Below are positions 1 through 64,000 of a DNA stretch of 64,000 bases, in pieces. The notes beneath the pieces were generated by a model. The model was given only the letters and a program-made list of their open reading frames with translations, did no database searches and was not told the DNA's origin. The first letter of the stretch is position 1, and each line of letters begins with the position of its first letter. This stretch comes from Microlunatus endophyticus (GTDB lineage: Bacteria > Actinomycetota > Actinomycetes > Propionibacteriales > Propionibacteriaceae), in assembly GCF_014646195.1 (NCBI RefSeq), contig NZ_BMMZ01000009.1, forward strand, positions 62,001-126,000, in the 5' to 3' direction. Both the position numbers and the translations under genes were made by a program.

Positions 1-717
1 CGGCACCTGGTGCTGACCGCCGACGCCCAGTACAGCCCCGAGACCGAACGCAACGCCATTCGGTCGTTTCTCGCTCATCGGGTGGCCGGCCTGATCATCG
101 CACCCAGCGGCAAGGACCTGAGCTACCTGCGGACCCAGGCCGCGTACGGGCCGGCCGTGGTCTTTGTGGACTCCCCGCCACCGGAGGCGGAAAGCGCCTC
201 GGATTCGGTGACCACGACCAATTTCGAGAGCACCAGGACCGGAGTCGGGCGCCTGGTCGCGCGCGGGCGCCGGCGGATCGGCTACCTCGGCCACCCGCGT
301 GGTGGGACCGGCGCCAACGAGCGCTGGGCCGGCTACCTGGCCGCCTTGGAAGACGCCGGGATCGCGCCGGACCAGTCGGTGATCCGGCACGACCTGGTCA
401 CCGAGGCCGACGCGACCCGGGCCGCCGAACTGATCCTCGCCGCCGGCGACCTCGATGCCCTGATGGTGGACAACAACCAGTTGTGCCTGGGCGTCCTGCA
501 GTCCCCGACCTACGCCAAGCTGCGGCCCGAGACGCTCAGCTTCGACAACTTCGCCCTGGCCCCGCAGTTCGGGATCACCGTCATCGACAGCAACCCGTAC
601 GAGGTCGGGCGAATCGGTGCCCAGCTACTCTTCGGGCGCCTGGCCGACCCGGGCCGTCCGCCGCAGCATGTCCGCATCCCGGCGAACCTGATCGTCCACG
701 ACGACCCGATCTATTGA
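1..717 (+). CDS. LacI/GalR-family transcriptional regulator, C-terminal part (5' end outside window)
   Basis: The reading frame is open from the first base, so the DNA-binding head lies outside the window. The 238 visible residues are a periplasmic-binding-protein-like effector domain: the segment around VAGLIIAPSG, a GRRRIGYLGHP strand, ERWAGYLAAL, and a C-terminal IPANLIVHDD strand typical of LacI regulators that sense sugars. The protein would bind an operator and release it on binding a small carbohydrate or nucleoside. The target is unknown, since the upstream neighbours are not visible. It converges on the beta-propeller gene. Confidence 0.85.
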   Translation, partial: RHLVLTADAQYSPETERNAIRSFLAHRVAGLIIAPSGKDLSYLRTQAAYGPAVVFVDSPPPEAESASDSVTTTNFESTRTGVGRLVARGRRRIGYLGHPRGGTGANERWAGYLAALEDAGIAPDQSVIRHDLVTEADATRAAELILAAGDLDALMVDNNQLCLGVLQSPTYAKLRPETLSFDNFALAPQFGITVIDSNPYEVGRIGAQLLFGRLADPGRPPQHVRIPANLIVHDDPIY

Positions 718-802
718 CCTGATCTGCTGACCGCGCCGGCCATGGGGAGGATCGCGCCGTGATATCCCGGCATGATCTTCCTCACGGGCGGGCACCCCTG
801 CA

Positions 803-1948
803 CTACTCGGCGACAATCCCCTCTCCGCCGGCTGCCTGCGGCACGGTGACCGACCCGATCCGGGACAGGCTACCGTTGCTGTTGATCATGAACTCGTCGA
901 CCATGCCCGCCGCTCCGGTCTGCACATAGAGGTTGCGCCCGTCCTGGCTGACCGCCGCATCGACGGTGCCGGCATCGGTGCTCACGGTCTGCAGCGGGGT
1001 GATCGTGCCGTTGCGCCCGATCCGGTAGCTGGTGACGGTTGCGCTGCCGGCGTTGGAGACGTACGCCACCCCGTCGCGTACGACCACCCAGCAGGTCGCC
1101 TGCTGGTCCGTCGACTCTCGGTCGAGCAGCCCGAGGCTGCCATCACGGCGCAGGGCGAAGGTTGCAACGGAATTGGTGCCCGCCTCGGTGGCGACGACCC
1201 GACCGAACCTGTCGAAATCGAAGCCGAACGGGACCCGGCCGGCCAGCTGGGTCACCACCCGACCGCCGGTCAGCCAGCCGGAAAGGCCGACCCTGAAGGT
1301 CTCGAACGAACTCCCGTCACCCTTGGTGGCAACGATCAGGTCTCGGCCGTCCGGTGTCAGGCTGAGCTCTGCCGGAGTGCTGGTGAACTCCGGCGACGCC
1401 TGCGGGTCGAAGCCCAGTTCGTGGTGCCACTGATCGATCTTGATCAGCTTCCCGCCCAGACTCAGATATCCCTGGATCGATCCGCCGTCGCGGGCGTTGA
1501 GGACGTAGACCGCCCGGCCCGAAGCGGCGATGCTCACCGGGAACGAGCCGCCCGAGTTGATCACCTGCTCACGGACAAGCCCGCTGCCGGTGATCTTGAA
1601 GTTGGTGATCGTATTGCTGCCGGCGTTGACGGCGTACAGGTGATCACCCTGGCGGACCAGCGATTTCTCGGAGGCGAGATGATCGACCTGTGAACCACCG
1701 AGCACGCCGCCCTTGCCGCCGGTCGGATAGCTGATGGCCCCAGTCAGTGTGCCGAAGCTGCCGCGGTTGTAGCGGACGACGGCATTGCCGGCGGTGTTGT
1801 CCGTCTGGACGTAGACGGCGCCCGACGGACTCCGGTTCTGCCTCGTCGGAGTGTGATGGGCGGGCGAGCCCCATGCTGCGGGGACTGCTGTTGTGGCGAG
1901 AGCTGCGGCCAACACCGAACCGGTGATGACGCGAGAACGGGTTTTCAT
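803..1948 (-). CDS. secreted YVTN/lactonase-like beta-propeller protein
   Basis: The 381-residue product begins with a clear Sec signal peptide (basic MKTRSR, then a hydrophobic stretch ending near APAAWG-type residues), so it is probably exported. The mature part is built of repeated propeller blades with segments such as DHLYAVNAGSNTITNFKI, GRAVYVLNARDGG, GVAYVSNAGSATVTSYRI and GRNLYVQTG, as in the 6-phosphogluconolactonase-like/YVTN propellers. The ATG at 1946-1948 is chosen over upstream in-frame starts because the signal peptide begins there and a GGGAG sequence precedes it. Enzymatic activity cannot be assumed. It is divergent from the larA-type gene. Confidence 0.7.
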   Translation of the reverse strand: MKTRSRVITGSVLAAALATTAVPAAWGSPAHHTPTRQNRSPSGAVYVQTDNTAGNAVVRYNRGSFGTLTGAISYPTGGKGGVLGGSQVDHLASEKSLVRQGDHLYAVNAGSNTITNFKITGSGLVREQVINSGGSFPVSIAASGRAVYVLNARDGGSIQGYLSLGGKLIKIDQWHHELGFDPQASPEFTSTPAELSLTPDGRDLIVATKGDGSSFETFRVGLSGWLTGGRVVTQLAGRVPFGFDFDRFGRVVATEAGTNSVATFALRRDGSLGLLDRESTDQQATCWVVVRDGVAYVSNAGSATVTSYRIGRNGTITPLQTVSTDAGTVDAAVSQDGRNLYVQTGAAGMVDEFMINSNGSLSRIGSVTVPQAAGGEGIVAE

Positions 1949-2133
1949 GGGTGACATCTCCCTGGTGACGTGTACGGGTGGTCGACCGTCGCCCGGGGGT
2001 CGGATCGATCGTCGGCGGGTCGCCGGTCGCTGACCATCCAACGTCGGATCAGGCGCCGATCGTCGGCATCGTGGGCGATGGTCATCGGTCCGTAAGCAGT
2101 TGCGATACTTGGCGTACGGAAGGAGTTGCGCTG

Positions 2134-2172
2134 ATGATCTTGGACCACGCGGGACCGGGGCGGGGCCGATGA
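2134..2172 (+). CDS. 12-residue leader ORF coupled to the larA-type gene
   Basis: A perfect AAGGAG (2120-2125) sits eight bases before this ATG, while the larA-type ATG at 2169 has no comparably good site of its own. The peptide reads MILDHAGPGRGR and its TGA (2170-2172) overlaps the larA-type ATG in an ATGA junction. The best reading is a leader that recruits ribosomes and hands them on to the enzyme gene. The peptide itself may have no function. No attenuator hairpin is evident. Confidence 0.5.
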   Translation: MILDHAGPGRGR

Positions 2173-3437
2173 GCCGTGGCGTTCGCCTTGCCTACGGGAA
2201 GACCGGGCTCGATGTCGAGATCCCGGACCACGCGGCCGTGATCAGGCCCCGCGATGTCGCCGCCGCGGACGATCTCAACCAGACGTTACGCAGAGCGCTG
2301 CGGGAGCCGGTCGCCGGGCCGCCGTTGCGGGAGATCGTACGGCCCGGCCAGACCGTGGCTATCTCGATCTGTGACATCACCCGACCCCAGCCACGGCGAC
2401 CGATGCTGGAGGCGATTCTGGCCGAGCTCGACGGGATCGTTCGAACCGAGGACATCGTCGTCCTGGTCGCCACCGGCACCCATCGCCCCAGCACCCAGGA
2501 CGAGCTGGCCGCGATGCTCGGTCCTGACCTGTGCGCGAGTCTGGAGGTCGTCGACCACGACGCCCGGGACGATTCCACCCTGACCTGGTGCGGCATCCGC
2601 GGCGCCGGAGTACCGGTCTGGCTGAACAGCCGCTGGTGCGCCGCCGACGTCAAGATCACCACCGGCTTCGTCGAGCCGCACTTCTTCGCCGGCTTCAGCG
2701 GAGGGCCGAAACTCGTCGCGCCGGGGCTGGCCGGGCTCGAGACCGTCCTGGTGCTGCATGACGCGGACCGGATCGGCGACCCGGCGGCGACCTGGGGCAT
2801 CTGCGAGGGCAACCCTGTCCACGACGACGTCCGCGCCATCGCTGCGGCTACCGGTGTCGACTTCGCGTTCGACGTCGTTCTCAACAACCAGCAGCAGGTG
2901 GTCGCCGCCTTCGGTGGCGAGATCCTGGCTATGCACGCCGCAGCCCGTGAGGTTGTCCGAGAGGTTGCGATGGCGCCGGTCGACGACCTGTTCGACGTGG
3001 TGATCACCACCAACTCGGGCTATCCGCTGGACCAGAATCTCTACCAACTGGTCAAAGGCATGTCTGCGGCGGCGACCGTCGTGCGACCCGGCGGAACGAT
3101 CATCGCCGCCGGCGAGTGCCGGGACGGATTCCCTGATCATGGTCTCTTCCGCGACCTCCTCACTCAGGCCGCGAGCCCGGCAGACCTGGCCGCATCCTTC
3201 ACCGGACCCACCCGCGCCGATCAGTGGCAGGTCCAGGTCCTCGCCCGGATCCTGCAACGCGCCCGGGTGGTCGTCCACAACGACCGGCTCACTGCCGAGG
3301 AACTCGCGGCCGCCCACTTCGGCGCAACGAACGACATCAGCGACTGCACCCGGCAGGCGCTTGCCGCCGCCGGACCGGATGCCCGGCTCTGCGTGCTGCC
3401 CGAGGGACCGCAGACCATCCCCTACCTCCGAGGCTGA
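2169..3437 (+). CDS. LarA-type nickel-pincer racemase (lactate racemase family)
   Basis: The 422-residue protein matches the length of LarA (about 424). Key residues lie at an offset of about -3 from those known in Lactobacillus LarA: H105 in GTHRP, H171 in EPHFF, K181 in GGPK (attachment of the nickel-pincer nucleotide) and H197 in VLHDAD (nickel ligand). DITRP at 69-73 is also conserved. The family racemises or epimerises 2-hydroxyacids by hydride transfer; the substrate here is not certain to be lactate. No larB, larC or larE cofactor gene is in the window. ATG 2169 is chosen on homology length and on coupling to the leader ORF. It converges on an enolase-superfamily gene, suggesting hydroxyacid or sugar-acid metabolism. 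Confidence 0.85.
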   Translation: MSRGVRLAYGKTGLDVEIPDHAAVIRPRDVAAADDLNQTLRRALREPVAGPPLREIVRPGQTVAISICDITRPQPRRPMLEAILAELDGIVRTEDIVVLVATGTHRPSTQDELAAMLGPDLCASLEVVDHDARDDSTLTWCGIRGAGVPVWLNSRWCAADVKITTGFVEPHFFAGFSGGPKLVAPGLAGLETVLVLHDADRIGDPAATWGICEGNPVHDDVRAIAAATGVDFAFDVVLNNQQQVVAAFGGEILAMHAAAREVVREVAMAPVDDLFDVVITTNSGYPLDQNLYQLVKGMSAAATVVRPGGTIIAAGECRDGFPDHGLFRDLLTQAASPADLAASFTGPTRADQWQVQVLARILQRARVVVHNDRLTAEELAAAHFGATNDISDCTRQALAAAGPDARLCVLPEGPQTIPYLRG

Positions 3438-3478
3438 TCCGCTGTTCGCGGCTAAGGACCGGCCGTGATCCCGGCCGC

Positions 3479-4558
3479 TCAGACCACCCGGAGCCCGAAT
3501 CCCGGCGTATCGGGAACGGTGAGCATTCCGTCGACGACGGCGTACCCGCCCTCCACTCCATCGGTCTGTCCGCGTACGCCCTCGACCGTGATCACGTCGG
3601 CCAGGCCGACCGCCATCTGCCCGGCATAGCAGGTCTTGATCGGCAGTCCCCAGGCATGCGGCGAGATCTTGATGCCGGAACCGCCGAGCTTCGCGGCCAG
3701 AGCCCGCCAGGGCGTCAGTCCGAAGCCGACAACGTCCATCAACAGGACGTCCACCAGCCCTGCTTCGGCGAATCGGACGACCTCATCGACATCGGGGCGG
3801 TACTCGCCGTCGGCGATCAGCACCTCGCCGCCGGTGCTGCGCCGCCAGTCCCGCAATCGCTCGAGTCCGTTGCGGTGCTCGTTGAACGGCTCCTCGAACC
3901 AGAACAGGCCGACGTCCGCGACGCTCTCGAGGAAGTTGATCGCGGCCTCGACGCTGAAGCCGTTGTTGCCGTCGACCAGCAGCCGGGCTGACGGGAAGGC
4001 ATCGTGCACCGCCCGCACCACCTCCACGTCACGCTGGAACCCTTCGCGCTCCCCCATCCAGGTGAACCCGCGCCCGATCTTGATCTTGAACGCCCGGTGC
4101 CCGTCGTCCCAGCCGTCCTGGACGTTTTCCAGCACCACATCGATTCCTCGCGGTGCATCGAGCGGATCAAGATCATCGAAGTAGATCGAGCCGTCGTAGG
4201 TGCTGATCTCCCGGCCGCCATGATCACCGAGGATCGTGTGCACCGACTGCCCGGTGAGGATGCCGGCAAGATCATGAAGGGCGAAGTCTGCCCACAGGGT
4301 CGCCGGATCCAGGACGCCGACGCCAAGATCGAAAATCTCATCGACACGTTTCCCGATCAGCGATCCCGGGTCGTCACACCGACCACCCAACAGCCCCCAG
4401 CCGGTGGCGCCGTCGATCGTGCTGATGGTGACCGCGGGCGCGGTCGGGCCGGTGCCGTGCGTGCCGAGGACCGCGTTCCGCCCGATACTGCGCGGATAGC
4501 GGGTGATCACGTCGTTGAGCTCGACCGAGGAGATCCGGGTGTGGAGGTTGTCGCTCAC
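3479..4558 (-). CDS. mandelate racemase/muconate lactonizing enzyme family protein (enolase superfamily)
   Basis: The 359-residue protein has the enolase-superfamily capping domain followed by a beta/alpha barrel. Visible active-site elements are K158-I-K160, D196 in LLVDGNN, E222/E223 in WFEEPF, D250/E252 in LIADGE, and H301 in ISPHAW. The paired KxK and the late His resemble sugar-acid dehydratases or racemases of the MR/MLE group, but the substrate cannot be read from the sequence. Translation starts at GTG with GGAAGG upstream. It converges on the LarA-type gene, so the pair may process related hydroxyacids. Confidence 0.8.
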   Translation of the reverse strand: MSDNLHTRISSVELNDVITRYPRSIGRNAVLGTHGTGPTAPAVTISTIDGATGWGLLGGRCDDPGSLIGKRVDEIFDLGVGVLDPATLWADFALHDLAGILTGQSVHTILGDHGGREISTYDGSIYFDDLDPLDAPRGIDVVLENVQDGWDDGHRAFKIKIGRGFTWMGEREGFQRDVEVVRAVHDAFPSARLLVDGNNGFSVEAAINFLESVADVGLFWFEEPFNEHRNGLERLRDWRRSTGGEVLIADGEYRPDVDEVVRFAEAGLVDVLLMDVVGFGLTPWRALAAKLGGSGIKISPHAWGLPIKTCYAGQMAVGLADVITVEGVRGQTDGVEGGYAVVDGMLTVPDTPGFGLRVV

Positions 4559-4630
4559 ATCGTGCCTTCCGGTTGCGTCTGTACGAACGACTATCCCTTA
4601 TTCGATCATCGACGACGCAGCGACCCTGCG

Positions 4631-5686
4631 TCAGCCCTGGAGCTTCTTCAGCCCGGCCTCGAGTTCGTCGAGCACGGCGAGCGCATCGCCGTAGCCACCG
4701 ACCAGAAGATCGGGGAACGGGACGAGTCGGCCGGCCTTGACCGCCGGTAGCTGCTTCCAGAGCTTCTGGGCGAACAGCTGCGGCCCCTTGTTGTTGGGCT
4801 TGTCGTCGTAGTCGGCATAGAAGCCGATCACACCAGCATCGTCGAGCTTTCCGATCTGCTCGTACGACACGGCAAGGATCCCGGCGCCGGGATCCTTGCT
4901 GGCGGTCGCCGCGGTGGTCGCGCCGGCGAAGCGAACGCCGGCGTCGGCCAGCACCCGACCGGGATCGGTCCTCGGTCCGTAGACCCAGAACTGCCCGGCA
5001 GTGAAGCCGCCCTGCAGAATGTCCCAGGTGTAGGCGGCCAGCTGGGTCGCGTACGCCTTCTTGATCTCGGCGCTGCGGGTGACCAGCCGGGTCTTGAGCG
5101 CATCCAGCTGGTCGGTGCGATTGACGGCGTCGGCGACAATTGCGGCGGTGCCCTGCCAACTGGTGGCCGGGGCGATCACGGTCGGAGCCAGTGCGGTGAG
5201 CTTGCTGTAGACGTTGGTGTTCCACTCGTAGTCGAGTCCGATGATCAGGTCAGGGTTGAGGGTCGCGACCTTCTCGACGTCGATGGCGCCGGCGGTGCCG
5301 ACCTTCGTCGCGGCGTCCCATTTGGCGCGGTAGCGCGGGGAGATGTATTCGCTGCCCTGGTCGTAGACGCCGATCGAGGCCAGCCCCAGGTCGTACAGCG
5401 TTGCGGTCGCAGCGGGCTGGATCGAAACCACCCGCTTGGGATCCGCGGGAACCCGGACACTGCCCTTGGCGGTCTGTACGGTGCGAGTGCTCGGCACCGA
5501 CGGCGTTGACGAGGCGCTCGGATCGGACGCACCGCAGGCGGCCAGGCCGAGGAGGGTTGCACTGCCGACACCGCCGGCCAGGAGACCACGACGGGTCAGC
5601 TGGTCGATGATCCGTACGAATTCGGTCTCGACATCGGTCCCGGTGTCGGTCCGGGTGTCGCGGCGCTCGGGCGCGAGCAGGGTCAT
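4631..5686 (-). CDS. iron-siderophore ABC transporter substrate-binding lipoprotein
   Basis: The 351-residue protein is a FecB/FepB/FhuD-type binding protein with a twin-arginine-like signal (LTRRGLLAGG, arginines 32-33) and a lipobox ending at C51 (LGLAAC). Later segments TVQTAKGSVRVPADPKRVVSI and NPDLIIGLDYEW are typical of ferric-siderophore binding proteins. It would sit on the outer face of the membrane and deliver a ferric siderophore. The ATG has GGAGG upstream. It carries its own iron box, between its start and the stop of the ABC gene before it, and so is probably iron-repressed independently of the ABC pair. Confidence 0.9.
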   Translation of the reverse strand: MTLLAPERRDTRTDTGTDVETEFVRIIDQLTRRGLLAGGVGSATLLGLAACGASDPSASSTPSVPSTRTVQTAKGSVRVPADPKRVVSIQPAATATLYDLGLASIGVYDQGSEYISPRYRAKWDAATKVGTAGAIDVEKVATLNPDLIIGLDYEWNTNVYSKLTALAPTVIAPATSWQGTAAIVADAVNRTDQLDALKTRLVTRSAEIKKAYATQLAAYTWDILQGGFTAGQFWVYGPRTDPGRVLADAGVRFAGATTAATASKDPGAGILAVSYEQIGKLDDAGVIGFYADYDDKPNNKGPQLFAQKLWKQLPAVKAGRLVPFPDLLVGGYGDALAVLDELEAGLKKLQG

Positions 5687-5701
5687 GGATTCCTCCGAGG
5701 G

Positions 5702-5720
5702 TTAGGTAAGACTAAGTTAG
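5702..5720. promoter_or_regulatory. DtxR/IdeR-type iron box upstream of the siderophore-binding lipoprotein
   Basis: TTAGGTAAGACTAAGTTAG matches 14 of 19 positions of the IdeR/DtxR consensus when counted by hand. A second, partial site begins at 5717 (TTAGGGCAGACTAA), so two repressor dimers may bind. It lies 16 bases before the start codon of the binding-protein gene. Confidence 0.75.
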
Positions 5721-5726
5721 GGCAGA

Positions 5727-7547
5727 CTAATCCAGATCTGCGCCGGGCTGGCGACCGGTGCTGAAAGATCTCGTTCCGGACCAGCCCGCCCAGAGATCGG
5801 CGTACTCGTCGGACCTGAGGAGCAGTTCCTCGTGGGTGCCGGAGGCGGCGATCCGACCGTCAGCCATCACGATGATCAGGTCGGCGCCGCGGACCTGGCT
5901 GAGCCGGTGGGCGACCACCACCGCCGATCTGCCTCTGGTGATCGCCGCGGCCGCCCGGTCGAGGGCCCGAGCGGCGTCACTACCCGCCTCGGCAGTGGCC
6001 TCGTCCAGGATCACCACCGGCGGGTCGAGGAGCAGCACCCGTGCCAGCGCCATCTGCTGCGCCTGGCTGGCGGTCAGCGCAACTCCGCCACCACCGACGG
6101 CGGTGTCGATCCCGTCGGCCATCGCTTCGACCCACGCTGTGGCCCCGACCGCGTCGAGCGCCTGCCGCAGCTGGTGATCGGACGCCTCCGGCACCGCCAG
6201 TCGGAGATTGTCCGCGACCGAGCCGGCGAAGACATGCGTCTCCTGGGTGACCAGAGCGATGACCTGTTGCGGCAGGTCGAGCCGCTCCAGTCCGACGCCG
6301 TTGTATTCGACCGTTCCGGACCGCGGCTCGCGGATGCCTGCCAGCAGAGAGGCCACCGTCGACTTCCCGGACCCGGTCGTCCCCACCACGGCGACCGTAC
6401 GACCCGGTTCCAGCCGCAGCCCGACGTCGCGGACCGCGTCCGGCCCGTCGCCGTAGGCGAACCGGAGGTGATCGGCCACGAGTAGCCCTCCGGGGCCGGT
6501 CGACGCGGGGTGCCCGGGCAGCCCGGCCCGACGCCGCTGGTCGGCGACACCGATCAGCCGGGCCAGACCCGCGCCCGCTTGCTGGATGCTGTCGAAGACA
6601 CCAAGCACCGTATTGATCGGATCGAAGAGCCGTGCGAAGAACAGCGCGGCCGCGGTTGCGGCCCCGATCGAGGCCAGGTCCTCGCGCACGAGCAGGAAGG
6701 CGACCAGCAGGATCGCGCCCAGGCCGACGAACTCGGCGAGGTTGAGCCGGCCGAAGAACCGGGTGGCGATCCGGGTCGCACGGAATTCGTACGCCATCGA
6801 GTCGGCCGACGCGGCTTCGATCCGGTCGCGCTGCCAGTCGCCGAGACGTAGGGCACGCAACGTCGTCAGTGATCCGAATCCGGTGAGCAGGGCGGATGCG
6901 CGACGCCCGTCGGCGATCCGCCCGGCGGCGTAGACCGGCCGGGAGTTACGCAGATACCAACGCAGCGTGTGGGCCTGGATCGGGACGGCGAGCAGGCCGG
7001 CGAGGGCGAACCGCCAGTCGAGAGTGGCCAGGCCGGCCAGGGTGGTGAGGATGGACAGCGCGGCGCCGACGAAGCTGCCCAGCGCTCCCGACGCGGCGTC
7101 GGAGACCAGGTCGACGTCACCCGACACCCGCGAGACCAGGTCGCCGGTGCCGGCCGCTTCCACAGTGTCGATGGGCAGTTCGACGGCAGCCGAGACGGCC
7201 TCCTCGCGCAGCCGGGCGACGGCCGGAAGCACCAGTCGCGCGAGCAGCACCTCCGACAACCAGGCGACAACGGCCGAGGCGACGGCGGCGCCCGCCAACA
7301 AGATCATCGGCGCTACGACGGCGCTCGGGTGCCGCCGGTCGGCGATGGCCTGGGTGATCCATCCGATGGCCACCGGTCCGGCGAGCCCGAGCAGGCTGGC
7401 GATGATCATCACCACCACGGTGATGATCATCAGCGGCCACCGGTCCCGGATCAGCCCGCGAACGTAGGTGGCGATCCGCCGACCGGTGGCGATCGGCAGC
7501 AGACCGGCCAGCGGTTCCTGATGCCGAGGCTCGAGGGTTGCGGTCAT
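5727..7547 (-). CDS. heterodimeric ABC transporter subunit, six-helix permease fused to ATPase (siderophore-type, YbtP/YbtQ- or Irt-like)
   Basis: The 606-residue protein has an exporter-fold membrane domain followed by an ATPase. Walker A (GTTGSGKST), the Q-loop (VTQE), Walker B with catalytic Glu (VVILDEAT) and the switch His (VVAHRLS) are canonical. The signature motif is not: TASQAQQ stands where LSGGQQ is expected. The partner gene, overlapping by ATGA, has the reverse pattern, so the two form a heterodimer with one competent ATP site. Exporter-fold pairs next to AraC regulators and siderophore genes (YbtPQ, IrtAB) import ferric siderophores. Here too import is more likely than export, but direction is inference. 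The ATG at 7545-7547 is chosen for coupling to the upstream gene. Confidence 0.85.
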   Translation of the reverse strand: MTATLEPRHQEPLAGLLPIATGRRIATYVRGLIRDRWPLMIITVVVMIIASLLGLAGPVAIGWITQAIADRRHPSAVVAPMILLAGAAVASAVVAWLSEVLLARLVLPAVARLREEAVSAAVELPIDTVEAAGTGDLVSRVSGDVDLVSDAASGALGSFVGAALSILTTLAGLATLDWRFALAGLLAVPIQAHTLRWYLRNSRPVYAAGRIADGRRASALLTGFGSLTTLRALRLGDWQRDRIEAASADSMAYEFRATRIATRFFGRLNLAEFVGLGAILLVAFLLVREDLASIGAATAAALFFARLFDPINTVLGVFDSIQQAGAGLARLIGVADQRRRAGLPGHPASTGPGGLLVADHLRFAYGDGPDAVRDVGLRLEPGRTVAVVGTTGSGKSTVASLLAGIREPRSGTVEYNGVGLERLDLPQQVIALVTQETHVFAGSVADNLRLAVPEASDHQLRQALDAVGATAWVEAMADGIDTAVGGGGVALTASQAQQMALARVLLLDPPVVILDEATAEAGSDAARALDRAAAAITRGRSAVVVAHRLSQVRGADLIIVMADGRIAASGTHEELLLRSDEYADLWAGWSGTRSFSTGRQPGADLD

Positions 7548-9292
7548 CGTGCGACCAGATCCCGGTAGCCGCGATCGGCCAGCAGGTCGTGATGCGCTCC
7601 GGCCCGGCAGCCGCTCGGTCCGAGGAAGATCACCCGGTCGCACCGGGACAGCCAGGCCGGACTGCTGGTGATCACCAGGGTGGTGTGATGCCTACGCAGG
7701 TCCCGGACCCGTGCGGCGATCGCGTCCTCGGTCGCGGCATCGACGGCCGTCGTCGGATCGTGGAGTACCAGGGTCGGGGCGTCCGCGGCCAGGAGGCAGG
7801 CGAGCGCGACCCGCTGGCGCTGCCCGCCGGAGAGCGTCTCGCCCCGATCACCGACCTGCGTGTCGGCACCTCGTGGCACGGCGTCGATGACCTGGTCGGC
7901 GAATGCCGCCTGGGCGGCCCTGGTGACGGCTGGGCCATCAGTCGCGATCCTGGCCAGGTTGTCGGCGATGCTGCCCGGCAGCACGGCGGTGTCGTGATGA
8001 CCGACCAGCAGCCGCCCCCGTAGCTCCGCAAGCGGGATCGCGGTGAGAGGGCGGCAGTCCAGTTCGATGGTCCCGCCGACCGGATCGGATTCCCGGGCGA
8101 GCAGGTCGGCGATGCGGACCGCGAGCGCGGGGTCGCCGCAGACGATTCCGGTCATCAGGCCCGGCGGGATCCCCGCAGTCAGCCGGAGGTCGCGGCCGAG
8201 ATCGACCTCGCTGAATTCGAGGCTGCCGCCGCTGTTCGGTGCCGCGGTCCAGGAGCCCGGCTCGCGTACGGGGTCGACGACCGCAGGATCCATGATCAGC
8301 ACCTCGCGGATGCGCTCGGCAGAGGCGAGCGCCTGGGCGTACGCGGCACTCGCGCCGGACGCGACCTGCATCGGACCGATCACGAACGCGGCCAGGCCGA
8401 GAGCCGAGATCAGGCCGCCGAGGCCGAGCCGGCCGGTGAGCGCGAGCCAACCGCCCGCACCGGTGATCAAGGCCAGATAGAGGCCGGTCAGTGCGGTGCC
8501 GACGGCGGTCAGCGTGGCCTGGGCGGAGACCACGTGCAGCGAGGCGCGGGCCGAGGACTGGCTGACCCGGCGGTACTGGTCGGCCGCGTTGCGCTGGGCC
8601 CCGATGCCCTGCAACACCCGGAGTCCGTGGATGACATCCTCGGCAAACGTCGTCGCCCGCGCCCGCCGGGCCTGCTCCGTCGTGCTGCGACGGCGGACCA
8701 ACCGCGAGACGACCGACTGGACCACCAGCAGCGCGATGGTGCCCACGACGATGATCACGGCGAGGACGACCGAGAACCGCAGCAGCATGATCGTCGACGC
8801 ACACAAAACGACGACGGCCGCGATGGCGGTTGCGAGCATGCCCGCATACGCACCGACCCGGTTGGCGTCACTGGCGGCGCGGCTCAGCAGGTCGCCAGGG
8901 GCAAGACCGACACCGCCGCCCGGCCGCAGCACCCGTTCGGCGAGCCAGAGGCGTACCCGGTGACCGGTGTGCTGTTTGGCCCGCATGCTGGCCCGCGCGC
9001 CGAACCGGTACGACAGCGACAGGAAGCCGAAGTCGGCCGCCAGAATGATCAACCAGAGCGCGATCGAACGGCCGGATCCATGATCGACAGCGTGGCTGAT
9101 GGCGCTGCCGATGATCACCGGGACCAGCGATTCGCCCAACTGGTGGGTGCTGTAAAGGGTCGATGCCACGATCAGGTCCCGGCGGCGGGTCCGCAGCGCT
9201 CCCCACAGCAGGCTGCGAGCCGACCCGGCAGCAAGAGGACTCCGTGCCTGGAGCGACTCTCGGCGCTCAGTGGTCAAGACGGACGAGGACAC
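7544..9292 (-). CDS. heterodimeric ABC transporter subunit with degenerate ATPase (siderophore-type)
   Basis: The 582-residue protein has an N-terminal six-helix membrane domain and a C-terminal ATPase-like domain. The ATPase has lost Walker A (CGDPALAVR replaces GxxGxGKST), the Q-loop Gln (GHHD), the catalytic Glu (LVLHDPTT) and the switch His (VITSSPAW), yet keeps a perfect LSGGQRQR signature. That signature would complete the ATP site formed by the Walker A of the downstream subunit. The start is GTG. It is first in its operon, with an iron box just upstream and an AraC gene divergent, which supports iron-regulated siderophore transport. Confidence 0.85.
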   Translation of the reverse strand: MSSSVLTTERRESLQARSPLAAGSARSLLWGALRTRRRDLIVASTLYSTHQLGESLVPVIIGSAISHAVDHGSGRSIALWLIILAADFGFLSLSYRFGARASMRAKQHTGHRVRLWLAERVLRPGGGVGLAPGDLLSRAASDANRVGAYAGMLATAIAAVVVLCASTIMLLRFSVVLAVIIVVGTIALLVVQSVVSRLVRRRSTTEQARRARATTFAEDVIHGLRVLQGIGAQRNAADQYRRVSQSSARASLHVVSAQATLTAVGTALTGLYLALITGAGGWLALTGRLGLGGLISALGLAAFVIGPMQVASGASAAYAQALASAERIREVLIMDPAVVDPVREPGSWTAAPNSGGSLEFSEVDLGRDLRLTAGIPPGLMTGIVCGDPALAVRIADLLARESDPVGGTIELDCRPLTAIPLAELRGRLLVGHHDTAVLPGSIADNLARIATDGPAVTRAAQAAFADQVIDAVPRGADTQVGDRGETLSGGQRQRVALACLLAADAPTLVLHDPTTAVDAATEDAIAARVRDLRRHHTTLVITSSPAWLSRCDRVIFLGPSGCRAGAHHDLLADRGYRDLVAR

Positions 9293-9301
9293 CCGGCTAC
9301 G

Positions 9302-9320
9302 TTAGGCGTACCTTACTTAT
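9302..9320. promoter_or_regulatory. probable DtxR/IdeR-type iron box between the ABC pair and the AraC gene
   Basis: TTAGGCGTACCTTACTTAT agrees with the consensus at 12 of 19 positions, keeping the TTAGG and CCT-ACxTA cores. It lies ten bases before the GTG of the ABC operon and about 90 before the AraC start, so it could control both. It is weaker than the other three boxes. Confidence 0.55.
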
Positions 9321-9407
9321 GTCGGGAAGGCAGTAGCGCGCCAAGAAGTGTCGTGTAACAGACGTATGGCCGTCAGTCGCCGGGACGAGAGGAGGCGCAG
9401 GGGTTCG

Positions 9408-10184
9408 ATGAGCGCGATCGGCGTCGAACGATTCGACATGCTGCGCGGCGAGGCCTTCAACCGCCACGTCCATTCCGTCCACCAACTCGCCTGGGCGCGG
9501 ACCGGCGTCCTGACTGTTGACGTCACCAACCGGTACTGGGTGCTGCCGACCACGCTCGGTCTGTGGATTCCGGCCGGCACCTGGCATGCCACGGCGGCCC
9601 TGCGGAACACCGTCATGCAGAGCGCGTACGTCGAACCGGACGGGTGTGCCCTGGATTGGGCCGAACCGACTGTCGTTGCGGTATCTCCGCTCGCCGCCCA
9701 ACTGATCGAGTTCCTGGCCGGCGACCCGGACCAGACCGCCCGCGGGCATGCCGAGGCATTGCTGTTGTCCGACCTCAGGCCGGCAAGCCAGGCCACCATC
9801 GCGCTGCCATTGCCGACCGACCGGCGGGCCCGGGATGTCGCCGATCAGCTGCTGGCCGATCCGACCGACCAGCGCAGTCTCGACGAGCTGGCCCGGGCGG
9901 TCGGCTCGAGCGCGCGGACCCTGCTGCGGGTCTTCTCCTCCGAGACCGGGCTGACCTTCAACCAGTGGCGGGTGCATGCGCGGTTGCAGGCCGCCGTCGG
10001 GCAACTCGCGCAGGGTGAGCCGGTGAGCCGGGTGGCCAGGCTCGTCGGCTACGCCACCCCGAGCGCGTTCGTCGCGGCTTTCCGCCGGGTGACCGGCCAT
10101 ACCCCGGCCAGCTACTTCGGACGCCCGCCTCAGCCCGTACCAACGTTCCCGGCCGCGTACGACTCTGGTCAGGATGGCGGATAG
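9408..10184 (+). CDS. AraC-family regulator of the siderophore locus
   Basis: The 258-residue protein has an N-terminal cupin-like sensor (HVHSVHQLAWARTG...GLWIPAGTWHAT) and two helix-turn-helix units in the last 100 residues (LDELARAVGSSARTLLRVF and VSRVARLVGYATPSAFVAAF, then HTPASYF). AraC regulators in this context, such as YbtA beside YbtPQ, activate siderophore genes when the siderophore is bound. ATG 9408 is preferred because G-rich sequence precedes it; GTG 9348 or ATG 9366 would add up to 20 basic residues. It is divergent from the ABC pair and upstream of the FecCD-type operon. Confidence 0.8.
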   Translation: MSAIGVERFDMLRGEAFNRHVHSVHQLAWARTGVLTVDVTNRYWVLPTTLGLWIPAGTWHATAALRNTVMQSAYVEPDGCALDWAEPTVVAVSPLAAQLIEFLAGDPDQTARGHAEALLLSDLRPASQATIALPLPTDRRARDVADQLLADPTDQRSLDELARAVGSSARTLLRVFSSETGLTFNQWRVHARLQAAVGQLAQGEPVSRVARLVGYATPSAFVAAFRRVTGHTPASYFGRPPQPVPTFPAAYDSGQDGG

Positions 10185-10261
10185 CCGTCCCGGCGGCGCG
10201 AACAGAACACAGATTGGCGGATTCCGGGCTTGCTGGCCCGGCTTGATCGTCTCTAGCCTAG

Positions 10262-10280
10262 TTAGGCAAGGCTAAGCTTA
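10262..10280. promoter_or_regulatory. DtxR/IdeR-type iron box upstream of the siderophore permease operon
   Basis: TTAGGCAAGGCTAAGCTTA matches 14 of 19 consensus positions. The preceding bases (TAGCCTAG at 10254-10261) extend the iron-box-like sequence upstream, suggesting tandem dimer binding. It is 55 bases before the first permease start. Confidence 0.75.
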
Positions 10281-10334
10281 TTCAGCCTGCTTCCTTGCGG
10301 CCATCAGTCGAGGACGAGGAAGCGAGATGGACCG

Positions 10335-11405
10335 ATGAGCACCGCGAGCGCCCGGCTAGAGCCGGCGACGACCCCCGCCGGGGAGCCGACCCGACGCGTT
10401 CGGAAGAGCGTGACGGCGCTCCGCTCACTCGGCCTGCTGGCGGCCGTCGCGGTGTTGGCGCTGATCGTGGTGCTGAGCATCGGGGTCGGCGCGAAACCGA
10501 TCCCCATGACAGACGTGGTGCACGCCCTCTTCCAGGGCAACCGGACCGACAACGGAATCGTGGTCCTCGACCTCCGGCTACCGCGGACGCTGCTGGGGAT
10601 CGGGGTCGGAGCCGCACTGGGCATGGCCGGCGTGCTGATGCAGGCCCTCACCCGTAATCCGCTCGCCGACCCCGGCATCCTCGGGGTGAACATCGGCGCG
10701 TCCGTCGCAGTCGTGATCGCCATCTGGATCTGGCGGTTCGCCGACCTCACGGCCTATGTGTGGTTCGCCTTCATCGGCGCGGGACTCGCCTCGGTGATCG
10801 TCTATCTCCTCGGCTCCCGCGGACGCTCCGGGCCGACCCCGGTCCGACTGGCCCTGGCGGGAACCGCCGTCAGCGCGGTACTCGGCGCCGTGATCTCCTT
10901 CGTGACCCTGCTGAATCCGGATGTCTTCGACCAGTTCCGCTTCTGGGGTGTCGGCTCGCTCTCCGGGGTGAACGGGTCAGTGCTCTGGCAGGTGCTCCCG
11001 TTCCTGGTCGCGGGAGCCGCCCTCACCCTCGGCCTCTCCGGGTCGCTGAATGCGCTGGCGCTCGGCGACGAGACTGCCAAGGCGCTGGGGAGCAACATCA
11101 ACCGCACCCGCATCCTCGGTGCGCTCGCGGTCACCCTGTTGTGCGGGGCTGCCACCGCTGCCGTCGGGCCGATCGGGTTCGTCGGGCTCACCATCCCCCA
11201 CATCGCCCGAGTGATCACCGGTCCCGACCATCGCTGGCTGCTCCCGTATTCGATGGTGCTCGGCCCGATCCTGCTGATCGGGGCGGACATCCTCGGACGG
11301 ATCGTCGCCCGCCCCGGCGAGATCCAGGTCGGCATCATCACAGCGTTCGTCGGAGCACCGGTCTTCATCGCCCTCGTCCGCCGTCGAAGGATCCCCGAAC
11401 TGTGA
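10335..11405 (+). CDS. iron-siderophore ABC transporter permease (FecCD family), first subunit
   Basis: The 356-residue hydrophobic protein has the FecCD pattern: an N-terminal helix, the LPRTLLGIGVGAALGMAG segment, MQALTRNPLADPGILGVNIGA, and near the end GPIGFVGLTIPHIAR, the region contacting the ATPase. It forms the membrane channel together with the next gene. GTGA overlap couples the two. The operon order permease, permease, ATPase, binding protein, reductase is that of a complete ferric-siderophore importer under the iron box at 10262. Confidence 0.92.
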   Translation: MSTASARLEPATTPAGEPTRRVRKSVTALRSLGLLAAVAVLALIVVLSIGVGAKPIPMTDVVHALFQGNRTDNGIVVLDLRLPRTLLGIGVGAALGMAGVLMQALTRNPLADPGILGVNIGASVAVVIAIWIWRFADLTAYVWFAFIGAGLASVIVYLLGSRGRSGPTPVRLALAGTAVSAVLGAVISFVTLLNPDVFDQFRFWGVGSLSGVNGSVLWQVLPFLVAGAALTLGLSGSLNALALGDETAKALGSNINRTRILGALAVTLLCGAATAAVGPIGFVGLTIPHIARVITGPDHRWLLPYSMVLGPILLIGADILGRIVARPGEIQVGIITAFVGAPVFIALVRRRRIPEL

Positions 11406-12511
11406 CCAGCATCGACACCAGGGACCGAGCCGATGGCGGTAGGACACAAGATTCCGTTGTTGGCGGGGTCCTACGCGGCCGGGTGTTCCGCAGCCGCCAT
11501 GACGCGATCTCGGTGCGCTGGCAGCCCCGGACGCTGATCGTCTGCGGCGGCATCGGCGTCGCGGTCGTGATCATCGCTGCTCTCAGCCTGACCACCGGTG
11601 ACTACCCGGTCTCGCTCGGCGGGGTGATCAACAGCCTTGTCGGTCGCGGCTCCGGGGCGGAGTCGTTCATCGTGATCACTCTACGACTGCCTCGGCTGGT
11701 CGCTGCACTGCTGATCGGAGCGGCCCTCGGCATGAGCGGGTCGGTCTTCCAGAGCCTGTCGCGCAATCCGCTCGGCAGCCCGGACATCGTCGGTTTCACC
11801 AGTGGCGCCGCGTCCGCAGCGGTGCTGGAGATCCTGGTCTTTCACGGCGGCCAGTTCGCCATCGCGGTTGCCGCCATCATCGGCGGTCTGATCACGGCGA
11901 TGCTGGTGTATCTCCTGTCGCTCAGGCGGGGCAGGATCGCCGGCTACCGGCTGATTCTCGTCGGAATCGGCATCGGTGCCATGCTCGCCTCGGTCACGTC
12001 CTATCTGCTGACCCGGGCCAGTCTGTACGACGCGCTGAACGCGCAGGTCTGGTTGATCGGCAGCCTGAATGCAGTCGGCTGGAACGTGGTCACCCCGTTG
12101 GCGGTCACGTTGATCATCCTGACGCCGATCACGGTCTATGTCGGCCGCGCCCTGAGCTGGATGGAGTTGGGCGACGATGCGGCCAAGGGGCTCGGCGTCC
12201 CGGTCGAGCGCACCCGGCTGGTGCTGATCATCACCGGGACGGCACTCGCGGCCGCCGCGACGGCCGCCGCCGGGCCGATCGGCTTCGTCGCCCTGGCCTC
12301 GCCGCAACTGTGCCGGCGATTGATCCGGACCTCCGGGCCACTGATCACACCTGCGGCGGTGATGGGCGCGTTCCTGTTGTCTGCCAGCGATTTCGGCGCC
12401 CAACGGGTGATCCCGTCGACGGCATTGCCGGTCGGTGTGATGACCGGGGTCATCGGTGGCGGCTACCTCTGCTGGCTCCTGGCCCACGAACTGAGAGCAG
12501 GACGATCATGA
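11402..12511 (+). CDS. iron-siderophore ABC transporter permease (FecCD family), second subunit
   Basis: The 369-residue FecCD-type permease starts at GTG 11402, overlapping the stop of the first permease. Diagnostic segments are LRLPRLVAALLIGAALGMSG, QSLSRNPLGSPDIVGFTSGA and AAAGPIGFVALASPQLCRRL. About 35 hydrophilic residues precede the first helix. It pairs with the previous gene as the channel heterodimer. Confidence 0.92.
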   Translation: MTSIDTRDRADGGRTQDSVVGGVLRGRVFRSRHDAISVRWQPRTLIVCGGIGVAVVIIAALSLTTGDYPVSLGGVINSLVGRGSGAESFIVITLRLPRLVAALLIGAALGMSGSVFQSLSRNPLGSPDIVGFTSGAASAAVLEILVFHGGQFAIAVAAIIGGLITAMLVYLLSLRRGRIAGYRLILVGIGIGAMLASVTSYLLTRASLYDALNAQVWLIGSLNAVGWNVVTPLAVTLIILTPITVYVGRALSWMELGDDAAKGLGVPVERTRLVLIITGTALAAAATAAAGPIGFVALASPQLCRRLIRTSGPLITPAAVMGAFLLSASDFGAQRVIPSTALPVGVMTGVIGGGYLCWLLAHELRAGRS

Positions 12512-13491
12512 CCAATGCCGAGATCCGAGCCGACACCCGAGCCGACATTCCGGCAGAAGACCCGGCCGACACCGATCGCGCAGCAGACCAGAGCGGGCTG
12601 CGGCCCTCGGTGGCGTCCCGGCTGAACGCGCACGGCCTGACCCTGGCCTACGACGACCGGGTGATCAGCAGCGACCTGGACGTGGTCGTCCCTGACCGTT
12701 CCTTCACCGTCATCGTCGGCGCGAACGGTTGTGGCAAGTCCACCCTGCTGCGTGCGCTGTCTCGCATGATCAAGCCGACCGCGGGTGCCGCATACCTGGA
12801 CGGTAAAGCGATCACATCGCTGCCCTCCAAGGAGGTCGCGCGTCGCCTGGGCCTGCTCCCCCAGTCGCCGATCGCTCCCGACGGCATCACCGTCGCCGAC
12901 CTCGTCGCCCGTGGCCGATATCCCCACCAGAGGCTGCTCCGCCAATGGTCGCGGGACGACGAACGCATCGTGACGGAAGCGCTTGAGGCCACCGGAACCC
13001 GCGAGCTCGCGGATCGCTTCGTGGACGAACTGTCGGGCGGCCAACGGCAGCGGGTCTGGGTGGCGATGGCACTCGCCCAACAGACCGACATCCTGCTGCT
13101 CGACGAGCCGATCACCTTCCTCGACATCGCCTACCAGATCGACGTCCTCGACCTCTGTGCCGACCTCCACGAGCAGCAGGGCTACACCCTCGTCGCCGTC
13201 CTGCACGACCTCAACCACGCCTGCCGATACGCCACCCATCTGATCGCGATGAAGGCGGGAGCGATCATCGCCCAGGGTCCGCCGGCCGACATCGTGACCG
13301 CCGGCCTGGTCGAGGAGGTCTTCGGGCTGCCGTGCGAGGTCATCGACGACCCGCAGAGCAACACCCCCTTGATCGTGCCGATCCATCGCCGCAATCGGGC
13401 AGACCGGCACGGCAGCGTCACTCCGATCGACACCAGCACCTCCAAGATCAACACTCCCAAGATCAACACCCAGATGAAGGATGCCGAATGA
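12508..13491 (+). CDS. iron-siderophore ABC transporter ATPase (FecE family)
   Basis: The 327-residue ATPase shows Walker A (GANGCGKST), the signature LSGGQRQR, Walker B (ILLLDEPITFLD) and the switch His (AVLHDLNHA), as in FecE/FepC. It energises the FecCD pair on the cytoplasmic face. The start ATG overlaps the previous stop (ATGA) and its own stop overlaps the next ATG. Two low-complexity tails stand out: an Asp/Ala-rich N-terminal extension of about 30 residues, and a C-terminal SKINTPKINT repeat absent from typical FecE proteins. Confidence 0.92.
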   Translation: MTNAEIRADTRADIPAEDPADTDRAADQSGLRPSVASRLNAHGLTLAYDDRVISSDLDVVVPDRSFTVIVGANGCGKSTLLRALSRMIKPTAGAAYLDGKAITSLPSKEVARRLGLLPQSPIAPDGITVADLVARGRYPHQRLLRQWSRDDERIVTEALEATGTRELADRFVDELSGGQRQRVWVAMALAQQTDILLLDEPITFLDIAYQIDVLDLCADLHEQQGYTLVAVLHDLNHACRYATHLIAMKAGAIIAQGPPADIVTAGLVEEVFGLPCEVIDDPQSNTPLIVPIHRRNRADRHGSVTPIDTSTSKINTPKINTQMKDAE

Positions 13492-14438
13492 CTCCCACCA
13501 GTCTGACCCGTCGTGGGCTTCTGACCAGCGGCCTCGCGACCGCGACGGTCCTCGGCTTGGCGGCCTGCTCCGGCGGCAAAGCGTCCAGCGCAACGTCGGG
13601 CAAGACCTCGGGCGACCGGCAGGTGCAGACCATCCATGGTGCTGTCCAGGTGCCGGCTGATCCGCACCGCATCGTCCCCGTCGACTTCCCGGAGGTGTGC
13701 ACCCTGCTCGACCTCGGCATCACGCCCGTCGGCCGCACGACGTATGTACCGAGCTTCCCGGCGTATGACACCGCCCTCAAGGGTGTTCCCAAGATCGACA
13801 ACGGCACCGATCTCCAACTGGAAGAGATCGCCTCGCTGCGACCGGACCTGATCATCGGCGACGATTGGGCGGACGCCAAACAGCAGCGAGCCCCGTATGC
13901 CAAGCTCGAGGCCATCGCCCCTACCGCCCTGTTCACCTGGGAACAGGCGGCCGGCAACTGGCCGGATCTCGCTGCCAACACGGCCGCCGCACTGGGCAGG
14001 ACGGCACAGCTGAAATCCTTGCAGGGCAAGTACAACGCCAAGGCGGCGATGATCAAGTCCAACTATGCCGATGTCCTCTCCCGGACTACCTGGGACCTGA
14101 TCGACTGCAGCAAGGGCGTCTGGGATCTCTACAGCGCGAACTCCTCGCACGGGAAGGTACTGGCCCACGCCGGTGTCCGGCTCGGCGCCGGTGGCACGCA
14201 GACCAGCGGCTACGTCCAGTACTCGCTCGAACAGCTGGCCAAGCTGGCCAAGACCGACATCATCATCACCAACACTGCGAGCGTGCCGCTGCTGAAGAAG
14301 CAGTCGCTCTTCACCAGCCTTCCGGCGGTGAAGGCCGGCCGTGTCTACACGACCGATCTGTTCTTCCCTGCCAGCTATGGCATCGCGTCCGCCCTGCTGG
14401 ACGTCGTCTCCTCGATCTGCACGAAGAACCAGGCATGA
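13488..14438 (+). CDS. iron-siderophore ABC transporter substrate-binding lipoprotein, second copy
   Basis: The 316-residue protein starts with a Tat-like signal (LTRRGLLTSG, arginines 8-9) and a lipobox at C27 (LGLAAC). It then has VQTIHGAVQVPADPHRIVPVDF and LRPDLIIGDDW, typical of FecB/FhuD-like binding proteins. It should hand a ferric siderophore to the adjacent FecCD permeases. It differs clearly from the lipoprotein at 4.6 kb, so the locus may handle two siderophores or serve two transporters. It is coupled by ATGA to the ATPase gene. Confidence 0.92.
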   Translation: MTPTSLTRRGLLTSGLATATVLGLAACSGGKASSATSGKTSGDRQVQTIHGAVQVPADPHRIVPVDFPEVCTLLDLGITPVGRTTYVPSFPAYDTALKGVPKIDNGTDLQLEEIASLRPDLIIGDDWADAKQQRAPYAKLEAIAPTALFTWEQAAGNWPDLAANTAAALGRTAQLKSLQGKYNAKAAMIKSNYADVLSRTTWDLIDCSKGVWDLYSANSSHGKVLAHAGVRLGAGGTQTSGYVQYSLEQLAKLAKTDIIITNTASVPLLKKQSLFTSLPAVKAGRVYTTDLFFPASYGIASALLDVVSSICTKNQA

Positions 14439-14497
14439 CACCCGCCCCGACGCGGCCGTCACCGACATCCACCCCCCTGCTCGGGGAATCGCTGTGA
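14435..14497 (+). CDS. 20-codon linking ORF between the binding protein and the siderophore reductase
   Basis: This ORF begins in an ATGA overlap with the binding-protein stop and ends in a GTGA overlap with the reductase start, the same junction type used throughout this operon. The product would be a Pro/Thr-rich 20-mer (MTPAPTRPSPTSTPLLGESL). It probably bridges 55 bases by translational coupling rather than making a functional peptide. It could be fortuitous. Confidence 0.3.
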   Translation: MTPAPTRPSPTSTPLLGESL

Positions 14498-15369
14498 CTG
14501 ACTTCTTCCACGCCCGCGTCATCAAGGTGCAGTGGCTCGGCCCGCGCCTGGTCAGGGTGAGCTTCGGCGGCGAAGACCTGCGAAACTTCTCCAGTACCGG
14601 CTCCCCGGACGAGTCGATCTCTGTGATCCTTCCCCGCCCTGGCGACACGAAGCCGCCGCTCCCGGTGGTGACGGACAAGGGCTGGGATTATCCGGACGGA
14701 GAGGCACCGAGCCGCACCTACACGGTCCGGCGTCACGACCCCCTGACCAGCCAGGTCGTCGTCGAATTCGCGCTGCACACGCGCGGCATCGCGGCCGACT
14801 GGGCGCGACACGTACGACCGGGTGCGGTGGTCGGGCTGTCGGCACCGCACGCCCGCTACCGCCCCGACCCGGACGACCACCGCGTGCAGCTCTTCGGCGA
14901 TCTGCCCGCGCTTCCTGCGGTGGGACGGATCCTCCAGACCCTTGGACCCGATTGCAGCGCCGAGGTGTGGCTCGAGGTCCCGACCCCGGCCGACATGATC
15001 GAGCTCCCCACCGACCCACGGATCAGTGTCAACTGGCACGTGGCCGGCTACGGGACACCGAGGCCGAGCCGGGTCCTGGACCTCGTCGTGGCCGAGGCCG
15101 ACCCGGCCCCCGGCACTCACGTCTGGGTTGCTGCCGAGGCGACACCGGCGCGGCTGGCACGACGCCATCTGCGCCATGAGCTGCACGCACCCTCCAGCCG
15201 CTACACCACGTGCGGATACTGGCGGATGGACCAGGAGGACTGGACCGATCGCTACGAGAAGACCGACCTCGACCTGGTCAGATTGTTCACCAGACTACGA
15301 GAGGACGGCAAGACCGACGACGAGATCGCCGACGCCGTGGATGCCGCTCTGGCCGCAGAGGGTTTGTGA
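14494..15369 (+). CDS. siderophore-interacting protein (FAD-dependent ferric-siderophore reductase family)
   Basis: The 291-residue protein has the SIP layout: an N-terminal FAD-binding barrel (VIKVQWLGPRLVRVSFGGEDL, PSRTYTVRR), then LFGDLPALPAVGRIL, and a C-terminal NAD(P)H-binding-like lobe with VWVAAEATPARLARRHLR and YTTCGYWRMDQEDW. The family releases iron in the cytoplasm by reducing the ferric siderophore. GTG 14494 gives the usual length; a GGGGA precedes it. It is the last gene of the iron-boxed operon. Confidence 0.92.
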   Translation: MTDFFHARVIKVQWLGPRLVRVSFGGEDLRNFSSTGSPDESISVILPRPGDTKPPLPVVTDKGWDYPDGEAPSRTYTVRRHDPLTSQVVVEFALHTRGIAADWARHVRPGAVVGLSAPHARYRPDPDDHRVQLFGDLPALPAVGRILQTLGPDCSAEVWLEVPTPADMIELPTDPRISVNWHVAGYGTPRPSRVLDLVVAEADPAPGTHVWVAAEATPARLARRHLRHELHAPSSRYTTCGYWRMDQEDWTDRYEKTDLDLVRLFTRLREDGKTDDEIADAVDAALAAEGL

Positions 15370-15443
15370 TGCTGAGCACTTAGGGACTTTGGGCACGAGT
15401 CTCGCAGCGCGCCCACGGAGTTCCGGGCTTGGAACGATGATGG

Positions 15444-15701
15444 ATGTCCCAACCGTCTCAACCCGTCGCCGGAGATTCACCCGTGTCACTTGCCCGATTC
15501 CACGTCATGCCGCAGGACGGACTTTGGCGTGTGGTCCGAGTCGGCGCGCTGTTCAAAGGTCCGTACCAAACCCGGGACGAGGCCATCCACGCGGCAAGGA
15601 TCATGGCGCTGCTCACCGAACCGGCCCAGATCCTCGTCCACGATCCGGCGGGCGGTGAGGAGATCGAGACCTGCCACGGCGCGCAGGGGCCCGGTCTTTG
15701 A
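15444..15701 (+). CDS. small DUF2188-like protein
   Basis: The 85-residue product contains the pattern of DUF2188 proteins: HVMPQDGLWRVVRVGALFKGPYQTRDEAIHAARIMA followed, after a gap, by ILVHDPAGGEEIE, here mentioned only by its start and end (residues about 20-75). The function of the family is unknown. It stands alone, 74 bases after the siderophore reductase and before a long structured gap. The start could also be GTG 15483, at the beginning of the conserved part. Confidence 0.6.
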   Translation: MSQPSQPVAGDSPVSLARFHVMPQDGLWRVVRVGALFKGPYQTRDEAIHAARIMALLTEPAQILVHDPAGGEEIETCHGAQGPGL

Positions 15702-16150
15702 GTCCTTGGGCTGAGTTCGGGCTGAGTACCGGCAACCCGGTCGGGTAACCCAAGGTTAAGGTTCCCGCGACTACGGGCGTTCCCCCGGCGCCGATGAGGT
15801 CGCGGGAGCCGCATGTTGGGACGCGAGAGTTCAGGTCGCCAGCCGATGGCTGGCGGGTTCGGCGGGCCGCCCGACGAATTCCCCCGAATTCTCCGTTCGG
15901 GCGGCCCACACGAGTACCACGGGTACGGCGCTGCGAAGCACCCGACGCGCAGCCGCGCGGCCATACCCAGCTCCAGACGAAGCGCTGTCCCAGCCGCTCA
16001 GATCATCTGACGTGTCAGACATTAGCATGAGTGTGTCCGATTTGGACATGTCCTGATTAGGAAATCTCGATGTGATCTCCGTCGCACCGGCACTAGGTGG
16101 CAGCCGCAGCCGAGGACGCGACCGAGGGGCGTAGCCGTCGTCGGGCAAGG
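15702..16150. other. gene-free, strongly structured intergenic region
   Basis: No convincing gene is present. Three successive inverted repeats occur: 15760-15771 with 15799-15810 (12 base pairs, one G-U in RNA), 15837-15844 with 15848-15855 (CGCCAGCC, GAT loop, GGCTGGCG), and 15864-15874 with 15897-15907 (GGGCCGCCCGA with its exact complement, the loop holding two GAATTC). A smaller palindrome, CTGACGTGTCAG, lies at 16007-16018. The first copy of the 46-nt element follows at 16019. The region may encode a structured RNA or act as a bidirectional terminator between convergent genes; there is no T-tract. Confidence 0.6.
16019..16064. repeat. 46-nt conserved element, copy A
   Basis: This is one of three gapless 46-nt relatives (others at 32582 and 62913), matching copy B at 36 and copy C at 33 of 46 positions. 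All share TAGCA at positions 5-9, the half-sites GTCC-N5-GGAC, the perfect palindrome GGACATGTCC, and a terminal AGGAA. This copy lies between convergent genes. Read on the minus strand it offers an extended -10-like TGCTAATGT. Confidence 0.65.
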
Positions 16151-16975
16151 TCAGACCTTCACGCCACCGCTGACCAGTCCGCTGACGATATGCCGCTGCA
16201 TCAGAAGGAAGAAAATGACCATGGGCACCAGCACAATGACGGTCATCGTCATGAAGAGCGGCCAATTGACCGCGAACTCGCCTACTGCCGTGTAGACCTG
16301 AAGTACCAGAGTGCTCTTCGTGGGAGAGCTGATGAAGACCTGCGGCGTCAGGAAGTCATTCCAGACCCACATCGTCTGGAAGACGCCAACGGTGACCAAG
16401 ATCGGGCGGATCAGCGGCAACATGATGCTCCAGTAGATCCGAAACGGTCCTGCTCCGTCTATCCGTGCTGCCTCGATGATCTCGTTCGGAATCGTCCTCA
16501 TATAGCCTTGGATGAGGAAATAGCAGAAGATCGCTCCGGCGGCATAAATCACTATGAGACCGTTCAGCGAGTCCACCAGATGAGCTTTCGCCAGGTCCTG
16601 GTAAAGCGGAATGAGCGTGGTCTGGAATGGCACCACGAACCCGATCAGCAATGCCGCTCCCAGTAAGCGGGTCAGCCGCGCTTTACTGAGCACCATGCCG
16701 AACGCCGCCAAGGAACCGATCAAGAGCATGAGGGCTACGGCTGCCGCCGTGACATATACCGTGTTCAGAAAGCTCTGCACGATCGGGATCGTGTGGAAAA
16801 CGCCTGTGTAGTTCTCGGTGTAGAGCTTGGTCGGCAGGCCGAGTGGCGATCGCCCGCTCTGCTCCGGTGTTTTCAGCGTATTGACGACTATGTAATAGAA
16901 CGGCAGCCCTACCAGGCACGCAACCGCAATCATGACGATGCTCAGTACGACACTGCGTCGACGGGATCTCTTCAT
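16151..16975 (-). CDS. carbohydrate ABC transporter permease, MalG type
   Basis: The 274-residue membrane protein has six predicted helices and the EAA loop IIEAARIDGAGPFRIYWSIMLPL that docks to the ATPase. It is the second channel subunit of a CUT1-type importer. The ATG at 16973-16975 overlaps the preceding permease stop (ATGA). No dedicated ATPase gene is nearby, so a shared MsiK-like ATPase elsewhere is likely, as in many actinobacteria. Codon choice is somewhat less GC-rich than in neighbouring genes. Confidence 0.9.
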   Translation of the reverse strand: MKRSRRRSVVLSIVMIAVACLVGLPFYYIVVNTLKTPEQSGRSPLGLPTKLYTENYTGVFHTIPIVQSFLNTVYVTAAAVALMLLIGSLAAFGMVLSKARLTRLLGAALLIGFVVPFQTTLIPLYQDLAKAHLVDSLNGLIVIYAAGAIFCYFLIQGYMRTIPNEIIEAARIDGAGPFRIYWSIMLPLIRPILVTVGVFQTMWVWNDFLTPQVFISSPTKSTLVLQVYTAVGEFAVNWPLFMTMTVIVLVPMVIFFLLMQRHIVSGLVSGGVKV

Positions 16976-17934
16976 AGCACCCGTCCCTCGGCACGTCGCG
17001 ACAGAACCATCTGAGTGACCAGGACAGCGATAACGAAAACCATGAACAGTACGGATAGCGCCGAGGCCTGACCGACCTGGCCCAGCGTCAGTCCGTTCTG
17101 CAGGATCCCCTGGGTGATCGTGAAAGTTACGTAACCGGGGCCACCCTTGGTCAGGGTGAACGGCAGGTCGTAGACCTTCAGGCCCGCGGTGGTCAGCAGC
17201 ACCTGGCTGATCAACATAGCCGGCATCAGGAGCGGCAACGTGATGTAAAAGAACTGTTGGCGGGTCGACGCACCGTCGATCATGGCCGCCTCGTAGTAGT
17301 CGCGAGGTATCGACTGCAGGTAGGCCAGATACAGGACCGCGTGCCACCCGGCCTGGGCCCAGACGGCGACGAAGATCACCGAGCCACGGGCGAGCAACGG
17401 ATCCGACAGCCACGGGACCGGGGCCAACCCGAAGAGCGCGTGCAAGATCGCATTCAGCATTCCCGATGCCAGCGGAGACAGGATGAAACTCCATACCAGG
17501 CCGAGAATGGCGACGCTCGGAATGGCCGGGAAGAAGAGCATCGATCTGACGAAGTTGCGGCCGCGGAACTTCTGGTCCAAGATCACCGCCAGCGGGATCG
17601 CGACGATCGTCACGATGATCACGGTGGCGAAGGTGTACACGATCGTGAAGAACAGCGCTGCCCGCAGCGACGGATCGGCGAAGACACTCGCATAGTTCTT
17701 CAGGCCGACGAACTTCGCGGTGGTCGAATACCCGTTGAAGTCGGTGAAGCTGTAATAGATGGATTGGCCCAGCGGTATCAGGAACAGCACCACCAGCACC
17801 GCGATGATCGGTCCGTAGATGATCACCGATGATGCGCTACTTCGCCAGGGCAGCCGACGCACCGGCCCGCGGGCGTCGGAACCGCGGGCCGGAGTGCCGT
17901 CAACGTTGGTGATCACGTCAGTTGCGGCTGTCAT
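16972..17934 (-). CDS. carbohydrate ABC transporter permease, MalF type
   Basis: The 320-residue protein has about 30 hydrophilic N-terminal residues followed by six helices and the EAA-type motif YYEAAMIDGASTRQQF before LPLLMPAM. It forms a heterodimeric channel with the next gene. It starts six bases after the binding-protein stop. Substrate identity cannot be read from the sequence, though the linked epimerase and oxidoreductase genes point to a monosaccharide, polyol or oligosaccharide. Confidence 0.9.
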   Translation of the reverse strand: MTAATDVITNVDGTPARGSDARGPVRRLPWRSSASSVIIYGPIIAVLVVLFLIPLGQSIYYSFTDFNGYSTTAKFVGLKNYASVFADPSLRAALFFTIVYTFATVIIVTIVAIPLAVILDQKFRGRNFVRSMLFFPAIPSVAILGLVWSFILSPLASGMLNAILHALFGLAPVPWLSDPLLARGSVIFVAVWAQAGWHAVLYLAYLQSIPRDYYEAAMIDGASTRQQFFYITLPLLMPAMLISQVLLTTAGLKVYDLPFTLTKGGPGYVTFTITQGILQNGLTLGQVGQASALSVLFMVFVIAVLVTQMVLSRRAEGRVL

Positions 17935-17940
17935 CGCCGA

Positions 17941-19197
17941 TCAGCCGAGCTGCTTCAGTTTCGCGTCCAGGCCGGCTGCGACCTGCGCCGGTGACAACTG
18001 GCCGAGCGCCAGCTGCTGCTGCTCGGCGACGAGCGTGTTCGACAGCGCTTGCTGGTCCCGCTTCCAGCCGATCACCGGCCAGTAGATGTGGCCGGCGCGG
18101 ATACCGTCAGCCATGGTTTGGATCGACGGATCGACCGTCGGCTTGAAGTTGGTCGTGGTCGTGATCGCGTTGAGCTGCTTGTTGTACATCTTCGCGCCCT
18201 CCGCGCTGGACAGGAATGCCAGCCACTTGGCCGCGGCATCCGGCTCTTTGGCCTTCGGGTTGATGGCGTACGACGCGGAGGCGGAGCCGGCGTAGAACTG
18301 CCCGCCGTCCGGACCGGGCACCGCCATGTACTCGAATTTGAGATCCGGCGCGGCAGCGTGGATCGGTGCTACCTGCTCCGGTCCTGTGACGATCATGGCG
18401 ACCTTGCCGTTGGCGAATTCGTTCACCATCTCGGAGGGGTCGATGGAGACACTGGCCTTGGTCGCGTACCCGTGCTGGTACAGCTCGTTGTAGGTCTGCA
18501 GCGGCTTGGTCCATTGGGCGGCGAAGGTGCTCTTGCCACTGAAGATGGCGGCGTCGGGGTCGCCGCCCTCCTGGGCGAATTCCGCGCCGACCAGAGCGGC
18601 CAGGATCGGCGAGACGTTCCCGTTCAGGGCCTCCTCGACCGGGGTCACGCCCATGTCCTTGAACTTCTGGCACAGCTGCAGCAACTCCGCCCAGGTCTTG
18701 GGCGGCTCAGTCATGCCTGCCTCCTTGGCAAGTTTCATGTTGATGACCAGACCGTTGCCCCACGACGAGACATTCATGCCGTAGACGTGACCGTTGGCGT
18801 CGTAGCCGTTGCCGTGCCCGCCGTTCTGGATGTTCTTCATGAACGGCTTGTCGGTCAGGTCGGTGACGTCGTGGTTGTCGATCAGCGCGGTCCGGTTCTC
18901 GCCGTCGATCATGTAAACATCCGCTGCGGTTCCCGACAGGATGCGCTTCTGCAGCGTCGCGTTGTACTGCTCCTGTGGTGGCGCGAACGAATAGTCGATC
19001 TTGATGGTCGGGTTTTCCTTCTCGAACTCATCCATCAACGGTTGCATCAACGGTTTGGTGTCCCACGCGAAATAGGTGAGGGTCGTGGTCCCGCCACTCC
19101 CGGACGAATTGTCTGAGGAACAGCCGATGAGCGAAAGAGCGATGGCGGCGCTGGCCAGGACCGCCAATGCCGCGGAATATGCTCGCCTGTGAGTCAT
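17941..19197 (-). CDS. carbohydrate ABC transporter substrate-binding lipoprotein (CUT1 type)
   Basis: The 418-residue protein has a lipoprotein signal ending at C26 (SLIGCSSD) and the extracellular solute-binding family 1 layout: LTYFAWDTKPLMQPLMDEFEKENP, GTAADVYMIDG, NGLVINMKLAKEAGM, FANGKVAMIVTGPEQ and AAKWLAFLSS segments. It captures a sugar for the two permeases. The ATG has AGGGG upstream. It leads the transport operon, with a 146-base gap before it that separates it from the regulator gene. Confidence 0.92.
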   Translation of the reverse strand: MTHRRAYSAALAVLASAAIALSLIGCSSDNSSGSGGTTTLTYFAWDTKPLMQPLMDEFEKENPTIKIDYSFAPPQEQYNATLQKRILSGTAADVYMIDGENRTALIDNHDVTDLTDKPFMKNIQNGGHGNGYDANGHVYGMNVSSWGNGLVINMKLAKEAGMTEPPKTWAELLQLCQKFKDMGVTPVEEALNGNVSPILAALVGAEFAQEGGDPDAAIFSGKSTFAAQWTKPLQTYNELYQHGYATKASVSIDPSEMVNEFANGKVAMIVTGPEQVAPIHAAAPDLKFEYMAVPGPDGGQFYAGSASASYAINPKAKEPDAAAKWLAFLSSAEGAKMYNKQLNAITTTTNFKPTVDPSIQTMADGIRAGHIYWPVIGWKRDQQALSNTLVAEQQQLALGQLSPAQVAAGLDAKLKQLG

Positions 19198-19343
19198 GAT
19201 GTCTTTCCCCTGATTGAGTCGTGGAGCTCGCGCTTTGCTCCGAAACTAGTCAAGGCCGTACGCGGGACGCTTGGTCGTTTGCTTCCCACAAGAGGAAGAA
19301 TGCGCACGCCGGGCAGGCTGACCGTTACAAGACTCAGCGAGGG

Positions 19344-20102
19344 TCAGCCGAGCGTGAAGCGTCTGCGGTACTGCCGCGGGCTGTAGCCCATAACAGCCTC
19401 GAAGTGCCGGGCCAGTGCGCTTTGGTCGTAGAAGCCGGCCACGGTCGCGACATCGGCGATCGGCAGGTCGGTATTGCGCAGGTTCTCGCAGGCATTCATC
19501 ACCCGCAGCCGGATGCGGAACTGGTGCGGCGAAAGACGGTAAACCTCTTTGAATCTGATCTCGAACTGCCGGACCGACATCGAACAGAGGGCGGCCAGCT
19601 CGCGGATGGAGAGATTCTCGCTCGGGTTCTCGCGCATCCGGCTCACGGCGATGTCGATCCCGAACGGAGGATGCGCCTGCTCGGTTGCGTCGCGGTGGGT
19701 CTGGATCGATCCCATCAGGCCGAGCACGGTGCCGTCGGCGTCCCGCAGCGGAAGCTTGTTGGTCAGATACCAATCGGGAATGCCTTGCGGATTGGGAAAC
19801 AACTCGACGATACCGAGCAGCCGACGACCGGTCGTCATGACTTCCACGTCGTCACGGCGGAACTTGCGGGCCAGACCGACCGGGAGGACGTCGAAGTCGG
19901 TGCACCCGATGAACTCGGTCTCAGAGTCGAAGCCATACAGCCGCGCCAGCCCGACGGAGGCGAACAGGATCTCCCCTGCTGTGTTCTTGGCGAAGAAGTG
20001 CACGCCGCGCAGGTAGTCGAAGAGCTCGTTGAACTGGATAGGCGGAGCGAGTCGGGCCAGCAACTCATCCCGGTGCTGGAAGCTCTCCGAGCGGCTCAGC
20101 AT
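19344..20102 (-). CDS. AraC-family regulator with N-terminal PAS sensor
   Basis: Residues about 15-130 form a PAS-like domain (FFAKNTAGEILFASVGLARLYG; IGCTDFDVLP; a PAC-like end near GTVLGLMGSIQTHRD), and the last 100 form an AraC DNA-binding domain (LSIRELAALCSMSVRQFEIRF; IADVATVAGFYDQSALARHF; YSPRQYRRRF). A PAS sensor is unusual among sugar-type AraC proteins, which normally use a cupin. ATG 20102 is chosen because GAGGGG precedes it by six bases; GTG 20123 would add seven residues. It sits between the catabolic genes and the importer and is their likely regulator. Confidence 0.85.
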   Translation of the reverse strand: MLSRSESFQHRDELLARLAPPIQFNELFDYLRGVHFFAKNTAGEILFASVGLARLYGFDSETEFIGCTDFDVLPVGLARKFRRDDVEVMTTGRRLLGIVELFPNPQGIPDWYLTNKLPLRDADGTVLGLMGSIQTHRDATEQAHPPFGIDIAVSRMRENPSENLSIRELAALCSMSVRQFEIRFKEVYRLSPHQFRIRLRVMNACENLRNTDLPIADVATVAGFYDQSALARHFEAVMGYSPRQYRRRFTLG

Positions 20103-20130
20103 GTCGGACCCCTCACCCTTCACTCCGCCG

Positions 20131-20784
20131 TCAGGTTGTCAGCCACCGCACCGCTCGTTCCAGGAATGCGCGGTGGTCCGGCGTCCGGATCGAGTGCACG
20201 TCGTGCCCGAGCGCGTCGTAGACGACGCGCCGACCGTCGGCTTCTGCCGCCCAGATCAGAGGATGGACCACACCGTCCAGCCGATGGAGGGCCGACGCAT
20301 CCACCCAGTCGGCGACTCTCAGGTCGGTGTACCGCTCGTCGACGATCACGAAGTCATCCGCACCGTCGACGATCGGATGCCCCGTGCGCACCTCGATCGT
20401 GGCCGGGCCGTGCTCGGGGTGCCAGGTGGTGCCGGGAATCCAGCGCGCCCCGATCGCCGCCTCCCACTCCGGTACGTCGGTGAAGGCGGACGCCGCCGAG
20501 TGCAGCGCAAGCACGGGACGACGACTCGCCAGATATCGCCGCAGACGCTGCCGAGCCGCCGGTGCCGGATCTCCGTGATCCGGATCTGCGCACTCGCCGG
20601 CATTGACGATCAACAAGTCGGTGCCCTGGTCGAGTCCGGCCAACGCGGCGTCGACGTCGTCCATGATCGCCGTCTGGACACCAGCCTCGGAAAGCAGTCC
20701 GGCCAACTCGGCCGAGGTGGCGGCGTAGTCATGCCACCGGTCGGCGTAGCGCCCGCCGCCGGACACCAGAACGGCGCTCACCAT
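20131..20784 (-). CDS. ThuA-like protein (glutamine-amidotransferase-like fold)
   Basis: The 217-residue protein matches the ThuA family: VLVSGGGRYADRWHDY at the start, DLLIVNAGECADPDH, an LRRYLASRRPVLALHSAAS segment, HPEHGP, and WAAEADGRRVVYDALGHDVHSI near the end. The fold resembles class-I glutamine amidotransferases but lacks their Cys nucleophile. In other bacteria ThuA/ThuB work on trehalose-derived 3-ketosugars together with Gfo/Idh/MocA enzymes. A Gfo/Idh/MocA enzyme is indeed encoded three genes upstream. It overlaps the upstream aldo/keto reductase gene by seven bases. Confidence 0.85.
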   Translation of the reverse strand: MVSAVLVSGGGRYADRWHDYAATSAELAGLLSEAGVQTAIMDDVDAALAGLDQGTDLLIVNAGECADPDHGDPAPAARQRLRRYLASRRPVLALHSAASAFTDVPEWEAAIGARWIPGTTWHPEHGPATIEVRTGHPIVDGADDFVIVDERYTDLRVADWVDASALHRLDGVVHPLIWAAEADGRRVVYDALGHDVHSIRTPDHRAFLERAVRWLTT

Positions 20785-21752
20785 GGCTCGTCGAGCTGGG
20801 CCATGACGTCCTCGGGCAACCGGAGGCGACTTCCGCGCAGCGCCTCCTCCAACTGCTCCAGGGTGCTCACACCGGCGATCGGGGCGACCTTGGGCCGGGA
20901 GTTGGACATCCAGGCGATCACCAACTCGGTCCGGCTCAGTCCTAGCTCCTTGGCCAGCCGCTCGAGGACGGCGAGCCGCCGAGTGTTCCCGGGATGGTCG
21001 TACGCCGCGTTGATCGGCTTGTCCGAGCGGTCGTACGCGCCGTTGAGCAGCGACGAATACGCCCAGATGCCGGTGCCCGGATTGCAGCTGGCGTAATTCA
21101 GCGTCTCATCGGTCACCCAGCCGTAGCGATGATCATGGATGTGATCGCGGACGAAAGGCCGCGGTTGCAGATAGGAATACCGCAGCTGCATCGCGGTCGG
21201 TGGCGTGCCACCGGCAGACAGGGCGATGCCGCGGGCTCGCTCGAACCTCCACAACGCGGCATTTGAGTAGCCCCAGCGGGAGATCCGGCCGTCGGCGATC
21301 AGGCCGAGGAAACTGCCGACGGTCTCCTCCTGCGGGACGGCGAGATCGTCCCGATGGGCCCAGTAGAGATCGACATGATCAGTTCGCATCCGTGCCAGAC
21401 TCCCGGTGATCCCGGCCTCGATCACCTCCGCCGACAGGCCCTCGGTTCCGGCCGGATTCACCGACCGGGGCACTGGGACGCAGCCGACCTTGGTCGCGAT
21501 CCGGATCCTGTCCCGGGCACCGGGACGAGCGCTCAGCCAACGTCCGAGGACCGCCTCGCTCTGCCCCGACCGGCCCTCCGGGTCGGCCCAGTAGGAGTAG
21601 CAATCGGCAGTGTCGAGCCAGACGCCGCCGGCGTCCAGGTAGGCGTCCAGCAAGGTGAAGGCCGTCTGCTCGTCGGTAGCGGTGCCGAAGCGCATGATGC
21701 CGAGCACCAGGTCAGGATCGTCGATCGCGTCGGCTGTCGGCTGGTCGGTCAT
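20778..21752 (-). CDS. aldo/keto reductase
   Basis: The 324-residue TIM-barrel oxidoreductase carries the AKR tetrad: Asp and Tyr in WLDTADCYSYW, Lys in IRIATKVGCVP and His in HVDLYWAHRDD. It would reduce or oxidise a sugar or polyol carbonyl with NADP(H). The ATG at 21750-21752 is used; upstream in-frame sequence belongs to the overlapping 5' neighbourhood. It is embedded between the epimerase-like and ThuA-like genes of the carbohydrate operon. Confidence 0.88.
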   Translation of the reverse strand: MTDQPTADAIDDPDLVLGIMRFGTATDEQTAFTLLDAYLDAGGVWLDTADCYSYWADPEGRSGQSEAVLGRWLSARPGARDRIRIATKVGCVPVPRSVNPAGTEGLSAEVIEAGITGSLARMRTDHVDLYWAHRDDLAVPQEETVGSFLGLIADGRISRWGYSNAALWRFERARGIALSAGGTPPTAMQLRYSYLQPRPFVRDHIHDHRYGWVTDETLNYASCNPGTGIWAYSSLLNGAYDRSDKPINAAYDHPGNTRRLAVLERLAKELGLSRTELVIAWMSNSRPKVAPIAGVSTLEQLEEALRGSRLRLPEDVMAQLDEPW

Positions 21753-21760
21753 AGGGTTGT

Positions 21761-22654
21761 TCACTCTTTCTCGGACACGTGATCGGCAGTCGATGCGCGA
21801 TCGGATCGGCGCAGCTGATCGCGTACGAAGTCCAGGGATTGCCGCGCCAGCTCCTCCATCGACTCGGCGACCGGCCGCCACAGCGCGAGGGCGTTCACCA
21901 GCGGGATCGAGTCACTGCGGAAGGATTCGACGATGACCGGGCCCGCGTAGTCCGCCGCGCGGAGCGCGCCGAAGACAGCGGGCCAGGGCACATGGCCGCT
22001 GCCGGGTGTGCCGCGGTCGTTCTCCGATGCCTGAAAGCTGAAGATCCTGGGCCCGGCCGCACGGATCGCGGTGGCCATGCCCTTCTCCTCGATGTTCATA
22101 TGGAAGGTGTCCAGGGCCAGTCCGACCCGGCCACTGCCGACCGCATCGCAGAGCTCCAGGCCCTGGTCGACCGTGTTGATCAGGTTGTTTTCGAAGCGGT
22201 TGAGCGGTTCGAGCGCCAGCCGCAGATCCAGGGTCGCGGCTCGGTCGGCCGCGATCGCGAGGTTCTCGGCCGCCCAGGCCAGCCGTTGCCGCCGCGCCGC
22301 CGGGTCCAGTAGGCCGTGACTGCCGACCGCTGAATACATCGGTCCGGCCACCACATCGGCACCGGCGGCAGCCGCGAACTCCAGGCAGCCGAGCAGGTAA
22401 TCCAGGCCGGTCGACCGCACCCGCGCGTCGTCGGAGGAGATATTGCGTTCCGGGCCGAAGTCGCCGGCGATCCGCAACGCCAGGCCACAGTCCCTGGCGG
22501 CTGCCTTGAGCCGTTGCGGGTCGATCGATCCGAGGTCGGCGATCGACACCTCGACCAGGTCGTAGCCGTATGTCCGTGCATCCTTGAGCAGCGGCAGCGA
22601 TTCCTCGGTGAACGGCGCGGCCAGCACGAAGGAGCTGAGTCCGATCAGGTTCAC
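21761..22654 (-). CDS. sugar epimerase/isomerase of the ketose 3-epimerase (tagatose/psicose) group
   Basis: The 297-residue TIM barrel contains the diagnostic strings EPLNRFENN, ALDTFHMNIEE, ASENDRGTPGSGHVPW and VIVESF, which in D-tagatose/D-psicose 3-epimerases provide the metal-binding and catalytic Glu, Asp, His and Glu. It probably epimerises a ketose at C3 or isomerises a related 3-ketosugar. GTG 22654 is chosen because GGAAGG lies just upstream and the GTGA overlap couples it to the oxidoreductase gene. Confidence 0.88.
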   Translation of the reverse strand: MNLIGLSSFVLAAPFTEESLPLLKDARTYGYDLVEVSIADLGSIDPQRLKAAARDCGLALRIAGDFGPERNISSDDARVRSTGLDYLLGCLEFAAAAGADVVAGPMYSAVGSHGLLDPAARRQRLAWAAENLAIAADRAATLDLRLALEPLNRFENNLINTVDQGLELCDAVGSGRVGLALDTFHMNIEEKGMATAIRAAGPRIFSFQASENDRGTPGSGHVPWPAVFGALRAADYAGPVIVESFRSDSIPLVNALALWRPVAESMEELARQSLDFVRDQLRRSDRASTADHVSEKE

Positions 22655-23859
22655 GGTGTCGTTCCTTCCTGGTCCGGTTGGAGACCGGCCCACGGCGGCT
22701 CGACATTCTGGTCAAGATCGATCAACAGCGGTTCGTCGTCCTCGGTTATGGTCCAGTCCGGGAGCGGGATGCGCTCGCCGCCCTGGAGTGCCGACTGGTG
22801 CGCCAGGATTCCGGTGCAGGTGATGTTCGCGGCTCGCACCGCGTCCGGATAGGCCTGACGCTCGCCGCGCACAGCGGCCAGCAGCGCTTCGACCAGATGC
22901 GGATGCGAGCCGCCGTGGCCGCCGCCCTGGATGAAGGAGCGATGGGCGGCATCGCCTTCGTCGGTGTAGACGCCGGCCTGGGTGAATGATCGGATCGGCT
23001 CCGGGAGGCGGCCCGCATAGTCCGGGATGTCGATCCGCTCCGGCTCCTCACCGAGATAGAGGACGTGTCGATCGCCGTGCGTCTGCTCCCACTCGAAGGC
23101 CCGGATCGAGCCGTAAGCATCGAAGCTCTCGCGATACTCCCGCGCGACCGCCCACAGGCTTCGAGTGACCTCGGCCGCGATGTCGGTGTCCTTCAGCCGG
23201 ATGTGCGCGCTCTCCACCGAGAAGGGGGAGTCATACGCCGTCTTCATCCGGTCGAACACCGAGCCGGACCCCACGCACTGCACCGACTCCGCCTGAAAGT
23301 TCCCGAGGGCCAGCACCGGCGAGATGGCGTGCGTCGCGTTGAGCATCGGTGGCATCCCGTCCCAGTAGGACGGCCATCCGGTCATGTCCTGCTGATGGGA
23401 GGACCGCAGGAACTGCAGCCGGCCCAACTGGCCGGTCCGGTAGAGATCCTGGACGAACAGGAACTCACGCGAGTAGATGACGGTCTCCATCATCATGTAG
23501 GTCAGGCCTGTCTCGCGCTGGGTCTCGACGATCCGGCGACAGTCCTCGACGCTGGTGCCCATCGGGATGGTGCAGCCTACGTGTTTGCCGGCCCGCAGCG
23601 CGGCGACGACGTGATCGGCGTGGTTCTGCAGCGGGGTGTTGATGTGCACGATGTCGATCACCGGATCGGCCAGCAGATCGGCGATGCTGCGATACCGGAC
23701 CGGGACGCCGAAGCGGTCACCGACCTCATCCAGATGATCAGCCGAGCGCTGGCAGATCGCGTACAGCTCGGCGTCCGGATGTGCTTGGTAGATCGGGATG
23801 AACTCTGCGCCGAACTCAAGACCGACGATGGCGACCTTGAGTTGCGAACCGTCCGGCAC
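22651..23859 (-). CDS. Gfo/Idh/MocA-family oxidoreductase
   Basis: The 402-residue protein has an N-terminal Rossmann domain (VAIVGLEFGAEFIPIY) and a VHINTPLQNHADHVVAALRAGKHV segment typical of the family. The usual EKP that follows is replaced by TIPMGTS, as in several sugar-modifying members. The C-terminal domain ends with a PDAVRAANITCTGILAHQSA helix. It likely oxidises a sugar hydroxyl with NAD. GTG 23857-23859 is preferred because AGGGGG lies five bases upstream and the fold starts there. It is the first gene of the catabolic operon. Confidence 0.88.
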   Translation of the reverse strand: MPDGSQLKVAIVGLEFGAEFIPIYQAHPDAELYAICQRSADHLDEVGDRFGVPVRYRSIADLLADPVIDIVHINTPLQNHADHVVAALRAGKHVGCTIPMGTSVEDCRRIVETQRETGLTYMMMETVIYSREFLFVQDLYRTGQLGRLQFLRSSHQQDMTGWPSYWDGMPPMLNATHAISPVLALGNFQAESVQCVGSGSVFDRMKTAYDSPFSVESAHIRLKDTDIAAEVTRSLWAVAREYRESFDAYGSIRAFEWEQTHGDRHVLYLGEEPERIDIPDYAGRLPEPIRSFTQAGVYTDEGDAAHRSFIQGGGHGGSHPHLVEALLAAVRGERQAYPDAVRAANITCTGILAHQSALQGGERIPLPDWTITEDDEPLLIDLDQNVEPPWAGLQPDQEGTTP

Positions 23860-24003
23860 ATTGCCCCCTATGGATCTGTCTGGATGTTGGGACACCCACG
23901 CTAAGGCTCGAGAATGGCCCCAGGCTTGTTCGAACGCCACCGGTATCAGGTGATTTGCGCAGCCCCGTGCGCCAGGCGAGTGATGATTGCTCGGGATTGC
24001 AGC

Positions 24004-24900
24004 CTAGACCGGACGGTACGGCGCCGGCACCCAGCGGAACCCGCCGGCATGACCGACCTGGACCCGACCCAGGCCCGGGAACGGCAGATGCGTTCCGCCG
24101 GCTACCCAACCGTTGCGATGGATCTCGTCGAGTGCGCGGGCGCGGGTCCGGTGCGCGGTGGACCGGTCGTTGTCCATGGAGACGACGACATGCGGAGCCG
24201 GCAACTGCACCGCATAGTTGTGCACCATGTCACCCCAGAACAACACCCCGGTGGCGCCGGCGTCGAGCAAATAGCCGGCATGGCCAGGAGTGTGGCCGTG
24301 CAGGTCGACGGCCGTGATTCCCGGCACCGGCTGCTCGCCGTAGGCGAAGGTCTGGAATCGGCCGGACGCGCGATAGGGAGCCAATGCCTCGACGGCGCGC
24401 TGGTGGGTCTGCGGAGGGCCGACGTTGATCTCTGGACAGGCCTGCGGATCCAGCCAGAAATCGGCTTCCAGGGTAGCTGCGCGGACGATCGCCCGCGGGA
24501 AGGCCGGGGTTCCGCCGGGCGCAAGCACGCCGTAGACATGGTCTGCGTGCAGATGCGTGATCAGGATGTCATCGACATCGGCCGGGTGGACACCGGCGGC
24601 TTCGAGATTGGCCATCAGGTGTCCGGTGCCTGGGCCGAACGCGGTCCCGACGCCGGCGTCGACCAACACCAACCGTCCGCCGGACTCGAAGAGAAAGGTG
24701 TTGACGGCGGTCAGGGCCTCACCGTCGGGCGGCAGACACTCGTCGGCGAGCAGTTCTCTGATCCGCTCCGGGTCCTCGTCGTGCATCGATGTCGCGAGTA
24801 TGGGCAATGCGCCGTCGTAGACAGTGGTGATGACGGCGTTGCCCAGTCGCGTACGGGAGAAGCCGGGTGCCTGGGTCATCGATCCGGTGAGCGGGGTCAT
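24004..24900 (-). CDS. metallo-beta-lactamase-fold hydrolase
   Basis: The 298-residue protein contains the metal site HLHADH (residues 116-121, H116/H118/D120/H121), a second His in HGHTPGHAGYLL, and GDMVHNYAV supplying the bridging Asp. The layout fits the AttM/YtnP-like group of lactonases and related hydrolases, but the substrate is unproven. It is coupled by ATGA to the RidA-like gene before it. The pair lies upstream of the carbohydrate operon across a 144-base gap. Confidence 0.85.
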   Translation of the reverse strand: MTPLTGSMTQAPGFSRTRLGNAVITTVYDGALPILATSMHDEDPERIRELLADECLPPDGEALTAVNTFLFESGGRLVLVDAGVGTAFGPGTGHLMANLEAAGVHPADVDDILITHLHADHVYGVLAPGGTPAFPRAIVRAATLEADFWLDPQACPEINVGPPQTHQRAVEALAPYRASGRFQTFAYGEQPVPGITAVDLHGHTPGHAGYLLDAGATGVLFWGDMVHNYAVQLPAPHVVVSMDNDRSTAHRTRARALDEIHRNGWVAGGTHLPFPGLGRVQVGHAGGFRWVPAPYRPV

Positions 24901-25394
24901 GGAACCATCTTGGCGTCGATCTCGAGCTCCGCGCCGATCACCACTGCGTTGTTGAGCGGAAGCGCGGAATGCCCGACAGCGGTCCGGGCGTGGGTTCCGA
25001 CCTCGGCCCCGAAGATCTCCAGGACGGCCGTGGAGAATCCGTTGATCGCGTTGGTGGTCTGCGGATAGCCCGCATCGGCGTTGACCATGCCGGTCACCGA
25101 CAGCCAGGCGGAGATCCGATCAAGATCGCCGATTGCCCGCTGGACGCTGGCCAGGATCGGGCCGAGCGTCGCGCGCGCTGCGGCCGAAGCGTCTTCGATC
25201 GACACCTCGCTCGGGACCTTGCCGAACGGTCCCGGGAAAGTCCCGTCAGGTCGCTGTGGCGAGTGGCCCGAGACCAGGACCCGGCTGCCGCGGACCCGGA
25301 CCCAGGCGAACGAGAACTCGAATCCCGGTGGCGGCTGGGCAGGTCCCGGAAGCACGATCCCGGCTTGCTGCAGCCGCGTCTCGATCACCGACAT
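24897..25394 (-). CDS. RidA/YjgF-family protein (YjgF-like endoribonuclease-L-PSP superfamily)
   Basis: The 165-residue protein matches the RidA fold: VRVRGSRVLVSGHSPQRPDG, an AARATLGPILASVQRAIGDLDRI helix, VNADAGYPQTTNAINGFS, and ALPLNNAVVIGAELEIDA near the end. The sequence lacks the usual GPYSQA start and lies with the longer Rid subgroups, some of which hydrolyse enamines or imines. The coupled lactonase-like gene suggests degradation of a small nitrogenous or ring compound. It starts with ATG and is first of its two-gene operon. Confidence 0.82.
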   Translation of the reverse strand: MSVIETRLQQAGIVLPGPAQPPPGFEFSFAWVRVRGSRVLVSGHSPQRPDGTFPGPFGKVPSEVSIEDASAAARATLGPILASVQRAIGDLDRISAWLSVTGMVNADAGYPQTTNAINGFSTAVLEIFGAEVGTHARTAVGHSALPLNNAVVIGAELEIDAKMVP

Positions 25395-25545
25395 CGGACT
25401 GCCTCCCCGGGTTGCATGGATCCACGATCACCGAGACCAACAGGATTCACAAGACCCGCTGCAGCACGACGGAGGCCGAAGAGACGAAGATCAAGGGATC
25501 GCTGCCGGTGGTCGGGACCTGTTGGCGGCGCAGACCCGGATGTGC

Positions 25546-27246
25546 TCAGGCGGTCGCTCGGACCCGATAGAGACGGTAATCCGGCTGATCGCTGCCGCTG
25601 TTGGGAAATGCGAGCTCCAGGATCCCGGCGTCGGCACCGTTGGCGTAGATGGTCGGATATCGGCGGTTGACCGCGTCGGTGGTCCCCCGGCCGCTGTCCG
25701 GGACCGTCAACAGATAGCGGACGTGGTGGGCGGCGGGATCATTGAGCGCGTTGACGAAATCACTGTCACTGGGGATGACGAACTGCCGCGGGTTACTGGA
25801 CGCCGCCACGACGGCGTAGCCGAACAGCGTGTCGGTGATGACGGAGCCTGGCGGCAGATGTTGGCCGTCAAGGTAACGGGCGACATCGCGCTCGGTCCGG
25901 AAGGTCCGCTGTTGTGTCTCCACCTCCAAACCGACCTGCGGGGACGCCGGCATCCCCAGCACGGAGATGGTGGCGGCGTACTCCTGGTTCGCGATCTGCG
26001 GCTTCGACATCGTCAAGGGCGCGATCACTACGCCGGGCAGCAGTAGTCCCACGACCGCCGCCCAGCTGGCCAGCCGGCGGGACCGGCTCAGCTCATGGTC
26101 GGAACCCTGGAGGTGGGCGGCCGGACCCGCACGTCGGCTGAACAACAGGCCCTGACGAGGTCTGAGCATGCCGACGAGCGTGCCGGCGAGCGGGACCACA
26201 GTGATCGCGAACCGCAGGAAGCCGAACGTGTCGCCACGGAAGTAGGAGAATGCCTGAAATCCGAGCACGGCCCCGTAGACGACGAGTGCGGGCAATGCGT
26301 CCGGGACCCGACGCGCCGCGGTCCACACCGCCGCGACGGCGATGATCACGAAAATCATCGGCTCCAGCGCGAGCCATTCGACGATCTCGAATCCGGCCCG
26401 ATACAACGGATCGTGACCGGCTCCGCCGGACAGGGCCAGGATCGTGGTGTTGCCGTAGTCGGAGGTGAACTGCGCCAGGGCATCGCCCGTTGTCAACCAG
26501 CTGACAGCGCTCCACAGCAGGAAGGCTGTCACGATCGGCGCCACGACGATCGCGACATCCATAGCCATCGCATGTGCGCGCATCCGCAGCGTCGAACGCG
26601 TCCGCCACAACGTCGTGCCGGCGACCAGGACGGCAGAGCCGATCCCCACCGCGAGCGCGTCGTACCGGACCAGAAAGCCGAGAGCCAGCCCGATACCGAC
26701 CAGAGCAAGATCATGGACGTCGTCGGAAGCCATCCACCGCAGCAAACCGCGCGTACAGATCGCCATGAAGAGCAGGAAAAGCGCCTCGCTCATGCCGTTG
26801 GCGGCATAGAAGACGATCATGGGATGCAGAGCCACCATGGCACAGACCGCCACGATCCACCCGGATCCCACCCGCCGATCGCGCAACGTCCCGGCGATCT
26901 GCAACACCGCAAGGCTCATAGCGATAGCCGACACGACGATCCCGGGGACGTCGTGAGCCAGCAGACTCGGCCAGTGCTCCATCACCGCAACCAGCGGCAG
27001 CTCCAGGAAAGTGGTCAGCGGTGTGAAGACGAAGCCCATGGCCGCCAGATGCGGATCCCGGCTAAACAACACGAAGCGCGCATCCGCGACCCGGCTGAGT
27101 GCATCGCCGAGAATCACACCCTTGCCATAGGACAGCCAAAGGCCCACGGCGATGTAGCAGACCGACATCACGACGACCCAGACCATCCGGTAGCCCCGTA
27201 CGGCACGGATCGGATCGTCGTTCCTCAGCAGTTGACCGGCGCTCAC
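25546..27246 (-). CDS. polytopic membrane glycosyltransferase, GT-C/ArnT-like
   Basis: The 566-residue protein has about ten membrane helices and, after the first helix, an extracytoplasmic loop with acidic residues (VILGDALSRVADAR) where GT-C enzymes keep the catalytic Asp. It ends in an extracytoplasmic domain (from about 430) with RTERDVARYLDGQHLPPG and a terminal LYRVRAT strand, as in mannosyl- and arabinosyl-type GT-C proteins. It would transfer a sugar from a polyprenyl carrier onto the polymer or another acceptor. The start is GTG in a GTGA overlap with the GT2 gene. Confidence 0.7.
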   Translation of the reverse strand: MSAGQLLRNDDPIRAVRGYRMVWVVVMSVCYIAVGLWLSYGKGVILGDALSRVADARFVLFSRDPHLAAMGFVFTPLTTFLELPLVAVMEHWPSLLAHDVPGIVVSAIAMSLAVLQIAGTLRDRRVGSGWIVAVCAMVALHPMIVFYAANGMSEALFLLFMAICTRGLLRWMASDDVHDLALVGIGLALGFLVRYDALAVGIGSAVLVAGTTLWRTRSTLRMRAHAMAMDVAIVVAPIVTAFLLWSAVSWLTTGDALAQFTSDYGNTTILALSGGAGHDPLYRAGFEIVEWLALEPMIFVIIAVAAVWTAARRVPDALPALVVYGAVLGFQAFSYFRGDTFGFLRFAITVVPLAGTLVGMLRPRQGLLFSRRAGPAAHLQGSDHELSRSRRLASWAAVVGLLLPGVVIAPLTMSKPQIANQEYAATISVLGMPASPQVGLEVETQQRTFRTERDVARYLDGQHLPPGSVITDTLFGYAVVAASSNPRQFVIPSDSDFVNALNDPAAHHVRYLLTVPDSGRGTTDAVNRRYPTIYANGADAGILELAFPNSGSDQPDYRLYRVRATA

Positions 27247-28736
27247 GATGACGGCACCGCCGACTCGGATTCATGATCACGATCGTGCCCGGTCCGTTCG
27301 TCGTCCTGCCCGTCCAGCCCATGGACGGTCTTCTCCCAATAGGAGGGGCGGACCAGCAGCTGCCAGATCCCCTTGAGAGCAGCAATCGCCATCAGGATCC
27401 AGTACAGCGGGGTGAGCAGACAGGCCATCAGCAGATTGGTGTCACCACCGGCGCGAGCACCGAGCAGCGTGCTGTAGAGGGCGAGCACGTTACCGATCAC
27501 GAAACTGGTCAGGGCCATGTAATACACCGGTGCCGGGTAGGCGACTGCGATCGCGGCGGGCTGGCCGAGAAGCCAGATGAACGCCACCAGCCAGAAGATC
27601 AGATTCGAGGCCGCAGCGATCGGCGTGCCGGCAAGCAACAGGGTCATGGCGACGGTGCCACGCAATCCGATCACACGGAGGGCGTTCCTGGGGCGGCGAA
27701 GCGCCACCAGGCAGGATTGCAGATAACCCTTGTACCAACGGGAACGCTGCCGGATCCAGTTGATGGCGTCGCTGTTGGCCTCCTCCCAGGTGATCGATTC
27801 GAGGACACCGGTCCGATAGCCGCGCCGGGCCAGCCGCAGTCCGAGGTCGGCGTCCTCGGTGACGTTGTACGGATCCCAGCCACCGGCTTCAGCAAGAACC
27901 TTCGCCTGCAGGTGGTTGGAGGTGCCACCCAGTGGCACCGGCCAACGGCGCGATGCCAAACCCGGCAGCAGATACCGGAACCACAGGCCGTACTCCGCCG
28001 CGAACCACCCGGTCAGCAGATTCTGGTCGCTGTTGTGGAAGGCCAACCGTGCCTGGATGCAGGCGAGTCCGGGGTCGCGGCGGAACAGCACGACCGCACG
28101 TCGCAGCTGCAGCGGGTCCGGGATGTCCTCGGCGTCGTAGATCGTGATGATCTCGCCGGTCGCGAACTGCATGCCGTAGTTGCAGGCCTTCGGTTTGGTC
28201 CGCGGCTCGGCAGGCGGCACCAGGATCAGCCGCATCGGCGACTCGACTCCGGCCGCCTGCGCGGCTTCGACCGTGGCGGTGTCGTCCGCTTCGAGCAGGA
28301 CCAGGATCTCGAGCTTGTCGGCCGGATACTCCAATGCCCCCAGGTGTTCGAGCAGTTGCCCGATGACCTCGGGCTCACCGTAGGCGGGCACCAGCACGGT
28401 GTAGCGCGGGAGATCATCATCAGCCAACTCACGGGCCTCGGCTTCGGAGACCGTCAGGATCGTCCGCTCGTCCAGCCCGGCGACGAACAACAGGACGCGC
28501 TGCACCATCGTGGCCAGATACAGCACCGCGACAGCCGCGGTCACGATGACCACCGTCGCCCCAGGCAGCAGCACCAGTCCCGCGATCAGCAACGCAGCGG
28601 CGACCAGCAGCGTACGGGTCTGCCACGGTACGAATACCGTCGCTGCGCTGGCCAACGGATCCCTCCGACGCAGCCCGTCCACTGCCTCGACCAGAGCATC
28701 GTCGGGGACGCTGGCGGCGCCGGGGCGCGTGCTCAT
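27243..28736 (-). CDS. processive family 2 glycosyltransferase (cellulose-synthase/hyaluronan-synthase-like)
   Basis: The 497-residue protein has two N-terminal helices, a GT-A domain and four C-terminal helices. The catalytic motifs are YTVLVPAYGEPE, LLEADD, IYDAEDIPDP (DxD), VTEDADLGLRL (TED) and RQRSRWYKGYLQS (QxxRW), the signature of processive synthases that polymerise and extrude a polysaccharide. There is no C-terminal PilZ domain, so direct cyclic-di-GMP control is unlikely. It is coupled by ATGA to the unknown membrane protein before it and works alongside the BcsB-like subunit. Confidence 0.9.
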   Translation of the reverse strand: MSTRPGAASVPDDALVEAVDGLRRRDPLASAATVFVPWQTRTLLVAAALLIAGLVLLPGATVVIVTAAVAVLYLATMVQRVLLFVAGLDERTILTVSEAEARELADDDLPRYTVLVPAYGEPEVIGQLLEHLGALEYPADKLEILVLLEADDTATVEAAQAAGVESPMRLILVPPAEPRTKPKACNYGMQFATGEIITIYDAEDIPDPLQLRRAVVLFRRDPGLACIQARLAFHNSDQNLLTGWFAAEYGLWFRYLLPGLASRRWPVPLGGTSNHLQAKVLAEAGGWDPYNVTEDADLGLRLARRGYRTGVLESITWEEANSDAINWIRQRSRWYKGYLQSCLVALRRPRNALRVIGLRGTVAMTLLLAGTPIAAASNLIFWLVAFIWLLGQPAAIAVAYPAPVYYMALTSFVIGNVLALYSTLLGARAGGDTNLLMACLLTPLYWILMAIAALKGIWQLLVRPSYWEKTVHGLDGQDDERTGHDRDHESESAVPSS

Positions 28737-30256
28737 CGGGCACCTGCAACACGCTGGGCCAGTTCCTGCCGACCGGCGGTCTCGAGAAGGTCGGCGTTCT
28801 TGATCTGCGGGACCTGGACCTGGGCCTGGCCCCGCAGGACCGATGTCAGGACAGCTCGGAAGCTGTCCAGGAGCGCGTGCGCGGGCTTGGGGAATTGTGC
28901 GCTCGGACGATGATCATCGACGAGCAGCAGCGTGATCCGCTGGGTCAGTACGGGTGGCCCGTCCGGGTCCGGATGGCGGACGGCGCGGTCGGCCGGTAGT
29001 GAGATCGTGAAGGTCAACATGCTCCAGGCGAGCAGCTTCTGCGGATCCACAGCCGCATAGAGCTGGCCGGTGACACCGTCACCAAGATCAACACGCGTGG
29101 CGGGCGACAACTCGAGCCGGCTGATCGGATAGGTGGTGCCGATCGGAAAGAGGTCGAAGCTGTGCTGCTTCTGCGTGGTCAGCACGTCGATGACCATCTC
29201 CCGGTGTCGGCCCTCGGCGTCGACCGCTTCCGGGCCCGTGTGCGGTCCGATCGCCTGCACCTTGTAACGAACCCAGCTCGCATTCACACCGAAGTAGGTG
29301 CTCTGATCGGGATAATCCTGCCGATCGATCTGCCGCCAGCCGGCCGGGATCAAGGACCCCGGCTCCCGGTGCGGACCGTCCGCCGGCAACACGGTCGGCT
29401 CCTGCAGCGGCGGCAGCGGTGGGATCACGACCGTTGCAATCCCCGCGACCACCATGATCAGGAGCGCACCGAACCGAGGCGCAGCCACCGCGGGCGCCGC
29501 GATGCCGTGCGGCCGCTGGTCCCGACAGCGCCACACCCACACCGACCCTCCGACCGCCATCGCGACCAGGGCTGGCACGACGACCAGGAAACTCACCCGA
29601 TCGGGGTTGAGCAGGATGAACGGGGCACCGGCAGCTGCTCCGAGCACCGGGGCGACCCACCACCGGCGCTCGCCCGACCGGCGTCCGCCCATCAGGAGCA
29701 GGATGATCACCAGGAGTTGGACACCCGCGCCCCAGCGCAGGCTGCCGTCGCCGAGCACGTAGCGGACCAGGCGGGACGGCAGCGGCCAGATGAGACCAAG
29801 CGTCGCCCAGGCCCAGCGGTACTGGAACACCCGGCGCAACCCGAAGAGCAGCACCCCGGCACTTCCGATGAAGATCCACATCATGAGCAGATCCACCCGC
29901 CACATCCGATAGCCGGTGTTCAGCGTCGGCGCGAGCAGGCTGGTGGCGACCACTGCCAGGACCAGCGTGATGCCGCCGACGATGACATCGGTCTCCCGGT
30001 CGTGAATCTCGATCCGGGGACGTCCGGCCCGGACGGTCGCGGTGGCTGCGAAGATCGCGTAGATCACCACCACCGGGACGTAGCTGAGCTCGAGATCCTG
30101 ACTGACACTGTTGGCGATCGACGCAATGCTGGACCTGAAGGCGACGACCGAGGCGACCACCAACACCAGCCAGCGAAGTGTCAGGCTGCCCAGCGACCGG
30201 TTGACCGACTGCCACCACGTCGGCGTCGCGTCGACAACGTCAGCGGGTGCGGCCAT
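28733..30256 (-). CDS. membrane protein of unknown function in the exopolysaccharide operon
   Basis: I do not recognise this 507-residue protein. Residues about 25-280 hold eight or nine hydrophobic helices. Residues 300-480 form a soluble, presumably extracytoplasmic domain (RQIDRQDYPDQSTYFGVN; LTTQKQHSFDLFPIGTTYP; SMLTFTISLPADRAV). Its place between the BcsB-like and GT2 genes, overlapping the former by 17 bases, implies a role in assembly or export of the polymer. The layout faintly recalls exosortase/EpsI-type proteins, but no Cys-Arg-His exosortase triad is visible. Confidence 0.75.
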   Translation of the reverse strand: MAAPADVVDATPTWWQSVNRSLGSLTLRWLVLVVASVVAFRSSIASIANSVSQDLELSYVPVVVIYAIFAATATVRAGRPRIEIHDRETDVIVGGITLVLAVVATSLLAPTLNTGYRMWRVDLLMMWIFIGSAGVLLFGLRRVFQYRWAWATLGLIWPLPSRLVRYVLGDGSLRWGAGVQLLVIILLLMGGRRSGERRWWVAPVLGAAAGAPFILLNPDRVSFLVVVPALVAMAVGGSVWVWRCRDQRPHGIAAPAVAAPRFGALLIMVVAGIATVVIPPLPPLQEPTVLPADGPHREPGSLIPAGWRQIDRQDYPDQSTYFGVNASWVRYKVQAIGPHTGPEAVDAEGRHREMVIDVLTTQKQHSFDLFPIGTTYPISRLELSPATRVDLGDGVTGQLYAAVDPQKLLAWSMLTFTISLPADRAVRHPDPDGPPVLTQRITLLLVDDHRPSAQFPKPAHALLDSFRAVLTSVLRGQAQVQVPQIKNADLLETAGRQELAQRVAGAR

Positions 30257-32201
30257 CGCGGCTCGTCTTGGCCGACGGACCCCCGCGACGGCGAACCCGG
30301 AGGATGATCAACAACGCCGCGCCCACGATGACGGCACCTCCGACGGCCCCGCCGATCGCCGCCACCCAGGTGGTCGGTATTCCGACCGATGTCGAGTCGG
30401 TACGGGTCGATTCGGCGACGCCAGGATCGCTGACTGCTCCGAAGGTTTTGACGGTGCCATCGGCCGAGCGGACTGCACCGACTCCGGTCAGCCCGGCCAG
30501 GCTGTCCGGTCGTTGCAGCCAGGTGATCAGCCCGCGTTCACCGGCTTCGGAACTCGCCTGCTCGACGAGCACGGTACGACTGTTCGATGTCGTCAGTTGC
30601 AGCGCGGCAGCGTCGACGGTCGTCTGCAACCGTCTGCCGTCAGGGACCGTGATGCTGGTCCGGCTGAAGCGGAGCGGAAGTCCTGGGACATCAGGCAGCG
30701 GCTGGTCGCCGACCAGCAACACCGCCGGGAGCCGGGACTGCAGCGCCTGCTCGAGGCCGGGCTGCCACTGCGGTGTCAGGGCGGTCCCGGGACTCAGCCG
30801 CTGCAGCGCGACTGCCACGGTCACCGAATCGGCAACAGCGCTGGCGTCGTCGCTCGGGGATCCGAGCACGTATCTGGGCTGCAGCGCGGCTGGCAATCGC
30901 GTGAAGGTCGAGGTGCCGCGGGTCGAGGACGACGTCGTCAGAGTCGAAGCAGGATCGATCGCCAGAGTTGTCTGGAGCCCAGTGTTACAACCGGCGCCGT
31001 CCGACAGCGCCACCAGGCTGAGGTCGGTGAATCTTCCGATCCTGGTCGCGGGCACCTGCGTAGTGAGGTCGAAGTCGTTGCTGGTCAACGGCCACGTCTG
31101 CAACGGTGTGCCGTCGGCGTACAGAACGAGGCTGCCCTGTCGCCCTTGAGGTGAGCGTTGGCTGTTCGTCACCGCGGTGCCGACCAGATGAAGCCGCCAG
31201 CCGCCGGCGACGCCGGCGACCTGGGCAGACTCGATGCCCAAGTGCACCGTTGCAGAGCCACCGCCGTCGGTCGCCAGCCCGCCGATGCCCAACTGGGTCA
31301 GCGTCTGGGTCTCGGGTGGATCCTGCGGAATCGTCGTACGGCCATCCGCAGTCGCGCTGGTTCCACTGGCGAGGGTGGCAAGGTCGCTGGTCAGGGCCGC
31401 AACCTGCGCCGTCAGGGCATCACCGTCTCCGCCGATCGTCAACTGCGTCCCGCCCGGACCGAGCGTCAGTCCGGCGGCACCGGAGCCCGTGAAGGTGACC
31501 CGGCGTCCCAGCCCGGTGGCGGCCGCGAGGTGCTCAGTTGCCGACTTCAGCCGGATTGTCGGGGTCGCCGGGGAGTAGCGGGCGGCAATGGCGGATGCCA
31601 GTCGTACGGCCGCCGACCCGACGGCCGCGGAAGGCTTGTCCGGAATCACAATCGTCAGACCCGTGAGAACCGACGGCAGGAATTCGTTGATGCCGGTCGG
31701 GACTTTGGGAGTGCCCTGGTATTTCAGCGCCATTCCGACGATCTGGGTTGCCGAGTTCTCGCCGGTTCCGCAGACTCCGGACTTCTGGTCCAGTCGGAAG
31801 GAAAGATCCACCGAGCCATCGCTTGCAGCGGTCGGCAACCCGACCGACAAGGGCAGCGACTCCCCGGCTTCGCCCGTCAACGCGATCTTGGCCAACTGAC
31901 GGTCTCCGGCGAAGACCTCGAGCGCCGTGTCGTCACCAGCTCCGCTGACCTGGATGGTCCCGGTCAGGCGGTCGGCCTTCAGGCCCTCCGGCACCGGGAG
32001 GGTGAGATCACTGGTCGAGTCGGCGGTCAGCGCGAGGCTCGTCGACTGCCCGAGATCATCGAGCGGCAGTTGTAAGGGAGCTGCTGCCGCGTGCGGGACG
32101 GACCGAAGTTGTGCCGTGAGCACCAAGAGCCCCAGCATGATCAAGCCGGCTCGGCGGGTCCGTGACAGTGGGTGCGACGACCTGGGAGAGGTGGGAGGCA
32201 T
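30240..32201 (-). CDS. BcsB-like polysaccharide synthase accessory subunit
   Basis: The 653-residue protein has a signal sequence, paired carbohydrate-binding-like and flavodoxin-like lobes, and one C-terminal anchor (WVAAIGGAVGGAVIVGAALL) followed by a basic tail. The most telling stretch is NEFLPSVLTGLTIVIPDKPS with following AAVRLASAIAARYSP, closely resembling BcsB of bacterial cellulose synthases. BcsB sits outside the membrane and guides the emerging glucan. It is the first large gene of a four-gene operon. The start has a poor ribosome site, so coupling to the small upstream ORF is possible. Confidence 0.85.
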   Translation of the reverse strand: MPPTSPRSSHPLSRTRRAGLIMLGLLVLTAQLRSVPHAAAAPLQLPLDDLGQSTSLALTADSTSDLTLPVPEGLKADRLTGTIQVSGAGDDTALEVFAGDRQLAKIALTGEAGESLPLSVGLPTAASDGSVDLSFRLDQKSGVCGTGENSATQIVGMALKYQGTPKVPTGINEFLPSVLTGLTIVIPDKPSAAVGSAAVRLASAIAARYSPATPTIRLKSATEHLAAATGLGRRVTFTGSGAAGLTLGPGGTQLTIGGDGDALTAQVAALTSDLATLASGTSATADGRTTIPQDPPETQTLTQLGIGGLATDGGGSATVHLGIESAQVAGVAGGWRLHLVGTAVTNSQRSPQGRQGSLVLYADGTPLQTWPLTSNDFDLTTQVPATRIGRFTDLSLVALSDGAGCNTGLQTTLAIDPASTLTTSSSTRGTSTFTRLPAALQPRYVLGSPSDDASAVADSVTVAVALQRLSPGTALTPQWQPGLEQALQSRLPAVLLVGDQPLPDVPGLPLRFSRTSITVPDGRRLQTTVDAAALQLTTSNSRTVLVEQASSEAGERGLITWLQRPDSLAGLTGVGAVRSADGTVKTFGAVSDPGVAESTRTDSTSVGIPTTWVAAIGGAVGGAVIVGAALLIILRVRRRGGPSAKTSRDGRTR

Positions 32202-32306
32202 CGCTGGACAACGCTACCGCCCGACTAGCTCTGACATGTGTTTCGTCTCGCGAGTCGCATCAACGGTTTTCCGAGACGATCTGCCGCGCCGACCAAGGCC
32301 GGAGGC

Positions 32307-32390
32307 TCAATGATTGCGGTGCTGCAAACGCCAGTTGTTCACGACGAGCACCATCACGGTGATGGCCAAAGACAGAAACAGAAACCGCAT
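32307..32390 (-). CDS. candidate 27-residue single-helix membrane protein upstream of the polysaccharide operon
   Basis: The ORF reads MRFLFLSLAITVMVLVVNNW and then RLQHRNH: one hydrophobic helix followed by a basic tail, as expected for a membrane microprotein with its C-terminus in the cytoplasm. A purine-rich GGGGGAGAG lies about nine bases upstream of the ATG. It is in the same orientation as the BcsB-like gene, about 100 bases before it, and cellulose operons elsewhere (BcsF) also contain single-helix peptides. No homology can be claimed. Confidence 0.5.
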   Translation of the reverse strand: MRFLFLSLAITVMVLVVNNWRLQHRNH

Positions 32391-32430
32391 GTCAGTTCAC
32401 TCTCCCCCGAGAATTAGATTTACCTCTGCC

Positions 32431-32504
32431 GTCGCATTCGTGTGGAGCGCTCACGCAGGAGTCCCCCGACGTTCCATCGGATCGCTCCACACGAATGCCG
32501 CGAC
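32431..32504. other. long perfect inverted repeat (RNA hairpin) ahead of the polysaccharide operon
   Basis: CATTCGTGTGGAGCG at 32435-32449 is exactly complementary to 32483-32497, and GTCG (32431-32434) can also pair with CGAC (32501-32504) across a three-base bulge. The loop is 33 bases. It lies between 46-nt element copy B and the 27-residue ORF. It could be a 5'-leader regulator of the minus-strand operon or a terminator; no T-tract is present. The remainder of 32391-32754 shows no other gene. Confidence 0.7.
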
Positions 32505-32581
32505 ATTTCCTTACCAAGCCAGGACTCGCTCGATCGGCCGCAGCTGCCCCCGACAGCGGGCCGTGGTTCCCGACAACAAGA

Positions 32582-32627
32582 ACAGTAGCAGGGTCGTGTC
32601 CAAAATGGACATGTCCTAATCAGGAAA
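32582..32627. repeat. 46-nt conserved element, copy B
   Basis: It aligns without gaps to copies A and C (36 of 46 identical to each). Its core is GTCCAAAATGGACATGTCC, identical in copy C. It lies 128 bases before the PhyH-type gene on the plus strand and about 190 bases before the microprotein ORF on the minus strand, so it may be a divergent promoter/operator. The minus strand shows TGCTACTGT, an extended -10-like sequence. Confidence 0.7.
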
Positions 32628-32754
32628 GGGACCTTGGTCCTGTCCACGATGCCCGGACGGTGCTCAGACGTGGATGCATGGACAGGTCGGCGGTGTCGGT
32701 GCAGAGTGGTTCCCAGACGTGTTGGCGACCGGCAGACCACAGGAGGCAGCCGCG

Positions 32755-33702
32755 ATGACCACCGTGACGGACAGCACCCAGATTCCCTCGGTCGAGTTGA
32801 CCGATTCCACCCCGCTGCTCGGGGACCCTCGTCGGCTGCTCGAGCGTGCCGGCCAGGACGGGTACCTCTTCTTCCGAGGACTCCTCGACCGCGACAAGGT
32901 TCTCGATGTCCGGAGGCAGATCATGCACGTGGTCGCCGACCACGGATGGCTCAAGCCGGGCACCGATGTCATGGACGGCGTCGCCGACACCGCCGCCTTC
33001 GATCGGGTGGATCCGGTCGCAGCGGCATTCTGCGGCACCGGCGTGCCACGGGAGGCCTACCAGGACGTGTACCGGATCCAGGACTTCCACGGCATCGGCC
33101 ACGACCGGGCACTACTGGACCTGTACGACGGTCTGCTCGGTGGGCGCGTGCTCCGTCAGCCGCTGTCGATCGCGCGGGTGATGGTTCCGGGACGTGGCTC
33201 GTCCCCGACACCTGCCCATCAGGACTTCATCCACATCCAGGGCACCAAGAACGTCTGGACCGCCTGGTTCCCGTTGGGCGATTGCCCTGTCGAGTTGGGT
33301 GGGCTCACGGTCCTCGTCGGGTCCCATGCTGATGGTCTGCTGACTTATCACGCCGCCCAGGGCGCCGGTGAACTGGAGGCCTACATCTGCAACTCGGGCT
33401 ACAACTGGGGCGTCGCCGACTTCCGCGCTGGCGACGTGCTCACCTTCACCAGCCTGACCGTGCATCGCAGCCAACCGAACACCCCCGGCGAACAGGTTCG
33501 GTTGTCGGTGGACATGAGATACCAGCGCGACGACGAGCCGATCACGTACGGCGCGATCAGCCCGCACTGCAACGTCCTGAGCTGGGACGAGGTGTACGAG
33601 GGCTGGACCGACGAGAACCTGCAGTACTACTGGAGCGATCATGATCTGCAGTTGGTCGGATACGACGAGGAGTTGCGCTGGCAGAAGCACAAGATCTGCT
33701 GA
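32755..33702 (+). CDS. phytanoyl-CoA dioxygenase (PhyH) family Fe(II)/2-oxoglutarate oxygenase
   Basis: The 315-residue protein has the facial triad H155-x-D157 (AHQDFIHIQG) and H227 (TVHRSQPN), with R239 (QVRLSVDMRYQ) placed to bind 2-oxoglutarate. A GGLTVLVGSH segment precedes the distal His as in many PhyH enzymes. It would hydroxylate a small molecule, possibly one imported by the peptide-type ABC system encoded next. ATG 32755 is chosen because AGGAGG lies eight bases upstream; longer in-frame starts are not needed. Confidence 0.88.
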   Translation: MTTVTDSTQIPSVELTDSTPLLGDPRRLLERAGQDGYLFFRGLLDRDKVLDVRRQIMHVVADHGWLKPGTDVMDGVADTAAFDRVDPVAAAFCGTGVPREAYQDVYRIQDFHGIGHDRALLDLYDGLLGGRVLRQPLSIARVMVPGRGSSPTPAHQDFIHIQGTKNVWTAWFPLGDCPVELGGLTVLVGSHADGLLTYHAAQGAGELEAYICNSGYNWGVADFRAGDVLTFTSLTVHRSQPNTPGEQVRLSVDMRYQRDDEPITYGAISPHCNVLSWDEVYEGWTDENLQYYWSDHDLQLVGYDEELRWQKHKIC

Positions 33703-33720
33703 CCCGGCAGCCTTGACGCC

Positions 33721-33851
33721 GTTGATCTCTCTTGATCAACGCGCTGTATCGCTTTGTCACAATCGTGTGTCTGATCGGGATGCGCGATGGGCAGACGTGG
33801 TAATCATGATCAATCCGTTCTGGAGTCCGTACAAGATTTCTCTTGATCAAC
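33721..33851. promoter_or_regulatory. paired TCTCTTGATCAAC repeats upstream of the peptide ABC operon
   Basis: The 13-mer TCTCTTGATCAAC occurs at 33728-33740 and again at 33839-33851, each holding the palindrome TTGATCAA. The first copy is also the right arm of GTTGATC-TCTCTT-GATCAAC (33721-33740). The second ends 30 bases before the binding-protein start. They may be paired operator sites. The intervening 98 bases have no ORF of note. Confidence 0.45.
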
Positions 33852-33881
33852 AGGTGTTCTTCCGAGAGGGGAAACGCAGCT

Positions 33882-35702
33882 GTGGCAAGCCTGATACCAG
33901 CCCAAGGTCCGACCCTGGTTACAGACAAGGCCCTGATCCTCAACCGGCGGAATCTTCTGGCAGCTGGTAGCGCCGGAGCCTTGACCGCCCTGTTGGCCGC
34001 CTGTGGCGGAGGGACATCGAAACAGTCGTCGGGCGCAGGCTCCAAGAATGCGCTGGGCGTCACCCTCCCTGCGGGCTCTGCACCGGCGTCCGATCAGTAC
34101 TATGTCCAGCCTTTCGACTCGACCGGCGTGACCTACAAGGCCATGGACTTCTATGAGACGGTCTACTCCCGTGCACCGCTGGCCGACCAGTTCACCATCC
34201 CGCTGGTCAGGCTGACCAAGAACTACGGAATCGTCCCCGCCGCGGCAACCAGCTGGGAACAGTCCTCGGACGGCAAGAGTTGGACCTTCCACCTCCGCAA
34301 GGGGATCAACTGGTCAGACGGTGCCGAACTGACCGCGGCTGATTTTGTCGAGACGCTGCGATATTCAGCGGATCCGAAGCACGCTTGGGACTTCGCATGG
34401 TTCTGGTCCGGGGTGATCAAGAACTATACCGAGGCAGTGGCCGGTAAGGTACCGACCAGCGAGATCGGTGTGCGCCAGGGCGCAGACAAGTACACGTTGG
34501 TTTTCGAGAGTGATGCGCCGGTGGCGTTCATGCCGTCCGCGTGCCTCTACACGACACCTCTGTCGGCCGCTGCCTTGCACAAGCACGGCTCTGGCCAGTA
34601 CAACATCGACCCGGCGACGTCGGTGACCTGCGGGGACTACGCCCTCAAGACTTTCGAACCCACATCCACCGTGGTGCTCGAACCGAACAAGAAGTACAGC
34701 GGACCGATCAAACCGCCCATCGCAGGCCTGGTCGCCAAGATCTATGCCGGAGGCGACATGCTGCCGCGCTTTCAGACCGGCGAGGTGGACACGATCAACG
34801 CGGGCCCGATCGACGTCAAAGCTGCGAGCAGGAACTCCCAACTGAAGAAGCTCCATCTGTACAAGAACCCCCAAGACTTCAAGATCTGGTACGTCTTCTT
34901 CGACGTCACCAAATCGCCGTTCGACAAGCTGGAGGTGCGTCAGGCGTTCGCTCATTCCGTCGACCGCGATCCGCTGGTCAACAACATCCTCGCTCCACTG
35001 GCCAGCCCCGCGTACGGTTACCTGATGCCTGGTTACCCGTTCGCGATCGGTGACGAACTGAAGCAGTACACGAATTACGACCCCACAAAGGCAAAGTCAC
35101 TCCTGGCCCAGGCCGGCTACCCGAATGGTCAGGGCTTCCCGGCCGTCACCTTCGACTGGTTCCCGAATGCAGCCGCGAGCTCCGATTCCGTGGTTCAGGC
35201 GCTGGTCGAGAACTGGAACAAAGTCCTCGGCATCAACATCAAGCTGCAGCAGATCGACCAGACCACCTTCTACGACCGGATGAACAAGAAGCCGACCGAA
35301 ATCACTATGGGCATGGTGTCGTACGGGATGGACTATTTTGATGCGTCCAACATGCTCAGCGTCTACAAGAGCAACGGCCGGCACAACTGGAACAACAAGC
35401 AGTACGACGATCTGCTGGCCCAGGGCGCTGCAGAGAGCGACAAGACCAAGCGACAAGAGATCTACACGAAGGCCCAGGTGCTACTGACTCAGCAGGCGCC
35501 GGCTGTGTTCATCTTCCACCCGCTGTACGGCTACTACTACGGCCCGTACATGCAGGGTGCGGCTCTGACCAAGAATGACCTCGGCTACGACGGCATCCAA
35601 TGGCCGGGATTCTCGCCGACGAGCGATTCGATGGATACCCTCCATGTCGCGTCGAACGTGAGCGACTCCAAGCGACAGCCCCAGACACTCCTCGGTTCAT
35701 GA
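33882..35702 (+). CDS. peptide/opine-type ABC transporter substrate-binding lipoprotein (DppA/OppA family)
   Basis: The 606-residue protein has a twin-arginine-like signal (LNRRNLLAAG) and a lipobox at C41 (LLAACGGG). It follows the family-5 solute-binding plan: YGIVPAAATSWEQSSDGKSWTFHLRKG is the typical early segment (named by its ends), followed by PFDKLEVRQAFAHSVDR and YDPTKAKSLLAQAGYP. GTG 33882 is used because GAGAGGGGA precedes it; an upstream TTG would add 13 residues. Family-5 proteins bind peptides, opines, nickel or oligosaccharides. The linked dioxygenase and reductase suggest a small-molecule substrate rather than dietary peptides. Confidence 0.92.
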   Translation: MASLIPAQGPTLVTDKALILNRRNLLAAGSAGALTALLAACGGGTSKQSSGAGSKNALGVTLPAGSAPASDQYYVQPFDSTGVTYKAMDFYETVYSRAPLADQFTIPLVRLTKNYGIVPAAATSWEQSSDGKSWTFHLRKGINWSDGAELTAADFVETLRYSADPKHAWDFAWFWSGVIKNYTEAVAGKVPTSEIGVRQGADKYTLVFESDAPVAFMPSACLYTTPLSAAALHKHGSGQYNIDPATSVTCGDYALKTFEPTSTVVLEPNKKYSGPIKPPIAGLVAKIYAGGDMLPRFQTGEVDTINAGPIDVKAASRNSQLKKLHLYKNPQDFKIWYVFFDVTKSPFDKLEVRQAFAHSVDRDPLVNNILAPLASPAYGYLMPGYPFAIGDELKQYTNYDPTKAKSLLAQAGYPNGQGFPAVTFDWFPNAAASSDSVVQALVENWNKVLGINIKLQQIDQTTFYDRMNKKPTEITMGMVSYGMDYFDASNMLSVYKSNGRHNWNNKQYDDLLAQGAAESDKTKRQEIYTKAQVLLTQQAPAVFIFHPLYGYYYGPYMQGAALTKNDLGYDGIQWPGFSPTSDSMDTLHVASNVSDSKRQPQTLLGS

Positions 35703-35735
35703 CTCGGTCCGGCGCTACTTGAGAGGAGCGGCCGG

Positions 35736-36671
35736 ATGGTCGCCTATCTGGCGAAACGTTTCCTGACGCTGATCTGCGTGATGTTGGTCATGACCATGGT
35801 GGTCTTCGCTCTGATGCACGCTGTCCCGGGTGGACCGTTCGATCAGACCCAGCAGCCACTCCCGAAGCCCGCGATGGAAAACATCATGCGGAAGTACGGC
35901 TTGGACCAGCCCATCTGGAGGCAGTACCTGAACTGGCTTTGGGCGGTGTTGCACGGCGACTTCGGAACACCGTTCAGCCAACCGACGATGACGGTGACCG
36001 GGCTGATCGCGCAGGCATGGCCTGCCACCTTGATCATCGGCGCCTGGACGATCGGCATCTCCTACATCGGTGGAGTTGTGCTCGGCTGTATTGCTGCTCT
36101 GAAGCACAACACCTGGGTGGATCGGATACTGACCTCGACGGTCTCGACGGCTGGCATCGCACTGCCGAACTATGTCGTGGGCTTCGTGTTGATCACCGTG
36201 TTCGGCGTCCGTCTCGGTTGGCTTCCGGTGGGTGGCTGGGGTCAGCCACAGGACGTTATCCTGCCGGTAGTCGCCTTCTCCCTGTATCCACTGGCATTAA
36301 TGGCGCGATATACCCGCGCGACGACCCTTGAGGTGACCTACGCCGACTACGTGCGAATGGGACGCGCGCGTGGTCTTTCCGAACGCAGGTTGACGTTTCG
36401 CTACGTCTTGCGCACAGCACTCATCCCGCTGATCACGATTATGGGGCCGAACATCCCCAACATTCTGACCGGATCGATCTTCATCGAAGCGACCTTCGCG
36501 GTTCCCGGCCTCGGAAGCTACTTCACCACTGCAAGTCTGCACCGGGATTACCCATTGATTCTCGCATTGGTGCTCATCGTCGCCGCGCTGTGGGGAACCT
36601 GCTACATCCTCAGCGATGTCGCGTACACGGTGCTCGATCCGCGGGTCCGGCTGGAAGGGCTGTCCCGATGA
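35736..36671 (+). CDS. peptide-type ABC transporter permease, DppB family
   Basis: The 311-residue protein shows the DppB pattern: an AKRFLTLICVMLVMTMVVF first helix, LMHAVPGGPFD, IMRKYGLDQPIWRQYLNWL, and the EAA region DYVRMGRARGLSERRL followed by IFIEATFAVPGLGSYF. It forms the channel with the next gene. The start has GAGAGGAG upstream, and the gene ends in an ATGA overlap. Confidence 0.92.
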   Translation: MVAYLAKRFLTLICVMLVMTMVVFALMHAVPGGPFDQTQQPLPKPAMENIMRKYGLDQPIWRQYLNWLWAVLHGDFGTPFSQPTMTVTGLIAQAWPATLIIGAWTIGISYIGGVVLGCIAALKHNTWVDRILTSTVSTAGIALPNYVVGFVLITVFGVRLGWLPVGGWGQPQDVILPVVAFSLYPLALMARYTRATTLEVTYADYVRMGRARGLSERRLTFRYVLRTALIPLITIMGPNIPNILTGSIFIEATFAVPGLGSYFTTASLHRDYPLILALVLIVAALWGTCYILSDVAYTVLDPRVRLEGLSR

Positions 36672-37564
36672 CTGCGATCACTGTCGACACGAAACCGATC
36701 ACAGCGGCCACACCCGGCTTCTGGCGCACGGCGTGGCGACGGTTCCGACGCAACAAGCTCGCATTGGTCAGCGGAATCGTCGTTGTGTTGATCCTGCTGA
36801 CTGCAATCCTCGCCCCGCTGATCGCGCCTCAGGGATATCAGGTACAAGATCTGGCGAACTCGCTCGCCGGTCCCAGCCGCGGTCATCTTCTCGGAACCGA
36901 CCGGCTCGGCCGTGACCTACTCAGCCGGGCCATCTACGGAGCGCGTACGTCGATGCTGGTCGCGATCGGAGCCCCCCTACTCGGCGCTGTGATCGGCATC
37001 CCCATCGGCATCCTCGCCGGCTGGTACGGACGAGCCGTCGACTTCGTCGCGCTGCGGCTCTTCGAGATCTTCACCATGGTGCCGCAGATCCTGGTGGCGT
37101 TGCTGCTGATCGCCCTGTTCGGCAACAGTGTCGGAAAGCTGATCCTGTTCCTCGGCATCTCGTCCTGGCTCGGATTCGCGCGATTGGCCCGAGCCCAGTA
37201 CATTTCGCTCCGCAACCGCGACTTCGTGCTCGCCGCCCAGGCGGTGGGAGTCCCGACCTGGCGGATCCTGATCATCCACCTCTTGCCAAGTGCAGTCGGG
37301 CCGCTGATCATTTTCCTGGTACAGGAAATACCCGCAACGATCTTCGCCTCGGCAGGCTTCAGTTTCCTCGGGCTCGGCGTCCAGGACCCGCTTGCCGATT
37401 GGGGGAAAATGCTCAACGACGGCACTCAGTACCTGTCGATCGATCTGTGGACCGTTATGGTGCCGACAGTCTGCATCGCCCTTGCCACCTTGGCTTTCAG
37501 CTTCTGCGGCGACGGCATGCGCGATGCTATCGACCCGTCATCCCGTCAATCCGCCTCCCGCTAG
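36668..37564 (+). CDS. peptide-type ABC transporter permease, DppC family
   Basis: The 298-residue protein begins with FWRTAWRRFRRNKLALVSG, typical of DppC, and has HLLGTDRLGRDLLSRAIYGARTS with the conserved LGTDxxGRD motif. The EAA loop is RNRDFVLAAQAVGVPTWRIL, followed by ILIIHLLPS. The ATG overlaps the DppB-type stop. It completes the membrane part of the importer. Confidence 0.92.
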   Translation: MTAITVDTKPITAATPGFWRTAWRRFRRNKLALVSGIVVVLILLTAILAPLIAPQGYQVQDLANSLAGPSRGHLLGTDRLGRDLLSRAIYGARTSMLVAIGAPLLGAVIGIPIGILAGWYGRAVDFVALRLFEIFTMVPQILVALLLIALFGNSVGKLILFLGISSWLGFARLARAQYISLRNRDFVLAAQAVGVPTWRILIIHLLPSAVGPLIIFLVQEIPATIFASAGFSFLGLGVQDPLADWGKMLNDGTQYLSIDLWTVMVPTVCIALATLAFSFCGDGMRDAIDPSSRQSASR

Positions 37565-37573
37565 GTAGATCCT

Positions 37574-38617
37574 TTGAGCACTGCGACAACCAATCCGGCC
37601 GAGCACCCTGCGTTGCTGGAGATCGACGACTTGCGGGTCTCGTTTCCCCTCGAACGGGGGATGTTGTACGCCGTCCGCGGTCTGGACCTGACCGTTCGCG
37701 CAGGCGAACGCCTGGGAGTGGTTGGCGAGAGCGGCTCGGGCAAGAGCGTCTCGGCCGCCGCGATCGCCCGGATGGTTCCCGCACCAGGCCGGATCTCATC
37801 CGGGCACATCCGTTTCGACGGCAGCGATGTGATCGGTCTCCCGGAGCGGGACCTTCGACGCCTCCGTGGTGGTCAGATCGGCATGATCCCGCAAAGCCCG
37901 CAGACCTCGATGAATCCAGTGATCACCATCGAGGCGCACTTCCAGGAAGCGCTTGCCCTGCATCTGGGGCTGTCCAAGGCCCAGAGCTCGGATCGGACGA
38001 TCGAGCTGCTGCGCTCCGTCGGTATTCCCGACCCCGGTTCTCGGATGCGCGGCTATCAACATCAACTGTCGGGCGGCATGCGCCAGCGGGTGATGATCGC
38101 GCTGGCGATCGCCTGCGAACCAAGACTCTTGATCGCCGACGAGCCGACGACGGCTCTGGATGTGACAATCCAGGCCCAGATCCTCGAGCTGTTCGACCGT
38201 CTGGTGGCGGAATCCGATCTGGCCTCGATCTTGATCACCCACAACCTGGGTATCGTTGCCGGGCATTGCGATCGCGTCGTCGTCATGTATGCCGGGAAGG
38301 TGATGGAGACGGCAACCGTCGCGGAACTCTTTGCCCGACCGTCCCATCCATACACGCTGGGATTGTTGCGGTGCGTTCCACGGCTCACAGCCGCCCGAAC
38401 GCGCACGTTCGCGACCATTCCCGGATCACCGCCCAGAGTGACAGAAGACGCCCCGGGCTGCCCCTTTGCGCCGCGCTGTGATCGGGTGACTGCCCAATGC
38501 CGGACCGAGACGCCAGAATTGCTCCGAATCGGGGCCCGGGCGGATGGGTCCGGCTTCGCCTCCGGGGAGCACTCGGTCGCGTGCTGGCACCCGGTCGAGT
38601 TCGGCGAGGTGGCCTGA
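37574..38617 (+). CDS. peptide-type ABC transporter ATPase, DppD family
   Basis: The 347-residue ATPase has Walker A (GESGSGKS), the Q-loop (MIPQSPQTSMNP), the signature LSGGMRQR, Walker B (LLIADEPTTALD) and the switch His (LITHNLG). The C-terminal extension of DppD/OppD carries GCPFAPRCDRVTAQC, whose cysteines bind an iron-sulfur cluster in related proteins. The start codon is TTG. The DppD-type gene precedes its partner with a TGATG overlap. Confidence 0.92.
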   Translation: MSTATTNPAEHPALLEIDDLRVSFPLERGMLYAVRGLDLTVRAGERLGVVGESGSGKSVSAAAIARMVPAPGRISSGHIRFDGSDVIGLPERDLRRLRGGQIGMIPQSPQTSMNPVITIEAHFQEALALHLGLSKAQSSDRTIELLRSVGIPDPGSRMRGYQHQLSGGMRQRVMIALAIACEPRLLIADEPTTALDVTIQAQILELFDRLVAESDLASILITHNLGIVAGHCDRVVVMYAGKVMETATVAELFARPSHPYTLGLLRCVPRLTAARTRTFATIPGSPPRVTEDAPGCPFAPRCDRVTAQCRTETPELLRIGARADGSGFASGEHSVACWHPVEFGEVA

Positions 38618-39693
38618 TGGGAGGCCTCGTGGACCAATCTGTGCCGGATGTGTCAGCCGAAGCCGCGGTGCCGACGCGTGCGACGACGCCGATGCTTGAG
38701 GTCAAGGATCTCGTCGTCCACTACGAGACGCGCGGGCCCGGCGCGCTCTTCGGCCGGAGTCAGACGGTCCACGCAGTCGACGGGATCGATTTCGCACTCC
38801 AAACCAACGAGACCCTCGCGCTCGTCGGGGAGAGCGGCTGCGGCAAGAGCACCACTGGGCGCGCCGCACTCATGCTCGAACGACCGACCAGCGGCCAAGT
38901 GCGCTTCGAGGGTCAGGATCTTGCCACCCTCCCGCGGCGGCAACTTACGGCCATGCGGAGACACCTGCAGATGGTCTTCCAAGATCCGATCGGCTCGCTC
39001 AACGCCCGCCACACAGTCGGCTATGCCATCGCAGAACCACTTCTGGTGCATAACCTAAGGCCGCGGGGCCAGCGCGCGGACCGAGTCACCGAACTGCTGG
39101 AGCTCGTCGGACTGCCCGCCGATGCCGCTGATCGTTACCCGTACGAGTTCAGCGGCGGTCAATGTCAGCGGATTGGGATCGCCCGGGCCCTCGCCGCCGA
39201 ACCACAGTTCATCGTGCTCGATGAGCCGGTATCAGCACTTGACGTCTCGATCCAGGCGCAGATTCTGCAGCTGCTCACCGATCTTCAGACAAGGCTGGGA
39301 CTGTCCTACCTCTTCATCGCCCATGATCTTGCCGTGGTCGGCCAGATGAGCGACCGGGTCGCGGTCATGTACCTCGGTCAGATCGTCGAGATCGCCGCAC
39401 GCGACTCGCTCTATACCGGACCAATGCATCCCTACACTCAGGCACTGTTCTCTGCGGTGCCTGAACCCTCCGTGGGTGCGGACCGACAGACGGTTGTCGT
39501 CTCGGGCGAAGTCCCCAGCCCGGTCGATCCGCCCGCCGGCTGCCGGTTCCACACCCGATGTCCGATGGCGCAGGAGGTCTGTGCCGTCGAGCCACCGACG
39601 CTGCGCGACGTGGGCTCAGACCACCAGGTCGCATGCCACTTCGCCGAGGATGCGGTTCAGGCGAATCCGTTCGGACTCCACCTCGAAGGCTAG
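38617..39693 (+). CDS. peptide-type ABC transporter ATPase, DppF family
   Basis: The 358-residue ATPase has Walker A (GESGCGKST), the Q-loop and following MVFQDPIGSLNARH, the signature FSGGQCQR, Walker B (FIVLDEPVSALD) and the switch His (FIAHDLA). The C-terminal PPAGCRFHTRCPMAQEVC fits the DppF/OppF extension. The first of the two Cys in the signature region (GGQC) is a small departure from the usual GGQRQR. Its TAG stop shares the palindrome CTAG with the stop of the convergent reductase gene. Confidence 0.92.
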   Translation: MGGLVDQSVPDVSAEAAVPTRATTPMLEVKDLVVHYETRGPGALFGRSQTVHAVDGIDFALQTNETLALVGESGCGKSTTGRAALMLERPTSGQVRFEGQDLATLPRRQLTAMRRHLQMVFQDPIGSLNARHTVGYAIAEPLLVHNLRPRGQRADRVTELLELVGLPADAADRYPYEFSGGQCQRIGIARALAAEPQFIVLDEPVSALDVSIQAQILQLLTDLQTRLGLSYLFIAHDLAVVGQMSDRVAVMYLGQIVEIAARDSLYTGPMHPYTQALFSAVPEPSVGADRQTVVVSGEVPSPVDPPAGCRFHTRCPMAQEVCAVEPPTLRDVGSDHQVACHFAEDAVQANPFGLHLEG

Positions 39694-40544
39694 GGACTGA
39701 GCGTCGCCGACCCGTGGCCAAGCTGAGCCAACTCCTGCTGGTCGAGCTCAAGGGCGCTTGCGCCCGAGGCTTCGACGATCGCCTCCGCGCGCCGCGTCCC
39801 GACGATCGGTATGACGGGATGGCCAGCGGACCGCAGCCATGCCAGCGCCACTTGGATCGGCGTCGCGCCGTGTGCGGCGGCGATCGTACGGATCGGCTCC
39901 GAAGCCACCAGCTCACCGACCCGGCCACCGCCCAAGGGTGAATAGGCGAGGTAGGCGATCCCGGCCTCGGCGCAGGCGGCGAGCAGCCCGGGATCCTCGT
40001 GGTGGAAGAGCGAGAACTGGTTCTGGACCGAGACGATGTCGGCTACGGACTGCGCCCGGCGCAGCAGCGTCAGTGAGACGTTCGAGACGCCGATCATCGC
40101 GATCTTGCCCTCATCCTGGAGCTCGCGCAGCGCCAGGACGCTCTCCTCGATCGGCACGGCCGGGTCAGGATGGTGCAGTTGGTAGAGCCCGATCCGATCG
40201 ACTCCGAGGTGACTCAGACTCGCTTCGCAGTGCTGCCGCAGAGTCGCCGGCCGACCGTCGAACGGGAAGCTCTCGCGACCGGCGCGGTAGTGCCCGCCCT
40301 TGGTCGCGACCAAGACCTCGTCACGCAACGGATGATCATGGAGGGCCAGGGCGATCAGGTCCTCATTGTGGGATTCGTCGGTCACGGTCGTGTAGGCACG
40401 GGCCGTGTCGATCAGGCGGATCCCGGCATCCAGTGCCGCATGGATCGTAGCGACCGATTGCGCCACGTCCACCCGGTCGCCCAGCGACCAGCCGGCGCCG
40501 CCGAGGCCGATCGCCGAGATCGGTCGATCCCCGATCATGATCAT
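39690..40544 (-). CDS. aldo/keto reductase
   Basis: The product (about 284 residues) has the AKR tetrad: Asp/Tyr in LIDTARAYTTV, Lys in LVATKGGHYRA and His in GLYQLHHPDP. Late segments AYSPLGGGRVGE and VIPIVGTRRAE are also typical. The start is uncertain among ATG 40544, ATG 40538 and ATG 40589, none with a strong ribosome site; the first fits the family best. It converges on the peptide-type importer, four bases of overlap. Confidence 0.85.
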   Translation of the reverse strand: MIMIGDRPISAIGLGGAGWSLGDRVDVAQSVATIHAALDAGIRLIDTARAYTTVTDESHNEDLIALALHDHPLRDEVLVATKGGHYRAGRESFPFDGRPATLRQHCEASLSHLGVDRIGLYQLHHPDPAVPIEESVLALRELQDEGKIAMIGVSNVSLTLLRRAQSVADIVSVQNQFSLFHHEDPGLLAACAEAGIAYLAYSPLGGGRVGELVASEPIRTIAAAHGATPIQVALAWLRSAGHPVIPIVGTRRAEAIVEASGASALELDQQELAQLGHGSATLSP

Positions 40545-40936
40545 CGTACGGTTCCGTCCGGCACCGGCCACTCGACTCCCTCGCTCCATTCATGGGCTGT
40601 CCAGGCAGAGCCGGGCGACCAAGCCCGATAAAGGTCCTCGACAAACCACAGCCCGGATAGAAGGTAGTGCGCCCGGGAGCGTACCGGACCAGGATGCTGT
40701 ACCGCTCGCTCCGCGTCGAGACGCCGAGCCTTCGCATGTCGTCTTGTGGCCGCCGCGATAGTCCTGATGTGATGCGGACAGGACAGCGGGTACTGGATCG
40801 TTCAGGGCTGGAACGGAGACGGGGGTAATCGTTCTGGGGTCTAGGTGCCACTGGCCGGCCGGGAGCAACCCCGACCGGCCGGCGGCGCCGCCAAAATGAT
40901 CAACAACCGGCCGCAAGCGCCCGCTGACGGCAAGGA
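40545..40936. other. gene-free interval with one strong hairpin
   Basis: I find no convincing gene between the reductase 5' end and the DUF2382 gene 3' end. At about 40851-40884 GGCCGGCCGGG and CCCGACCGGCCGG can form a GC-rich stem around a short loop, and it may end transcription of the minus-strand DUF2382 gene. No T-tract follows on either strand, so a canonical intrinsic terminator cannot be claimed. The stretch next to the reductase should hold its promoter, which I could not define. Confidence 0.5.
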
Positions 40937-41758
40937 TCAGCGGCCCGTGCCGCGTCGACCGGCGTCCGGGTCGTCCGGATGCTCCACCTCGACCTCTTCG
41001 CGGCGGACCTCCTCGCTGACCGACTCCTCATCGGTCACGGTGTCGGTGTCCAACCGCACCCGCTCGACGGGGACAGCTTCCTTCTCCGCGACGGGGCGTT
41101 CCTGGTGCAGGACCACCTCATGCTCGTCCTCGCTGATGTCCGGACCGGTCAGGGCCTGATCGCGGTTGGCATCGGTGATGGGCTCGCGTTCGACCCGGAC
41201 CTCCTCGTGCGAGACGGGCACGGTCTGGGTGACGTTCTCGGTCACCACGTATTTCCGCAGCCGCACCCGGCCGACCTCCTCGGTCCGGGTACCGACGTTC
41301 AACCGCTCCTCCGACCTGGTCATGGCCGCATCGGAGTCGGACGCAGGCGGATTCCCGGAATCGCGGTCCACGGTGTCGGCGTTCCCGGTCGCGTCGCCGG
41401 TGACGGTCTGTGCCGTCTCGTGGTGGCCGTGATCGCCGTGCTCGATCCGGTAGTAGAAGTACAGCTGATGTTCCTCTTCCGGAGACAGCACTCCGTCCGG
41501 TTCGATCCGCGGCGCGTCCTTCACCTGCTCCTTGCCGAAGGCCACCACGATGTCGTCACCGTCGGCGACCGCGTCGGTTAGCGGCACGAAGGACTCACTG
41601 GTACCGAACAGGCCGGTGCTCACCGTCACCCACTTCGGTTCCCCGTTCTCGTTGTCGAGGTAGATCTGGCCGATCCGGCCGATCTTGTCGCGCTGCGCGT
41701 CGTAGACACTTCCACTGCCGCCGGCCAACTCGGGCAGTTGCTGTTTGCTGATCGTCAT
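40937..41758 (-). CDS. PRC-barrel/DUF2382 stress-type protein
   Basis: The 273-residue protein has an N-terminal PRC barrel (residues about 8-75, GSVYDAQRDKIGRIGQIYLD) and a C-terminal DUF2382 domain (from about 150: RSEERLNVGTRTEEVGRVRL; EEVRVEREPI; LHQERPVAEKEAVPVERVRL), very rich in Glu, Val and Arg. The family is common in actinobacteria and is linked to stress tolerance, without a known reaction. The ATG follows GAGGGGATCCGAGG. Two palindromes of the TetR type lie 47-84 bases upstream, so it is probably repressed by the divergent TetR gene. Confidence 0.85.
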   Translation of the reverse strand: MTISKQQLPELAGGSGSVYDAQRDKIGRIGQIYLDNENGEPKWVTVSTGLFGTSESFVPLTDAVADGDDIVVAFGKEQVKDAPRIEPDGVLSPEEEHQLYFYYRIEHGDHGHHETAQTVTGDATGNADTVDRDSGNPPASDSDAAMTRSEERLNVGTRTEEVGRVRLRKYVVTENVTQTVPVSHEEVRVEREPITDANRDQALTGPDISEDEHEVVLHQERPVAEKEAVPVERVRLDTDTVTDEESVSEEVRREEVEVEHPDDPDAGRRGTGR

Positions 41759-41804
41759 CCTCGGATCCCCTCTCGTGGTTCCGGACCGGTTTCCGATACC
41801 AGCC

Positions 41805-41817
41805 CTTACGTTGTAAG
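41805..41817. promoter_or_regulatory. putative TetR operator 1
   Basis: CTTACGTTGTAAG is a perfect CTTAC-N3-GTAAG palindrome in the promoter gap between the DUF2382 gene and the TetR gene. Three further copies occur at 41829, 44437 and 44846 in the same cluster. Confidence 0.75.
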
Positions 41818-41827
41818 CCTGATCGGG

Positions 41828-41842
41828 GCTTACCCTGTAAGC
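41828..41842. promoter_or_regulatory. putative TetR operator 2
   Basis: GCTTACCCTGTAAGC has the CTTAC-N3-GTAAG core with arms extended by one pair. Its centre is 24 bases from that of operator 1, about two helical turns plus, allowing two dimers to bind the shared promoter region side by side. Confidence 0.75.
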
Positions 41843-41895
41843 TGACTCAGCTAACGGACGCGTGACACACTTTCTTTCCGGTCCATGCGAGGTCT

Positions 41896-42612
41896 GTGAG
41901 GAAGATGGCGTCCACCGAATCCCGATCCAGCTCATCCAGGGGGTTGAGCCGTGACCTCATCGTGCGGACGGCCGTCGAGCTCATCGATCAGTACGGCACC
42001 ACGCAGCTGTCGATGCGCAATCTCGGCCAGCAACTCGGCGTCGAAGCGATGAGTCTCTACCGCTACGTCCGGGGGCGTGAGGACCTGCTCGAAGCCATCG
42101 TGGCAGGGATGCTGCACGACGTGGAGACCAGCCTCGAGGAAGGCATCACCGAGCACTGGCAGGGCTACTTGCAGACGCTGGCGCACCGGATGCGCGATAT
42201 CGCCCTGGAACACCCCCAGGCGTTTCCGCTGGTGGCCACCCGGCACCCTGCCACGCCCTGGCTGCGTCCGCCGCTGCGCAGTCTCGAACTCGTCGAGTCC
42301 TTCATCGGCACGCTCTGTGGGTATGGCTTCACCGACGAGCAGATCGCGGAGACCTATCGCGCCTTCAGCAGCTTCCTGCTCGGCCAGCTGCTCCTGGAAT
42401 CAGCGGTCCGCGGCGCCGAGACCTCGCCGGTGGAGGAACCATTGGACGAGGGCGGCGCCACCGTGCCGAATGCCGATGAGAACGTCGACCTCAGCGAGAA
42501 GCCCAACATCACCAGGATGCAGTCACTGCTCAGCGAGGACCGCGGTCTCGACGAGTTCGAGACCTCACTGGAGAACCTGCTGGACCGGCTCGACCTGATG
42601 CTGTCGCAATAG
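41896..42612 (+). CDS. TetR-family repressor of the envelope cluster
   Basis: The 238-residue protein has an N-terminal TetR helix-turn-helix (residues about 18-65: IVRTAVELIDQYGTTQLSMR, then LGQQLGVEAMSLYRYVRGRE) and a C-terminal TetR ligand domain with an HPATPWLRPPLRSLELVE segment. A tail rich in acidic residues follows. The start is GTG 41896 or ATG 41905. Palindromes upstream imply autorepression, and the same palindrome occurs before the other operons of the cluster. The ligand is unknown. Confidence 0.88.
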   Translation: MRKMASTESRSSSSRGLSRDLIVRTAVELIDQYGTTQLSMRNLGQQLGVEAMSLYRYVRGREDLLEAIVAGMLHDVETSLEEGITEHWQGYLQTLAHRMRDIALEHPQAFPLVATRHPATPWLRPPLRSLELVESFIGTLCGYGFTDEQIAETYRAFSSFLLGQLLLESAVRGAETSPVEEPLDEGGATVPNADENVDLSEKPNITRMQSLLSEDRGLDEFETSLENLLDRLDLMLSQ

Positions 42613-42640
42613 GCCGGCCGGCCGCAGCAGGATCAGGGGA

Positions 42641-43258
42641 TCAGTTCGTCTGCGATTGCTGCACCGCATCCTTGGACTCGGCGGCCTGGCTCTGCACGTC
42701 CTGTGCAGCCGAAGTGCCGGTGTCCTTGACCTGGTCAGCCGCATGACCGGCGGTGTCGCGGACCGACTCGACCGCCTCGCGTGCGCTGTCCTTCAAATGG
42801 TCCGCGGCATCGCCTGCCACCTGCTTGGCCTCTTCCGCCAGCGGTTGCAGCTTCTCCTTGGCTGCCGAGGCGACCTGCTGCTCGGCAGACGAAGGCCGGA
42901 ATACCGATGAGACGAGCAAACCGGCGCCGAAAGCGATCAGGCCTGCCGCCAGCGGATTGCCCTCCGTCCGCTCCCGCACGGTGTCGCCGACCTCCGCGGC
43001 TCTGGCTTTGGCGTCCGTACGCGTCCCGGCGAGCTGGTCACCGGCCGAATTCACCCGGTCGCGGGCCGTGTCGGAGACGTCGGATGCCGTTCCCATGATC
43101 CGATCCTTGGCGCCGCTCAGCGCGCGCCTGGCCTTGTTGGTCTGCCGCTGGGCGATGCGCTTGGGGCTGGCCTCGTCGGCCAGAGTGTCGACATCGTCAC
43201 TCAGCCGGGCCCTGGTGCGCTCGATGTCGGCGCGAATCTCCTCGGGATCGTTACTCAT
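42641..43258 (-). CDS. DUF3618-containing protein
   Basis: The 205-residue protein opens with PEEIRADIERTRARLSDDVD, the hallmark of DUF3618, followed by repetitive Ala/Asp/Lys-rich helices of an apolipoprotein-like, YtxH-like type and one hydrophobic segment (LAAGLIAFGAGLLVSSVF, about 102-119). It is likely membrane-associated. The ATG overlaps the upstream stop (ATGA). It is last of a three-gene operon, with the Holin-X-like and YtxH-like genes. Confidence 0.85.
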   Translation of the reverse strand: MSNDPEEIRADIERTRARLSDDVDTLADEASPKRIAQRQTNKARRALSGAKDRIMGTASDVSDTARDRVNSAGDQLAGTRTDAKARAAEVGDTVRERTEGNPLAAGLIAFGAGLLVSSVFRPSSAEQQVASAAKEKLQPLAEEAKQVAGDAADHLKDSAREAVESVRDTAGHAADQVKDTGTSAAQDVQSQAAESKDAVQQSQTN

Positions 43259-43740
43259 CGGTGCTCCTCAATTCGTTGGCTGCCTGTGGTCGTGTCGCCG
43301 GTACGCTCCTGACCCTTCAGTGCCGGCGGGATCTTCTTCACGGTTTCGGTGGTCTCGGGTAGTCCGTTGATCTTCTTCAGCTGGGCGCGTCCGACCAGTG
43401 CGAGGATCACGGCGACGACCGCCCAGATCCCGGCGACGACCAACCCTGACCAGCCTCGGCCGATCACGCCACCCAGCGCCCACCACCCGGCCACCGACAG
43501 GAAGACCAGGAACAGCAGGCCGGCCACTGCCGCACCGCCGAACATCCCGATACCGCTGCCGGCACGAATCGCCGACTGCCTGGCCTCGGCCTTGGCAAGA
43601 TCGATCTCCTGCCGCAACAGCGTGGTCAGATCCTTGCTGATGTCGCCCAGAAGTGTGCCGACCGAGGTCCGGTCGGCAGGCTCGTCCTCGGGGCGTACGG
43701 AGGCACCCAGGGTGCTGGGACGGTTCGGAAGATCGGTCAT
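43255..43740 (-). CDS. Holin-X/phage-holin-like membrane protein (chromosomal type)
   Basis: The 161-residue protein has an amphipathic N-terminal helix (LLGDISKDLTTLLRQEIDLAKAE) and two adjacent helices (AGLLFLVFLSVAGWWALGGV and SGLVVAGIWAVVAVILALVG), the layout of the actinobacterial Holin-X family. Despite the family name, no phage gene is nearby, and such proteins commonly sit beside DUF3618 genes. Both junctions are ATGA overlaps, so the three genes form one translational unit. Confidence 0.82.
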   Translation of the reverse strand: MTDLPNRPSTLGASVRPEDEPADRTSVGTLLGDISKDLTTLLRQEIDLAKAEARQSAIRAGSGIGMFGGAAVAGLLFLVFLSVAGWWALGGVIGRGWSGLVVAGIWAVVAVILALVGRAQLKKINGLPETTETVKKIPPALKGQERTGDTTTGSQRIEEHR

Positions 43741-44402
43741 CGCGGCCCCACCTCGCCTGGGAGCAACCGGGTGTCCCGTACTCCGGTCTCGGTCGCCGGC
43801 AGTTCCGGGCCGGCATCGCCGGCCATGCCACGGGCGAGCCGGCCGACCAACACTCCGGCCGCCGCGGCACCCAGAAGGAACGTTCCCGGACGGCGGCGAG
43901 CGAAAGACCGCAAGCCGTCCAGGATGTCGTTCGGTTCATGGGTCTCCAGCCACTGCGCGATCTCACCGCCGCGCCGGGAAGCGTCCTGGACCAGTCCGGT
44001 CATCGGGCCGGACTGGTCCGAGGCGGAGGCCATGGCGCCGAGTTCCTTGGCAAGTGAGTGGACCGAGCCGGCCAACCGCTGTTGCTGCTGGCCGGCCTGG
44101 GAATTGAATTCGCCGATGCCTTGCCGCAGCAGGTCGCTGGTCTGGTTCTTGGCCTCGGCAGCGACCGTGGCGGCTTGTTGCTTGGTCTCCTCCACCACCT
44201 GCTGGCCGGCCGCCTTGGACGTTTCCTTGATCTCGGCCGCCTGATCCTTGGCGACGTCGGCGGTGGATCCCGGATCACCGGGGCCTCCAGCGTCGACAAC
44301 CGGATCCAGCGCTGGATCCCGAGCCGGATCGCGGACTGGATCGAGGGCTGGATCGAGAGCTGGGGACGGTTGGCGGGGAGGATCGACAGGATTCTGACTC
44401 AT
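43737..44402 (-). CDS. helical membrane-associated protein, YtxH/apolipoprotein-like
   Basis: The 221-residue protein has a Pro/Asp-rich repetitive N-terminus (residues 15-37), a long predicted coiled region (ADVAKDQAAEIKETSKAAGQ; VVEETKQQAATVAAEAKNQ) and one C-terminal hydrophobic segment (GTFLLGAAAAGVLVGRLARG). I recognise the architecture, shared with the DUF3618 protein, but not a named family. ATG 44402 has GGAG five bases upstream. It heads the three-gene operon, with a TetR-type palindrome 35 bases upstream. Confidence 0.8.
   Translation of the reverse strand: MSQNPVDPPRQPSPALDPALDPVRDPARDPALDPVVDAGGPGDPGSTADVAKDQAAEIKETSKAAGQQVVEETKQQAATVAAEAKNQTSDLLRQGIGEFNSQAGQQQQRLAGSVHSLAKELGAMASASDQSGPMTGLVQDASRRGGEIAQWLETHEPNDILDGLRSFARRRPGTFLLGAAAAGVLVGRLARGMAGDAGPELPATETGVRDTRLLPGEVGPR
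44292..44360 (-). repeat. in-frame 12-base degenerate repeat in the YtxH-like gene
   Basis: About five units of a 12-base repeat encode xLDP/xRDP tetrapeptides (ALDPALDPVRDP and on). The units differ at single bases (gctggatcg, actggatcg, gccggatcg), suggesting expansion by slippage. It lies in the presumably disordered N-terminus. Confidence 0.7.
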
Positions 44403-44436
44403 CTCGGCTCCAATGTTCGGTTGACGAATGCGTGCC

Positions 44437-44449
44437 CTTACGCCGTAAG
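44437..44449. promoter_or_regulatory. putative TetR operator 3
   Basis: CTTACGCCGTAAG sits in the divergent gap between the YtxH-like operon (minus) and the DUF3072 gene (plus). It is a perfect match to the arms of operators 1, 2 and 4 with a different three-base centre. Confidence 0.75.
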
Positions 44450-44562
44450 TCTCGACGCTATACCCTGGCCCGCCGACCCCTAACGGCGCTGCCGACGTCT
44501 TCGTACAGAGCTCTCCCGAGGACGACGCGTAGGACAGCGCTTGGACGGGTACTCGCGGGGGC

Positions 44563-44823
44563 ATGACCAGCTCGGATCCCGAACACGACGCGAAACAAGC
44601 CGCCGAGACCCTGGGTGCCACCGACGGCTCGGCACTCCAGAAGGACCCGGAGGAGTGGGTCAGCGGCGATGACCCGATCACCCCTGCCCAGAAGAGCTAC
44701 CTGGACACACTCGCCCGTCAGACGGGAGAGGAGTTGCCCGCAGATCTCACCAAGAGTCAGGCCTCGGAACACATCGACCGGTTGCGCTCAGCCCTGGACC
44801 AGGACAAGGACCCGGGCCGATAG
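44563..44823 (+). CDS. DUF3072-containing small protein
   Basis: The 86-residue protein carries the DUF3072 core: KDPEEWVSGDDPITPAQKSYLDTLARQTGEELP followed by DLTKSQASEHIDRLRS (residues about 26-76, named by their ends). The domain is small, helical and of unknown role. It is divergent from the YtxH-like operon and shares its palindrome-containing promoter region. Confidence 0.85.
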   Translation: MTSSDPEHDAKQAAETLGATDGSALQKDPEEWVSGDDPITPAQKSYLDTLARQTGEELPADLTKSQASEHIDRLRSALDQDKDPGR

Positions 44824-44845
44824 GGGCCTGAGGGCCCAAGCGCCG

Positions 44846-44858
44846 CTTACACTGTAAG
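44846..44858. promoter_or_regulatory. putative TetR operator 4
   Basis: CTTACACTGTAAG lies 38 bases before the YihY/BrkB-family gene. The arms are identical to the other three sites. Confidence 0.75.
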
Positions 44859-44895
44859 TCCAGGTCGGATCGACGGATTACAGCGAGGAGTAGCC

Positions 44896-45870
44896 GTGGC
44901 CCAGCAGGCACATGACGACGTACCCGGTGAGCAGGCGGAGCGTCCGCAAGACATCCCCAAGCGGGGATGGATCCAGATCGCCAAACGTGGCTGGAAGGAA
45001 GCGAAGGCCGATCAGGTGCCGCTGCTCGCGGCGGGTGTCGCGTACTACGCATTCATGTCGCTGTTCCCGGCGCTCATCGCTCTGGTGCTGATCTACGGCC
45101 TGGTGGCCGATCCCGGGCAGATCGCCAGGGAGGCCAACCAGCTGACGGGCGCCCTCCCCGGCCAAGTCCGGCAGTTGATCACCAACCAGCTGACGATGGT
45201 CTCCCAACACAACGGCGGCGCGGGGATCGGGGCGATCGGGTCCATCCTGGTCGCGCTGTGGAGCGCCTCCAGCGGCACCAGCAATCTGATCACCGCGATC
45301 AGCACCGCTTACGACGAAGAGGAGACCCGTTCGTTCATCAAGAAGCGGGCGCTCGCCCTGGCGCTGACCGTCGGGGCGATCATCTTCATGATCGTCATGC
45401 TGTTCCTGGTGGCAGCCCTGCCCGCCGTCCTGCAGTTGTTCAACAATGTCGTGATCAGAGTCCTGCTCGAGGTCGTCCGCTGGGCACTACTGGTCGTGCT
45501 GATCACCGTCGCACTGGCCGTCCTCTATCGCGTCGCACCCGACCGGGACGCGCCCAAGATCAAATGGGTGTCCGTCGGGGCGATGATCGCGACAGTCCTC
45601 TGGGCGATCGCCTCCGTCGGCTTCTCCATCTATGTGGCCAATTTCGGCAACTACGCCAAGACGTACGGGGCGGTGGCCGGCATCGTCGTTCTGCTGTTCT
45701 GGCTGTGGATCACCAGTTACGCCGTCCTGCTGGGCGCAGAGATCAACGCGGAGTCCGAACAGCAGACCATCGCCGACACCACCCGCGGCGAGCCACGCCC
45801 GCTCGGCGAGCGTGACGCTGTCAAGGCGGACTCCGTCCCCGAGCCGGCGTCTGACGCGAAAAGCGGCTAG
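44896..45870 (+). CDS. YihY/BrkB-family inner membrane protein
   Basis: The 324-residue protein has six helices and the family segments VPLLAAGVAYYAFMSLFPALIAL, LWSASSGTSNLITAISTAYD(EEE) and YGAVAGIVVLLFWLWITSYAVLLGAEINAE, here given by their extents in residues about 40-62, 118-137 and 262-290. The family was once annotated as ribonuclease BN, which is now considered wrong. Its transport function remains unclear. The start is GTG with GAGGAG upstream. It is probably cotranscribed with the DUF2993 gene and controlled by operator 4. Confidence 0.9.
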   Translation: MAQQAHDDVPGEQAERPQDIPKRGWIQIAKRGWKEAKADQVPLLAAGVAYYAFMSLFPALIALVLIYGLVADPGQIAREANQLTGALPGQVRQLITNQLTMVSQHNGGAGIGAIGSILVALWSASSGTSNLITAISTAYDEEETRSFIKKRALALALTVGAIIFMIVMLFLVAALPAVLQLFNNVVIRVLLEVVRWALLVVLITVALAVLYRVAPDRDAPKIKWVSVGAMIATVLWAIASVGFSIYVANFGNYAKTYGAVAGIVVLLFWLWITSYAVLLGAEINAESEQQTIADTTRGEPRPLGERDAVKADSVPEPASDAKSG

Positions 45871-45882
45871 GAGGAGGCATCG

Positions 45883-46578
45883 GTGCACCGTCGACGCGGA
45901 CCGCTCGTCCTGCTGCTCGTCGTCGCGATCATCCTCGCGCTGCTCGTGGTCGCCGATCGGCTCGCGCCGCGGATCGTCGCCGACCGGGTGGCCGCGACGC
46001 TGCAGACCGCACTGAACACCGACCAGCGGCCCGCCGTCAGCCTCGGCGGATTCCCTTTCCTGACCCAGGTCGCGACCGGTCACTACCAGCACATCGCGAT
46101 CAGCGCCAAGGACGTTCCGATCGCCGGAACGGGCGGGAGGCTGTCTGTGACCCGGCTCGACGGCACCCTGACCGACGTCCACACCGGCCGGACCTTCCGC
46201 ACCATCACGGTCGGTCGTTTCACCGGTTCGGCGACAGTCTCGTACGCCGAGATCTCGGGCTTCGCCGGCACGTCCGTCTCCTACGACAGCACAGCCACCA
46301 ACGGCGACGGGTTCGTCACCCTGAAGCTTCCCGGCTCGATCACGGTGACCGGTAGACCCGCGATCGACGGGGCCACCCACGAGCTCTACCTGGCCCGGCC
46401 CCAGTTCCGCGTCGGTGGCCGGTTGCTGCCAGGGGCCGTACCGGATGATCTTGTCGACAAGCTGTTCCGGGTCCGGCTGCCGCAGGTGCTCTCCGGGGTC
46501 GAGCTCAGCAACGTCCGGGCCGCCCGTACCGGATTGACGCTGACGGCGAGCGGCTCGAACATCACCGTACGGCGCTGA
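45883..46578 (+). CDS. DUF2993 (LmeA-like) secreted or membrane-anchored lipid-binding protein
   Basis: The 231-residue protein has an N-terminal helix (PLVLLLVVAIILALLVVADRL) and then the DUF2993 region, with RPAVSLGGFPFLTQVATGHY and a VRLPQVLSGVELSNVRAA segment. Mycobacterial LmeA of this family binds phospholipids outside the membrane, so a role in the cell envelope is likely. The start is GTG, 12 bases after the YihY-type gene, with GGAGGAGG upstream. Confidence 0.85.
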   Translation: MHRRRGPLVLLLVVAIILALLVVADRLAPRIVADRVAATLQTALNTDQRPAVSLGGFPFLTQVATGHYQHIAISAKDVPIAGTGGRLSVTRLDGTLTDVHTGRTFRTITVGRFTGSATVSYAEISGFAGTSVSYDSTATNGDGFVTLKLPGSITVTGRPAIDGATHELYLARPQFRVGGRLLPGAVPDDLVDKLFRVRLPQVLSGVELSNVRAARTGLTLTASGSNITVRR

Positions 46579-46627
46579 CCGGCCCCGATCCGATCCCAAC
46601 CGGTTGCCATCGTGGCAGGATCGAACC

Positions 46628-47515
46628 ATGGCGCGGCTCGGCATCATGACGACGGAGTTCCCCGACCGGACGATCGGCGATGCTGCCCGAGCATTGCGCT
46701 CGCACGGCGTGGCGACAGCCCAGCTGCAACTGGGCTCGGTCGTGGACCAGGTGACGATCACCGACTCGCTGCAACGCGGTCTCGATGTCACCGGCCCGTA
46801 CCTGTCCGATGCGCTGGCCAAGATCATCAACGGGACCTGCACCGAACTGGGCGTGACCATCGCCGCGGTTGATGGCACCTACAACATGATCCATCCGGAT
46901 CGTGATCGCCGATTCCGCAACCTTGACCATCTCCTGCGCCTCATCCAACTGGCCCGTCCGATGGGTACGGGGCTGGTCACGCTGTGCACCGGGACCCGCG
47001 CCGACACCATGTGGCAGCGCGATCCGCTGAACAGCAGCCCCGAGGCGTGGAACGATCTTGTCGAGCAGCTGCGTCCGGCTACCCGGGCCGCGGAGTCGGC
47101 GGGCGTGACGCTGGCCTTCGAACCTGAGCATGCCAATGTCGTGGACTCCGCGAAGCGAGCCGTGCGGTTGATCGATGCGGTCGGCAGCCCGGCCCTCAAG
47201 GTGCTGTTCGACCCGGCGAACGTCTTCCACCGCGGAGATCTCCAGCGCCAACGCGATCATCTGGCTGAAGCGTTCGATCTGGTCAGTGAGCACATCGCCC
47301 TGGTGCACGCCAAAGACCTTGATCACGACGGTGCCGCCGGCGGCCGCGCCGCCGGACAGGGATTGCTCGACTACCCCTTCATCCTGTCCGAGCTGGACCG
47401 GCGCGGTTACGACGGAGCGATCATCCTTCATCAGCTGAAGGAACTCGACGGCCCCGGCATCGACCACGCCTTGCAGTTCCTGCGTGACCTGGCACCGCGC
47501 GGCTATCTGAGCTGA
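46628..47515 (+). CDS. sugar phosphate isomerase/epimerase-like TIM barrel (AP endonuclease 2 superfamily)
   Basis: The 295-residue barrel has metal-ligand positions typical of the superfamily: Glu in LAFEPEHANVVD, Asp and Asn in KVLFDPANVFHRGD, His in LVHAKDLDHD and a C-terminal Gln/Glu region (IILHQLKEL). It may isomerise or dehydrate a sugar or inositol derivative. The ATG has AGGA seven bases upstream. It is in line with the DUF2993 gene but outside the palindrome-marked cluster, so coregulation is uncertain. Confidence 0.82.
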   Translation: MARLGIMTTEFPDRTIGDAARALRSHGVATAQLQLGSVVDQVTITDSLQRGLDVTGPYLSDALAKIINGTCTELGVTIAAVDGTYNMIHPDRDRRFRNLDHLLRLIQLARPMGTGLVTLCTGTRADTMWQRDPLNSSPEAWNDLVEQLRPATRAAESAGVTLAFEPEHANVVDSAKRAVRLIDAVGSPALKVLFDPANVFHRGDLQRQRDHLAEAFDLVSEHIALVHAKDLDHDGAAGGRAAGQGLLDYPFILSELDRRGYDGAIILHQLKELDGPGIDHALQFLRDLAPRGYLS

Positions 47516-47564
47516 CCGGCCTTCCTGGACACTCTGCACATCGTCGCACCGGCCGGACTGCTGA

Positions 47565-48083
47565 TCAGTCGTCGGAATCCTCCGTCGAGGCGACCGGCCG
47601 GGACGCGAGATCCTCGTCGAGCCGGATCAGGCCGGGGCCGTCGTCGCCGGTGATCTTGATCCGGCCGATGATCTCGCTGACGGTCGACTCCTCCTCGATC
47701 TGCTCGTCGAGGAACCAGTTCAGCAGCGGCCGCGAGTCAAGATCACCTGCCGCTTCGGCAGCGCGAACCAGATCGCGGATCGAGGCGGACACCTTCTGCT
47801 CGTGCGCCAATGCGGCCTCGAAGGCGGTCTGCATGGAGTCGACAGCCACCTTGGGCGCTGCGATGTCGGCGATCTTGGGATGGTTCTCACGATCGACCAG
47901 GTGATCGATGAACTTGTTGGCGTGCACGATCTCCTCGTCAGCCTGATGCCGCAGCCATGCCCCGGCGCCCGGCAGGTCCCTGACATCCATCTCGATCGCC
48001 AACTGCCGATAGACGGCGGACGCCTCGAACTCCAGGGTGATCTGCTGGTTGAAGCGGGCCTCGAGATCGTCACTCATCTGCAT
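47565..48083 (-). CDS. ferritin
   Basis: The 172-residue protein is a four-helix ferritin of Ftn type: ITLEFEASAVYRQLA provides the first ligand helix, GAGAWLRHQADEEIVHANKF the ExxH site, and LLNWFLDEQIEEE the third ligand helix. It stores iron as a 24-mer. The ATG has AGGAAAGG upstream. It converges on the TIM-barrel gene. No clear iron box is visible before it, so it may be controlled differently from the uptake genes. Confidence 0.92.
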   Translation of the reverse strand: MQMSDDLEARFNQQITLEFEASAVYRQLAIEMDVRDLPGAGAWLRHQADEEIVHANKFIDHLVDRENHPKIADIAAPKVAVDSMQTAFEAALAHEQKVSASIRDLVRAAEAAGDLDSRPLLNWFLDEQIEEESTVSEIIGRIKITGDDGPGLIRLDEDLASRPVASTEDSDD

Positions 48084-48144
48084 AGCGCAACCTTTCCTTT
48101 TCCTTCGTCGATCGTTCTTCGTTGATGCCGGCTCTGGGGCTCTA

Positions 48145-48867
48145 TCAGGATCTACCCGCGATCGCGATGGCCTCACGGATCGCCTCGGGCAGCAGCGCCG
48201 GATCACGGACCGGCTCCGGGAGTGGGACGACGAAGACATGCGCACCCGCACTGTCGAGCACCGACAGCTCGAACGCGTCGCCGTCGACCGGGCCGACCTG
48301 GACACCGGCGATCGCGGGTACCGGCACGTCAAGGAGCGTCGCGCCGAGCGCGGCGACCTCGGCCTGATGGTGATCGTTCAGGTGGGCGGCGATGTGCGCG
48401 CCGACGGCGACGACCGGATCGGGCCAGGCCAGGTCGTAGTCGTCCATCGTGATCGAGCACTCCTGCTCCGCTCCGGGCAGTAGGACGGCCGCGTGGGTCA
48501 CTCGCAACCCGATCACCCGGGTGATGCGTACCGACGATCCGTCCGGGCAGCACCGACGTCCCCGCTCGAACGCCTCGACGATCTGGGCGCTCTCCCGGGC
48601 GGCCAACGGCCAGAACACGCCGCTGAGGTTGACGACTCCGATCCGCGGATGGAGCGCCAGACGGACCCGCCCGAGTCGCGCTGCGAGCAGGTCCGCGGCC
48701 ATCGCCTCACCGGACAACAGCATCGGAGCCCCGTACTGTTCGTAGAAGGTTGCCGAGCCGGCAACCGCGTCGGTGGCCCAGTCCAGCGAGCCGCCGGCAG
48801 CCACGACAGACCGGGCGCGTACGGCCGGCGACAGTCGCGCCAGCGGAAGCTTCACCGGATACACCAT
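48145..48867 (-). CDS. DUF2470-domain protein, probable heme/iron-related
   Basis: The 240-residue protein ends in a DUF2470 domain: AHIAAHLNDHHQAEVAALGA with the paired His characteristic of that domain, found in HugZ-like heme-degrading proteins. The N-terminal half (residues about 20-120) resembles a split-barrel flavin- or heme-binding fold, though weakly. It is preceded, within five bases of its start, by the best iron box in the window, so it should be induced by iron starvation. Confidence 0.7.
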   Translation of the reverse strand: MVYPVKLPLARLSPAVRARSVVAAGGSLDWATDAVAGSATFYEQYGAPMLLSGEAMAADLLAARLGRVRLALHPRIGVVNLSGVFWPLAARESAQIVEAFERGRRCCPDGSSVRITRVIGLRVTHAAVLLPGAEQECSITMDDYDLAWPDPVVAVGAHIAAHLNDHHQAEVAALGATLLDVPVPAIAGVQVGPVDGDAFELSVLDSAGAHVFVVPLPEPVRDPALLPEAIREAIAIAGRS

Positions 48868-48871
48868 GAGC

Positions 48872-48890
48872 TTAGGCTAGCCTTACCTCA
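48872..48890. promoter_or_regulatory. DtxR/IdeR-type iron box between the DUF2470 and esterase genes
   Basis: TTAGGCTAGCCTTACCTCA matches 16 of 19 positions of the DtxR/IdeR consensus, the strongest box in the window. It touches the start of the DUF2470 gene and lies about 58 bases before the divergent Fes-like esterase gene, so both may be iron-repressed. Confidence 0.85.
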
Positions 48891-48947
48891 TGGGTGTGGC
48901 AATGACTCGCACCCGGATGTGATGCCTGGATGTGATGAAATGGCCCG

Positions 48948-50036
48948 GTGACGTTGGCGTCGACCATGCCGGGTGCAGAGTTCCCGCGGCTGGGATCAGA
49001 AGGACTCGAATTCCGGATCCACGCCCCCGGGGCGCACCAGGTGAAGCTGCAGTTGCCCGGCGACAGTCTGGGCAGTGGATCGGTGCCCTTCTCGCCCGAG
49101 CCGGACGGCTTCTGGCACGCAGTGATCAGCGACCCCGCTGTCGGCTTCCACTACTACCAGGTCGAGATCGACGCCCTGACCACCAACGATCCGGGCAGCC
49201 GGACCTACAGCGGCTACGGCCGGTCGGTGAGCGGGGTCGAGGTCCCGGATCCGCTGGAACCGTTCGAACTGCGCGACGTCCCGCACGGCGAGCTGCGCAG
49301 TCTGTGGTTCCGCTCGACGGTCACACGTTCCTGGCGCGAGCTCTGGGTCTGGACACCTCCGGGATACGACGACGACATCGACCGGCACTATCCGGTGCTC
49401 TACCTGCAGCACGGCTCCGGCGAGGACGAGACCAGCTGGTCCCGACAGGGGCGGGCCGGAATCATCATGGACAACCTGCTCGCCGACGGTGCCGCACGCC
49501 CGACGCTGGTCGTGATGGGCTCCGGCTATGCGGCCGCGCCGCCGAGCACGCCCCTGTCCGCGGTCGACAGCGCCATGATCATCGACGGACTCCAGCAGCT
49601 GCTGGCCGACGATGTGATCGCTACCGTCGACCGGCAGTACCGCACCATCACCGACCGCACACACCGGGCCCTCGCCGGGTTGTCGATGGGTGGCCGACAG
49701 GCCCTGGCCATCGGCCTGCGCCGCCCTGATCTCTTCGGCTGGCTGGGTGGTCTGAGTCCCGCGATCTGGCAGCGCGGCACGACCGACGCCGTGTGGAGCG
49801 TCGAGCCCACCTGGATCGAGGATGCGGTCCGGGCTGCCGGAGGCGTACGACCCCAGCAGGTGTTCCTGAGTGCCGGCACCCTCGAGGAGCGCTTCGTGAC
49901 CGCGGTCGACGAGTTGGCCGGTTCACTCGCTGCCGCCGGGATCGATCACAAGTCGTACTTGTCCCCGGGAACCGCCCACGAGTGGACGACGTGGCGGCGC
50001 AGCCTGACCGAGCTGGCGCCACGGCTGTTCCGCTAA
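48948..50036 (+). CDS. Fes/esterase-D-like alpha/beta-hydrolase, possible siderophore esterase
   Basis: The 362-residue protein has an N-terminal immunoglobulin-like module (residues about 15-90, EFRIHAPGAHQVKLQLPG; VGFHYYQVEID) and an esterase domain with the nucleophile motif AGLSMGGRQAL and a late His in GTAHEWTTWRR. This two-domain plan occurs in enterobactin esterase Fes and in feruloyl-type esterases. The divergent iron box suggests the former: release of iron from imported tricatecholate-like siderophores. The start may be GTG 48948 or ATG 48966; the ribosome site is weak. Confidence 0.75.
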   Translation: MTLASTMPGAEFPRLGSEGLEFRIHAPGAHQVKLQLPGDSLGSGSVPFSPEPDGFWHAVISDPAVGFHYYQVEIDALTTNDPGSRTYSGYGRSVSGVEVPDPLEPFELRDVPHGELRSLWFRSTVTRSWRELWVWTPPGYDDDIDRHYPVLYLQHGSGEDETSWSRQGRAGIIMDNLLADGAARPTLVVMGSGYAAAPPSTPLSAVDSAMIIDGLQQLLADDVIATVDRQYRTITDRTHRALAGLSMGGRQALAIGLRRPDLFGWLGGLSPAIWQRGTTDAVWSVEPTWIEDAVRAAGGVRPQQVFLSAGTLEERFVTAVDELAGSLAAAGIDHKSYLSPGTAHEWTTWRRSLTELAPRLFR

Positions 50037-50040
50037 CGCA

Positions 50041-51216
50041 TCAGGCCACGCGCCGCCCGGTCCTCCAGACTCCGCGCACCACCGGCACCGGGACGCCGGC
50101 GGGATGCTGTGCGACCGGGGCTCTCCGATGGGCATGGACGCGGACGAGGTCGGCCCGCAGCCCGGGCCGGATCCGTCCCCGGTCCTCGAGGGCGACCGCG
50201 CGGGCCGGATTGGCCGACACCAGACGAACGGCCTCGGGCAGGCTGACGATCCCGTCAGCCTCGGCGCGGAAGACGGCCTGCAGCGGGCTGAAGGGCACGT
50301 AGTCGGACGAGAGGATGTCCAGCAGGCCCTTGGCCAACATCGTCGCCGCCGCAACGTTGCCGGACTGCGACCCGCCGCGGACGATATTGGGCGCGCCCAT
50401 CACGATCAGCTGACCAACATCACGCGCGCGGCTCGCGGCCAGTTCGGTGGTCGGGAATTCGGAGATCCGTACGCCGAAACCGTGCGCCTCGTCGACGTGC
50501 TCGACGGTCGCGTCGTCGTGGGCGGCGAGGATGATGCCGCGGCTGTTCGCCCGTTCGGCGATGGCCCGGCGGTTCGGGCTCGAGTACTGCTCGGCGGTCA
50601 CCCGCCGCTCAGCCATCAGCGCCTCGACATCGCCCTCACTGACCCGGCCCTTGCCGACCATGTAGCGGCGGAAAGCCTCGACGTCGGCGTACTGCCGCTG
50701 TCCCGGGGTGTGATCCATCAATGAGGCGAGCCGGACGGCGGCAACGTCGCCGATGTCATCGAACTCGCGCACCGTGTCGGGTGCTGCGACCTCGCACCGC
50801 AGGTGCACGAAGTGGTCGGCCCGCAGGATGCCGGCGTCGGCGGCGTGACTGACCGCGGCGATCATCAGCTGCGCCTTGTCGGCGTTGTCGTCCTGGCCGC
50901 CCATGGCACCGATCCGTACGGCATCGAACACAGTCGTCACACCGGCGCCGGCCAGCTGCGCGTCGTGGGACAGCACCGCCGGGATCGGGTCCCAGTGTGT
51001 GCCGGGGCGTGGCTGAAAGTGCGACTCCAGGTGATCGGTGTGCAGTTCGACCAGCCCGGGAAGCAGGTAGTCGCCCTCGAAGTCCTCAGAGCCGGCGGGT
51101 GCATCGGACCCGGCGCTGATATCGGCGATGATGCCGTCACGCACCTTGACGCTGCCGTACAGCACCTCGTCGTCCAGCACGATGTTTGCGTTGCTGAGCA
51201 CCGATTCCCGGGTCAT
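50041..51216 (-). CDS. phnM: PhnM, alpha-D-ribose 1-methylphosphonate 5-triphosphate diphosphatase
   Basis: The 391-residue amidohydrolase-fold protein has the metal motif ELHTDHLESHFQPRPGTHWD, then HLRCEVAA, GIILAAHDDAT and VGQLIVMGAPNIVRGGSQSGN, all characteristic of PhnM. It removes pyrophosphate from the triphosphate intermediate before the C-P lyase step. It is the last gene of the operon in this window and overlaps PhnL by ATGA. The Fes-like gene converges four bases away. Confidence 0.95.
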   Translation of the reverse strand: MTRESVLSNANIVLDDEVLYGSVKVRDGIIADISAGSDAPAGSEDFEGDYLLPGLVELHTDHLESHFQPRPGTHWDPIPAVLSHDAQLAGAGVTTVFDAVRIGAMGGQDDNADKAQLMIAAVSHAADAGILRADHFVHLRCEVAAPDTVREFDDIGDVAAVRLASLMDHTPGQRQYADVEAFRRYMVGKGRVSEGDVEALMAERRVTAEQYSSPNRRAIAERANSRGIILAAHDDATVEHVDEAHGFGVRISEFPTTELAASRARDVGQLIVMGAPNIVRGGSQSGNVAAATMLAKGLLDILSSDYVPFSPLQAVFRAEADGIVSLPEAVRLVSANPARAVALEDRGRIRPGLRADLVRVHAHRRAPVAQHPAGVPVPVVRGVWRTGRRVA

Positions 51217-52028
51217 CGGACGTCCTCTCTGATGCGCGCGGTGCCCTTCGACAGGTTCGGGGCGTGCGCGAATTCGCGTGGGGCAAATGCTTCGACCTCG
51301 ACGGCCCGGTCGGCGACCGCAGCCCGGACGTCGGCGTCGTGGAAGATGCCGAGCATCCCGACCCCGGACGCCTTCTTCTCCATGATCAACTGGACGACGA
51401 CGTCGCGGTTGCGGGCATCCAGCGATGCGGTCGGTTCGTCCAGCAGCAGCAACGGCAGTTCCGGCAGGAAGCCGCGCGCGATGTTGACCCGCTGCTGTTC
51501 GCCACCGGAGAAGGTCGCCGGCGGGAGCTGCCACAGCCGCTCGGGAATCGAGAGCCGGGTCAGCAGGGCTGCCGCCCGGTCCCGTGCCTCGGGGACCGCG
51601 ACCCCGCGCTCGATCAACGGTTCCGCGACCACGTGCAGCGCGGGCACCCGGGGCACGGCGCGCAGGAACTGGCTGACGTAGCCCATCAGAGCGCGCCGGG
51701 CGGCCAGCACGGTCCGCGGGTCCGACTGCACAAGATCAACAGCGTCATGATCATTGGCATCCTGATCATTGGCATCCTGATGGACAGCGCCGGACCGCAG
51801 TCGGATGCTGCCGGAGTCGGCCGCGTAGTTTCCGTAGACCAGCTTGAGAATCGTGCTCTTGCCAGCACCCGACGGGCCGCCGAGGACAACACACTCACCG
51901 GCTCTGACCTCGAAGTCGAGCCCACGCAGGACGGCGAGCCGCTGACCACCCTGCAGGTGCATGGTGAAGGTCTTCTCGACGTCGCGGACGCTGAGCACTG
52001 GCGAGCTGTTGATCATGGTGTGGGTCAT
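51213..52028 (-). CDS. phnL: PhnL, C-P lyase ABC-type ATPase subunit
   Basis: The 271-residue protein has Walker A (GGPSGAGKST), the signature FSGGEQQR, Walker B (LLLLDEPTASLD) and a switch His (GIFHDAD). It is about 45 residues longer than E. coli PhnL (226). Much of the excess lies between Walker A and the Q-loop, where a tandem QDAND repeat is inserted, and at the C-terminus. PhnL supports activity of the C-P lyase core without being a transporter ATPase. It precedes phnM with an ATGA overlap. Confidence 0.93.
   Translation of the reverse strand: MTHTMINSSPVLSVRDVEKTFTMHLQGGQRLAVLRGLDFEVRAGECVVLGGPSGAGKSTILKLVYGNYAADSGSIRLRSGAVHQDANDQDANDHDAVDLVQSDPRTVLAARRALMGYVSQFLRAVPRVPALHVVAEPLIERGVAVPEARDRAAALLTRLSIPERLWQLPPATFSGGEQQRVNIARGFLPELPLLLLDEPTASLDARNRDVVVQLIMEKKASGVGMLGIFHDADVRAAVADRAVEVEAFAPREFAHAPNLSKGTARIREDVR
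51748..51777 (-). repeat. 15-base tandem repeat inside phnL
   Basis: TGATCATTGGCATCC occurs twice in a row without change and the preceding bases (CATGA) begin a degenerate third unit. In frame it encodes the repeated pentapeptide QDAND, in the loop between Walker A and the Q-loop. It looks like a recent in-frame slippage expansion. Confidence 0.85.
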
Positions 52029-52034
52029 CGGGTG

Positions 52035-52835
52035 TCAGCCTTGCAGGATCGAGGAGACGAGAAGCTGGGTGTATTCGGCGTGCGGATCGTCGAGCACCCG
52101 ATCGGTCAGATCGGATTCGATCACCGCGCCGTCCTTCATGACCAAGGTGCGGTGCGAGATCAGCCGGGCGACGGCGAGATCGTGAGTGACGATGATCACC
52201 GACAGTCCGAGGTCGGCGACCAGCCCGCGCAACAGGTCGAGCAGCCGTGCCTGGACCGAGACGTCGAGTCCGCTGGTCGGCTCGTCCATGAAGACCAGCT
52301 TCGGCGAAACAACCAGGTTGCGAGCGATCTGCAGCCGTTGCCGCATGCCGCCCGAGAAGGTCGCCGGTGTGTCGTCGATGCGGTCGACCGGTATCTCCAC
52401 CCGCTTCAACCACTCCTCCGCCCGGGTCCGGATCTCGCCGTAGTGCCGCCAGCCCGCCGCCATCAACGGCTCACCCACGTTCCCGCCGCCGCTGACGTGC
52501 ATGCGGAGCCCGTCGGCCGGATTCTGGTGGACGAAGCCCCATTCGCTGCGCCAGAGCCGACGTACCTCCCGCTCGCTGAGGTCGCTCAGATCGATGAGTT
52601 GATCATCGATCCGGTAGCGGATACTGCCTTCGTCGGTCCCCAGGCGCTGGGCGAGCATCCCGAGCAGTGTCGACTTGCCCGAACCGGATTCGCCGACGAC
52701 GGCCAGCACCTCGCCGGGCCAGAGGTCGAACGAGACGTCGCGGCAGCCGAACCGGTCGCCGTACCGATGGCCCGCGTTGCGGACCGACAGCAACGGCTGC
52801 CCGCTGTCAAAGGCACCGGTGAAGACTGCGGTCAT
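52035..52835 (-). CDS. phnK: PhnK, C-P lyase ABC-type ATPase subunit
   Basis: The 266-residue protein has Walker A (GESGSGKST), the Q-loop segment WGFVHQNPADGLRM typical of PhnK, the signature FSGGMRQR, Walker B (LVFMDEPTSGLD) and the switch His (IVTHDLA). PhnK binds PhnJ in the C-P lyase core complex. It starts in ATGA overlap with phnJ and ends six bases before phnL. Confidence 0.95.
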   Translation of the reverse strand: MTAVFTGAFDSGQPLLSVRNAGHRYGDRFGCRDVSFDLWPGEVLAVVGESGSGKSTLLGMLAQRLGTDEGSIRYRIDDQLIDLSDLSEREVRRLWRSEWGFVHQNPADGLRMHVSGGGNVGEPLMAAGWRHYGEIRTRAEEWLKRVEIPVDRIDDTPATFSGGMRQRLQIARNLVVSPKLVFMDEPTSGLDVSVQARLLDLLRGLVADLGLSVIIVTHDLAVARLISHRTLVMKDGAVIESDLTDRVLDDPHAEYTQLLVSSILQG

Positions 52836-53710
52836 GCTGATGCCTCCTGTGCTTGCAGATCGTCCTCGGCGCGGGCTGCGGCGACCCGCTCGCAGTGGTC
52901 GGTGTCCGAGCAGACGAACACCGAGCCGCCCTGGTCGTCGACGATCACCTCGTCCATGTAGACACCGACCGACCCGCAGGCCTCGCACGGGGTCTTGAAC
53001 TGCTGCGGCTCGAAGGGAAAGTCCTCGAAGTCGATGCTGATCACGTCGGTGTACGGCGGGACTGCGTAGATGCGCTTCTCCCGCCCGGCGCCGAAGAGAT
53101 GCAGGGCCGGCGAGCGATGCAGCTTCGGGTTGTCGAAGCTCGGAATCGGCGACGGCGCCATCATGTAGCGCCCGTTGACGATCACCGGATAGTCGTAGGT
53201 CTTCGCGACGTGACCGTAACGGGCGATGTCCTCGTACAACTTGACGTACATCAGTCCGTAGTCCTCCAGCGCGTGCAGCCGCCGCGTCTCGGACTCCCGC
53301 GGCTCCAGCCAGCGCAACGGCTCGGGAGTCGGCACCTGGTAGACCATGATCTGGCCCTCGGACAGGGGTGTCTCGGGAATCCGGTGCCGGGTCTGGATGA
53401 CCGTCGCCTCATCCGTACGGGTGGTGGTCTCGCAGGAGGCGACCTTGCCGAAGAACTGCCGGATGGACACCGCGTTGGTGGTGTCGTCGGCACCTTGGTC
53501 GATGACCTTGAGGGTGTCGTCCGGGCCGATCACCGAGGCGGTCACCTGGACGCCGCCGGTCCCCCAGCCCCGGGGCATCGGCACCTCACGACTGGCGAAC
53601 GGGACCTGGAAGCCGGGGATCGCGACGCCCTTGAGCAGCGCCCGGCGGATCACCCGTTTGGTCTGCTCGTCGAGGTAGGCCTCGTTGTACGTGACGCGGG
53701 GAAAGGTCAT
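52832..53710 (-). CDS. phnJ: PhnJ, carbon-phosphorus lyase radical-SAM-type subunit
   Basis: The 292-residue protein carries the PhnJ cysteines C242, C245, C267 and C273 in the spacing C-x2-C-x21-C-x5-C, matching E. coli C241, C244, C266 (cluster) and C272 (thiyl radical) with an offset of one. G33 in AIPGFQVPF corresponds to the E. coli radical glycine G32. It cleaves the C-P bond of ribose 1-alkylphosphonate 5-phosphate, releasing the alkane or alkyl product. All catalytic residues are intact. It is ATGA-coupled to phnI and phnK. Confidence 0.97.
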   Translation of the reverse strand: MTFPRVTYNEAYLDEQTKRVIRRALLKGVAIPGFQVPFASREVPMPRGWGTGGVQVTASVIGPDDTLKVIDQGADDTTNAVSIRQFFGKVASCETTTRTDEATVIQTRHRIPETPLSEGQIMVYQVPTPEPLRWLEPRESETRRLHALEDYGLMYVKLYEDIARYGHVAKTYDYPVIVNGRYMMAPSPIPSFDNPKLHRSPALHLFGAGREKRIYAVPPYTDVISIDFEDFPFEPQQFKTPCEACGSVGVYMDEVIVDDQGGSVFVCSDTDHCERVAAARAEDDLQAQEASA

Positions 53711-54825
53711 CGCGACACCTCCTCGAGCTCGGGTTCGGACTCGGTCGCCTCGGCCTGGCGCTCGCGGATCTCCTCCTGGATTCCCCGGATCAGGACCAGT
53801 TCGGCCTGGAAGTCGACGTAGTGCGGCAGCTTCAGGTGTTCGACGAATCCGGTCGCGGCGACCGCATCCGCGTGCTCGACCACGAACTCCTCGTCGTTGG
53901 CCGGCGCCACCTTGCGTTCGCCGAGCTCCTCCCACCGCATCGACCGGTCGACCAGTGACATCGACATCGCTTTGCGTTCCGACCGCCCGAAAGCCAGGCC
54001 ATAGCCACGGGTGAACATCGGCGGCACCTCGGAGCTGCCGACGAACTGGGCGACCATCTGGCACTCGGTGACCTCGATCCGCCCGATGCTGACCGGGTAG
54101 CCGAGCTCCGGCGGCACGAACTCCACCTCGACCTCACCGACCCGTACCTCCCCAACGAAGGGATGGGTGCCGCCGTAGCCGCGCAGGGTCGAATATCCGA
54201 TGCCCAGCAGGAATCCCTCGTCGCCGCGCGCGAGCGCCTGCATCCGCTCGGCGCGGCTCATCGGGAAGACGGTCGGCTCGCGGGTCAGGTCGGCCGGGTC
54301 GGGATCAGGATCCTCACCCTCGGCATGGTTGGTCACCGGCTCGAGCAGGGCTCCGGCACCGAGCAGGTCGGTGACCCGCGGCATCGGTTCGTCCTCCTCG
54401 ACGGCGGCCTCGAGGTCGAGCGGTTCGGTCGGATCCGCGAGTAGCCGGTGGGTGTAGTCGAAGGTGGCACCGAGCTGCTGGCCGCCGGGGATCTCCTTGA
54501 AGGTGGCCGACACCCGGCGTTCGGACGGCAGGCCCGCGGTGTCGATCGCGATCGTCGTACCGAAGCGCGGCAGCGTCGTACGGTAGGTACGCATCAGGGT
54601 GACCGCCTCCAGCGCGTCGCCCTGGGCCTGGGAGATGGCGCGGGCCGCGAGATCGGGATCGTAGACCGAGCCCTCGGTCATCACGCGGGAGACCAGGACG
54701 CCCAGTTGCTCGCGTACCTGCTCGGGAGTGATCGCCGGCTGGCTCTGGTCACCGCGACCGCGGCTGGCCAGCAGTGCGTGGGCGTTGGCGATCGCCTGTT
54801 CCCCGCCCTTGACCGCTACATACAT
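53707..54825 (-). CDS. phnI: PhnI, C-P lyase core subunit
   Basis: The 372-residue protein matches PhnI: it opens MYVAVKGGEQAIANAHALL and has segments RAISQAQGDALEAVTLMRTY, SRAERMQALARGDEGFLLG and HLKLPHYVDFQAELVLIR. With PhnG, H and J it makes the core complex; PhnI catalyses nucleosidase-type transfer that joins the phosphonate to ribose triphosphate. An acidic insert (EGEDPDPDPADL, near 177) is notable but minor. It starts where phnH ends (TGATG). Confidence 0.95.
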   Translation of the reverse strand: MYVAVKGGEQAIANAHALLASRGRGDQSQPAITPEQVREQLGVLVSRVMTEGSVYDPDLAARAISQAQGDALEAVTLMRTYRTTLPRFGTTIAIDTAGLPSERRVSATFKEIPGGQQLGATFDYTHRLLADPTEPLDLEAAVEEDEPMPRVTDLLGAGALLEPVTNHAEGEDPDPDPADLTREPTVFPMSRAERMQALARGDEGFLLGIGYSTLRGYGGTHPFVGEVRVGEVEVEFVPPELGYPVSIGRIEVTECQMVAQFVGSSEVPPMFTRGYGLAFGRSERKAMSMSLVDRSMRWEELGERKVAPANDEEFVVEHADAVAATGFVEHLKLPHYVDFQAELVLIRGIQEEIRERQAEATESEPELEEVSR

Positions 54826-55475
54826 CAGTTCTCCTCGATCGATCGGATCCCCGGGCGGGCCGTGAGCCGTGTCGTACGCGGCAGGCCGACGACGGTCTCG
54901 GTGCCGGCGATGATCAGGTCGACACCTCGGGGGAACCGGGCATGGTTGCCGGCCCACTGGTCGGCGAAATCGGACGGAAGGGCCGGTGCCGCCCAGTCCA
55001 GCGGGCGCTGGAAGCCTGGACCGTCGGCAGTGAAGGCCGGACCGGTCGTGCCCACCGGATCGAGGACGATGACCGTCGCCGAGGTGTGGGGCGCCTCGTC
55101 GGTGCCTTCGGCGAAGCTGCCCAACTCAGGCAGGGCCGCGGGGCTGGAGACGACCGCGAACGACGCCTTGCCGGGTCGGTCCATGATCGGCGTGCCGGTG
55201 TGGAAGGCCAGCCAGGTCGCCACCTCGTCCGCGCAGGATCGCAACCGATCGTCCAGCCACAGCGGTGTCGCGTCGTCGCACAGCGTGAGCAGCAGGGCTG
55301 CGCCTGCAGGTGTCAGTCCGTCCGGTCCTGTGATGCCCGGGACCGTGACGGGTCGGGTCGGGCGGGCCATCGCGTCGAGCACAGCACGGAAGGTCAGCTG
55401 CGCCTGGTGGACGGGCTCGGCGAAGCCCGGGGCGGGAACGCCGTTGGTCTGCGGCATCGGAGTCGAGAGCGTCAT
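54825..55475 (-). CDS. phnH: PhnH, C-P lyase core subunit
   Basis: The 216-residue protein matches PhnH: GFAEPVHQAQLTFRAVLDAM ARP at the start (residues about 18-42), GAALLLTLCDDATPLWLD in the middle and RFPRGVDLIIAGTETVVGLPRTTR at the end, all named by position. PhnH is an inactive PLP-transferase-fold scaffold of the core complex. It overlaps phnG by ATGA. Confidence 0.93.
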   Translation of the reverse strand: MTLSTPMPQTNGVPAPGFAEPVHQAQLTFRAVLDAMARPTRPVTVPGITGPDGLTPAGAALLLTLCDDATPLWLDDRLRSCADEVATWLAFHTGTPIMDRPGKASFAVVSSPAALPELGSFAEGTDEAPHTSATVIVLDPVGTTGPAFTADGPGFQRPLDWAAPALPSDFADQWAGNHARFPRGVDLIIAGTETVVGLPRTTRLTARPGIRSIEEN

Positions 55476-55981
55476 TCGTCGTCCTCCTCGACTCCGCCGG
55501 AGTTCTCCCGCGCGACCGTGAAGAAGTTGACCGTGGTGGCCCGCGCTTGGGCGCGGGACCCGGCATCAACCGTGGCCTGCCGCGACTGCAGCGGCTCGAT
55601 CACCTGCTGCAGCACCAGGTCGCGCTGGCCCGGGTCCGCGAGCAGGGCCTGGAAGACGGCGGCCAGGCCGGCATGGTCGGGGTCGCTGCCGAGGACGTAG
55701 GAGGTGCCGACGCATTCTGTGGCCAGCCCACCGCCGCGCACCAGAGCGGTCGCCCGAACCACGGTCGCCTCGCCCAGGTTGAACCGATCGCCACTGCCGC
55801 CGATCCGCCCCTGGACCATGACCAGGCCCGACTCGGGACCGCGGAGGTATTCGACCTCCGGTCGGTTGGGCCAAGCGTTCCAGCACTCGGCGAGTTCGGC
55901 GGTGGACGCGCCGGCCAGCACCCCGGCCGCCCGCTGCCGCATCGCGATCTCCTCCGCCTCCTGGGCGGTTGCCTCGCTCAC
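55472..55981 (-). CDS. phnG: PhnG, C-P lyase core subunit
   Basis: The 169-residue protein matches PhnG: EIAMRQRAAGVLAGASTAEL, LRGPESGLVMVQGRIGGSGD, FNLGEATVVRATALV, and a final region with AQARATTVNFFTV. It is the first gene of the operon. GTG 55981 is chosen because AAGGAG lies five bases upstream; the GTG two codons earlier would have no room for a ribosome site. A 24-base palindrome sits just upstream. PhnG is needed for the initial phosphonate-transfer step. Confidence 0.93.
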   Translation of the reverse strand: MSEATAQEAEEIAMRQRAAGVLAGASTAELAECWNAWPNRPEVEYLRGPESGLVMVQGRIGGSGDRFNLGEATVVRATALVRGGGLATECVGTSYVLGSDPDHAGLAAVFQALLADPGQRDLVLQQVIEPLQSRQATVDAGSRAQARATTVNFFTVARENSGGVEEDDE

Positions 55982-55992
55982 GACCACTCCTT

Positions 55993-56016
55993 AGTTGTCT
56001 AGTTATCTCGACAACT
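55993..56016. promoter_or_regulatory. palindromic operator candidate in the phn promoter
   Basis: AGTTGTC (55993-55999) and GACAACT (56010-56016) form perfect seven-base arms around a ten-base spacer, 12 bases before the phnG start. GntR-type PhnF repressors control related phn operons, but this spacing and sequence differ from the published PhnF site, and no phnF gene is in the window. Confidence 0.55.
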
Positions 56017-56133
56017 TCAGTTTAGCCAGGATCCGGCTGCTGCCCTCTGACGAGGGGATGAACAAGGAGTGAAGAGATCTGGCCCGGCGAGGAACAGCTG
56101 CGGTCGTGCGTCTTTCGTCGGGTCCGCCGGCGA

Positions 56134-56961
56134 TCAGGTCGCCGGCCAATATGCCCGTCGGATGCGGTCGACGGCGTACACGCCCGCCCGCTCGTGCCCG
56201 GCGGTCTCGTAGTACGAGAGATCCAGCCCGGCCGCCCGATCGCCGAGCAGCAGCCGGATGGCATCGGCGGTGGTAATCGGCGACCGGGCCTGCTCCGCGA
56301 CGAGATTCATCCGCCGTACGCCCGGTCCCAGAGGATTGTCGATCGCGGCGGCGAAGGAGCGGACGACCTCGTCGACCTCGACGGCACCGAGCTGGCAGAA
56401 GGGCTGTCCGAACGACCGGACGTCGACCTGGTCGACCGGGACGGCATCGACCGGCAGCACGGCACCGATCCGGAACGAGAGGATCTCCAGACCAGGAGTG
56501 ACGCGGTAGAAGTAGTCCGCGAGCTGCTCGATCATCGCCTTGGAGACCCCGTACACGTTGCTCGAGTCGCACGGATGATCATCGGGAATCGGCAGCTGCC
56601 GCGGCACGAAGGTCGTTGACAGGCACCCGACGGCCGCGATCGAACTGGCCAGGATGATCCGTCGGATGCCGCGGTCGACGGCCCAGCGCAGCAGCCGTCG
56701 AGTGCCCACGACGTTGACGGTCATCGCATCCTCCTCACTGGCGGCTCCGGTGACGCCGGCGAGATGGACGAGGACGTCGACCGGGTGATCGTCGAGATCA
56801 CCCAGCGACCGGGGATCGGCGAAATCCCCCAGGACCGAGGTAACTCCGTCGATCGCGACCGGCTGCCGCGACAGGCCCGTCACCTGATGGGCGGGCGCGA
56901 GTGCTGCGGCAAGCCGCGATCCCACAAAGCCGCTCGTGCCGGTGATCAGAACCGCAGCCAT
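56134..56961 (-). CDS. NAD-dependent epimerase/dehydratase (short-chain extended type)
   Basis: The 275-residue protein has the Rossmann motif TGTSGFVGSRL, then VLVHLAGVTGA, IILASSIAAVG (active-site Ser region) and VYGVSKAMIEQL, supplying Tyr and Lys of the YxxxK pair. It would act on a nucleotide sugar or free sugar. It is the last gene of the fucosidase-containing operon, 26 bases downstream of that gene's stop. Confidence 0.85.
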   Translation of the reverse strand: MAAVLITGTSGFVGSRLAAALAPAHQVTGLSRQPVAIDGVTSVLGDFADPRSLGDLDDHPVDVLVHLAGVTGAASEEDAMTVNVVGTRRLLRWAVDRGIRRIILASSIAAVGCLSTTFVPRQLPIPDDHPCDSSNVYGVSKAMIEQLADYFYRVTPGLEILSFRIGAVLPVDAVPVDQVDVRSFGQPFCQLGAVEVDEVVRSFAAAIDNPLGPGVRRMNLVAEQARSPITTADAIRLLLGDRAAGLDLSYYETAGHERAGVYAVDRIRRAYWPAT

Positions 56962-56987
56962 CGGTCTCCCAGTCCGCTCTGCTCGGG

Positions 56988-58340
56988 TCAGCGCAGCGGC
57001 AGCGTCACGTGGACCGGTCCATCGGGTCGCGTCGAGCCGTCCAGCCCAACGATGACCCGGCCCGCGTCGTCAGTGCCGACCCGAGCGCCGTCCGATGCCC
57101 GGGCCCCGGAGATCTCGACCGCCGCCGGCGTGACATCGAGCACCGCGGATTCGGTCTCGGACAGGTCGACGAACGCGTGGGCGCGACCGTCGGTCCGGGT
57201 CCAGCGCACCCACCGGTCGTCCGACGGGCGGGCCACGTCCGCCGGCAGCACCCGTGACCCGAAGATCCCGTCGCCGTTGGCCGCATTCCACGCCCCGAGG
57301 GCTTCCAGGGTGCGCCGCTGCGGCGGGGCGATCTCGCCGGCCGCGGTCGGACCGATGTTGAGCAGCAGATTGCCACCGCGGGATACCACATCGACGAAGT
57401 GCTTGATCGCCGCCGGCCCGCTGAGCGAGTTGGTCTCGTCGTCGAGCTGGTTGTAGCCGAAGGAGAAGCCGATGCCGCGGGTGTTCTCCCAGGTGCCTTT
57501 CGCCTCGCCGGCGCGACCGGACTCGTACTCACTGGTGCGGAAATCCCAGTGGGTGCTGCCGAAGCGGTCGTTCACGACGCCGTCGGGCACCGCCACGTAG
57601 TAACGCTCGAAGACCTCGATCAGGCTCTTGTCACCGGGCACCTTGCCGGCATCGGGCCACTCGATGTCGGCCCACAGCACGGACGGTTGGTAGCGCTCGA
57701 TCAGGTCGATCGTGTGGTCGTAGACGTAGTCGGCGTACGCCTTGTCGAGAGGCCGGTAGTTCGGGTCGATGCTGCCGGTGATCGCCGGCAGCTTGCTGAA
57801 CCACCAGTCCAGTCCGGTCGAGTAGTAGACGCCGAATCGCAGTCCGTGCCGCAGTGTCGCGTCGTGGAACTCCTGGATCAGGTCACGCTTCGGTCCGCGC
57901 TTGACGGTGTTGCGGTCGCCGGTGCCGGGCGCATCCCACAGGGCTATGCCGTCATGGTGTTTGGTGACCGGGATGAAATACCGGGCGCCGGTCGAGGCCA
58001 CGACATCGAGGTACGCGTCCGGGTCGAAGCTCTCGGCCTTCCACTGGTCGAGGAAGTCGTCGTAGTCGGCGCCGCCGAAGACCTCCTGCTGATGCCGTTG
58101 GGCCGGGCTGCCCTCGATCCGGATGGTGTTGAAATACCACTCGGCGTACGGATTGTGCGCCATCCAGTACTCCGGTTCGAAGGTGCCCAGAGGACCGATC
58201 GGCTCGGCCCATCCCGGCACCGAATACGCGCCCCAGTGGGTGAAGATGCCCAGCTTCGCGTCCCGGTACCAGTCCGGCGTCTCGTGCTCGAACTTCTCGT
58301 ACTCCGCCGGCCGCACAGCAGCTTCGTCGAAATTGGGCAA
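56988..58340 (-). CDS. alpha-L-fucosidase (glycoside hydrolase family 29)
   Basis: The 450-residue protein has the GH29 segments WYRDAKLGIFTHWGAYSVPGW (residues 24-44 in full; FTHWG 33-37), ARYFIPVTKHHDG (119-131), FGVYYSTGLDWW and PSVLWADIEWPD, with D225 as the expected nucleophile. No signal peptide is visible, so it acts in the cytoplasm on imported fucosides. The start is TTG with GAGGAG upstream. It lies in an operon with an epimerase and a PhyH-type oxygenase under a divergent AraC gene. Confidence 0.9.
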   Translation of the reverse strand: MPNFDEAAVRPAEYEKFEHETPDWYRDAKLGIFTHWGAYSVPGWAEPIGPLGTFEPEYWMAHNPYAEWYFNTIRIEGSPAQRHQQEVFGGADYDDFLDQWKAESFDPDAYLDVVASTGARYFIPVTKHHDGIALWDAPGTGDRNTVKRGPKRDLIQEFHDATLRHGLRFGVYYSTGLDWWFSKLPAITGSIDPNYRPLDKAYADYVYDHTIDLIERYQPSVLWADIEWPDAGKVPGDKSLIEVFERYYVAVPDGVVNDRFGSTHWDFRTSEYESGRAGEAKGTWENTRGIGFSFGYNQLDDETNSLSGPAAIKHFVDVVSRGGNLLLNIGPTAAGEIAPPQRRTLEALGAWNAANGDGIFGSRVLPADVARPSDDRWVRWTRTDGRAHAFVDLSETESAVLDVTPAAVEISGARASDGARVGTDDAGRVIVGLDGSTRPDGPVHVTLPLR

Positions 58341-58384
58341 GGCTCTGCTCCTCGTGGGTCTCTGTTCGATGCGATTATCGCGGG

Positions 58385-58711
58385 TCAGCCGGCGACAGTC
58401 TCGACCAGGCGCTCGAACACGAACTCGTACGGCAAGTAGGCGACGTCGTATTCGTGGCCGGGCAGGTGGGCCTGCAGTTGTGACATCTGGATCAGTCGCC
58501 AGCCGTCGATCAAGGCGTCCAGGCCGGTCGCGTACGGCGGCTCGTCACTGTCGCCCATGGTCGGCCGGGAGCGGCCGGTGCCGTCATAGCGCGTCCAGCC
58601 GATCACGTTGGAGTCCAGGGCGGAGGTGCCCAGATAGAGGATGAGAACCTGCTGACGCAGGTGCGGATCGATCGGCCGGGTGGCGAAGGATTCCTCAACG
58701 GTCATGGTCAT
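58385..58711 (-). CDS. conserved-looking small protein of unknown function
   Basis: I do not recognise this 108-residue protein. It is soluble, with HLRQQVLILYLGTSALDSNV, a GWTRYDGTGRSRPTM segment and a C-terminal EYDVAYLPYEFVFERLVETV helix. A ribosome site (AGGAAC) precedes its ATG, and it lies 44 bases before the fucosidase gene and in the same direction, so it should be a real gene of this operon. A three-copy tandem repeat occurs just upstream. Confidence 0.65.
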   Translation of the reverse strand: MTMTVEESFATRPIDPHLRQQVLILYLGTSALDSNVIGWTRYDGTGRSRPTMGDSDEPPYATGLDALIDGWRLIQMSQLQAHLPGHEYDVAYLPYEFVFERLVETVAG

Positions 58712-58733
58712 TGCTGGTGTTCCTGTCTGCCGG

Positions 58734-58784
58734 AATCGGGTGTCGTACGGATTCGGGTGTCGTGCGGATTCGGGTGTCGTGCGG
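58734..58784 (-). repeat. 17-base tandem repeat, three copies
   Basis: ATTCGGGTGTCGTGCGG is repeated three times (58734-58750, 58751-58767, 58768-58784), with two base changes in the first copy and a truncated fourth start. It fills the short gap between the PhyH-type gene and the small unknown gene. The unit length is not a multiple of three, consistent with a non-coding role. Confidence 0.9.
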
Positions 58785-58797
58785 ATTCAGTGTCGGC

Positions 58798-59676
58798 TCA
58801 CACGCCGCGGCCGGCGTGAGCCGGGCCCGCGCCCAGTCGGGCGTCGGTGGCCCCGACGGCGACGAACTGCGGACGCAGCTGCTCGCGTGTCAGGTAGTTG
58901 TCGATATCGAACTGTTGATCCCCGGTCAGTACGCGCCACAGCTTGGCCCGGTTGACCAGCTCCAGCCGGCCCTCGTTGGCCGACGCCCAGCCGAACCGCG
59001 CGGTCAGCTCCTCCAGCACGCCGGGATCGTCGATGTCGTCGGTGTTCCACAGCCGCAACTGCCGGACCGTCGGATTGAATCTGATCTTGAACATGTAGCG
59101 GGGCTCGTCGGAATCGTTGCGGCGTCCGCCGTGCCAGATGCCGTGGTGCAGCAGCGCAACAGTGCCGGCCGGACAGACCAGCCGGGTCTGGCCGGCGAGA
59201 TTCTGGTAGCGCCCGATACCGGTCTGGTTGATCTTGCGCAGGTGGGTGCCCGGAACACTGAGCGTGCCGCCCTGCTCGAGGGTGACCGCGCGCGGGTAGT
59301 ACATCAGCTGGACGTCGAAGGCGTCGACCCGTGGGTCGAGGATCGCGTCACCGTGCATGTTCTGGGCCTCGCCGCCGCGCGGCGGCCGGATGTGGACCGC
59401 ATGGTGGTCGATCACCGGGTCCGGCCCGACCAGGCTGCGGATCGCGCCGGCGATCGCCGGCAGCTCGAGCAGCTCCCTGACGAAGGTGCCGACCGGGAAC
59501 GCGATGTCGAGCGGGGTCCCGTACGGGTAGCCAGGGATTCCTGCGTCCAGCACCTCTATCGCGCGCTGGTTCATGGAGTCCGGCACGACCGACTCGAGCA
59601 GGACGCTGCCGTGCGAGACGAAATGGGCCATTTCCACGGAACTGAGCAGGTGCTTGCGTTCGAACGTCGTTGTCAT
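58798..59676 (-). CDS. phytanoyl-CoA dioxygenase (PhyH) family Fe(II)/2-oxoglutarate oxygenase, second copy
   Basis: The 292-residue protein carries the facial triad H108-x-D110 (NMHGDAI) and H172 (IWHGGRRN), with R183 (EPRYMFKIRF) for 2-oxoglutarate. A TLSVPGTHLR segment precedes the distal His. It shares the family, but little sequence, with the oxygenase at 32.7 kb. ATG 59674-59676 follows AAGGA. It heads a four-gene operon divergent from an AraC gene, which is its likely regulator. Confidence 0.85.
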   Translation of the reverse strand: MTTTFERKHLLSSVEMAHFVSHGSVLLESVVPDSMNQRAIEVLDAGIPGYPYGTPLDIAFPVGTFVRELLELPAIAGAIRSLVGPDPVIDHHAVHIRPPRGGEAQNMHGDAILDPRVDAFDVQLMYYPRAVTLEQGGTLSVPGTHLRKINQTGIGRYQNLAGQTRLVCPAGTVALLHHGIWHGGRRNDSDEPRYMFKIRFNPTVRQLRLWNTDDIDDPGVLEELTARFGWASANEGRLELVNRAKLWRVLTGDQQFDIDNYLTREQLRPQFVAVGATDARLGAGPAHAGRGV

Positions 59677-59690
59677 AGCAAGGTCCTTCT

Positions 59691-59707
59691 CCCCGTACAT
59701 AACGGGG
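59691..59707. promoter_or_regulatory. inverted repeat before the second PhyH-type gene
   Basis: CCCCGT-ACATA-ACGGGG has perfect six-base arms and a five-base loop. On the minus-strand transcript it would form a hairpin immediately ahead of the ribosome site AGAAGGA of the oxygenase gene. It could equally be a DNA operator for the divergent AraC protein. Confidence 0.45.
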
Positions 59708-59815
59708 TTTCGGCTGGATCTGATGGGAAAGACTGAAGTGTGCCGAAGTGATGGTATGCAGCCGCCGGCCGGCATCGGGTGGTGCAGGTCAGGCGTCTAC
59801 TGGTTCAATTCCTGC

Positions 59816-60616
59816 ATGACGGTCCTGATGCCGACTGTGGAGCTCGACCTGTCGTTCCCGCCGGAGGTCGTGAACATCGGGCGCGGAACCCACGGCGTCC
59901 ACAGCCTCGAGGATGTCTTCCAGCTGCCCGAGCTGTGGTCGCTGCACGTGTACGGCTACAGTGCCGAGCTCGAGATCGACGGCATCGGCTACCCGATCGC
60001 CGAGGGTGACGTCTCCCTGGTCCCGCCGGCGTCACTGATCCGGTACCGCTACGAAGGACCGTCGACCCACCTGTACGCCCATCTGCGCAGCGTCGGCGAT
60101 CATCCGGCGCCCGCCGGACCCGGGCGCTCCGGCCTCGACCTGATCATGAATCCGGGTGCCGAGCTGCCGGTGATCACCGACCTGATGCGGTCGGCGATCG
60201 CCTCCGCAGCCACTCGTCCCGCGCAGACCCGCTGTGACGTCTGGGCTGCCTTGCTCCGGCTGGCCGGTCGGCGGCACCCGGTCCCACCCCGACCGTCGGA
60301 ACGGCATCTGGCGGCGGCGATGTCGTACATCGAGTCCCGGCTCCCGGATGTGATCACGGTGCCGGAGGTGGCCGACAGGATCGGCATCTCGGCCAACCAT
60401 CTCGGCCGGATCTTCCATGACGAACTGGGCGAGACGGCCGTTGCCTACATCCGCCGGCGACGGGTCGACCGTGCCCGCCAGCTGCTGACCAACAGCACCA
60501 TGTCGATCACGGCGATCTCTGCCATGGTGGGATTCGCCGATCTCCAGGCCTTCAACAAGACCTGTCGCGCTGTGACCGGTATGTCACCGCGGCAGCTCCG
60601 CGCTCGAGCAGGATGA
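59816..60616 (+). CDS. AraC-family regulator of the fucosidase/oxygenase operon
   Basis: The 266-residue protein has an N-terminal cupin-like domain (LHVYGYSAELEIDGIGYPIA; VSLVPPASLIRYRYEG) and a C-terminal AraC domain (TVPEVADRIGISANHLGRIF; ITAISAMVGFADLQAFNKTC; MSPRQLRARAG). It most likely activates the divergent operon in response to a sugar. ATG 59816 fits the family; the ribosome site is weak and ATG 59756 or 59828 are alternatives. Confidence 0.82.
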   Translation: MTVLMPTVELDLSFPPEVVNIGRGTHGVHSLEDVFQLPELWSLHVYGYSAELEIDGIGYPIAEGDVSLVPPASLIRYRYEGPSTHLYAHLRSVGDHPAPAGPGRSGLDLIMNPGAELPVITDLMRSAIASAATRPAQTRCDVWAALLRLAGRRHPVPPRPSERHLAAAMSYIESRLPDVITVPEVADRIGISANHLGRIFHDELGETAVAYIRRRRVDRARQLLTNSTMSITAISAMVGFADLQAFNKTCRAVTGMSPRQLRARAG

Positions 60617-60636
60617 TCACCGCTCGTCAGCAGTGA

Positions 60637-61500
60637 TCAGGCATCGCGGCGTTTCAGCAGGATCACGGCGACAGCGCCCACTGCGACCACTTCGGCTGCC
60701 AGGACGGCGAAGCCCTGCCACGCGTTCAGACTGATGATGCCGTTGTCACCACCCGATGCAGTCCCGGCCTGGTAGGCGTACAGCTGGCCGCCGGCCTGCG
60801 AGGGCAGGAACTGTGTGATGTTGGTGATCCAGTTCTGATGGGTCAGCGCAGCGATGACCTGGAGGAGGATCGGGACGACGAAGAGCAGACCCACGGCGAT
60901 GGCGACGCCGCCCGCGCTGACACGGATCAGCAGCCCGATCCCGAAGGCGAGCAGGGTGATCATCGCAACATAGAGCTCGGCGCCGAGCAAAGGCTTCAGG
61001 ACGTCCGCGTCGCCCAGATTCACATCGACGTTGTTGGACGACATGATGGGCCCGGATCCGAGGACACCGATGCCGGCCGAGACGCCGCTGATCACGAAGG
61101 TGGTCACGGCAAGGACGAGGGCCTTGGCGCCGACGGCGCCGTAGCGACGAGGGTCGGCGGCGAAGGTCGAGCGGATCATTCCCGTCCCGTATTCGCCGGA
61201 GATGATCAACACGCCCAGGACTGCCGCGACCAGGCCGGTGATGGTGACGTTGGCGGTGTTGAACTGCACGACGGCGCTGTTGGCGGCATCGCCGGTGAGA
61301 TGCTGACCGGTCGGATTCACTCCGAGGGATGCGAGCACCGAGATCGCGATGTTCAGGACGAAGATGACCAGGTAGCACCACACCGTCGACCGGATGCTGC
61401 GCATCTTGATCCACTCGCTGAGCATCAGGTGCGGGAAGGTCAGACGGGCACCGGTGAGATCGGTGCCGGTGGTCTTCTTGGTCGCGGTCACCGTTGTCAT
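60637..61500 (-). CDS. ABC-2-type transporter permease
   Basis: The 287-residue protein has six hydrophobic helices and the ABC-2 segment VLIISGEYGTGMIRSTFAA (residues 97-115), typical of permeases of the antibiotic- and lantibiotic-exporter type. It starts in ATGA overlap with the ATPase gene. Substrates of such pairs vary widely and none can be proposed here. There is no adjacent two-component system. Confidence 0.88.
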   Translation of the reverse strand: MTTVTATKKTTGTDLTGARLTFPHLMLSEWIKMRSIRSTVWCYLVIFVLNIAISVLASLGVNPTGQHLTGDAANSAVVQFNTANVTITGLVAAVLGVLIISGEYGTGMIRSTFAADPRRYGAVGAKALVLAVTTFVISGVSAGIGVLGSGPIMSSNNVDVNLGDADVLKPLLGAELYVAMITLLAFGIGLLIRVSAGGVAIAVGLLFVVPILLQVIAALTHQNWITNITQFLPSQAGGQLYAYQAGTASGGDNGIISLNAWQGFAVLAAEVVAVGAVAVILLKRRDA

Positions 61501-62408
61501 CGGGTCAACTCCGAGCGGTATTCGACATCGTCCTGGGTGAGTTCGAGGTAGGCCTCCTCGAGGCTCGCGGTCTGCGGTGTCAATTCGTGCAGCACGACAC
61601 CGGCGGCCGCGGCGGCCTCGCCGATGGTCGCCGCCGGAACGCCACCGATATCCAGGGCGCCGTCCTCGGTCTTCTGGATCGTGACGTCCGGCCCCGTCAG
61701 CGCGTCGGCGAGTTGCTCTGGCGTGGGCGTGCGCACCTTGACCCGCTGGGCGGTGGCACCGGCAAGGATCTCCTCGATCGGGGCGTTCGCCAGCACCCGG
61801 CCGCGACCCAGCACGATCACGTGATCGGCAGTCTGGGCCATCTCGCTCATCAGGTGGCTGGACAGGAAGACGGTGCGGCCCTCACCGGCTAGTCGCCGAC
61901 TGAGCCGGCGGACCCACAGAACGCCCTCCGGGTCGAGCCCGTTCACCGGCTCATCGAGGATCAGGGTCTGCGGGTCGCCCAGCAGGGCAGCCGCCATGCC
62001 CAGCCGCTGCCCCATGCCGAGAGAGAAGCCGCCGACCCGTTTCCTGGCCACCTGTTCCAGGCCGGTCATCTCGATGACCTCACCGACGCGGGACTTCGGG
62101 ATGCCGTGGGTTGCCGCCAGCGCACGCAGGTGGTTGTAGGCCGACCGCCCGGTGTGAACGGCCTTCGCCTCCAGGAGCGCGCCGACCTGGCGGAGCGGAT
62201 CGCGATGCGCCGCATACGGCTTCCCGTTGACCGCGGTCGTGCCGGCGGTCGGGCGGTCGAGACCCATGATCATCCGCATGGTGGTCGACTTGCCGGCACC
62301 GTTCGGTCCGAGGAAGCCGGTCACGATTCCGGATCGGACTGTGAACGTGATGTCGTCCACCGCCAGCTTGGGCCCGTACCTCTTACTGAGGTGCTGGATC
62401 TCGATCAT
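61497..62408 (-). CDS. ABC transporter ATPase (DrrA/CcmA type)
   Basis: The 303-residue ATPase has Walker A (GPNGAGKST), the signature FSLGMGQR (LSGGQ replaced by SLGMG, as in many ABC-2 partner ATPases), Walker B (TLILDEPVNGLD) and the switch His (LSSHLMSE). A C-terminal domain of about 90 residues follows, as in DrrA-type proteins. It pairs with the permease gene downstream. The ATG has no strong ribosome site visible. Confidence 0.92.
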   Translation of the reverse strand: MIEIQHLSKRYGPKLAVDDITFTVRSGIVTGFLGPNGAGKSTTMRMIMGLDRPTAGTTAVNGKPYAAHRDPLRQVGALLEAKAVHTGRSAYNHLRALAATHGIPKSRVGEVIEMTGLEQVARKRVGGFSLGMGQRLGMAAALLGDPQTLILDEPVNGLDPEGVLWVRRLSRRLAGEGRTVFLSSHLMSEMAQTADHVIVLGRGRVLANAPIEEILAGATAQRVKVRTPTPEQLADALTGPDVTIQKTEDGALDIGGVPAATIGEAAAAAGVVLHELTPQTASLEEAYLELTQDDVEYRSELTR

Positions 62409-62523
62409 GAAGCGACCCTATGCGCTCCGGGCACCGGACACATCCCACGGCGGACCGGGTCTTCCGGCGAGGTCGTACGACCTCGGTACGACGACACGAG
62501 CCCGTGCCTGCTCGGGTGGTGTA

Positions 62524-62697
62524 TCAGCGCCGGCGCAGGGAGTCGAGCAACAGCCGCTTCAGTGACGATCCGCCGGACTTGGCGAGGACCTCAGGACACT
62601 GCTGCTCCGACTGCTGGGCCGGTTGATCGACCGGGACTGCAATGAAGCGCCCAGCCGGATTGTGGACGAGGTAATCGCCCGGCGAATTGATACTCAT
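62524..62697 (-). CDS. candidate 57-residue protein upstream of the ABC-2 transporter
   Basis: This ORF is too short for routine gene callers but reads as a plausible protein: MSINSPGDYLVHNPAGRFIA, a Gln-rich centre (DQPAQQSEQQCPEV) and a basic C-terminal helix (SLKRLLLDSLRRR). A GGGGG run lies about four bases upstream of the ATG. It is in the same direction as the transporter genes and starts 115 bases before the ATPase gene. One Cys is present. I see no family resemblance. Confidence 0.5.
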   Translation of the reverse strand: MSINSPGDYLVHNPAGRFIAVPVDQPAQQSEQQCPEVLAKSGGSSLKRLLLDSLRRR

Positions 62698-62912
62698 TGC
62701 ACCCCCGTTTCAAGATCATCACGATCCCGCACGCCAGGCGCCATCAGCTGCCATTCCGGGGGATCACCCACGGGGCTTCCCCCGATGCCCCATGGGCGAT
62801 CCACCCGAATGTCAAACCGCTGCGCAAGTGCGCGTGCAAGAGAAACCGGACAACCGGTTTCCGGTCAGTGCTTCGGCCGACCCGACACCGGCCGAACCAA
62901 CAACCTGGGATA
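62698..62912. other. structured gene-free interval ahead of the 57-residue ORF
   Basis: No gene is evident. GAAACCGG-ACAA-CCGGTTTC (62842-62861) and TTCGGCCG / CGGCCGAA (62872-62879 with 62889-62896) are two perfect eight-base stems. CGGGGGA (62757-62763) pairs with TCCCCCG (62778-62784), while GGGGC inside that loop (62772-62776) can pair with GCCCC beyond it (62787-62791), a pseudoknot-like arrangement. The third 46-nt element follows at 62913. Confidence 0.6.
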
Positions 62913-62958
62913 ACGATAGCAGCTGGATGTCCAAAATGGACATGTCCGAATTAGGAAG
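62913..62958. repeat. 46-nt conserved element, copy C
   Basis: It matches copy B at 36 and copy A at 33 of 46 positions without gaps, and shares with B the identical core GTCCAAAATGGACATGTCC. Beyond the 46 bases, B and C both continue into a TTGGTCC. It lies upstream of the minus-strand 57-residue ORF and transporter, and 44 bases past the end of the reductase-like pseudogene. The minus strand shows TGCTATCGT. Confidence 0.7.
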
Positions 62959-63002
62959 TGACTTTGGTCCCGGCCGGCGGTCGGGTTGCGCACCCAGTGC
63001 GG

Positions 63003-64000
63003 CTATCTCGGGTCCTGCTCGAGGTCCAGGAGCACCTTGCCCACTGCCCCTGACCACGGCATCGTGGGCCGCCGCGGTCTGCTCCAGCGGGTAGTGATGC
63101 AGCGGCACTCCGGCGTCGTCGGTGACCCGCAGTCCGCCGGCAGCGACCGCGGCCGAGACCTCCTCGGCCGCACGCCGCTTCTGCTCCTGGGTGATCGTGT
63201 AGAGCAGGATGAACTGGTAGCGCAGATTCAGCGCATAGGTCTCCCGGATCGGCAGGGTGAAGGTCTGGCCGCCGTTGTTGGCATAGATCGCGATCGTGCC
63301 GCCCATGGAGATCACCGACCGGTCAAGATCATTGTTGGCCGCCGGTGCGACCTCGACCACCAGGTCGACCCCGTCGGGCGCCAGCGAACGGACCGCGTCG
63401 GCCACTGCTTCGGTCCGGTAGTTCATCACGGCGTGAGCACCCGCCGCCCGCGCCAGCTCCGCCTTCTGGAGACCGGAGACCGTGGTGATCACCGTGGCGC
63501 CGGCCCAGCGGGCCAATTGGATGGCCGCGTTGCCGACCGCGCCGGCTCCGCCCTGCACCAAGACCATCCGGCCGTCCAACGCACCGGGCCAGCCGGTCGA
63601 CCTCACCGCAGGTGAGCGCTCGATGGGCGGTCATCGCGGGCACCCCGAGTGACGCACCGAGATCGTACGACGCACCGTCCGGCAGCGGAACGGCCTGCTC
63701 GGCGGGCACGACGACGTACTCTGCCGCTGTCCCGTACGGCCGGCCGTGCTGGGCGAGATAGAGCCAGACCCGCTGCCCGATCTCTCGATCAACGCCGTCG
63801 CCGACCGCATCGATCACCCCGGCACCGTCCTGCCCGGGCACGACCTCATTGAAGGCCAGCCGGCCACTGATGCCGGCCCTGGCCTTCCAATCGGTCGGAT
63901 TGACACCCGCGCGGACCAGCCGGACGCGTACCTCTCCCGGGCCGGGCTCGGGCACTGGCCTGTCCGCGAGCGAAAGAACATCAGAAGAGCCGTTGGTGTT
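63003..64000 (-). pseudogene. zinc-type quinone oxidoreductase-like gene with two frameshifts, 5' end outside window
   Basis: The medium-chain dehydrogenase/quinone reductase sequence is recognisable in three successive frames. Frame one (to about 63600) reads PGEVRVRLVRAGVNPTDWKA, PGQDGAGVIDAVGDGV and PAMTAHRAL. Frame two continues with GRMVLVQGGAGAVGNAAIQLARWAG (Rossmann motif) to HHYPLEQTAAAHDAV. Frame three ends AVGKVLLDLEQDPR with TAG at 63003-63005. Each shift equals one extra base (or two missing), near 63600 and 63045. It would be an NADPH-dependent reductase if intact. It is either a pseudogene or affected by sequencing error; both shifts going the same way leaves both options open. 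Confidence 0.75.

What the first reader, a model, noticed from the sequence alone, without database searches (positions are those of the whole stretch)
15760..15907. Three consecutive strong hairpins in a 449-base gene-free gap
Stems of 12 (with one G-U), 8 and 11 base pairs follow each other within 150 bases, next to element copy A and away from any coding sequence. This density suggests a structured RNA transcribed from element A on the minus strand, or an unusually elaborate bidirectional terminator.
Basis: partly seen in the sequence, partly recalled or inferred. Interest (0 to 1): 0.55.

Follow-up and report, generated by a model that had tools for sequence, protein, structure and literature searches.

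The report
G-loop RNA opposing C-loop small RNA
The three hairpins look like parts of a structured RNA made from the minus strand, one of a set of RNAs whose G-rich loops match the C-rich loops of a second set of small RNAs, so one may soak up the other; this is predicted from sequence only and has not been seen in cells.

Summary
The hairpins are real: H1 15760-15810, H2 15837-15855, H3 15864-15907, in a 449-base gap between convergent genes. Element A is a TGTCC/GGACA palindrome plus an extended -10 facing the hairpins. I counted 14 such units in 6 of 20 genomes of the genus. GGGGGA lies within 170 nt downstream in 13 of 14, against 2.0% of background segments; it is the most enriched 6-mer. 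In A it is the apical loop of H3. Of 36 isolated GGGGG runs in the window, the three predicted most exposed are the main hairpins of units C, A and B. The genus also has C-loop hairpins (mostly AACCCCCGAGC), likely sRNAs, unmatched in Rfam. In 9 of 13 operator-type C-loop loci a UCGGGGG motif lies divergently across the operator, against 0 of 14 other C-loop loci. Best reading: A encodes a decoy for a 6C-like sRNA, as RosA is for RoxS. No transcript was shown, H1's G-run is predicted paired, and an orphaned leader is not excluded.

The parts
16034..16062 (-). Element A: TGTCC/GGACA double palindrome (operator-like part of the promoter)
   Evidence: Exact match 16034-16062, none expected in shuffles; 5 copies in own genome, 3 in G012; alignment A1
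16019..16027 (-). Extended -10 TGCTAATGT of promoter A; start of transcription predicted near 16012 (inferred)
   Evidence: Conserved TGnTAnnnT in the aligned copies; coordinates; pattern match 16019-16053. No sigma-70 consensus hit
15921..15968 (-). 5' hairpin of the predicted RNA, loop region with GUCGGGU (15938-15948)
   Evidence: Fold of the minus RNA; similar loop read in units C and G012b; coordinates
15864..15907 (-). H3: main G-loop hairpin, apical UUCGGGGGAA at 15879-15888
   Evidence: second-best of 16 GGGGGA hairpins; unpaired probability 0.80; model R2, E 0.044 in the window, second best
15837..15855 (-). H2: 8-pair hairpin, loop AUC, no G-run
15760..15810 (-). H1: 12-pair hairpin with CCGGGGGAA in its loop; G-run predicted paired; possible 3' end of the RNA (inferred)
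   Evidence: third-best GGGGGA hairpin; unpaired probability 0.01
32582..32625 (-). Promoter of unit B
32434..32498 (-). Unit B G-loop hairpin (GUCGGGGGAC)
   Evidence: (0.76); in the ungapped scan it ranks only 8th of 16
32401..32412 (-). Unit B small hairpin UCUC-GGGG-GAGA upstream of a small ORF
   Evidence: (0.58 in the window context)
62913..62956 (-). Promoter of unit C
62761..62802 (-). Unit C G-loop hairpin (AUCGGGGGAA)
   Evidence: best; R2, E 7.9e-07; this hairpin was a row of R2; 0.80

Best explanation
The hairpins are the body of an RNA of about 255 nt transcribed leftwards from element A (start predicted near 16012, end at or beyond H1). It belongs to a family of G-loop RNAs driven by a TGTCC/GGACA operator-promoter, whose hairpins present (U)YGGGGGA in loops. 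The likely job is to base-pair with the AACCCCCGAGC loops of a C-loop sRNA (6C-like; one copy in this genome has a CRP-like site upstream) and so titrate it away from G-rich target sites. Shown by computation: the hairpins, the promoter family, the loop motif and its enrichment, the C-loop hairpins, and the divergent C-loop/G-motif arrangement in other species. Inferred: transcription, loop-loop pairing, decoy function, and the strand of the C-loop RNA.
For: Promoter family with extended -10 facing the hairpins (12 exact matches in 6 of 20 genomes, 0 control matches). GGGGGA within 170 nt in 13 of 14 units against 737 of 36,953 background segments; top 6-mer of 1,547, reverse complement in 2 of 14. 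The most exposed GGGGG runs of 36 in the window are the main hairpins of C, A and B. C-loop hairpins in 20 of 20 genus genomes by model R2, 26 of 30 loci read being of C-loop type, including C6:188593 and C1:185578 of this genome. UCGGGGG is the complement of CCCCCGA. UCGGGGG lies divergently across the operator in 9 of 13 operator-type C-loop loci and in 0 of 14 other C-loop loci. A stands alone between convergent genes with no supported ORF behind it.
Against: No expression data. Sigma-70 scan negative. H1's G-run is predicted paired (0.01), and so are the first-site runs of G003, G005, G011b, G012c (0.01-0.05) and, less so, C9end (0.17). The duplex energy of A's loop with the C-loop, -16.2 kcal/mol, is reached by about 0.1% of window positions, and at least 22 separate sites in the window score better, so complementarity alone is not specific. 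Only 7 nt pair perfectly. Units B, C and C14 are followed by small ORFs, which fits target leaders as well. All 20 genomes have R2 matches, so co-occurrence of the two RNAs discriminates nothing. The 14 units and the 9 divergent loci include related copies.
Confidence: 0.45

Rival explanations
1. Leader or orphaned leader: the family consists of 5' leaders of small genes (targets of the C-loop sRNA or otherwise regulated), and A is a copy that has lost its gene.
For: B and C14 precede a 27-aa membrane peptide, C a 57-aa ORF; B has a G-loop at the ribosome-binding site; A has no supported ORF behind it.
Against: No shared downstream gene across units; G011a and G012b also look free-standing; UCGGGGG sits opposite C-loop sRNAs across a shared operator in 9 of 13 loci, where an antagonist fits better.
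Confidence: 0.25
2. Elaborate bidirectional terminator between convergent operons, with no trans function.
For: Convergent genes on both sides; strong stems on both strands.
Against: No U-tract after H1 or H3 on either strand; does not explain the conserved promoter or the loop motif downstream of it.
Confidence: 0.13
3. Protein-binding RNA: the G-loops are sites for an unknown RNA-binding protein, in the way CsrB or RsmZ bind CsrA.
For: Repeated GGA-containing loops under a palindromic operator; a GerE (LuxR-type) regulator beside unit G011a.
Against: CsrA absent from 20 of 20 genus genomes; no candidate protein known; the complementary C-loops would be unexplained.
Confidence: 0.12

Closest known systems
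RosA (Bacillus subtilis) and RsaI (Staphylococcus aureus), RNAs that bind C-rich sRNAs
   Same: Free-standing RNA with G-rich regions facing C-rich regions of sRNAs; control by a transcription factor of its own (passages of PMC8216469).
   Different: Different phylum; here the G-runs are in hairpin loops behind a TGTCC/GGACA promoter, in several copies, and in some species opposite the C-loop sRNA across one operator; no function shown. No sequence comparison with RosA or RsaI was made.
6C RNA / B11 (RF01066)
   Same: The partner RNA has C-rich hairpin loops; in this genome one copy has a CRP-like site. 6C has two stem-loops with typically six C each and was reported to belong to the GlxR network in C. 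glutamicum (passages of PMC4046766); B11 loops act on a G-tract 5' UTR (passages of PMC10470900).
   Different: RF01066 matches 0 of 20 genus genomes at E<=0.001, and 8 loci including seven or more C-loop loci give no 6C match at E<=1. Many C-loop copies here have a single hairpin. Unit A carries G-rich, not C-rich, loops.
CsrB / RsmY / RsmZ
   Same: Several hairpins with GGA in loops, palindromic site upstream (recalled).
   Different: No CsrA in the genus; the loop is UYGGGGGA, not ANGGA (recalled consensus).

Membership tests
Sponge sRNA (RosA/RsaI type) | G-rich regions complementary to the C-rich region of an sRNA of the same cell | tested here: met
   UCGGGGG against CCCCCGA of C6:188593; but energy not specific
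Sponge sRNA (RosA/RsaI type) | Free-standing transcript with its own promoter | tested here: inconclusive
   Promoter family by comparison; sigma-70 scan negative; no RNA data
Sponge sRNA (RosA/RsaI type) | Lowers activity or level of the sRNA in vivo | not testable with these tools
   Needs bench work
6C RNA (RF01066) | Match to the Rfam covariance model | tested here: not met
   0 of 20 genomes at E<=0.001; unit loci give no 6C match at E<=5
6C RNA (RF01066) | Two stem-loops with C-rich loops on the transcribed strand | tested here: not met
   On the strand faced by promoter A the loops are G-rich
CsrA-sequestering RNA | CsrA encoded in the genome | tested here: not met
   PF02599 in 0 of 20 genomes at E<=0.01; found in 3 of 14 control genomes
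Intrinsic terminator | GC-rich stem followed by a U-tract | tested here: not met
   0 found in 15360-16160 on either strand; flanks of H1 and H3 read
5' leader of a small gene | ORF behind the hairpins on the same strand | tested here: inconclusive
   For A only ORFs overlapping the hairpins or antisense to DUF2188 were listed; present in B, C, C14

The most novel reading that the evidence does not exclude
The genus carries a two-sided RNA circuit: C-loop sRNAs and dedicated G-loop antagonist RNAs, in some species made divergently from one TGTCC/GGACA operator, in others (this genome) dispersed as several G-loop RNAs against one or two C-loop sRNAs. Unit A would be a pure antagonist. Both RNA sets are unmatched in Rfam.
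Probability: 0.4. Interest if true: 0.8.

Novelty: new variant of a known kind. Interest (0 to 1): 0.6.

Why it matters
If right, C-rich-loop sRNAs of an actinobacterial genus have built-in antagonists under related transcriptional control, and loop-loop pairing between two defined RNA sets becomes directly testable in a group where few sRNA partners are known. The one literature search made for sponge RNAs in this phylum listed 12 of 170 papers, and the words 'sponge rna' occurred in none of those 12 (listing only); that is not proof that none is described.

Tried and rejected
Rejected or set aside. (1) 6C as the identity of A or as its partner in the strict sense: RF01066 in 0 of 20 genomes. 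(2) CsrA-binding RNA: no CsrA in 20 genomes. (3) A known RNA family: no Rfam match at gathering score in the window; eight unit loci gave only four sub-threshold microRNA matches at E<=5; eight loci around R2 hits gave one sub-threshold snoRNA match at E<=1. (4) G-runs as ribosome-binding sites of one consistent ORF: no consistent ORF follows. (5) An orthologue of A: besides the element itself, one search gave three short pieces (33-46 nt) in other genomes, all within the DUF2188 ORF. (6) A wider spread of the promoter: 198 family genomes, matches only in G000 and G012; 391 genomes of the order gave 13 matches, 12 in the genus, with 3 control matches; the one outside (G221) has no GGGG run in 260 nt. 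The named-genome scan gave two matches in unrelated organisms, taken as chance; own-genome records may be hidden there. (7) Covariation in direct relatives of the units: two pairs with double changes in a 2-row and in a 3-row set, reached by 135 and 111 of 500 shuffles, so these prove little. (12 of 12 pairs with double changes) is partly circular, since its rows were chosen because they fold.

Dropped or not counted. Several weaker R1 matches have no GGGGG(A/T) within 400 nt on either strand (L035, L036, L048) or only distant ones and were not counted as units. In the divergent count the misses L083, L099, L101, L102 are included; the operator call was loose for L079, L083, L092, L102. The search word was GGGGG(A/T) and in its control, TCGGGGG or GGGGGA. 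L113 was fetched but not read out by the filter. Of the 8 loci with a CRP-like site none has TAnnnT in the searched interval; a -10 there was only read by eye.

Names recalled and from no call: extended -10, CRP/GlxR site consensus, ANGGA, GacA-type sites. The organism's name was not found; family make-up and genome sizes suggest Propionibacteriaceae, perhaps Microlunatus (inference).

Full report
Observation. The three stems are present at the stated places, in a 449-base gap between a DUF2188 ORF (15444-15701, +) and the end of an ABC permease ORF (16151, -). The cluster folds better than all 200 shuffles on the + strand and better than 198 of 200 on the - strand. Stems of this length occur elsewhere in the window. 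There is no Rfam match, no tRNA, no U-tract terminator and no sigma-70 consensus promoter.

Element A. Self-comparison shows that 16019-16064 resembles 32582-32627, and part of it 62928-62957. A pattern search with up to 2 mismatches found 5 copies in the own genome and 3 in G012, none in the 18 other genus genomes searched, and no control match. Read in the right direction, these eight copies share a double palindrome followed by an extended -10, TGnTAnnnT in seven and close to it in G012b. In unit A it points left, through the hairpins. A sequence-only model built from them gave weaker matches in other genomes (15 of 20 genomes at E<=1), and a variable-gap pattern then gave 12 exact matches in 6 of 20 genomes with 0 control matches: G003, G005, G007 and G011 have the same promoter, mostly with a longer spacer. 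Among 391 genomes of the order one match lay outside the genus and has no G-run behind it; there were 3 control matches.

What follows the promoter. With the two looser G012 copies there are 14 units. GGGGGA occurs within 170 nt in 13 of 14, against 737 of 36,953 background segments (2.0%); the exception, G012a, has GGGGGT. Within 200 nt it is the most enriched of 1,547 6-mers; its reverse complement occurs in 2 of 14. TCGGGGG(A/T) occurs in 8 of 14. The window holds 16 GGGGGA on both strands; the three best enclosing ungapped hairpins are C, A-H3 and A-H1, while B, whose stem has bulges, ranks eighth. By ensemble folding of 36 isolated GGGGG runs, the three most exposed are C (0.80), A-H3 (0.80) and B (0.76). 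The A-H1 run is predicted paired (0.01), as are the first-site runs of G003, G005, G011b and G012c (0.01-0.05) and mostly that of C9end (0.17). So two kinds exist: loop-exposed runs, and runs behind a 5' hairpin in a conserved GGGGGATGTGA context (G003, G005, G011b, C9end, G012c). Unit A also has a 5' hairpin with GUCGGGU (15938-15948), similar to C and G012b.

Units differ in what lies next. B and C14 precede a 27-aa membrane peptide found in 1 of 20 genomes, this one; C precedes a 57-aa ORF. In G003 an M4 protease with an emfourin domain lies about 800 nt downstream, and an emfourin ORF downstream in G005; similar ORFs in G011b and G007 were judged by eye. A, G011a and G012b look free-standing. 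A GerE (LuxR-type) regulator lies beside G011a; HTH proteins with weak matches lie near G005 and G007 (the GerE match of the latter is below Pfam's cut-off), and the similar-looking G003 protein has no Pfam match. What binds the operator is unknown.

The partner. Eight hairpins with a UCGGGGG loop gave model R2. It matches 20 of 20 genus genomes, 1 to 16 times at E<=0.5, and 7 of 175 family genomes outside the genus at E<=0.001. Of 30 loci read, 26 are better read on the other strand as a C-loop hairpin, 24 of them AACCCCCGAGC; four carry a G-type loop. Reasons for that strand, over the 26 loci: TAnnnT 27-35 nt before the C-run in 14; a CRP-like site in 8, none of which has the TAnnnT; a TGTCC/GGACA-like operator in 8; T-runs after the hairpin in 6, of which the copies of G013 and G014 have a clear stem before them. 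The strand is therefore likely, not certain. In a 10-row set 157 of 160 cells pair, 10 of 16 pairs change on both sides, and 0 of 500 shuffles reach the covariation score; the rows are related. Rfam does not match it at E<=1 in the eight loci tested. This genome has two such hairpins, C6:188593, with a CRP-like site, and C1:185578, behind a gene ending.

The link. UCGGGGG is the complement of CCCCCGA. The duplex of A's loop with the C-loop is -16.2 kcal/mol, reached by about 0.1% of window positions, and at least 22 separate sites score better; complementarity alone is not specific. The stronger clue is arrangement: in 9 of 13 operator-type C-loop loci a UCGGGGG motif, mostly AUCGGGGGAUC, lies 69-104 nt across the operator and reads divergently; in 14 other C-loop loci it was never seen. 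The nine come from a few genomes and include related pairs, and the operator was loosely defined in some. Shared control and opposite loops are what a regulator and its antagonist would show.

Comparison. RosA and RsaI have G-rich regions that bind C-rich sRNAs; RosA is described as a sponge, for RsaI this was still open in that paper (passages of PMC8216469). 6C has two C-rich stem-loops and was reported in the GlxR network (passages of PMC4046766); the related B11 represses a 5' UTR with a G-tract through its C-rich loops (passages of PMC10470900). Unit A would work like a RosA-type sponge; membership cannot be claimed, because the defining effect on the sRNA is untested. It is not 6C and not a CsrA-binding RNA.

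Verdict. That the hairpins belong to a minus-strand RNA of this promoter family: about 0.75. That it acts chiefly as a decoy for the C-loop sRNA: about 0.45. Not shown: any transcript, any pairing, any effect.

Noticed in passing
L078-L104, L107 (30 loci; 26 of C-loop type): A C-loop hairpin, likely a short sRNA, in every genus genome searched, in up to 16 copies by model R2, some in tandem about 51 nt apart; not matched in Rfam.
   Followed up: partly
window 32310-32390 (-) and G000:C14:93525-93605 (-): A 27-aa one-helix membrane peptide behind units B and C14, found in no other of 20 genus genomes; resembles small type I toxins by eye only.
   Followed up: partly
L071 (G003), L072 (G005), L073 (G011b), L076 (G007): M4 protease and/or emfourin ORFs near the units; Pfam-confirmed in G003 (M4 and emfourin) and G005 (emfourin), by eye in the others.
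   Followed up: partly
L026 (G012c unit): ORFs upstream look like conjugation ATPases (by eye); the orthologous own copy lies at the very end of contig C9.
   Followed up: no
L031, L044, L055 and units C9end, G012c: Shared GGGGGATGTGA after a 5' hairpin; it contains AUG directly followed by UGA. Meaning unknown.
   Followed up: no
window 4870-4901, 7401-7431, 17862-17892, 43987-44020: Other strong inverted repeats found in the stem scan.
   Followed up: no
window 15444-15701: Small DUF2188 ORF directly behind a siderophore uptake operon; short matching pieces in three other genus genomes.
   Followed up: no
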